DNA of 27,219 nt, from the IMG/VR virus record IMGVR_UViG_3300031578_000275, positions 1 to 27,219 of that record; one strand, 5' to 3'. Under the pieces are notes generated by a model. The model had not been told where the DNA came from. It made no database searches and saw only the letters and a program-made list of their open reading frames with translations. How positions within the stretch are numbered: position 1 is the stretch's first letter; each line of letters opens with the position of its first letter. The DNA comes from a virus. Below, piece after piece: positions 1 to 27,219 of this stretch. The translations under genes and the position numbers were made by a program.

Positions 1-27
1 TCGATAATTCATAGGAGGAAAAAAGTT

Positions 28-1590
28 ATGGGAATAATATCTACAAGTAAGGCAGCAGGGGTTGGATCCTCTGTTGAAAATCAAGCATTTGCTGTTACAG
101 CTCAAGTAGTGCCCAGAAAAATAACAATCGTAGGAACATACGATCCTTTGAAAACGGATATAGTTCCCGATGTTCCAATAAGAGTATTTTCAGCAGAGGA
201 AGTTGGAGCGTTATGTGGATATGGTTTCATGATTCATAGGCTTGCTGTACAATCATTCAAAGGAAGCGGAAATGGAATTGAAACATGGATAATTCCACAA
301 ACAGAAGACGGAGTAAAAGCTACAGGAAGTATAGATTTTACCGGATCTACTGGATCAGGGGATACAATTTTTTTATATATTTCCGGAATTCTTGATATGC
401 CAGTTGAAATACCTCTAAGTTCGGGAATAACAGGAGCAGATATTTGTGCCCTGGTTACTGCTGCAATTAATCGAATAAAAGAATTACCAGTAACAGCAGT
501 ACTTAATATTGTTCCAGAAATTTGTGATATAACAGCAAAGAGTACAAATGTATGGGGTAATGACATTTCTATTGCATTTAACAAAAGACCAGGTGAAGAA
601 TTACCACCAGGTGTCATAGCAGTAGTAACTGATATGACAGGCGGATCAGGGACATATGATATTAGTGATGCGATTGACGCACTTGGTGTAGGAGATAATG
701 CTAATGAAAAATTTATTACTGAACTTATACATGGATATGGTACAGGAGGATTAGATATCCTAAGCGAATATGTCGGAAAAGGTGATACAAAAACAGGATG
801 TTATAGCGAATTAGTTCACAAACCATTTCAGAGTCTCATAGGTGATGTTTTGGCGGGTTCGTCAGGATTTACTTATGTCAGAAATATAGGCAACCTCAGA
901 AAAGGAACTGATAGAACTAATGGAATAATATGTGTTCCCGGATCGGTTTCGCACAAAGCAGAAATTGCAGCACAAGCTATGGGACATCGAGCACGAATTG
1001 CGAACATAAGGCCTGAACAGAACTATGTAGATATAATTCTGGCTGATATTGATCCTGGGGATGCAGTTGATAGATGGACATCTTATTACAACTTTAGGGA
1101 CACCGCAGTAAAAAATGGAATTTCACCTACCATTGTAAAAAATGGAATTGTATATATGCAAAACCTTGTAAGTTTTTATCACCCTGATAGTGTTCCTGTA
1201 AATTCTAATGGTTATGCATCTTTTCGTAATCTTGCAATTATTCAAAATCTTCTTGATTCTCAATATCGAACATTCAACACAGAAAAGTGGAAAAATTTTA
1301 CGATCGTTGAAGATGTAACAAAAGTTACTAATGTAGAAGCAAGAAAAAAGGCTCGCGATATTGATTCTGTTATCGATGAATGTGTAGCTCTAATTACTGT
1401 ATGGCTAGGATTAGCTTGGATATATGAAAAAAAATATTCAATCGAACAACTCGCATTACCAGGAGCAGTAAATATAAGAGCGGGCACAGATGGATTTGAT
1501 ATTAATTTGAAAACAATACCTTCAGGGGAAGGTAATATTATGAATATCAATACAATTCTTGATACCAGCATAGCGGTATTAAGTCAATAA
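28..1590 (+). CDS. Contractile tail sheath protein (Mu gpL-like)
   Basis: 520 aa, near the usual length for Mu gpL-type sheath proteins. It should polymerise around the tail tube and contract to drive the tube into the host. The N-terminus (MGIISTSKAAG) and overall composition fit the family, and it is followed directly by a tube gene and a chaperone, the fixed order in Mu-like tails. The ATG lies 9 bases after a full AGGAGG at 13-18, so the start is secure. It is the first gene of the tail operon in the window; head genes presumably lie to the left. The family call is from residue pattern and synteny, not a search. Confidence 0.85.
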   Translation: MGIISTSKAAGVGSSVENQAFAVTAQVVPRKITIVGTYDPLKTDIVPDVPIRVFSAEEVGALCGYGFMIHRLAVQSFKGSGNGIETWIIPQTEDGVKATGSIDFTGSTGSGDTIFLYISGILDMPVEIPLSSGITGADICALVTAAINRIKELPVTAVLNIVPEICDITAKSTNVWGNDISIAFNKRPGEELPPGVIAVVTDMTGGSGTYDISDAIDALGVGDNANEKFITELIHGYGTGGLDILSEYVGKGDTKTGCYSELVHKPFQSLIGDVLAGSSGFTYVRNIGNLRKGTDRTNGIICVPGSVSHKAEIAAQAMGHRARIANIRPEQNYVDIILADIDPGDAVDRWTSYYNFRDTAVKNGISPTIVKNGIVYMQNLVSFYHPDSVPVNSNGYASFRNLAIIQNLLDSQYRTFNTEKWKNFTIVEDVTKVTNVEARKKARDIDSVIDECVALITVWLGLAWIYEKKYSIEQLALPGAVNIRAGTDGFDINLKTIPSGEGNIMNINTILDTSIAVLSQ

Positions 1591-1602
1591 GGAGGAAAAT
1601 TA

Positions 1603-1983
1603 ATGGGTGATGTAGCAGGAACACCAAGAAAATGTATGATAAATGGAATTTCCTTTGATGTTATGGCTGACACTGATATAACTCAACCAGGAGGGAAATT
1701 TTTAAATGAATCAATTTCAACTTCAGGAAGAAATTTAAGAAAAATGACTAAAAGATCCCAAACCAGGGAAGGATTAGTTATAGCCTGTAATCCGTCAGAA
1801 GCAGCTATATTAAAAGGCTTTGCTGATTCTGTAGCAAAAATACCCCTTTCTTATACCCTTGCAGATGGATCAAAATACACTTCCCCGGGCTGGATTGAAT
1901 TTGAAAGTGTAACAAGTATGGATAACAAAGGAACTATAAAGCTACATGAAAAAGAAGACTGGGAGCTTTTTGTAGCACAATAA
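1603..1983 (+). CDS. Tail tube protein (Mu gpM-like)
   Basis: 126 aa, the typical size of Mu gpM tube proteins. It should form the stacked hexameric rings of the inner tail tube. The N-terminal pattern GTPRKCMINGISFDV and the charged middle (KMTKRSQTREG) resemble the Mu-type tube family. It starts 12 bases after the sheath stop, behind a GGAGG. Position between sheath and chaperone supports the call. Confidence 0.8.
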   Translation: MGDVAGTPRKCMINGISFDVMADTDITQPGGKFLNESISTSGRNLRKMTKRSQTREGLVIACNPSEAAILKGFADSVAKIPLSYTLADGSKYTSPGWIEFESVTSMDNKGTIKLHEKEDWELFVAQ

Positions 1984-2009
1984 ATCAAATAAAACCAAGG
2001 AGGATATAT

Positions 2010-2480
2010 ATGGGAAATATATTAAACAGCATAACATCGAGATTAAAAAAGGTAAAAGAGGAAAGAGAAGAAAAACCATTGATATCGCGAGAGTCCGCAA
2101 TGGCTGAAATAACGGAGCTTCTTGATTATTATAATATCAGCACTAAAACACTTCAAATGACCGAAGATACAGAATTGGCAGGAGAAAGAATTCTTGAACT
2201 TCTTCTTGAATATTATAGGTATGGTAAATTAAAAAATAAAAAAGGGGAAAGTGGTTTTAATATTATTCAAACATTAAAAAATGGCAAGGAAATTATTTAT
2301 TCTGAAATAACCGCACCTAAAAAAAGAATGATGGACAAATTAGAGTCAAAAGAATCTTACGGTAAAATTCATAGTTATATGGGTTCTTTATCGAATATCG
2401 ATCTCGATGGAGTTGATCAACTTCACGCAACAGACCTTGCAGTATTGGAGGTGTTGTGTAACATTTTTTTGCTCGCATAA
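2010..2480 (+). CDS. Tail assembly chaperone, zero-frame product (Mu gp41-like)
   Basis: 156 aa, highly charged, between the tube and tape-measure genes, where myo- and siphophages encode the chaperone that coats the tape measure during tail assembly. The start has GGAGG 8 bases upstream. The last codons run over a slippery T TTT TTG (2465-2471), seven bases before the TAA. A -1 shift there opens the frame that continues to 2662 and gives a 217-residue fusion. The family is fast-evolving, so the call rests on position, size and the frameshift arrangement more than on sequence. Confidence 0.75.
   Translation: MGNILNSITSRLKKVKEEREEKPLISRESAMAEITELLDYYNISTKTLQMTEDTELAGERILELLLEYYRYGKLKNKKGESGFNIIQTLKNGKEIIYSEITAPKKRMMDKLESKESYGKIHSYMGSLSNIDLDGVDQLHATDLAVLEVLCNIFLLA
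2447..2471 (+). promoter_or_regulatory. Programmed -1 frameshift site with upstream SD-like stimulator
   Basis: Zero-frame codons here are ATT TTT TTG; the heptamer T TTT TTG (2465-2471) is a canonical X XXY YYZ slip site. GGAGGTG at 2447-2453, inside the coding sequence, lies 11 bases upstream. That is close to the spacing of the Shine-Dalgarno stimulator of E. coli dnaX frameshifting. The zero frame stops at 2478-2480 while the -1 frame is open to 2662. Confidence 0.8.
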
Positions 2481-2662
2481 GGAGAGATGGTTTGTCTGTG
2501 ATAGGAATAATTGACCAGTGGATGGGAAATATGTTTTACCGCGGACAGCCTATAGATGTTATAGAAAAAATGACATATTCCGATCTAAAATATTGGAACG
2601 GGTGGCATGAAAAAATATGTGATGCGGAAAAGAAATATGCCAAGGAATTAAAGAATGCCTGA
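2471..2662 (+). CDS. Tail assembly chaperone, -1 frame extension
   Basis: 63 codons open in the -1 frame after the slip site, ending at TGA 2660-2662 and overlapping the tape-measure start by 8 bases. The translation contains QWMGNMFYRGQPID followed by MTYSDLKYWNGWHEKIC and a basic end. This resembles the second domain of tail chaperones, which carries a short Y-x-DL-x-x-W motif. It is most likely made only as the C-terminal part of the 217-aa fusion. Independent initiation at GTG 2498, behind AAGGAGAG at 2479-2486, cannot be excluded. Confidence 0.75.
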   Translation, partial: ARIRRDGLSVIGIIDQWMGNMFYRGQPIDVIEKMTYSDLKYWNGWHEKICDAEKKYAKELKNA

Positions 2663-4742
2663 TTTTGCAGTAAGTACAGCTTTTTTAGGACGCGATAAAA
2701 TATCCGGCGTTTTCCAGAAAATGGGAAAAAATGCCGGTATTTTTGGTGATAAATCCTCAAAGGCTTTTAAGCGTGCTTCAAAATCAGGAACCGGATTTGG
2801 AACTGTATTAAAAAGCATCCTTGCAGCCGGCTTCATTCAACGCGGATTATCTATGTTAACCAGCGGCTTAAAAGAGGTAGGCACTCAGTTTATAAGCCTT
2901 GATCAATCCCTTACCAGCGCATCCGCAAAATTCGGCGATCTCGACCTATCCACAAAAAAAGGACAAGAAACGTTATTACAACTCAAAGAAGCTGCCAGAA
3001 CCACCGGAGCCCTTACAGAAAAAACAGCAACCGAGGCTGCTGGAGGGCTTGAATTTTGGGCACTTGCTGGAGTTAATGCTGCACAGGCTATGACATTATT
3101 ACCCGGATCTGTTAACCTTGCCACAATAGCGGAAAGAGACCTTGCACGATCCACAGATATTGCTTCTGATTCCCTTGGAGCTTTCGGTCTCATGACAAAA
3201 GATACCGGACAGCTAGAAACAAATTTTACCAGGTTGCTCGATGTAATGTCGGCAACCATGACATCGAGTAATACAGATATAGAAACTATGTTTGAAACAA
3301 TCAGAAAAAGCGCATCAGTTTTCACTGCTTCTGGCCAATCTCTTGAAACTTACAATGCTATACTTGGAACTTTGGCGAATTCTTCGATAAAAGGAAGCCA
3401 GGCCGGAACTATGATGAAGGATATGCTTCTAAGGCTTGCCGATCCTTCCAAGGAATCAGCTGCTATAATTTCAAATCTTGGAATACAAGTTGCCGATAGC
3501 CAAGGAAATTTTCGGGATATTATAGATATTTTAGGTGATTTTGAGCAAGCAACTAAAAATATGGGAGAAGTTCAACGGTCTGCTGCTCTATCAACTGTTT
3601 TTGGAAAAAAGGCAATAACGGGAATTAATGTCATTTTCAAAGCTGGCACAAATAGCATAAGAGATTATAGAACTGAATTGGAGAATTCAGCCGGAGCTTC
3701 TCAAAAAATGGCATCTATTATGAGGCAATCCTTACAAAATAGAATCGCAGCTCTTAAATCAGCAGCGATTGAATTAGGTTTTCAGTTTATGGAAACATTC
3801 GAAAAATTCGGAGGTAGCGCAATCGACAAACTCACTGGAATTTTACGGACTATTCCTTTAAAAGAAATAATGCAGGACCTCATGAGACTCGGGCAGCCTA
3901 TTTCTCAATTAGTTGGTTCAGTGATTGAACTTGGAAAAGCAATATTCTCCATTCTTAATGTAGCTTTACAAGCATTTTTTGGAACAGGGAAAAAAAGTGT
4001 TGATATTATAGAAATAATTAGTGGGGCGTTTGGATTTGTTATAGGTATTATAGACAATTTTGCTGCTGGAATAAGATTTCTTGTAGCATTATTAAAACCA
4101 GTTATACCTTATATTGCTGCTTGGGCAGCCATACAGTGGATCTTGAATGTTGCTATGAGTGCAAATCCGATAGGATTAATAATAGTTGCAATAGGATTAT
4201 TAATTGCCGGTGTTGGATGGGTTGTTACTAATTGGGATAACCTGGTAAAAGGTATAAAGGAAGGTGCTGGCAAAATATGGAAATTTATAGTAGGTCTATT
4301 AGATAATCCATTTTTTAATGCTGTTGGTGATGTTTTTGCCAGTGTTCCAGATGCTATTTTGGGAGCTTGGGAAGGTGTAAAAACTTTTTTCACATTTTTA
4401 TACAATAATGTCTTAAAACCAATAGGTGATTTTTTTTCAGGAGTTGGAAAAGATATTGAGAATTTAGGAGAAAGCGCAGGAAAAGGGCTTATGGATATGT
4501 TTAAAGGCGCTTACGAATTCGGGGAATCAGTCGGAAAAAGCATAAAAGGAGTTTCTGTCGGAGAAATACCAGGTGAAAAAAAAGAAAGGGAAGCGCCAAA
4601 CAAAACAGAATTAGAAACACGCAGATCTATTGAAATGAAGGGAAGGATTGATATAAACGGAGCACCTCCAGGAACCACAGCAGCTTTCGACATAAAAGGA
4701 GCGCCCCCGGTTGATGTGGGTGGATTAGGACCTAACAAATGA
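2655..4742 (+). CDS. Tail tape measure protein (Mu gp42-like)
   Basis: 695 aa. It should set tail length and pass into the host at infection. The N-terminal third has the phage tape-measure core pattern (RDLARSTDIASDSLGAFG, then SSIKGSQAGTMMKDMLLRLADP, and VFGKKAITG). Strongly hydrophobic segments lie at about residues 440-530 (IIEIISGAFGFVIGIIDNF; ANPIGLIIVAIGLLIAGV), followed by a Gly- and charge-rich tail. At about 1.5 angstrom per residue this predicts a tail of roughly 100 nm. The ATG has AAGGA 8 bases upstream and overlaps the chaperone extension; the end overlaps the next gene as ATGA. Confidence 0.9.
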   Translation: MPDFAVSTAFLGRDKISGVFQKMGKNAGIFGDKSSKAFKRASKSGTGFGTVLKSILAAGFIQRGLSMLTSGLKEVGTQFISLDQSLTSASAKFGDLDLSTKKGQETLLQLKEAARTTGALTEKTATEAAGGLEFWALAGVNAAQAMTLLPGSVNLATIAERDLARSTDIASDSLGAFGLMTKDTGQLETNFTRLLDVMSATMTSSNTDIETMFETIRKSASVFTASGQSLETYNAILGTLANSSIKGSQAGTMMKDMLLRLADPSKESAAIISNLGIQVADSQGNFRDIIDILGDFEQATKNMGEVQRSAALSTVFGKKAITGINVIFKAGTNSIRDYRTELENSAGASQKMASIMRQSLQNRIAALKSAAIELGFQFMETFEKFGGSAIDKLTGILRTIPLKEIMQDLMRLGQPISQLVGSVIELGKAIFSILNVALQAFFGTGKKSVDIIEIISGAFGFVIGIIDNFAAGIRFLVALLKPVIPYIAAWAAIQWILNVAMSANPIGLIIVAIGLLIAGVGWVVTNWDNLVKGIKEGAGKIWKFIVGLLDNPFFNAVGDVFASVPDAILGAWEGVKTFFTFLYNNVLKPIGDFFSGVGKDIENLGESAGKGLMDMFKGAYEFGESVGKSIKGVSVGEIPGEKKEREAPNKTELETRRSIEMKGRIDINGAPPGTTAAFDIKGAPPVDVGGLGPNK

Positions 4743-6007
4743 GTGACTGGCAGCAAAGAATTAGACCAGAAATAAAATTCACATCCCCTGAAGGAAATAT
4801 TTTTATAGCCTTGTGGAGAAGTAATACAACTCCACAGGAAAAAAAAGTTGCTATCTTCAATTATCCAAAAATAAATGGTTCTGTTATCCAGGATTTAGGT
4901 GTTAATAGTACTCGGTATCCTATGACAATATATTTCGAAGGCGCTAATAATGACCTTGAAGCTGAGTTATTCCAAGCAGCATTAAATGAAACCGGACCAT
5001 GGACAGTTATCCATCCCGTATTAGGTGAAAAAATATTACAACCCTTGTCATTTTCTCCGGATATTAATCCTACAGGAAGCGGAAACATAACTGTTATTAT
5101 AACAGAATGGATTGAACCTATAAGCGATATCGTAATAGGTTCTGTTCAGGAGTTGGCAGCTAAAATACAAGCACAACAAGATGCCCTTAATGCACAGGCA
5201 GCAGCTCAATTCTCAGAAATAACAAATCAGGAAGCAACAGCGGAAGTGCTTGCAATTACAAAAGAATCAGAAAATATATTAACCCAGTATGATGAATTCC
5301 TTGATGATCTTGCAAAAATTAATGCAGATGTTAATGCGCAAGTATCAGCCGTAAAACAAGGAATAAATGATACAATAATACAACCCATTATAAACACTCA
5401 GGCAGTAGTAGGGGGATTTCAGGAATTGCTTGAATTACCCTCACTTGTAAGTAACGACATTCAGGCCAGGCTATCGCCTTATATTGATTTTGCGGTTTCA
5501 CTTATCACAACACCACCACCAGTTCCTGCAAATGTAGAAAATAAAAATACAATAGCCACACAAGAAATGACACTCGCAGCAGTTACCGGAACACTAGGAA
5601 CAATTGCAATTACAGGAGATTTTCAAACCAGGTCTGAAGCTATACAAACCGCAGCGGATATTAATAATATTTTCACAGAAATTACAAATTATTTGGATGC
5701 CTCACAGGTTAATTTTTCAAATAATTCAATAGATAATCAATATTTTTCCCAAAGTCAAACTTATTCTGATGCCGCTTTACTTATTGCTTTTATCTCAGGA
5801 TATTTACTGAAAATATCCCTTGATTTGAAAATAGAAAAAAGATTTGTCCTTAAAAAAGATAGGGCACCAATTGAAATAACGATTAAAGAATATGGTGATT
5901 TGGGTGATAATGACAGCAATTTTGATTTATTTATAGCCTCTAATAATCTGAAAGGAAATGATATTATCCAACTTCCAGCAGGTAGGGAGGTTGTAGTCTA
6001 TGTCTGA
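4739..6007 (+). CDS. Mu gp43/gpN-like DNA circularisation-family tail protein
   Basis: 422 aa. The first ~125 residues fit the DNA_circ_N family (IRPEIKFTSPEGNIFIALWRSN, NYPKINGSVIQDLG, ITEWIEP). This family is named for Mu gpN but acts in tail and baseplate assembly. The middle (about 130-290) is Ala/Gln-rich and helical. The start overlaps the tape-measure stop (ATGA) and the end overlaps the hub gene by 8 bases. The name 'circularisation' is historical; a structural role at the tube-baseplate junction is the better inference. Confidence 0.8.
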   Translation: MSDWQQRIRPEIKFTSPEGNIFIALWRSNTTPQEKKVAIFNYPKINGSVIQDLGVNSTRYPMTIYFEGANNDLEAELFQAALNETGPWTVIHPVLGEKILQPLSFSPDINPTGSGNITVIITEWIEPISDIVIGSVQELAAKIQAQQDALNAQAAAQFSEITNQEATAEVLAITKESENILTQYDEFLDDLAKINADVNAQVSAVKQGINDTIIQPIINTQAVVGGFQELLELPSLVSNDIQARLSPYIDFAVSLITTPPPVPANVENKNTIATQEMTLAAVTGTLGTIAITGDFQTRSEAIQTAADINNIFTEITNYLDASQVNFSNNSIDNQYFSQSQTYSDAALLIAFISGYLLKISLDLKIEKRFVLKKDRAPIEITIKEYGDLGDNDSNFDLFIASNNLKGNDIIQLPAGREVVVYV

Positions 6008-7280
6008 TTTTCCAATTGCCGGAAAAAGATACCAGGTATCAGCAGGTGATACTCTAAATTCTATTTCCCTTGTGGCTTATGGAGTAGAAACTTATATATC
6101 AAATATAGTATCAGTAAATCCAGCATTATCAACCCGCCGCACGAATAGTGAAGGATTGCCGGAATTAATAGTAAATGAATTATTATTTATTCCAGAAATC
6201 CAGGAACGCAGGTCTGTAAATGATATTAGAAATGAAAGACCACTTACAAGCAAAGAAAAAGACGATTTTACCCTTGTACTTGAAGGAAGGGAAGTTCCTC
6301 TTTATTCCGCAAGACTTATATTGACCATGGATACCGCAGCAGATGGGTTTTCCGGTGCTCTTGCCTGGAATCCAGGACAGGATATCGAACTTGATAAATT
6401 ACTATTGCCTTTTAAATATCCTAAAACTAAAATTTTTCTCGGGAACGAATTGCAATTAACAGGGTATTTATACGGAGTTAATCCGGAATTGGGAAATAAC
6501 GGAAGGATTAAAAATCTTACGGGTGCATCCATGACAGCCGAAATGATTGATTCTAATGTCAGACCACCTTATGAAAAAAATAATGTCACATTAAAGCAGT
6601 ATTCACAAGACCGGTTGAAACAAATTGGATTAAAGGCAATATTTCAAACAGATACTGGTGGAGCTTTTAAGAGGGTTACTGCCAACCCATGGGATAAGAT
6701 ATTTGATGATTTGGCTTCTTTGGCATCCCAGAGAGGTGTTTTAATTTCGAGTACGAATAAAGGGGAAGTTCTTTTTTTCCAGGCCGGAAGTGGTGAAAAT
6801 ATGGGAACTCTGGAAGAAGGGCAGCCTTTAGCACTTTCTTGGACCGCTAATTATGATGGGCGCCGGCGCTTTCATACATATAAGGCCATAGGACAATCCC
6901 CTGGAGCTGATGCACAAACGGCAGTTGCAGTTGATGATAATATTCCTAAGTCCAGACTATTTACTTTTTCGGCAAATGACACAACTCCAGGGGACATTCA
7001 GAGAGCAGCGGACTGGAAACGATCAAAAATGCTTGCTGATATACTCATGATGTCAATTCCAGTTTCATCATGGTATGCACCGAATGGAAAATTATGGAAG
7101 CCCAATAATTCAATTACTATCATTTCAGAGACTCTTGATCTTCCTGCACCTGGTGTAACCTTGCTGATCCGCTCGGTTGAGTTTGTTTTTGAGTCATCTG
7201 GAACCCAAGCGATTATAAATATAGTGCCTGAAGAGGTTTACACCGGGGGAAAAATTGTTGATCCGTGGAGGGTTAAGTGA
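6000..7280 (+). CDS. Baseplate hub protein with N-terminal LysM (Mu gp44/gpP-like)
   Basis: 426 aa. Residues 8-65 form a LysM-like module (YQVSAGDTLNSISLVAYG ... NPAL ... LLFIPEI). The rest is of the Mu gpP / gpD hub type (TLDLPAPGVTLLIRSVEFVF near the end). It should form the hub that joins the tube to the spike. GGGAGG lies 9 bases before the ATG, which sits inside the end of the preceding gene. In P2 the LysM protein (gpX) and hub (gpD) are separate; here they look joined. Confidence 0.8.
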   Translation: MSDFPIAGKRYQVSAGDTLNSISLVAYGVETYISNIVSVNPALSTRRTNSEGLPELIVNELLFIPEIQERRSVNDIRNERPLTSKEKDDFTLVLEGREVPLYSARLILTMDTAADGFSGALAWNPGQDIELDKLLLPFKYPKTKIFLGNELQLTGYLYGVNPELGNNGRIKNLTGASMTAEMIDSNVRPPYEKNNVTLKQYSQDRLKQIGLKAIFQTDTGGAFKRVTANPWDKIFDDLASLASQRGVLISSTNKGEVLFFQAGSGENMGTLEEGQPLALSWTANYDGRRRFHTYKAIGQSPGADAQTAVAVDDNIPKSRLFTFSANDTTPGDIQRAADWKRSKMLADILMMSIPVSSWYAPNGKLWKPNNSITIISETLDLPAPGVTLLIRSVEFVFESSGTQAIINIVPEEVYTGGKIVDPWRVK

Positions 7281-7771
7281 CAACCGGAATAGTAACAGGG
7301 TATGAAATAGGAAAAAATAAGACCGGAACTAAAGATGTGGTACTTCTCCAGGTCCGGATTACTGATAAGACTGATATACAGACAGTGGAATTGATGAATA
7401 ATCCAGGGGATGATTCTGTTCCTGCTCTGGATTCCAGGGTTGCAATTTTAGAGGTAGGGCCTGCATGGAAAATTGGAATTGCTGTCAGTGATAATATTAC
7501 TCCAATTATGCAGGACGGGGAAAAAAGGATTTATTCGCAGGATTCAGGAGTCGTAAAGGCTTTTGTAGCCATGCTAAAAAGTGGTATTATAGAAATTAAC
7601 GGGAATACTGATTTCGCGGTCCGGTTTAATGCGCTTAATACGGCTTTACAGGCTTTTTTAACGGATTTAAATACAAAACTTGGAATTGCATTTACGGCGG
7701 TTGGTGGAACATGGCCTGGAACATCGGTTGATATTTCAGGCGCCAAAATAGATGAGGTGAAGGTAAAATAA
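7277..7771 (+). CDS. Baseplate spike / puncturing protein (Mu gp45-like)
   Basis: 164 aa starting at GTG, which overlaps the hub stop as GTGA. The N-terminal half looks like an OB-fold (QVRITDKTDIQTVELMNNPGDDSVPALDSRVAILEVG). The middle has the gp45-type run YSQDSGVVKAFVAMLKSGII, which continues EINGNTDFAVRF. It should be the membrane-piercing spike at the tip of the tail tube. Order hub-spike-wedge-J is the standard Mu arrangement. No metal-binding HxH tip motif is visible in the short C-terminus. Confidence 0.8.
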   Translation: MTTGIVTGYEIGKNKTGTKDVVLLQVRITDKTDIQTVELMNNPGDDSVPALDSRVAILEVGPAWKIGIAVSDNITPIMQDGEKRIYSQDSGVVKAFVAMLKSGIIEINGNTDFAVRFNALNTALQAFLTDLNTKLGIAFTAVGGTWPGTSVDISGAKIDEVKVK

Positions 7772-8208
7772 TGGGTGATGAACGATACCAGGGTGATCCA
7801 AGGATTTTTCTTGATGAAAATGGGAGCTATTTTTCCTATAAGGGAGGGCAGCCAGTAATGGACCGGGGATTTGAGAACCAGGTAAATATTCAATTATTGA
7901 CAAAACCAGGTTGGTGTGGAAATGTTTTTTTACCTCCAGGAAAAAAGATCGGTAGTACTTTTCTGGATACTGCCCAAGGTGCTATTACAATTAATAAGCT
8001 TAATGATATCAGACAGGCAGCGGAAAATGCTTTGAGAAATCAGGCTTTTGGAAAAGTGAAATCAACAGTAACAAATCCGGAAAGTAGTTTTTTGAATATC
8101 GAAAATGTTATAGAACCACCAGGGCAGGATATACAGAAACTTATATTATCGAAAAATTGGGGAAACTGGATTGCACAAGCTAATGATCCGGCTTATAGGA
8201 GAGAATAA
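7771..8208 (+). CDS. Baseplate wedge protein (Mu gp46-like, T4 gp25-type)
   Basis: 145 aa, the usual size of gp46 / T4 gp25-type wedge proteins. The pattern LLTKPGWCGNVFLPPGKKIG then DTAQGAITINKLNDIRQAAE fits the Mu gp46 family. It should seed sheath assembly from the baseplate. The ATG overlaps the previous stop (TAATG), with GAGGTGAAGG just upstream, so translation is probably coupled. Confidence 0.8.
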   Translation: MGDERYQGDPRIFLDENGSYFSYKGGQPVMDRGFENQVNIQLLTKPGWCGNVFLPPGKKIGSTFLDTAQGAITINKLNDIRQAAENALRNQAFGKVKSTVTNPESSFLNIENVIEPPGQDIQKLILSKNWGNWIAQANDPAYRRE

Positions 8209-8210
8209 GA

Positions 8211-9404
8211 ATGCCAATACAAATACCAACAACACAAGAAATAGTTGACCAGGATATTGCAAATCTTGAAAGTTCATTAAATCAGAATACACCTGCTGCT
8301 GATATTGCTTATAATAATGTAATTGCGATTATGAATGCTCTTGCTTATACATCATTATACAAGTACGCAGCGGAAAGGGCTCTGCAAAATCTTGCTCTTA
8401 CTGCTACTGGTGTTGATCTGGACCAGATAGGTATTAATTATGGAGTTATAAGAAAACCATCGGAATCAGCAATAGTCACGGTTTCACTTCCGGCAACGAA
8501 TGGAACGATCATTCCGGTAACCGCAATATATACTGCAGAACCGAATGGATTACAATATTTTCCTACTACCCAGGCAATAGCGGTGGGCGGGTTTGCGGTT
8601 CACGATGTTAGATGTGAGGAAACCGGAACTTCTGGTAATCTAAATATCAGCGATATTATGGAAATAGACACACAAATTCCAGGAGCTCAAAGAACTGCAA
8701 CAGTGACAGCAATAGTTAATACCGGGGCAGAAGGTGAGACTGATCCGGCTTATAGGCGTCGAATTCTCGATGAAATTAGAACACCCAGCGGTGGCGGAAA
8801 TGTAGCTGATTATAGAAAATGGTCGGAAAGTGTGGCTGGTGTTGAAAGAGCTTATCCTTATAGTGGAAATCCTACAGACCTTGAAATAGATGATGGCTCC
8901 AGTGTACCACCGGAACGAACGGTTTATGTCGAAGCTGAAAAAAAAATTGATCCTGATGGAATTGCACCGCAGAGTCTACTCGATGAAGTAGAAGCAGCAA
9001 TTATTACAAATTTAAATACCGGGATTGCAAATCAACCATTAGGACTTATTAATGATACTTTATTTGTTGTTTCAATTTCTATGACTTCAATTTTTGTGCG
9101 AATTATTAATCTTATAGTTGATCCAAGTCTGGAAGCGCAAGTGAAAAATGATATTGATATTGCAATGGCTTTGTATTTTTCAGATTTGAGGCCATTTATT
9201 CCAGGTTTGGATTCTGAAATTGATAGAAATGATACTATAACGGATCCATCAGTATCATGCATAGTGCAAGGAATAGTTAAGGCTTATGGTGGGTCTGCTC
9301 AAGGTGTAGGGTTTGGATTAGCTCCAGGTAGTTTTATTTCTGCTTATACCCTTCTTCCAGGAGAAAAAACAAAATCGGGCGGAGTTTCTTATGTCACAAC
9401 CTAA
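8211..9404 (+). CDS. Baseplate J-like wedge protein (Mu gp47-like)
   Basis: 397 aa. It has the baseplate J family hallmarks: an N-terminal helical domain ending GVDLDQIGINYGVIRKP, then GTSGNLNISDIMEI, and the conserved GAEGETDPAYRRRILDEIRTPSGGGNVADYRKW. It should form the baseplate wedge with the gp46-like and gp48-like proteins. It starts two bases after the gp46-like stop and overlaps the next gene by 14 bases. Confidence 0.88.
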   Translation: MPIQIPTTQEIVDQDIANLESSLNQNTPAADIAYNNVIAIMNALAYTSLYKYAAERALQNLALTATGVDLDQIGINYGVIRKPSESAIVTVSLPATNGTIIPVTAIYTAEPNGLQYFPTTQAIAVGGFAVHDVRCEETGTSGNLNISDIMEIDTQIPGAQRTATVTAIVNTGAEGETDPAYRRRILDEIRTPSGGGNVADYRKWSESVAGVERAYPYSGNPTDLEIDDGSSVPPERTVYVEAEKKIDPDGIAPQSLLDEVEAAIITNLNTGIANQPLGLINDTLFVVSISMTSIFVRIINLIVDPSLEAQVKNDIDIAMALYFSDLRPFIPGLDSEIDRNDTITDPSVSCIVQGIVKAYGGSAQGVGFGLAPGSFISAYTLLPGEKTKSGGVSYVTT

Positions 9405-10191
9405 TATTTCAAGATCACTTCTAAATTCATTACTCCCGGATGGTCCCCTATGGGAACCAAAGTCAGGCGGAGATTTTGATCTTTTTCTTGATGGAATTTC
9501 AGGAGGTATTGAAACTATAAGAATTGCTTTGGAGCAATTGGCATTTATCCGTGATCCTTATAGAACACCAATTTTATCCGATCTTGAAAAGGAATATGGA
9601 ATCATTACAAAAGATAATATTTCTACAGAGGACAGAATTGCACAACTTGCAACAAAAATATATGAACGAAGTGGAACCGGTAGTAAGGATAATCTTCAAA
9701 ATGCTTTACAACGGGCAGGCTTTGATGTTTTAGTACATTCAAATTCTCCTGCTATTGATCCGGCTATTTTACTTGATCAAAATTTCCAACTCGTTTTAGG
9801 TGATCCACTTAATGCTTTTATCGGTGATCCTAATGCTTATTTTGGACGCGCTGGAGGATATTTATTAGTTAATGGTCCTATTTATACGCGCAGGCCTGCT
9901 TATTTGGGTTTAGGTGATCCGCTTAATGCTTTTATTGGTGATCCTAATGCGGTTATAGGTTTTTTTATAGGGCTTATAAGGAAAGAAAAAACATATAATA
10001 TACCCACTAATCCAGATGCATGGCCTTTTATTTTTTTCGTAGGAGGTCCTGCCGTACGTGGAGGTAGCGGTGAATTGGTATCTATTGAAAGTGCTGAAAT
10101 ATTATCGCAGAGAAGACAGGAATTTGAAAACATAATTTTATCATATAAGCCGGTTTTTACTTGGGCCGGAATGATTATAACGTATATTTAG
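9391..10191 (+). CDS. Mu gp48-like baseplate/tail protein (DUF2313 type) with internal duplication
   Basis: 266 aa. The N-terminus (RSLLNSLLPDGPLWEP ... LEKEYGI) and the position after the J-like gene fit the Mu gp48 / DUF2313 family, which forms the third wedge component. Residues ~136-191 are unusual: the block LGDPLNAFIGDPNA occurs twice, 38 residues apart. The C-terminus (QEFENIILSYKPVFTWAGMIITYI) is typical of the family. The start has GGAG 6 bases upstream, within the preceding gene. Confidence 0.8.
   Translation: MSQPNISRSLLNSLLPDGPLWEPKSGGDFDLFLDGISGGIETIRIALEQLAFIRDPYRTPILSDLEKEYGIITKDNISTEDRIAQLATKIYERSGTGSKDNLQNALQRAGFDVLVHSNSPAIDPAILLDQNFQLVLGDPLNAFIGDPNAYFGRAGGYLLVNGPIYTRRPAYLGLGDPLNAFIGDPNAVIGFFIGLIRKEKTYNIPTNPDAWPFIFFVGGPAVRGGSGELVSIESAEILSQRRQEFENIILSYKPVFTWAGMIITYI
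9796..9836 (+). repeat. Internal 41-bp direct repeat, copy 1
   Basis: Matches copy 2 (9910-9950) at 39 of 41 positions, offset 114 bases (exactly 38 codons). Both differences are silent third-codon changes. It encodes LGDPLNAFIGDPNA within the gp48-like protein. Confidence 0.9.
9910..9950 (+). repeat. Internal 41-bp direct repeat, copy 2
   Basis: Second copy of the repeat at 9796-9836. The segment between the copies is not itself clearly duplicated (YFGRAGGYLLVNGPIYTRRP precedes this copy), so the duplicated unit is the short block or the flanks have diverged. Confidence 0.9.
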
Positions 10192-10201
10192 GAGGAAAAA
10201 A

Positions 10202-10993
10202 TTGATAAATTATAAAAATACTTTTGTAAATACAGACGGTGTAAATTTTCCAAATACAAAAACAGTGAATGCTACAGGTGCCGGTACCGGAGATGGAACT
10301 GAATTGACAAAACCTTATGGGGACAATCTATGGGGTATTACTCAGGCCTTACTTGATGCGGCTGGACTTACTCCGGATAATGTAACTGAGGCTCCCGGTA
10401 CTTCTCAGATTTTGGATGCAATTAGAAAAATATCTGGTTCCCCCGGGGAAGGTGTGATCTGGTGGAAGAGTGTTGATCCGGCTGTCAGTGGTGATCGGGT
10501 GCTGCTGCTTAATGGCCAGGGAATATTAAGAGCTAATTATCCAGAACTTGATCAGGCTGTTTATGTTGGTGACGTGAATAATCCAACAGCATCAGCTTTT
10601 TATCGTGCTAATGATGCCGGTGGAGCTGTACGTAATATTGCAGGGATATATTTAATTCTTCCCGACACCAGGGGATATGTGCTTAGGGGGCTTGATGTGG
10701 CTGCCAGTGTGGACCCGGACGGGGCGAGTCGTGATGTGGGAAGTATTCAGAATTTTGCAATTGAAAATATAACAGCCGAAGTACAGATACTAGGATGCCT
10801 AACAGGATCAGCACTTGGAAATTCCGCCGGAGCTTTATCAATAGCAGCAGGAACTAGTATTCCAAATCGATTTACAACTACCACCGATACCGCAGCCAGA
10901 CAAAAATTATTATTAGATGCGTCACTTGCTGTTAATACAGCAACAGAAACACGTATGGTTAATATTGCAACTAAATTTGGTATAAGATATTAA
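10202..10993 (+). CDS. Tail fibre protein with collar-type domain
   Basis: 263 aa starting at TTG behind a strong AGGAGG. Residues ~95-180 follow the phage tail-collar pattern (LLLNGQGILRANYPEL, FYRAND, YLILPDTRGYVLRGLD, DPDGASRDVGS). The C-terminus (ETRMVNIATKFGIRY) matches the usual end of such fibre tips. It is short for a fibre. The N-terminus (LWGITQALLDAAGLTPD) probably attaches it to the baseplate. It should contact the host surface. Confidence 0.75.
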   Translation: MINYKNTFVNTDGVNFPNTKTVNATGAGTGDGTELTKPYGDNLWGITQALLDAAGLTPDNVTEAPGTSQILDAIRKISGSPGEGVIWWKSVDPAVSGDRVLLLNGQGILRANYPELDQAVYVGDVNNPTASAFYRANDAGGAVRNIAGIYLILPDTRGYVLRGLDVAASVDPDGASRDVGSIQNFAIENITAEVQILGCLTGSALGNSAGALSIAAGTSIPNRFTTTTDTAARQKLLLDASLAVNTATETRMVNIATKFGIRY

Positions 10994-11005
10994 AAGGAGG
11001 TAAAT

Positions 11006-11797
11006 ATGCAGACTGTTTTATTTAGAGAAATTAACGGGTATAAAATAATAATTGGATATAGAAAACTTTCTATTGATCTAATAGAAACACAAAAAACAAT
11101 AAAAAAATTAATGGCCAAAGATGAAGATGTTAAGCGTATTAAAGATTTAAATAGACAAATAAATATTTTAAATAAGCAAATACAAGAAATTAGAAAAAAA
11201 GGTTACATAAAAGATAGACAGGAAGAAAAACAATTTAATAATTATTTAGAACAAAAAAAAGATTGTTTAGAAGAAATATCAAATCTCGAAAAAAATAATA
11301 AAATAAAAATAGATAAGTTAATAATTGAAAAAGCTGTATATTTTGAACCTGCTAAAAATGAAATAATAAAAACTGATAAAGAAATTGAAACCCTCAAAGG
11401 AATATCCAATAATTTAAAGAAAAGACAATTAATGGATATTGATGGAAAAATTATTGATAACTGGACCGGGATTAATTATTTTCTCAAAAAGGATAAATGG
11501 ATAGCTTATGAATGTCTACTCGGAGAAGTTCCTAAAATTGGATCCAAAATTTATCAGGATTTAACAGATGAAGAAAAAAACGAAATTGGAGAACAGAACG
11601 AAAAAGACCGTATTGATTTATTAGGTCCTAAAGAAAAGAAAAATGAAAAGAAAATTGCTATTGATTCTGCTGCAATTATAGCAGCAAATAAAAAAGCCAG
11701 TTTAGAAATACAGGGGATTAAATCTACAAAAGCATTTAATGAAGCTCAAAAATGGTACAAAGAACAGGTTGAAATAATTGAAAAAAAATATGAATAG
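11006..11797 (+). CDS. Lysine-rich coiled-coil protein in the fibre-assembly position, unknown
   Basis: 263 aa with a strong AGGAGG before the ATG. Residues ~25-135 are almost entirely Lys/Glu/Ile/Leu with heptad spacing (LNRQINILNKQIQEIRKKG), a long predicted coiled coil. A short non-coiled part (DNWTGINYFLKKDKWIAYECLLGEVPKIG) follows, then a second charged helical tail. Position directly after a fibre gene suggests a fibre-assembly chaperone or accessory fibre part, but I recognise no family. The DNA is markedly more A-rich than the tail genes before it, hinting at separate origin. Confidence 0.6.
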   Translation: MQTVLFREINGYKIIIGYRKLSIDLIETQKTIKKLMAKDEDVKRIKDLNRQINILNKQIQEIRKKGYIKDRQEEKQFNNYLEQKKDCLEEISNLEKNNKIKIDKLIIEKAVYFEPAKNEIIKTDKEIETLKGISNNLKKRQLMDIDGKIIDNWTGINYFLKKDKWIAYECLLGEVPKIGSKIYQDLTDEEKNEIGEQNEKDRIDLLGPKEKKNEKKIAIDSAAIIAANKKASLEIQGIKSTKAFNEAQKWYKEQVEIIEKKYE

Positions 11798-12139
11798 ACC
11801 GGAGTTATCCGGCCTTTCTCTCCTTATATTTTCTTTAGTGCCATTATTATTATAAAAAATAGCCGTTAAAGAATTGAAGCAATAAGGACATATTAAAAAG
11901 TTTCCATCTCCTACTATAGAACCAGATTGATGCCATACTGTTAATTCATCCGAAACACCACGGCATATATCACAATTTTCTTCTGGTCCTATAACTGTGA
12001 TATTATTAATTTGTGCTATATTATTAGCTTCTATTTCTCCATCTGAACACATTACGCATTCATTAAATAATAATTCTAATCTGTTTGCTACCTGGAGAGG
12101 TATCATTTTTTCATTTCCCCAAACTGCATATTTAAGCAT
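11702..12139 (-). CDS. Small cysteine-rich (zinc-ribbon-like) protein, unknown
   Basis: 145 aa, last gene of the accessory operon. Three CxxC pairs (28/31, 56/59, 84/87) suggest zinc binding. The ATG overlaps the end of the HTH gene by 8 bases behind GAGGT, so translation is coupled. From about residue 105 the frame reads through the 11799-11812 hairpin and then antisense to the last 96 bases of the preceding tail gene. That tail is Phe-rich and looks like non-protein sequence. The folded protein is probably the first ~100 residues. No family recognised. Confidence 0.6.
   Translation of the reverse strand: MLKYAVWGNEKMIPLQVANRLELLFNECVMCSDGEIEANNIAQINNITVIGPEENCDICRGVSDELTVWHQSGSIVGDGNFLICPYCFNSLTAIFYNNNGTKENIRRERPDNSGLFIFFFNYFNLFFVPFLSFIKCFCRFNPLYF
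11799..11812. terminator. Weak hairpin between converging late and accessory transcripts
   Basis: CCGGA-GTTA-TCCGG forms a 5-bp stem with a 4-base loop immediately after the last tail gene. It is followed on the plus strand by CCTTTCTCTCC, only a poor T-run. It sits where the plus and minus operons converge. On the minus strand it is inside an open reading frame. Confidence 0.45.
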
Positions 12140-12323
12140 CTTTTACCTCAAATTTATCTTCAATTTTACCTATAATCATTTTCCTGTAAACGGCTATAGG
12201 TTTTCTCAATCCCTGTTCCCATGATTGATATGTTTTTATATTTATTTCCAGAAAATTAGCCATTTTTTCCTGTGATAATCCAAGTTTTTTTCTATATTGT
12301 TTTAATTGTTCATCAAAGTTCAA
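12132..12323 (-). CDS. XRE/Cro-type HTH regulator
   Basis: 63 aa, a single helix-turn-helix domain: LKQYRKKLGLSQEKMANFLEI then KTYQSWEQGLRKPIAVYRKM. The SQEKMANFLEINIKTYQSWE part is the HTH with the recognition helix. It is short, DNA-binding only, like Cro-type or antitoxin-type regulators. The start is TTG, overlapping the preceding stop (TTGA), with AGGAGGTGAAG upstream. It probably regulates the accessory operon; candidate operators are the dyads at 12558-12571 and 15920-15949. Confidence 0.8.
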   Translation of the reverse strand: MNFDEQLKQYRKKLGLSQEKMANFLEINIKTYQSWEQGLRKPIAVYRKMIIGKIEDKFEVKDA

Positions 12324-12538
12324 ACTTCACCTCCTTTATTGTTGATTTTTCTTATGCAATCATTATAGCATTCTATAAGATTGTCATAATCAATTTTCTG
12401 TATTCCGGATTCATGGGGAGCGCAATAATTATCTATTGCTACCCTATAATAAAATGCCTGATGAATTGGATCATTAGCTTTATTAGCTCTACTCCTTGCC
12501 TCTCTCGATGTAATTTTTATTGATTTTAATTTATCCAT
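12320..12538 (-). CDS. Hypothetical small helical protein
   Basis: 72 aa (MDKLKSIKITSREARSRANKAND ... ECYNDCIRKINNKGGEV). The frame is open further upstream, but the added residues are the translation of the repeated leader, and GGAGAGG stands directly before this ATG. The pattern of alternating helices (QAFYYRVAIDNYCAP, DNLIECYNDCIRKI) is TPR-like in feel but unproven. First gene after the 12570-12598 promoter and just upstream of the HTH gene. Confidence 0.6.
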   Translation of the reverse strand: MDKLKSIKITSREARSRANKANDPIHQAFYYRVAIDNYCAPHESGIQKIDYDNLIECYNDCIRKINNKGGEV

Positions 12539-12569
12539 AATTTCCTCTCCTCTGCGTATGTCTGCCGAC
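12536..12569 (-). repeat. Leader element B, copy 1
   Basis: Reads GTCGGCAGACATACGCAG, then AGGAGAGG, then the ATG. It is shared with 13109-13139 and 14331-14363, always ending in the SD and start codon of a small gene. In this copy ATGTC-GGCA-GACAT is a perfect dyad at 12558-12571. Confidence 0.8.
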
Positions 12570-12598
12570 ATTATAAACCATATCGTCGCTGTAAACAA
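12570..12598 (-). promoter_or_regulatory. Promoter for the HTH-gene operon
   Basis: Minus strand: -35 TTGTTT (12598-12593), 17-base spacer, -10 TATAAT (12575-12570). The -10 is consensus and the -35 partial. The expected start point falls in the ATGTC-GGCA-GACAT dyad immediately downstream, a plausible operator. Confidence 0.6.
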
Positions 12599-12604
12599 AA
12601 TGGT

Positions 12605-13111
12605 TTAATTATTTTCTTTCTCTGCTTTTTCCGTATTTACGAATGAAAAAACTACAGGGGTGATCTGAGCTAACTCAACTTTTCCAGGAAACCACACGGG
12701 ACTTCCTTCTTCATCATATTCGCGAAATTTATTAGGTAGATAAGCATATACATAATCAGTATCAAGCCATTTTGGTAATCCGAATATTCCAAAAAGACCT
12801 GTACTTATTAGAGCCTCTTTGACCCAAAATGCAGGAATTCTGCAAACTGTTCTATTTTTTTCCTCACGTTCCTGATCAAATCCGGACGCATCTTCTTTTT
12901 CTGGGTCTTTTGTCTTTTTAATGATGAGATATTCATCAATTATAATTATCTCATCATGATGATGGCCCCTCGATATTTCACAAGATTGATGCGAAATATA
13001 CTGAGAGTTCATACCACTCAATATATATTTTTCGTTTTTAAATTGGATAGTCTTATATGTACTATCCATGAAGGATTGTAATTTTCTTTGTACTTGTTTT
13101 AGTCTTCTCAT
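12605..13111 (-). CDS. Hypothetical protein of the accessory operon
   Basis: 168 aa from the ATG behind GGGAGAGG; the frame is open 16 codons further up but only through the repeated leader. It starts MRRLKQVQRKLQSFMDSTYKTIQF, has an unusual SRGHHHDEIIIIDEY stretch, and ends with KWLDTDYVYAYLPNKFREYDEE and an acidic tail. It looks soluble and globular with no signal peptide. I recognise no family. Its placement next to the DUF1874 gene in an operon of leader-tagged small genes makes it a candidate anti-defence gene, by association only. Confidence 0.6.
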   Translation of the reverse strand: MRRLKQVQRKLQSFMDSTYKTIQFKNEKYILSGMNSQYISHQSCEISRGHHHDEIIIIDEYLIIKKTKDPEKEDASGFDQEREEKNRTVCRIPAFWVKEALISTGLFGIFGLPKWLDTDYVYAYLPNKFREYDEEGSPVWFPGKVELAQITPVVFSFVNTEKAEKENN

Positions 13112-13139
13112 TTTCCTCTCCCTGCGTATGTCCGCCGAC
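13109..13139 (-). repeat. Leader element B, copy 2
   Basis: Reads AGTCGGCGGACATACGCAG, then GGAGAGG and ATG. Shares this block with 12536-12569 and 14331-14363, and here joins directly to RNA-like element A. Confidence 0.8.
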
Positions 13140-13141
13140 TG

Positions 13142-13195
13142 TTTCCGGTTTCCTGGCACTCGCCCAACCGCCCCTTGAGGCGATCGAGTAAGTGG
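13142..13195 (-). ncRNA. Structured leader element A, copy 1 (covarying hairpin)
   Basis: 54 bases matching copy 2 (15002-15055) at 48 positions. In minus-strand RNA: outer stem CACTT/GAGTG, 3x3 internal loop, inner 8-bp stem CGATCGCC/GGCGGTTG with a 6-base loop, then CCAG-GAAA-CCGG. Most differences from copy 2 keep pairing, including one compensatory C-G for T-A change. The G-U pairs exist only in the minus-strand transcript. It lies 30-85 bases upstream of the 12605-13111 start. Function unknown: mRNA processing, stability, or regulation. Confidence 0.6.
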
Positions 13196-13202
13196 AGAAA
13201 AA

Positions 13203-13673
13203 CTAATTATTCTCTTTCGTTAACAAAAAGAAATCATAACCAATAGTTTCAATTTCTTCTATGGTAAAGATTTTTCCTTCCCGTGGTCTGCCTCTCAGCT
13301 TAAACACTATACAGATATCATTTTCTTCCTGTGAAAATGTAATCCTGTTAACCGGCACTTCTATACTAAGTAATTCGGTCAATATGGCAGCGGTGCTCTG
13401 GTGTCCTATAGCTGATAACATTTCTGTACCTTGTAATAATTCTTTAGCTTCATCAAGGGAGCTTTTTCTATAAGCGAAATATCCCTCACTTGTGATAATA
13501 CTTGTATTCAATAATACAACTCTTTTCATAGTTTTTTCCTTCTTTTCCTCAAACCACAGAGCGTTTATTTTGGCCGTTCCTGAATCGGCCTTAAATTCTA
13601 TGTAGCCTGGTACTTTATATCCTTCTGAATCGGTATGTATTTCAGGTACATACTCTATTTTATTTATCTTCAT
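13203..13673 (-). CDS. DUF1874 protein, AcrIII-1-like viral ring nuclease (anti-CRISPR candidate)
   Basis: 156 aa. Residues 49-156 match DUF1874: RVVLLNTSIITSEGYFAYRK, EMLSAIGHQSTAAILTELL, SIEVPVNRITF, then VFKLRGRPREGKIFTIEEI. The family's SIRV1 gp29 (AcrIII-1) cleaves the cyclic tetra-adenylate messenger of type III CRISPR using His47, Arg85 and Glu88. Here His91, Arg129 and Glu132 have the same spacings (38 and 3). Residues 1-48 are an extension not in the short viral forms; Met49, behind GAAGG, could be a second start giving the classic length. The ATG used has TTGGAGGG upstream; the longer frame only translates the leader. Confidence 0.85.
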   Translation of the reverse strand: MKINKIEYVPEIHTDSEGYKVPGYIEFKADSGTAKINALWFEEKKEKTMKRVVLLNTSIITSEGYFAYRKSSLDEAKELLQGTEMLSAIGHQSTAAILTELLSIEVPVNRITFSQEENDICIVFKLRGRPREGKIFTIEEIETIGYDFFLLTKENN

Positions 13674-13699
13674 ATTTACCCTCCAATAATTTATTTTCT
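13671..13699 (-). repeat. Leader element C, copy 1
   Basis: The 20-base core GAAAATAAATTATTGGAGGG (13679-13698) is identical to that at 14986-15005, and similar to 13856-13884. It holds the SD of the DUF1874 gene and also the stop codon of the 55-aa gene upstream. Confidence 0.8.
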
Positions 13700-13858
13700 T
13701 ATTTCCCACTCTTTGGCGTAGGAAATAGTAACCACTGATCCTCTCATTACTATCTTTTTTTCTCGCCGCATATCTACTGGAATAAGGTAAAAGGTAGCAA
13801 CAGAAGGCACACTATCTTTACGAATCCATGTTTTTCTTGGTTTATAATTGGTTTTCAT
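13691..13858 (-). CDS. Small basic hypothetical protein (55 aa)
   Basis: Starts MKTNYKPRKTWIRKDSVPSV and ends SVVTISYAKEWEIRK. Very basic in the first 15 residues; the rest alternates hydrophobic residues as in a small beta-fold. CTGGAGAG stands 6 bases before the ATG. Its stop lies within the leader of the DUF1874 gene 18 bases ahead, so the two are probably co-translated. No family recognised; small size and partner make it a candidate accessory or anti-defence factor. Confidence 0.6.
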   Translation of the reverse strand: MKTNYKPRKTWIRKDSVPSVATFYLIPVDMRREKKIVMRGSVVTISYAKEWEIRK

Positions 13859-13884
13859 ATTTACTCTCCAGTAAATTTATTTTT
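13856..13884 (-). repeat. Leader element C, copy 3 (diverged)
   Basis: Reads AAAAATAAATTTACTGGAGA then GTAAATATG, a diverged form of the 13671-13699 and 14978-15005 leaders. It is preceded by CCGG-GTAA-CCGG (13886-13897), a 4-bp stem tetraloop hairpin like that in element A. Confidence 0.65.
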
Positions 13885-13901
13885 CCCGGTTACCCGGATA
13901 C

Positions 13902-14333
13902 TTATAATATTTTCCCATCTTGTATAATAGAAAACCAAAGCAATAGAGTATTATATGCTTTGATCGAGTAATCGCTTATTGTGCAAGCAGGTTTCTGCTT
14001 TGACATACAGGTTTCCATTATATTATTGATTCTGATATTAATAGTATTTTCAATATCTTTCTTGCAAGCTGGTTTTTCCTCAAAAAATAATCCTTCCTCT
14101 CTCAGCGAAAAACCGGCACTGCCGAGGATTATTTTATATTTGCCGCTGGAATTCCTTTTGACATAATTTTCAAAAGGAATTCCGGAATCTTCTTGCTCCT
14201 CATAATTCTGAATTTGCTTCTCGCAAAACTCAGAGAAACTCAAAACAGGCCTTCTTGGTATTATATACGCCTGTTCGTGAGAAAAAATACCGCCGACTAA
14301 AAATAGAACTTCATCAAAAAATAATTTCTTCAT
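13902..14333 (-). CDS. Hypothetical protein of the accessory operon
   Basis: 143 aa beginning MKKLFFDEVLFLVGGIFSHEQAYIIPRRP. The hydrophobic start is short and followed by charged residues, so a signal peptide is doubtful. The middle is acidic (NYEEQEDSGIPFENYVKRN), and a run of Cys at 89, 109 and 116 is present without clear CxxC spacing. GGAGAGG stands before the ATG in leader element B. No family recognised. Confidence 0.55.
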   Translation of the reverse strand: MKKLFFDEVLFLVGGIFSHEQAYIIPRRPVLSFSEFCEKQIQNYEEQEDSGIPFENYVKRNSSGKYKIILGSAGFSLREEGLFFEEKPACKKDIENTINIRINNIMETCMSKQKPACTISDYSIKAYNTLLLWFSIIQDGKIL

Positions 14334-14363
14334 AATTCCTCTCCTCTGCGTAAGTCCACCGAC
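14331..14363 (-). repeat. Leader element B, copy 3
   Basis: Reads GTCGGTGGACTTACGCAG, then AGGAGAGG, then ATG. The dyad here is AGTC-GGTG-GACT; copy 1 has T-A where this has A-T, a compensatory change. Directly upstream is the hairpin CGGGC-ATGA-GCCCG (14371-14384). Confidence 0.8.
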
Positions 14364-14370
14364 TATTTGT

Positions 14371-14384
14371 CGGGCTCATGCCCG
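14371..14384 (-). other. GC-rich leader hairpin
   Basis: CGGGC-ATGA-GCCCG, a perfect 5-bp stem, 38 bases before the start of the 13902-14333 gene. It overlaps an alternative stem CCGAC/GTCGG (14359-14363 with 14369-14373), so the two folds are mutually exclusive. Confidence 0.5.
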
Positions 14385-14394
14385 GTGTTGGTTA

Positions 14395-14571
14395 TTATGC
14401 CCAGGTTATCCGCAATTTTTGCCCTGGGCATGTATCCTTCAGGCGGGATTTTAAGAATTCCCTTACCTGTTTTTTCGTCTTAATGTGCCATGGTAATGGT
14501 TCAATTGCTCCATTATCTGATAATATCCAGTCGCTGCCTTGCTGGTATACTATTGCTTTGTATGTTTTCAT
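14395..14571 (-). CDS. Small hypothetical protein (58 aa)
   Basis: Starts MKTYKAIVYQQGSDWILSD and continues to KTKKQVREFLKSRLKDTC. It has a compact alpha/beta look, ending PGQKLRITWA. AAGGAGAGGG is 2-11 bases before this ATG; the open frame upstream lacks its own site. The last codons form one arm of a 9-bp inverted repeat (14397-14405 with 14423-14431) that could protect the message end. No family recognised. Confidence 0.6.
   Translation of the reverse strand: MKTYKAIVYQQGSDWILSDNGAIEPLPWHIKTKKQVREFLKSRLKDTCPGQKLRITWA
14397..14431 (-). other. Inverted repeat at gene end
   Basis: ATGCCCAGG and CCTGGGCAT, 9 bp perfect, with a 17-base spacer, covering the last codons of the 58-aa gene. No T-run follows on the minus strand, so it is not a standard intrinsic terminator. 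Confidence 0.45.
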
Positions 14572-14602
14572 ATTCCCTCTCCTTATCATTATTTTTCGGC
14601 TT

Positions 14603-14659
14603 CTGCTATCCAGGAGCTCCGCAGAGCGCCCGGATAGCAGGGGGACGCAAGGTCCCCTG
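14603..14659 (-). other. Two tandem strong hairpins in an intergenic gap
   Basis: 14603-14640: 9-bp perfect arms (CTGCTATCC / GGATAGCAG), extended in minus-strand RNA by G-U, two G-C, one mismatch, and GCTC-TGCG-GAGC, so nearly the whole segment folds. 14638-14659: CAGGGGAC / GTCCCCCTG with one bulge and a 5-base loop. The 14572-14671 gap otherwise holds only the next SD. The G-U pair favours a minus-strand RNA. Confidence 0.6.
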
Positions 14660-14671
14660 TGCGATTTCTTC

Positions 14672-14980
14672 TTAAAATATTATTTCATACTCTCCAAACA
14701 TAGAAGTAGGATTATCGACATATACTAATTTTTTTGCACGTATTTTCTTGCAAAACAGGTCTCTGCTTTCTTCTGTATGAGCATTTCCGCCATTCATATC
14801 ATCAAGAATTGAATCACTTACAAAATACCCTGTTATATTTCCTTCCTCATCATATACTGCATAGTCTTCTTTGCTTGTATACTTTACCCTTAAGATTAGC
14901 CGTGAAAAAGTTAACCTTAAGAATAAACCAACCATACTTAATCCTATAAGACATATTCCACAAAATAATATAGTTTTCAT
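14672..14980 (-). CDS. Small membrane-anchored hypothetical protein
   Basis: 102 aa. Residues 2-28 (TILFCGICLIGLSMVGLFL then RLTFSRLIL) form one transmembrane segment or uncleaved signal. The rest is soluble and mixed (YAVYDEEGNITGYFVSDSIL), probably facing one side of the membrane. Element C supplies TTGGAGGG before the ATG; the longer frame only reads the leader. It could be a superinfection-exclusion or host-takeover membrane protein, but nothing specific is recognised. Confidence 0.6.
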   Translation of the reverse strand: MKTILFCGICLIGLSMVGLFLRLTFSRLILRVKYTSKEDYAVYDEEGNITGYFVSDSILDDMNGGNAHTEESRDLFCKKIRAKKLVYVDNPTSMFGEYEIIF

Positions 14981-15005
14981 AATTTCCCTCCAATAATTTA
15001 TTTTC
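14978..15005 (-). repeat. Leader element C, copy 2
   Basis: Contains the 20-base core identical to 13679-13698 and the SD of the membrane-protein gene. It is fused directly to element A copy 2, as element B is to copy 1. Confidence 0.85.
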
Positions 15006-15055
15006 CGGTTTCCCGGCACTTGCCCAACTGCCCCGTGAGGCAGTCGAGTAAGTGG
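15002..15055 (-). ncRNA. Structured leader element A, copy 2 (covarying hairpin)
   Basis: Minus-strand RNA: outer stem CACTT/AAGTG, inner stem CGACTGCC/GGCAGTTG, 6-base loop, then CCGG-GAAA-CCGG, a GNRA-type tetraloop hairpin. 48 of 54 bases match copy 1. An eight-G tract (plus strand 15054-15061) borders it. GC-rich inside an AT-rich region. Confidence 0.6.
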
Positions 15056-15086
15056 GGGGGGTTACGTATTCCCCTCCGGTATTTTC

Positions 15087-15509
15087 TTAGTCCCAGAAAC
15101 ATTCCGGCAATGTTTCATCTGGCACAACATAATTGTAATCCTGATTTTCGGTCGAATCAACAAGGATTCCTTCTGGTCCCTTAAGGACAATATCCTTGCA
15201 TTCCGGTTTCCATAGATCATTTTCTTCCAGGTCTTCATAGTCCTTATATTCTTTTTCTTGGATAAAAGCAGGCTCAAAAGATAATATATAAGAACTTATA
15301 TCTTGAAAACTCCATTCTTCAATGTTAAGGTTTTCGTAATATTTCCATGTTGTTAGAATGCCCGTTGTATGTGTATCAATATCTTCTTGACTATTTTTCA
15401 ACACTCTTATTTTATCCCCATCTTTTAAGATGGCAATATATACTTTTCCTTCTTGTAATTTATCTGCTATTTCGCAAATGCTTTTTTCTTTTCCTTTTAA
15501 TGTCTTCAT
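15087..15509 (-). CDS. Acidic hypothetical protein of the accessory operon
   Basis: 140 aa from the ATG 8 bases behind AAGGAGAGGG (an upstream TTG is too close to the SD). It starts MKTLKGKEKSICEIADKLQ, then a small beta-like part (GKVYIAILKDGDKIRVLKN), then an acidic stretch (YKDYEDLEENDLW) and ends PDETLPECFWD. Strong negative charge recalls DNA-mimic or inhibitor proteins, but that is only composition. No family recognised. Confidence 0.6.
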   Translation of the reverse strand: MKTLKGKEKSICEIADKLQEGKVYIAILKDGDKIRVLKNSQEDIDTHTTGILTTWKYYENLNIEEWSFQDISSYILSFEPAFIQEKEYKDYEDLEENDLWKPECKDIVLKGPEGILVDSTENQDYNYVVPDETLPECFWD

Positions 15510-15513
15510 ACTC

Positions 15514-15532
15514 AATCCCTCTCCTTAATCTT
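15514..15532 (-). repeat. Leader element D, copy 1
   Basis: AAGATTAAGGAGAGGGATT, identical over 19 bases to 15875-15893. It carries the SD of the 140-aa gene. Confidence 0.85.
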
Positions 15533-15538
15533 ATTTTA

Positions 15539-15558
15539 ACCGGGCCATACGGCCCGGT
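15539..15558 (-). other. Perfect GC-rich leader hairpin
   Basis: ACCGGGCC-GTAT-GGCCCGGT, an 8-bp perfect stem with a 4-base loop, 30 bases upstream of the 15509 start and just after the 15575-15874 gene. It is followed on the minus strand by TAAAATAAG rather than a T-run, so it is not a clear terminator; message processing or stabilisation is as likely. Confidence 0.6.
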
Positions 15559-15574
15559 GTGGTTTATGTTTTGC

Positions 15575-15874
15575 TTAATTCCATCCAGGGTTTTCAAGAG
15601 CTTTTGCATTCCTTATGGCAATAGCACCATGTCCTTTCCTATAGTCATCACAATATCCATAATCTTCAACATCAATCCAGTCGCATATCCAAAGAATAGC
15701 TTCTGCGGATACTAATGCATCAAGTTCTTTTTTCAAATAGTTAAGCGCATCAATTCCATCATTATCTTCATCCTCAACAAGTTCTTTCATTGTTTTTAGA
15801 AAATCAATATTGAACTTTTTAAGGCTGTCTATAGCCTGCGCTTTTTTTATTTCAGTTCCTGTTAATTTACTCAT
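15575..15874 (-). CDS. Hypothetical acidic protein, first gene of the accessory operon
   Basis: 99 aa, starting MSKLTGTEIKKAQAIDSLKKF. It is helical and acidic in the middle (ELVEDEDNDGIDALNYLKKEL), with a C-terminal WICDWIDVEDYGYCDDY stretch. The start has AAGGAGAGGG in leader element D. It lies first behind the strong 15926-15954 promoter with a ~45-base leader, so it should be highly expressed early. No family recognised. Confidence 0.65.
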   Translation of the reverse strand: MSKLTGTEIKKAQAIDSLKKFNIDFLKTMKELVEDEDNDGIDALNYLKKELDALVSAEAILWICDWIDVEDYGYCDDYRKGHGAIAIRNAKALENPGWN

Positions 15875-15893
15875 AATCCCTCTCCTTAATCTT
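15875..15893 (-). repeat. Leader element D, copy 2
   Basis: 19 bases identical to 15514-15532, containing the SD of the 99-aa gene. Confidence 0.85.
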
Positions 15894-15925
15894 TAATTTC
15901 TGAATGTCACACACTCTCTAATACT

Positions 15926-15954
15926 AATATACCACATAGTAGGAGTATTGTCAA
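15926..15954 (-). promoter_or_regulatory. Strong sigma70-type promoter of the accessory operon
   Basis: Minus strand TTGACA (15954-15949), 17-base spacer, TATATT (15931-15926). This is consensus -35, near-consensus -10, ideal spacing. The inverted repeat AATACT (15920-15925) / AGTATT (15944-15949) flanks the -10 and may be a repressor site. Confidence 0.8.
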
Positions 15955-15962
15955 GCTTTTTA

Positions 15963-15991
15963 TTGAAATAAATTAAAAAAAATGATATATT
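15963..15991 (+). promoter_or_regulatory. Plus-strand promoter giving a leaderless VRR-NUC message
   Basis: TTGAAA (15963-15968), 17-base spacer, TATATT (15986-15991). The ATG at 15998 lies 7 bases after the -10, at the expected transcription start, and no SD exists before it. The -35 boxes of this and the divergent promoter are 8 bases apart. Confidence 0.7.
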
Positions 15992-15997
15992 TTTTGT

Positions 15998-16357
15998 ATG
16001 ACTCATGCGGAATTATTGGAAGAATTTAAGCAATATCATCAGGAAAAATGGCCGGAAAGGCGGATATATGCCAACCGGACCGGGGTTGCCAGGTATCCGG
16101 GACAGGTTGTTCCTTATGGTATCCCTGCCCCACTACTTGGAAAAAAACAAAAAGTCGGTGGTGGTGGTGCTGATTTTTTCAGTTTTGGGAATGAAAACGG
16201 ATATTTTACGGTTTGGTTCTTTGAGGTTAAAACCCTTAAAGATAAAATGAAACCAAATCAAATTAGAGTAGCAAAATCATTAACTGCCCAGGGCGCTAAT
16301 TATTGGATTGTCAAAGAACAGGAATCAGGGGGGTTTAAACTCATTAGGTTTAAGTAA
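15998..16357 (+). CDS. VRR-NUC domain nuclease
   Basis: 119 aa, a complete stand-alone VRR-NUC of the PD-(D/E)xK superfamily. Seen: NRTGVARYPG (26-35), GIP (41-43), GGGGADF (54-60) with Asp59, FFEVKT (74-79) with Glu76 and Lys78, Gln88, and GANYWIV (99-105). These are the expected catalytic and structural positions. Phage versions probably cut branched or flap DNA during replication and recombination. It is the only plus-strand gene among minus-strand genes and appears to be leaderless. It converges with the 16350-16559 gene, overlapping 8 bases. Confidence 0.88.
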   Translation: MTHAELLEEFKQYHQEKWPERRIYANRTGVARYPGQVVPYGIPAPLLGKKQKVGGGGADFFSFGNENGYFTVWFFEVKTLKDKMKPNQIRVAKSLTAQGANYWIVKEQESGGFKLIRFK

Positions 16358-16559
16358 TCATTTTTTCCACAATTACTCTTTCAGTAATTAAAGATACTCC
16401 CGATATATTAAACTCACCATCATTTGGAATTTCCCAGTTAAAAGCACATTTACAATAATTAGTGGGAATAATATCATAATGTTTTAATATTATTTTCTCA
16501 ACTTCCATTTTATCAAGTGTATACTCTTTTACTTCTTTTGTTATTTCGCTATTTTCCAA
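16350..16559 (-). CDS. Small hypothetical protein
   Basis: 69 aa from TTG, 8 bases after AAGGAG. It reads MENSEITKEVKEYTLDKMEVEK then HYDIIPTNYCKCAFNWEIP and DGEFNISGVSLITERVI. The CxC and the beta-rich end suggest a small compact fold. Last gene of the right-hand minus-strand operon, overlapping the end of the VRR-NUC gene. No family recognised. Confidence 0.5.
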   Translation of the reverse strand: MENSEITKEVKEYTLDKMEVEKIILKHYDIIPTNYCKCAFNWEIPNDGEFNISGVSLITERVIVEKMIT

Positions 16560-16572
16560 TTTAATTTCTCCT

Positions 16573-16722
16573 TTATTTAAATAATTTAATACTTAATGGT
16601 GGTGGTGGATTTGGTTCAAAAATTATTGGTAATTTATCTTTGAGGATTTTTCCCAATTCATCACCTTTTATTCCAGATTTGGATAAAGATAACAAATCTT
16701 TTTCTGCATAATCATCAAGCAT
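16573..16722 (-). CDS. Small hypothetical protein with proline run (49 aa)
   Basis: Reads MLDDYAEKDLLSLSKSGIKG then DELGKILKDKL and a tail with EPNPPPPLSIKLFK. A helix-turn-helix-like first half is followed by a Pro-rich end. GGAGGTA lies 5 bases before this ATG; the adjacent ATG at 16725 is too near the SD. It fits the gap between two genes with little spare DNA, supporting that it is real. No family recognised. Confidence 0.5.
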   Translation of the reverse strand: MLDDYAEKDLLSLSKSGIKGDELGKILKDKLPIIFEPNPPPPLSIKLFK

Positions 16723-16733
16723 CATTACCTCCA

Positions 16734-17522
16734 CTACATATTAAAAACAGCCCTGGAATTATACAGAGTTGTCAATTTTCCATTCCTACACGCAATAACC
16801 ATTTTATATTTATTCAGAAATACGATTGATTTTTTTCTTAGAAGTCTATCATAATCATCAAGGATCATTTTATCAGTCCAGTCTTTCACACCTTTGCATT
16901 CCTTCCGGGCTATTTCAAGTACATTAATATATGTAAATTCTATAAAAGATGAATCGTGATATTTCAGGAATAATATATAATCCAGGGCAAGACAAGTTTC
17001 AAGCCACTCACCATTTATTCCCCATGATTCAGGTTCAGTATGGGAATGAGCACCAAAGCTATTTCCATAATTTCCGGTCGGTCCTATATCTTCATCAGCA
17101 TTAATTGGACTTCTATTTTTTAATTTATCCATGATTTTAATTTTATCTGGATACATATGACATATCCTAAATCTAAAACCTAAAGGATGATAAAGATAAA
17201 TATCAGAGCCCCACCACTTATCATTCCAATCCCTGAATCCTGATTTAGGAAAATCGAAAGGACAGATTATTTCTCCGCGACCTCTATCAGTTCCCTTGTG
17301 TATTCCAGGTAAATCCCAATCCTTTCCGGCATAAGCTGTGTATCCGAATTTTGTAGTGAAGTATGCACCTTCCCGGTAGTTACAATTTTTAAAATTTAAA
17401 CCTCCATACTTTTTTATAAATTCTTCTGTTGCTTTTAAGTATTTACTCTTTCCAAATATTGATTTTCTCTCACAAAATTGCCATATTTTATCGTTTAGTA
17501 TTTCAATTCTTTTCTTTGCCAT
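16734..17522 (-). CDS. M23-family peptidase, probable endolysin or wall hydrolase
   Basis: 262 aa from the ATG at 17522 (GGAGGT about 10 bases upstream); a start at 17564, overlapping the previous stop as TAATG, would add 14 residues. It carries the LytM/M23 zinc motifs: GIHKGTD (His75, Asp79), CHMYPD (His122), and GAHSHTE (His159, His161), with the family's IGPTGNYGNSFG before the last. M23 enzymes cut peptide cross-bridges of peptidoglycan. No signal peptide is seen, so release would need a holin, or it could act from a virion. A ~95-residue C-terminal part after the domain is unassigned. Confidence 0.75.
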   Translation of the reverse strand: MAKKRIEILNDKIWQFCERKSIFGKSKYLKATEEFIKKYGGLNFKNCNYREGAYFTTKFGYTAYAGKDWDLPGIHKGTDRGRGEIICPFDFPKSGFRDWNDKWWGSDIYLYHPLGFRFRICHMYPDKIKIMDKLKNRSPINADEDIGPTGNYGNSFGAHSHTEPESWGINGEWLETCLALDYILFLKYHDSSFIEFTYINVLEIARKECKGVKDWTDKMILDDYDRLLRKKSIVFLNKYKMVIACRNGKLTTLYNSRAVFNM

Positions 17523-17563
17523 AGTTGCCTTTACCTCCATATAATTTAAGAATTGTATTATCA

Positions 17564-17971
17564 TTATTTTTCCTCACTCGGATTGATTTCGATATTTCCG
17601 TTTGGGACTAAATAATAAATCCTTGTGATATTGATTATTATTTGTGTGTCTTTTGATTTTGTCTTAACCGTATCCTTGCTGCATATCCTGCCAGCAATCG
17701 GACCGCTAAGAGTATAATCAAAAACACCATAAAAACTATCAATAGTTTTACCATAAATATCTTTAATTTTATATATTCCTTTTTCTTGTTCAAAATATAT
17801 AGTTTCAAGTATATTTGATTCATTATCCTCTGTCATTTCTTCAATTGTGGTTTTTTTTATTTCAGGAAATTCTATTTTCTTATTTTCTATAATATCCAAA
17901 ATTAAACAAAATATTATTATACTTCCTGTTAGCACAAAAATAATTGCAATTCCTTTGTTTATATTCTTCAT
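17564..17971 (-). CDS. Membrane protein with N-terminal anchor, possible lysis partner
   Basis: 135 aa. Residues 6-27 (KGIAIIFVLTGSIIIFCLIL) form one transmembrane segment, then an acidic linker (EEMTEDNESN) and a beta-rich domain (YKIKDIYGKTIDSFYGVFDY). The Cys in the anchor is not in a lipobox. It overlaps the zinc-ribbon gene by 4 bases and its TAA overlaps a possible peptidase start. Position beside the M23 gene suggests a spanin- or holin-like role, unproven. Confidence 0.6.
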   Translation of the reverse strand: MKNINKGIAIIFVLTGSIIIFCLILDIIENKKIEFPEIKKTTIEEMTEDNESNILETIYFEQEKGIYKIKDIYGKTIDSFYGVFDYTLSGPIAGRICSKDTVKTKSKDTQIIINITRIYYLVPNGNIEINPSEEK

Positions 17972-18249
17972 TTTTTTTCCCCCGGATTAAGAATTGTATG
18001 ATTATAAATATTTTGTATTTTATAATTTGCTTCTTCAATTGATAACCATTCTGAATAATTGCAGTCCGGACAAACTACCATACAAATATTTAAAAAAATA
18101 TTTGGTTCTTCATTTAATCTGCCATCTTTATACAGGACCGGTTCTTTTTTTCCTTCCTCATAGGGGTAATCATCCCACTGAGAACCACCAACAAACACAT
18201 TGCATAATGCTTGTTTTGATTTGCATTTAGGACAAATATAATCAGCCAT
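17968..18249 (-). CDS. Zinc-ribbon protein, unknown
   Basis: 93 aa. CPKC at residues 6-9 and CPDC at about 60-63 form a two-knuckle zinc ribbon, with a ~50-residue insert (GGSQWDDYPYEEGKKEPVLY). AAGGAGG precedes the ATG. It could bind nucleic acid or a host protein; no family assigned. Confidence 0.65.
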   Translation of the reverse strand: MADYICPKCKSKQALCNVFVGGSQWDDYPYEEGKKEPVLYKDGRLNEEPNIFLNICMVVCPDCNYSEWLSIEEANYKIQNIYNHTILNPGEKK

Positions 18250-18263
18250 TTTAAAATTCCTCC

Positions 18264-18320
18264 TTATTCATGATCTAATGGATCATTCCCCAATCCATTT
18301 ATTGAATTATCTTTATTCAT
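18264..18320 (-). CDS. Possible 18-aa microprotein
   Basis: MNKDNSINGLGNDPLDHE. The ATG overlaps the previous stop (ATGA), has TTGGAGGA 6 bases upstream, and its TAA abuts the SD of the next gene. The arrangement is that of a real coupled gene, but it may only relay ribosomes through the gap. Confidence 0.35.
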   Translation of the reverse strand: MNKDNSINGLGNDPLDHE

Positions 18321-18493
18321 TTAATCCTCCAATTGTGTTTAAATTCTGAATCAGTAGTGCATGTAGGACAAAACCATTTATTCTTTATCCAGTCCATACA
18401 AAACTTACAAAATATTTTACCACACTTAGAACATTTTTCAAAGTGTTTTAATTCTCTTTCATTACCGCACTCAGTACACTGAAAAAATGGCAT
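18317..18493 (-). CDS. Cysteine-rich zinc microprotein coupled to the helicase
   Basis: 58 aa with four CxxC pairs (Cys 6/9, 21/24, 29/32, 42/45), enough for two zinc sites: FQCTECGNE, KCSKCGKIFCKFC, FCPTC. It resembles a treble-clef or RING-like finger. Its ATG overlaps the helicase stop (TAATG), so it is made only after the helicase is translated and may be a subunit of it. Confidence 0.65.
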   Translation of the reverse strand: MPFFQCTECGNERELKHFEKCSKCGKIFCKFCMDWIKNKWFCPTCTTDSEFKHNWRIK

Positions 18494-20259
18494 TACTTAA
18501 CCTTCCTTTCAAGTTCATTTCTCTTAAACCAAACCCAACCTTTTTTATAATTTTTAATTTTTGCAATTATGTATAATAAAGGTATATCGATTGCTTTATT
18601 TTTTTCTTGCTGTTGGGCTGGTATTATTTTCGCTTTTGTCAGAACGTGATAAACCCACATTGCAGACCTTCCAAGTTCTTCTGCTATTTTCAATAATTTT
18701 TCAACTGGACCAGGGGCAGCGCTTCCATTACTATTAACATATTCCTGAATATTTTGAGCGATTCGTTCTGTATATTCTTTTTGTTCTTCCGGGGGCCTGC
18801 TGCTAAAAGTAATTAATTTTTCTGATTCGACTAATTCTGTATTAATGATTTCAATCTTTGGAGTTTGCGCAACCGCATTCCCTGGGAGAAACTTACACCC
18901 GGCACATGTTTTTTTTCCACACAGCATATAATCAATATATGGACAGTTAACAGTCCTATCAGGCTTTTTCATCCTTTCCCGTTTTTTTGTCCCATAGAAA
19001 TTCCATTCAATATCATCCAGATAGAAAAGAGGTATTCCGGGATGATCCGGGTGATAGTGTTCATCTATCAGGCCGACGTGATCGAAAAAAAGAGTCTCTT
19101 CTTTCTTATATACAAGACTGCCTTCTAAGCGGCACTGTGGGCACGTAAAGCCATAGTATAACCTTTGGCAGTGGTTACAGTATCTTTCCTCGAATGGACG
19201 CAAGCCACGGCCTACCATCTGGAAATATAGGGCTCTGGATAGGGTGGGTCTTAGTGTTGCAAGATATTCTAAGCGGGGAATATCAAGGCCATAGGTTGGA
19301 AGATCACAACCGGTAAGACCGTCTATTTCACCATTCCGGTGTGCTTGTATGAGAGTTTTAATTTCCCCTTTTTTCATTTCTCCTTCGATACAAAAGAATT
19401 TAAATCCTGCATTATTAAACTGTTGGGCCATTTCATGAGCTGCTTTCACGGTCCGTAAAAAAATTAGAGCTGGTTTTCCTTTATTGAAATTTTTATTTGT
19501 TTGAATTGTGGGACTGCCAGGAACTGAATAGGATGTCTTTTTTACAACTCCGTTTTTCCTATAGTGCTCTATCACATCCCCGTAAACTTTTCTTTTTGTA
19601 AGGAGCTTATCAAGTTCTTCAGCATCAAATTCCGTGCCTTTTCGGTGCAAATCTGATATTCCTTCAGGTGGTGGTGGTCGGAAATAACGTAGGGGAGAGA
19701 GGTAACCAAGGGCTGTCAGGGATGGGATGGATTCACCATATACTATATCCTCATAAGGACCACCTCCATTAACATGTAGACCTAGTCCGGATAATAATTC
19801 CGGGGTTGCTGAGAGGCCTACTACTTTTGTAGGTGGTTTTCCGATTTTGGCTCTTTCTTTATTACATAAGTTAATAATTTCTATTTGTCTCAAAACTGCA
19901 ATGTGGGCCTCATCTATTGCCAGCAAATCAGGCCATACTTTTATTTTTCCATATCTCCGGGTTAGGGTTTGTCTCGATACCACATGAGCATCAAATGCTG
20001 TACATTCATTCCGGCCATTACCTATTATTGCATGTGGAACATTCCATTTTGTGAAATGGCTTGATCCTTGGTTTAGCAGTTCATTCCGGGGAACCATGAA
20101 CCAACACTTATTTTTTCTCTTTAACGCCTGGAAAAAAATCTCTGCAACTATTGCAGTTTTACCGCCTCCTGTGGGAAGTTGAAAAAGCAAGTTGTTACAG
20201 ATACGTAGTTTTTTTCTTGCTTTTCCAACTACTCTATTTTGATGCGGATATAACGGCAT
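18493..20259 (-). CDS. SF2 DEAH-type helicase with zinc-finger insert
   Basis: 588 aa. Helicase motifs: Q-motif-like YPHQ (4-7), Walker A PTGGGKT (29-35), IDEAH (115-119), SAT (150-152), and motif VI QMVGRGLRP (347-355). Cys361/364/373/376 form a zinc finger after the core, and Cys439/447/452/455 a second cluster that looks like an Fe-S or zinc site. This fits phage replication or recombination helicases of the Ski2/RecG-like 'type III restriction' group. The C-terminal ~80 residues look like a winged helix (LLKIAEELGRSAMWVYHVL). Coupled by TAATG to the genes on both sides. Confidence 0.88.
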   Translation of the reverse strand: MPLYPHQNRVVGKARKKLRICNNLLFQLPTGGGKTAIVAEIFFQALKRKNKCWFMVPRNELLNQGSSHFTKWNVPHAIIGNGRNECTAFDAHVVSRQTLTRRYGKIKVWPDLLAIDEAHIAVLRQIEIINLCNKERAKIGKPPTKVVGLSATPELLSGLGLHVNGGGPYEDIVYGESIPSLTALGYLSPLRYFRPPPPEGISDLHRKGTEFDAEELDKLLTKRKVYGDVIEHYRKNGVVKKTSYSVPGSPTIQTNKNFNKGKPALIFLRTVKAAHEMAQQFNNAGFKFFCIEGEMKKGEIKTLIQAHRNGEIDGLTGCDLPTYGLDIPRLEYLATLRPTLSRALYFQMVGRGLRPFEERYCNHCQRLYYGFTCPQCRLEGSLVYKKEETLFFDHVGLIDEHYHPDHPGIPLFYLDDIEWNFYGTKKRERMKKPDRTVNCPYIDYMLCGKKTCAGCKFLPGNAVAQTPKIEIINTELVESEKLITFSSRPPEEQKEYTERIAQNIQEYVNSNGSAAPGPVEKLLKIAEELGRSAMWVYHVLTKAKIIPAQQQEKNKAIDIPLLYIIAKIKNYKKGWVWFKRNELERKVK

Positions 20260-20390
20260 TATTCCGACTCCTGATTTACTAATTTTTCTTCAAGCCTTTT
20301 GATTTTTTTAACTAAATTATAAATTACATTTGGATAAGTGTCTTTATACTTTTCTTTAATTTCTTGTTTTACTTCTTCTTCTTCGGTCAT
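20259..20390 (-). CDS. Small charged helical protein (43 aa)
   Basis: MTEEEEVKQEIKEKYKDTYP then NVIYNLVKKIKRLEEKLVNQ. Almost wholly helical, the last part a short coiled coil. Its TAA overlaps the helicase ATG (TAATG), so it may supply translational coupling or be a helicase partner. The SD is weak (GGGGATAAAATAAA). Confidence 0.45.
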   Translation of the reverse strand: MTEEEEVKQEIKEKYKDTYPNVIYNLVKKIKRLEEKLVNQESE

Positions 20391-20396
20391 TTTATT

Positions 20397-20594
20397 TTAT
20401 CCCCATGCCTGATACCATTTTTTTACAATGATAGCTTCTATTTCGCAAACATCTATAGTCATACTATTAAAATTTGTACCAACCCACTCAATCATTCTTT
20501 CCGGATTACTTAATTTTGTATATTTAAATTTATTTGCCCAAAAATAAATAACATTTCCACTTTTCATATATATCGATATTTTTAATTTAAACAT
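20397..20594 (-). CDS. Small hypothetical protein
   Basis: 65 aa with AGGAGGT 7 bases upstream of the ATG and an 8-base overlap with the preceding gene. It reads MFKLKISIYMKSGNVIYFWA then PERMIEWVGTNFNSMTIDVCEIEAIIVKKW. The beta-beta-alpha-beta pattern is that of small phage proteins of unknown role found in many early operons. Confidence 0.6.
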   Translation of the reverse strand: MFKLKISIYMKSGNVIYFWANKFKYTKLSNPERMIEWVGTNFNSMTIDVCEIEAIIVKKWYQAWG

Positions 20595-20991
20595 GCTTTA
20601 CCTCCTGGAGTTCCCTACACTCCTTCCTTACTTTTTCCATTTCTTCTTTTCCATATCCCCATAAATCACCATCATCAACTATATTTTTATTCCATGGTCC
20701 TAAATGGTTTATAGGAAGTTTTCCTTTGCCTTGAATATATTTTCTAAGTGCTATCATAAGTGCTCTTAATGTGCTGCCATGCGAAAACTTTCTTGCAATA
20801 TTATGAAGAGACTGACTGAAATTTATTTCATTTCCTGAATATTCAGATACATAATAAACCAATCCATCCTTAATTTTAAGATATCCTACTCTATTTTCTT
20901 TATCATAATAAAAAAATCTCCTGCCATGATCTGAAATAATTTTAATAAACTTGTTTGCAATTACAAGCCTATCTTCCCTGGTTAATTTCAT
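20587..20991 (-). CDS. Hypothetical early protein
   Basis: 134 aa from the ATG behind AAAGGAGGAAAAA; the longer frame lacks a site. It starts MKLTREDRLVIANKFIKIIS, contains FYYDKENRVGYLKIKDGLVYYVSEYSG, and a basic helical part (GSTLRALMIALRKYIQGKGKLP). It looks soluble and possibly DNA-binding by charge. No family recognised. Confidence 0.6.
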   Translation of the reverse strand: MKLTREDRLVIANKFIKIISDHGRRFFYYDKENRVGYLKIKDGLVYYVSEYSGNEINFSQSLHNIARKFSHGSTLRALMIALRKYIQGKGKLPINHLGPWNKNIVDDGDLWGYGKEEMEKVRKECRELQEVKHV

Positions 20992-21002
20992 TTTTTCCTC
21001 CT

Positions 21003-21197
21003 TTAAATATGAAAAAATAATATGCTTATAATTATAAAACATATTAAAATTACAACAATAAGACCTATAATAATTCTATCTTTAATTTTTAATTTCATAT
21101 CCATTTCTTGTATATATTTTCTAAAATCATTACCTGCAAGAGCTGCCATATTTCTTTTCCATATTTTGCGTTTTTTCTTATCTTGTTTGCTACTCAT
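21003..21197 (-). CDS. Small tail-anchored membrane protein
   Basis: 64 aa. A very basic N-terminus (SSKQDKKKRKIWKRN) is followed by a single C-terminal transmembrane segment at about 41-63 (RIIIGLIVVILICFIIISIL). A tail-anchored, cytoplasm-facing topology is predicted. ACAGGAG precedes the ATG. Possible membrane tether or small holin-like protein; no family recognised. Confidence 0.6.
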   Translation of the reverse strand: MSSKQDKKKRKIWKRNMAALAGNDFRKYIQEMDMKLKIKDRIIIGLIVVILICFIIISILFFHI

Positions 21198-21209
21198 AGT
21201 TTTCTCCTG

Positions 21210-21467
21210 TCAAATTATATCAATTAATAAAATAATTCCTTCTTTTTCTATTATTTCAGGATCATCTTCATCAATTTCTTTATCATCTATTAGATATGAT
21301 TTATCTAAATAACTACCACCGTCGTATTCCCAATATTTACCATAATAAGCTTCTTTTGTTTTCCCTTGAAAATACATTCCGCAATCATCTGCTATATCAT
21401 CCGAAGTAAAAGGTACAATTTCAGCATTTGGATATTTATTTAATAAATCTCTTAATATTTTATTCAT
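21210..21467 (-). CDS. Acidic hypothetical protein
   Basis: 85 aa from the ATG behind AAGGAG. It starts MNKILRDLLNKYPNAEIVPF, has TSDDIADDCGMYFQGKTKEAYYGKYWEYDG, and an acidic C-terminus (DDKEIDEDDPEIIEKEG). The start overlaps the glycyl-radical gene by 8 bases. No family recognised. Confidence 0.55.
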   Translation of the reverse strand: MNKILRDLLNKYPNAEIVPFTSDDIADDCGMYFQGKTKEAYYGKYWEYDGGSYLDKSYLIDDKEIDEDDPEIIEKEGIILLIDII

Positions 21468-21651
21468 GATTTTTCTCCTTGACTGTAAATGGTTTTCTCT
21501 TATCATATTCGGAACGCTTGCCTTTATTCCAGTTTTTAACTGGTCTATAATAACCTACTATCCGGGTATATACTGCACACTCAGTACCCATAGTTTTATT
21601 TAATTTTTCTTTAAGAGTATTTATTTTTTCATCAATCGATATTGATTGCAT
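21460..21651 (-). CDS. Stand-alone NrdD-like glycyl-radical segment
   Basis: 63 aa. Residues 25-55 (CAVYTRIVGYYRPVKNWNKG, then KRSEYDKRKPF) match the C-terminal loop of anaerobic class III ribonucleotide reductase. There R-(I/V)-x-G-Y carries the radical glycine and N-x-G-K follows; the candidate radical is Gly33. A short helix precedes it. The paired zinc cysteines that precede this loop in full NrdD are missing; only Cys25 is present. It may act like GrcA/YfiD, replacing a damaged radical domain of the host NrdD, or be a decayed remnant. AGGAG is 8 bases before the ATG, and it overlaps the DUF2284-like gene by 20 bases. Confidence 0.7.
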   Translation of the reverse strand: MQSISIDEKINTLKEKLNKTMGTECAVYTRIVGYYRPVKNWNKGKRSEYDKRKPFTVKEKNHE

Positions 21652-22201
21652 TCAATTCTCCTATAAAGGCGATTTTATAAATATATGTCTGTTTAGAATA
21701 ATTTCTTTTACTAGGAATTCCGATATTATGTGCAGTTGTAAAAACATGTAATCCCATAGCCTCCGGTATTAATTCATAACATAAATGCTTTTCTTCTCCT
21801 GTATTAGTGTAAAAGTTTCCTTTTTGGTCCACTCCCGAACTTCCTAATTGTAATATAATATCTTGACACATTTCTTCTAAAATCTTTTTTATTGATGGTT
21901 GCCAAAAAAGCAAACATCTCGCTTGTTTTTTTGTCCATTTTGGATGTAATTTTAACATTCTTTTTTCTTGTTTTTCTATATTGAATTTAATATAAACAAA
22001 ATAACAATGTGCTGATAAATTATATTTTTTTTCTAATCTAATTGAATTAGGTGGACACTGTTGGGATTTACCGACATTCGGGCAACCATTTTTATGTCCT
22101 GGATATGGCAATTTACATAAGTTAATAGAATTTATAACAAAAAATAATCTTTTTATTTCTTTTATTCCTTTTCCTTCTATACAATCAATTAATTCACTCA
22201 A
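21632..22201 (-). CDS. DUF2284-like cysteine-rich metal-binding protein
   Basis: 189 aa from TTG behind GGAAGGA. Its pattern CKLPYPGHKNGCPNVGKSQQ followed by CPP (Cys29, 40, 49) and the later C-x-x-x-x-PEAMGLHVFTTAHNIG (Cys141 onward) resemble DUF2284 predicted metal-binding proteins, which likely hold an Fe-S or metal site. Other cysteines: 7, 66, 96, 112. It overlaps the glycyl-radical gene, implying a shared redox role in an anaerobe. The family call is from recalled motifs. Confidence 0.55.
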   Translation of the reverse strand: MSELIDCIEGKGIKEIKRLFFVINSINLCKLPYPGHKNGCPNVGKSQQCPPNSIRLEKKYNLSAHCYFVYIKFNIEKQEKRMLKLHPKWTKKQARCLLFWQPSIKKILEEMCQDIILQLGSSGVDQKGNFYTNTGEEKHLCYELIPEAMGLHVFTTAHNIGIPSKRNYSKQTYIYKIAFIGELNAINID

Positions 22202-22216
22202 AATAAATCCTTCCTT

Positions 22217-24928
22217 TTAAAATGGTATATCGTCAATCACACCGGCAATAATTACACAAACTCTAGTTTTGCCGGATATAAATACTGGATATGATTTTTC
22301 GGTGCATCCTGGGTGTCTTGTAAGATGTCTTGCATATCCAGTACCCATATTTATGATTTTTTTTATCTCATGGTGATTTTTTACAATTGCCAGATCACCA
22401 TTAAAAACAGTCAGGCCATAACGTCCTGCAATATTTTTTAGATTTTGAACATCTTTTACAGATAGGATTTCTTTTCCTTCGGAGTCACTATCTACTCCGG
22501 TTAATTTTCTGCATGTATAAATGGATTGAATTATTTCTCGGAGTGTCATTTTATTTTTATACCCATCGACCGGCACCGATTCATCTAATAGGCGGGTGAT
22601 TATTTCATCCGCCTCATTTCGGACCTCTTCTGCAGGTCTTGCTGTATACATGCTATCTATTATATTATTCACATCTTTAAGGTTGATTTCATCAGCTCCA
22701 AACCATATATAATAATATGCAGCAATTAATAAACCTTCTGCCCTACTCCTACGTGATTCGAGTTTTATTTTTTCTTGCAGAATTGATCCAATTTTTTCTG
22801 CAAGTTCTATAATTTCATGTAGCTTACTCCATGTTCTTGCTCGGATCGCACGACAATTTTTTTCAGTTAATAACCTATCTATATTTTTTTTAATACTTTT
22901 CCAATCATTATCTTTTTTAATTAGATTTACTATGAAAAGTCGTTTGTCGTCTGCCACATCTCCGACAACTGGATCAATAGAAATAAACATAAACATACTT
23001 TTCATTCTAAAAGAAATTGCCTTATGTCCTGGTGTTCCCTTGTATCCATCCGGGGCAGTTTCGCAGAAACTAACTCGCATCAAGGATAAAAAAGCTTCTC
23101 TCTTTTCCCTATCCTTGATGCTTTTTCCATCAGCCTCTTCTACTATTATTCCTTCCGAATTGTTACCATTTTCTTGACGACATCCAGCAGGGGAGCTTTC
23201 CGTTCCCGTAAGTTCATAACTTAAGGACAGAGGTCTTGCTATTCTTTCAAAGATAGCCGTTTTTCCTGTTTGTGATTCTCCAGTCATCAAAATTGGTGGT
23301 CTATATGTAAGTACTCCTGAAACCCAAGACAAAGCACTCCAGGCCATAAGATATATACAATCTGTATCAGTTTCAAAAGTCATTTGTTTAACTACTTCGA
23401 ATATTTCTTTGCATAGATCACTGGATGCCGGTTTATCTTTTATTCCTAAATCCTTTCTACTTTTTTGCTCAAATATTTTTTCGGGATCAGCTTGTCCAAT
23501 TAACGTTTCACCATCCCAATAACAAAAAGAACCATCTTTATTTTTCCAGGCTCCACGTCCTAAAATTCTTTTAATATTAAATTTTGTAAATACTGTACTT
23601 TGAATTAACCAGTCTGTTGCTTGGTCCCATGAATCGGTGGTCATCTTAAAATCGTGTTGAAATCCATTTTTCCAAAAAGATAAAGGGGCTAATACTTTTA
23701 AAAATCCTTTTGATAAGGACGTTAGATTTGTATTCATGAGTATTTTAGCGTAACTCATATAATAAGCTTGTTTATCGTCTGCCATACCCAGGATTCTGAA
23801 AGGGATTTCATCACCAGAAACGGAGCCACCATCAACCGGATTATTTCTCAAAGGAGGCGAAACAGTTTTTTCCGGTCCCGATGGCTCCATTTCTGGTGAT
23901 GAAATTATATATTCTGTCAGTTCTTCTGGTGTTGCTACCTGGAGAGCTTCGACAATATCAGCACCGTCTTGTTTAATTTCGCGGGCTTTTGGGTATGGCT
24001 GTATAAGTTTTGCATCAATTCCTAGTTGTTTTTTTATTCTTTGTTTTACAGTTATACCCGTTTTTATTCCTGGTTGCTGTGGAGGTGATTTCATGTTTCC
24101 AACATTGTCTTTTTTCTGGTCATCATCCGGGTATATATATATTTGTGCTCTTGTTCCGAGTGGTGCAAAAAATACTTGTTTCGCTTTTGCTCCGCCTCCG
24201 TTCCAAGTTGTGTGAATGAAGGTTGGTAGTTTTTCCTCTGCTATTTTTGCACATTTTGCACCTTCGTGAATCATCCTGGGAACTGTAGGATTTTTATATA
24301 ATTTATCTCGATTATATAGCAAAATTGGATATTTTGAGCAGGCAACACTTTTTCCGGTCCAGTAGAAGGACATTACCGTTTTTTTTCCTGCCCCTTCAAA
24401 TCTTACATCTAATAGCTCAAAAAGGCCGTCTTCATTCAAATATGGCCAGGCTCCAGTGATTGTATCGCCCCATGCCAGCTGTTGCGCTGCTGATCCGCAC
24501 AGGACTGGGTCATCACCACGATTTTTTGATACATTTTCACCTACAAATTCACATATTTGCAGCAATCTTTTAGTGGTAAATTCTTTTTTTGCTTGTTCAT
24601 AAGGTATTGCTTTATACTTTTTTTCATTCGTTTTTTCTATTTCTATTCCAAATGCCTTTTTTACTTCATTCACTTTTTCCGGGAAGGATTGTAATCCACA
24701 CAATAAGCCCGCGACTTCGAAAATATCCCAACTTGTGCCACATACAGCACACCATATATTATAATTATTCTTAGCTCCAGGCGCATAAACTACTGCCGTC
24801 TCTTCATTATCCGTATGATCCGGTGCAGGGCAGTGTATCCGGGCCGCACCGTTTTTCTGTACTATTTGGATTCCTTTATGGGTGAGGTATTCTTTTAATC
24901 TTGGTTTTAAGGCTTTTGTGTCAGTCAC
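22217..24928 (-). CDS. Primase-helicase, replication protein
   Basis: 903 aa. Residues 33-63 form a CHC2-type zinc site (Cys33, His38, Cys60, Cys63), as in DnaG/T7 gp4 primases. A Toprim-like part follows with Glu222 (IHEGAKCAK) and an acidic cluster YIYPDDDQ (265-271). A linker rich in Pro/Ser (345-375) leads to an ATPase with Walker A GESQTGKT (550-557) and Walker B IIVEEAD (594-600). So priming and helicase functions seem combined in one chain. The start is GTG; its SD (GAGGG) is unusually distant, so the exact start is uncertain. Confidence 0.85.
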   Translation of the reverse strand: MTDTKALKPRLKEYLTHKGIQIVQKNGAARIHCPAPDHTDNEETAVVYAPGAKNNYNIWCAVCGTSWDIFEVAGLLCGLQSFPEKVNEVKKAFGIEIEKTNEKKYKAIPYEQAKKEFTTKRLLQICEFVGENVSKNRGDDPVLCGSAAQQLAWGDTITGAWPYLNEDGLFELLDVRFEGAGKKTVMSFYWTGKSVACSKYPILLYNRDKLYKNPTVPRMIHEGAKCAKIAEEKLPTFIHTTWNGGGAKAKQVFFAPLGTRAQIYIYPDDDQKKDNVGNMKSPPQQPGIKTGITVKQRIKKQLGIDAKLIQPYPKAREIKQDGADIVEALQVATPEELTEYIISSPEMEPSGPEKTVSPPLRNNPVDGGSVSGDEIPFRILGMADDKQAYYMSYAKILMNTNLTSLSKGFLKVLAPLSFWKNGFQHDFKMTTDSWDQATDWLIQSTVFTKFNIKRILGRGAWKNKDGSFCYWDGETLIGQADPEKIFEQKSRKDLGIKDKPASSDLCKEIFEVVKQMTFETDTDCIYLMAWSALSWVSGVLTYRPPILMTGESQTGKTAIFERIARPLSLSYELTGTESSPAGCRQENGNNSEGIIVEEADGKSIKDREKREAFLSLMRVSFCETAPDGYKGTPGHKAISFRMKSMFMFISIDPVVGDVADDKRLFIVNLIKKDNDWKSIKKNIDRLLTEKNCRAIRARTWSKLHEIIELAEKIGSILQEKIKLESRRSRAEGLLIAAYYYIWFGADEINLKDVNNIIDSMYTARPAEEVRNEADEIITRLLDESVPVDGYKNKMTLREIIQSIYTCRKLTGVDSDSEGKEILSVKDVQNLKNIAGRYGLTVFNGDLAIVKNHHEIKKIINMGTGYARHLTRHPGCTEKSYPVFISGKTRVCVIIAGVIDDIPF

Positions 24929-24968
24929 GAAAGAGATTATCCCTCTGCTGTATCATATATTCTAGCAT

Positions 24969-25919
24969 TTAAAATAAATCCTGTGGTTCTTTTTCTGTCT
25001 CTTTCTCTTCCGGTTCAGGCTCTGGTTCTGGTGGTTTTTCTTTTGCCTTTTTCACCTTTTCTTTTACCTGGTCAGGAGTTACTCCTTTTTCAGGTTGTAT
25101 TATTACTTCCGGTTCTTCTATGGGGTAGAATTCTTCCTGTATGTCCTTTGGTTCATCAGTATCATTCAGGAACCCGGCCTCCTTTGCTCTGCTTTCAATT
25201 TGTTTCATGTTGATTCCTAGTTCCATCCTGTTTTTATACTCTGCTGCTGCAAGTTTTCGCATTTCCAGAAATTGAATTCCATCCAGTACTATTGTTGCAA
25301 ATTGTACATTACCATGATCCTGAGTAGCTTTTTTAATCAGTTTTAGTTTTAATGGCAATCCCATTAAAACACCATTGGTTTGTTGGGAAAAATATTCAAG
25401 GGCAGCAGTAATACTTGAAACACTATTCCAGGAATGAGTTCGCATTCTATACACACCTCCGATTTCCATAGAGCAGGCAAGGAAGCAGGAAAGAATTCCG
25501 GATACTTTACATTTTTCGGATTTCATAAATTCGCATGTTTTAGGATCACACGGAATATGTTTTGATGTTGGTTCTTTTTTATCGCTATCATAAACCCGGG
25601 TTGCAGTTTCTCCATTTCCACTGCATAGGCATTTATTGCCCTGGTAATATGCGTATTGAGTGTAGAAATTCATATCTATGGAATCGAATGGAAGCCGGAT
25701 TGATATTTCTTTGGGTTCTTTTTCTAATTTTTTCATAATCTCTTGATTGATTAGAAAATTATTATCCGGCCCTTTTTCTGTTGTGGTTACAACAAAATGG
25801 TTGAAACGAACAGGTAATTGATAGTCATTACCTTTTTTTGATTTTCTTTTTTCCGGGCTTTTCCCACCAATTTTAATCTTTCCGATTTCGGCAAGCCTTG
25901 GGTTTAATCCTTTTATCAT
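24969..25919 (-). CDS. Gp3/recombination-directionality-factor-like zinc protein
   Basis: 316 aa. The pattern CLCSGNGETATRV, CDPKTC, KCKVSGILSCFL (Cys97/99, 124/129, 137) followed by GGVYRMRTHSWNSVSSITAAL and GLPLKLKL fits the phage family that includes phiC31 gp3, often labelled 'metal-binding' or RDF-like. The last ~70 residues are Pro/Glu/Lys-rich and disordered, ending DLF like an SSB-type tail. Next to YqaJ, a role in recombination or annealing is more likely than excision control. AGGAGG precedes the ATG, behind a hairpin. Confidence 0.65.
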   Translation of the reverse strand: MIKGLNPRLAEIGKIKIGGKSPEKRKSKKGNDYQLPVRFNHFVVTTTEKGPDNNFLINQEIMKKLEKEPKEISIRLPFDSIDMNFYTQYAYYQGNKCLCSGNGETATRVYDSDKKEPTSKHIPCDPKTCEFMKSEKCKVSGILSCFLACSMEIGGVYRMRTHSWNSVSSITAALEYFSQQTNGVLMGLPLKLKLIKKATQDHGNVQFATIVLDGIQFLEMRKLAAAEYKNRMELGINMKQIESRAKEAGFLNDTDEPKDIQEEFYPIEEPEVIIQPEKGVTPDQVKEKVKKAKEKPPEPEPEPEEKETEKEPQDLF

Positions 25920-25944
25920 GATTTTTCCTCCTTTATTTTAATAC

Positions 25945-25981
25945 GGGGCACCCGGTGCATTTATAATTATCCAGGTGCCCC
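25945..25981 (-). other. Leader hairpin before the RDF-like gene
   Basis: GGGGCACC (25945-25952) pairs with GGTGCCCC (25974-25981), extended by GG/CC after one mismatch. On the minus strand GTATTAAAATAAAGGAGG follows, so it lies between the YqaJ stop and the next SD. No T-run, so not a clear terminator. The rest of the 100-base gap shows nothing else. Confidence 0.6.
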
Positions 25982-26019
25982 AAATCCTTTATTGTCTATT
26001 ATTTTCTGGCATTAGGTTT

Positions 26020-27093
26020 TCATCTAAACGCCTTCCCATTCCAGGATATAAGACGTTTTCCGGCTCTGTCATATAAAACAGTTTTTTCTCTACTATCGCT
26101 ATCAATAACGCTGTCTTGTTTTCGCATCCAGTCCAGGATTTTCACTTTTACTTCTTTACGCATTTTTCCAAGCCTTCCGGTCCCTGATATTTCTTTTCCA
26201 ATATCCTTGTACTCAGCGCATAGCCTTTCAATTTCTTCACTTGCAATTATATTTCCTACAGGTGAAGGAAAGCAGCGTTTCATATCGTCTACTTCTTCCG
26301 GGGTTGGTTCTTGTTTTTCTATTATATGCTTTTGCCACCATTCTTTGTAGACATCGACCATCTCTTTATGCAGGTCTTTATTTGCGGTTATGGGATATTG
26401 GTGAAAATATCCCATTTGAGCTAGGACAGAAGCCCATTCTGTAGGTTTTATATAAGTAGGTTCCAAAGTTGGATCATGTTTTTGAATTTCATAATCACCT
26501 TTAATGAGTTTTACTATTTCCCGCCCTTCATTTTCCCATTCATCGGGCCGCTTTGGAAATACTAGTACTGAGACTATGCATTTTTCTGCACCGATGCATA
26601 GGAGTTGATGCTGAACTTGACACTGGACGTATGCAGGGACTTTATCGGTACCAGGTTCTCCCCAGGTATCATGATATTGCCAGTATGAGGTGGTTTTTCC
26701 TTCGTGTAATCTAATAATATTTGATTTTTCCTGATAAATGCCATCTATATGGCATGTAATAAAGTCACCATAAACTAATACATCCCCATTTGATCCTACT
26801 CTATTGAGAGATTTCCTCTTAAATCTATGGCGTGTAACAAATTTTTCTCGATTTATTATTCTCATTTCGGCTTTATCCTCTGCCAGCTTAACGACTGAAT
26901 CCTCAAAGGCAGTTCCCCACCGAATGGATGCATTATCCGGGTTTTCCGGCATTACATAGCCCTGGAGAGAATTGAATCCTGGATATTGTTCTTCCATGAG
27001 CAACTGCCATAATTCATATTTGGATTGAAAGCTATTTAAACCCAGGATTGTAGCTGCCCGGCTCCCACTAATTCCAGTTGGTTTACTTCCCAT
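26020..27093 (-). CDS. YqaJ-family viral recombination exonuclease
   Basis: 357 aa, of the lambda-exo-like PD-(D/E)xK fold. Seen: GISGSRAATILGLNSFQSKY (7-26), RWGTAFED (58-65), HIDG (115-118) with Asp117, HEGKTT (130-135) with Glu131 and Lys133, and VPAYVQCQVQHQLLCIGAE (152-170). These are the family's catalytic positions in order. It should resect double-strand ends 5' to 3' for phage recombination, working with a single-strand annealing protein, perhaps the adjacent RDF-like protein. AAGG before the ATG is a modest SD. The start overlaps the previous gene by 11 bases. Confidence 0.88.
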   Translation of the reverse strand: MGSKPTGISGSRAATILGLNSFQSKYELWQLLMEEQYPGFNSLQGYVMPENPDNASIRWGTAFEDSVVKLAEDKAEMRIINREKFVTRHRFKRKSLNRVGSNGDVLVYGDFITCHIDGIYQEKSNIIRLHEGKTTSYWQYHDTWGEPGTDKVPAYVQCQVQHQLLCIGAEKCIVSVLVFPKRPDEWENEGREIVKLIKGDYEIQKHDPTLEPTYIKPTEWASVLAQMGYFHQYPITANKDLHKEMVDVYKEWWQKHIIEKQEPTPEEVDDMKRCFPSPVGNIIASEEIERLCAEYKDIGKEISGTGRLGKMRKEVKVKILDWMRKQDSVIDSDSREKTVLYDRAGKRLISWNGKAFR

Positions 27094-27219
27094 CGGATGC
27101 CTTCCCCTTCCAATCTTTGAATACAGTATTTAACATTCCTATTACCTTGGGTTTAAGGTATATTCGATCTGTTGGATCATTAAGATCATTATTATGCAAT
27201 ACTACACCATCCCCGTTGA
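27083..27219 (-). CDS. C-terminal end of an upstream gene (partial)
   Basis: Open from the window edge to TAA at 27083-27085, 44 codons, ending TVFKDWKGKASDGK. It precedes and overlaps the YqaJ gene, so it belongs to the same operon. The visible part (NNDLNDPTDRIYLKPKVIGM) is not enough to name it. Confidence 0.6.
   Translation of the reverse strand, partial: NGDGVVLHNNDLNDPTDRIYLKPKVIGMLNTVFKDWKGKASDGK

Follow-up and report, generated by a model that had tools for sequence, protein, structure and literature searches.

A predicted ring nuclease of the DUF1874/AcrIII-1 family with a 48-residue N-terminal extension, encoded by a tailed phage

The virus record IMGVR_UViG_3300031578_000275 (27,219 bases; "the window" hereafter, meaning the whole stretch of DNA analysed) exhibits a minus-strand ORF running from an ATG at position 13673 to a stop codon at 13203. 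From its sequence and modelled structure, we predict with high confidence that this ORF encodes a phage AcrIII-1 (DUF1874) ring nuclease, which would cleave cyclic tetra-adenylate (cA4) and silence type III CRISPR signalling. Cleavage of cA4 as a counter-defence is by far the likeliest function, since all the sequence features of the characterised enzymes are present. The gene is a well-supported further member of the known DUF1874/AcrIII-1/Crn2 family. The kind of enzyme is already known, and only the 48-residue N-terminal extension stands out as unusual. The plus strand of the interval 13203-13673 exhibits no open frame, being interrupted by many stops; the first-pass annotation gave no strand for the gene. 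The gene and its catalytic part are located as follows.

13203..13673, minus strand: predicted viral ring nuclease gene (AcrIII-1/DUF1874), 156 aa, assigned from the ORF, the PF08960 match and the fold match
13206..13529, minus strand: DUF1874 catalytic domain (residues 49-156), assigned from the Pfam stretch (52-147) and from His91, Arg129 and Glu132

A profile search against Pfam matched residues 52-147 to PF08960 (DUF1874/STIV_B116-like; E-value = 5.6e-26, 91.1 bits). The curated cut-off of this profile being 26 bits, a chance match is excluded, and the DUF1874 membership proposed in the first-pass annotation is borne out. The protein also matches the PADLOC profile of the ring nuclease Csx16 (E-value = 6.7e-19), itself a cA4 ring nuclease (PMC12409355). 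With 91 bits for PF08960 against 67 bits for Csx16, DUF1874 is the better assignment. Sequence matches in the PDB are AFV3-109, Csx1-Crn2, STIV B116 and SIRV1 gp29.

The AlphaFold2 model of the window protein, computed from an eleven-sequence alignment (mean pLDDT 87, pTM 0.69), exhibits the DUF1874 fold. Foldseek assigned a probability of 1.00 to 2j6b, 8y7g (the cA4-bound Csx1-Crn2), 6scf, 2x4i and 2j85, and every PDB fold match with an E-value below 0.001 is a DUF1874 protein (AFV3-109, Csx1-Crn2, SIRV1 gp29, STIV B116). The entries 6scf and 2x4i are SIRV1 gp29, the AcrIII-1 enzyme with which a common fold had been anticipated. The best match among solved structures is AFV3-109 (2j6b; sequence E-value = 9.3e-15, fold E-value = 1.7e-9), which differs from the window protein in being 109 aa long, in lacking the extension and in coming from an archaeal filamentous virus.

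The catalytic residues anticipated from SIRV1 gp29 were all located in the 156-aa protein. In the gp29 record the corresponding residues are His47, Arg85 and Glu88, spaced 38 and 3 apart, and His91, Arg129 and Glu132 of the window protein align with them column for column, so that the equivalence drawn at first pass holds. These three residues are invariant in all nine sequences aligned, together with Asn56, Gly90, Thr94, Asn109 and Arg110, and they are invariant again in a second alignment (n = 11, mostly metagenomic viral loci). Their conservation covers archaeal viruses as well as elements of Fusobacterium, Vibrio, Thermoanaerobacterium and Hydrogenobaculum. Following the earlier annotation, we take Arg85 and Glu88 of gp29, the counterparts of Arg129 and Glu132, to have active-site roles, which their invariance in our alignments also supports. 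SIRV1 gp29 thus resembles the window protein in its fold, in the His/Arg/Glu set with its spacing and in its viral carrier. It differs in sequence (26% identity), in length (114 aa), in lacking the 48-residue extension and in belonging to an archaeal virus rather than a tailed phage.

Characterised members of the family provide the biochemical frame. The rate of cA4 degradation by SIRV1 gp29 is 5.4 per minute, about 60 times that of the cellular Crn1 (0.089 per minute), and the H47A variant of gp29 is inactive while cA4 binding is kept (PMC7213978). The Crn2 domain of Csx1-Crn2 is also a fast cA4 ring nuclease, the activity of which is abolished by His495Ala (PMC7293037). Among the ring nucleases of phages, AcrIII-1 is the most frequent, being found in 36 of 28,114 phage genomes (PMC12409355). 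For the window protein we infer the following course of action. A dimer would bind cA4 produced by activated Cas10 and cleave it, giving linear di-adenylate products. His91 would likely act as the general acid in this reaction, and Arg129 and Glu132 would lie within the active site. The cA4-gated effectors (e.g. Csx1, Can2, Cap1) would then turn off, and the phage would survive.

The protein might instead mainly sequester cA4 or another cyclic nucleotide as a sponge, or cut a different signal, such as rings of other sizes or CBASS-type messengers. Phage sponge proteins for cyclic nucleotides are indeed known (PMC11722364, PMC12409355), specificity is not readable from sequence, and the identity to SIRV1 gp29 is just that 26%. 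We nevertheless consider such an activity very unlikely, given that the window protein retains His91, Arg129 and Glu132, as the characterised cA4 cleavers do, and that every characterised family member cited here cleaves cA4.

The carrier of the predicted ring nuclease is an uncultivated virus and, by its gene content, a tailed phage. The genome encodes a tail sheath, a tape measure protein, a helicase, a primase and a RecE-like exonuclease, together with a gpA-type terminase large subunit and a cytosine DNA methyltransferase, and the ring nuclease gene is flanked on both sides by phage structural and replication genes. The whole window is contained, with three mismatches and one gap, in a 47,036-base contig of another record (L030). 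A 189-aa protein encoded elsewhere in the window (21632-22201, minus strand) shows a sub-threshold match (E-value = 2.8e-4) to DUF2284, a predicted metal-binding family.

These surroundings bear on whether the gene could be a cellular Crn2 homologue, that is, a host immune regulator in a mis-binned fragment. Cellular type III loci can indeed contain DUF1874 genes (PMC12409355). On the Vibrio aerogenes plasmid pLMG19650 (L043), a YddF/DUF1874 gene adjoins an annotated cas1, and this gene probably represents a Crn2 of a CRISPR locus carried by the plasmid. The present gene, by contrast, is embedded in a phage genome, where it lies between the tail genes and those for replication. The same phage genes surround it in an independent assembly, the 27-kb and 47-kb contigs being near-identical, and, with no cas gene recognised in the set of genes that was searched, the contig shows no type III CRISPR-cas locus. 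A mis-binned cellular fragment is accordingly extremely improbable. Marinitoga Csx1-Crn2 (8y6z, 8y7f, 8y7g; E-value = 6.1e-8) resembles the window protein in carrying the catalytic domain at the C-terminus of a longer protein, but the partner at its N-terminus is an entire Csx1 effector belonging to the host's own immunity, not an orphan segment of 48 residues. The assignment to the ring nuclease family made at first pass is thus supported by sequence, profile, fold, catalytic residues and a tailed-phage setting.

The gene belongs to a series of small minus-strand genes, from 15.87 to 11.70 kb, mostly without known function. This accessory cluster is headed by a promoter-like sequence.

15926..15954, minus strand: strong sigma-70-like promoter, TTGACA-17-TATATT with a TG before the -10 element, matching 11 of 12 consensus positions

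The whole cluster would presumably be expressed from this promoter (15954-15926). The promoter is carried by an 88-bp repeat, present at 15907-15994 of the window and at 5143-5230 of the 47-kb contig with about 97% identity. The two copies are inverted, each lying directly 5' of a small gene without known function, and the gene following the second copy adjoins the terminase gene. On the minus strand, intergenic leaders that recur (12542-12571, 13112-13200, 14336-14390 and 14969-15055) also precede several genes of the accessory cluster. These contain a TGCGTATGTCCGCCGAC motif, GGAGAGGAA and GC-rich hairpins. Two 54-nt leader copies are 89% identical, and by eye the pairing in their hairpin survives an altered base pair; a search of Rfam returned no match in the leaders. 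A gene for a 63-aa helix-turn-helix protein (12132-12323) follows the ring nuclease gene, three genes further downstream and also on the minus strand, and its placement is reminiscent of the anti-CRISPR-associated (Aca) regulators.

The near-consensus sigma-70-like promoter and the GGAGG ribosome-binding sites suggest that the host is bacterial. For the sheath and the primase, even the closest named relatives are distant, with identities below 30% among the matches listed, and they are split over unrelated hosts; another contig carries a sheath 64% identical to that of the window. It had been proposed that such a gene implies a host that has, or had, a type III CRISPR system. This is reasonable as a probabilistic expectation but is not a strict rule, because the Bacillus subtilis control genome contains a DUF1874 gene, although neither the Csm1 nor the Cmr2 form of cas10 finds a match there. 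The sole cellular relative found (L027) comes from an Acaryochloris assembly that has a Cmr2 match above the cut-off.

The N-terminal extension and the two candidate start codons are located as follows.

13530..13673, minus strand: N-terminal extension (residues 1-48), predicted three-stranded beta unit, from the codon score and AlphaFold2
13671..13707, minus strand: start ATG (Met1) and leader with the Shine-Dalgarno sequence GGAGG (TTATTGGAGGGTAAATATG), anti-Shine-Dalgarno duplex of -9.8 kcal/mol
13527..13542, minus strand: possible internal start Met49 (ATG at 13529-13527) with AAGGA upstream (GAAGGAAAAAACTATG), anti-Shine-Dalgarno duplex of -5.7 kcal/mol

The extension is very probably translated, as the strong Shine-Dalgarno sequence at Met1 and the coding-like codon usage indicate. 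The energy of the Met1 site is within the range of the other genes in the window. Its leader exhibits 87% identity over 39 nt with the leader of another gene of the same cluster (14980..14672), which locates the start codon by independent means. The GTG at 13709 was rejected as an alternative start, as it lacks a Shine-Dalgarno sequence. The 48 codons of the extension score 0.24 per codon, whereas the other two forward frames score -0.56 and -0.60.

Met49 is a possible start of its own. Its AAGGA is at a workable spacing from the ATG, and 7% of the 111 internal in-frame ATGs reach the strength of its anti-Shine-Dalgarno pairing. Met49 also coincides with the start of the short homologues, such as that of phiFN37 (MKKIALLNTSI against MKRVVLLNTSI). 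The arrangement is consistent with an in-frame fusion at the 5' end of an ancestral short gene, and long (Met1) and short (Met49) forms of the protein are possible. One could then suppose that the short protein from Met49 is the one that matters, the 48 upstream codons being fortuitously in frame and functionless, a reading to which the well-spaced AAGGA, the alignment of Met49 with the homologues' start and the lack of any homologue of the extension would lend themselves. We regard it as unlikely. The Shine-Dalgarno sequence of Met1 is far stronger (-9.8 against -5.7 kcal/mol) and stands in a leader common to another gene; the codon usage of the extension is near the real-gene median, at the 46th percentile (117 real segments), and scores higher than every one of 234 wrong-frame segments; and the extension is predicted to fold. 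A more elaborate arrangement would have two proteins made from one frame: a 156-aa product from Met1 and a canonical 108-aa ring nuclease from the kept ancestral Met49, with the extension as a new accessory module serving as a tether for the enzyme or changing its range of substrates, its oligomeric state or how well it resists host countermeasures. This too seems improbable. Translation of the extension as part of the protein remains the preferred reading.

By itself, from the single sequence without an alignment, the extension is modelled by AlphaFold2 as a three-stranded beta unit with a pLDDT of 83.5. Searches of viral contigs, phages, Pfam, PHROGs and the PDB returned no homologue of the extension outside the same virus. 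Nor did the fold comparison yield a significant relative, all matches having E-values above 0.4, with COMM domains and enolase fragments at the top. Two candidate relatives were discarded. A derivation from the tail-tube protein of the phage itself rested on a local score of 46, which was reached by 24 of 300 shuffled extensions against the phage's own proteome. An apparent homologue over residues 16-153 (L016) crosses a stop codon, and its true ORF is a short form of 109 aa. Translated with the protein, the extension would probably add a small beta-sheet contributing to stability, oligomerisation or placement, not to the chemistry. It could also obstruct the dimer or the cA4 site.

The nearest named phage relatives are the DUF1874 proteins of the Fusobacterium phages phiFN37, phiBB and phiKSUM, with 42-54% identity. 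As the first-pass annotation had it, 48 residues precede Met49; its further statement, that the short viral forms lack this extension, cannot be widened to an absence of extensions in all other phage forms. The proteins of phiBB (127 aa, an extension of about 20 aa) and phiKSUM (206 aa, about 100 aa) are N-terminally extended like that of the window, with extensions unlike the one described here, whereas phiFN37 has none. By eye, the first 20 residues of the phiKSUM (L004:2201-2821) and phiBB (L003:2477-2860) proteins are alike (EEL.L.EK), as if the phiBB extension were a shortened form of that of phiKSUM.

If its activity is as predicted, the window protein adds a tailed phage to the known carriers of cA4-cleaving anti-CRISPRs. 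N-terminal extensions of DUF1874 proteins have arisen more than once in phages, with differing sequences. Should these extensions be without a role, the gene would be an ordinary, well-supported anti-CRISPR annotation; should they have one, they would provide an example of phages tuning a very small enzyme.
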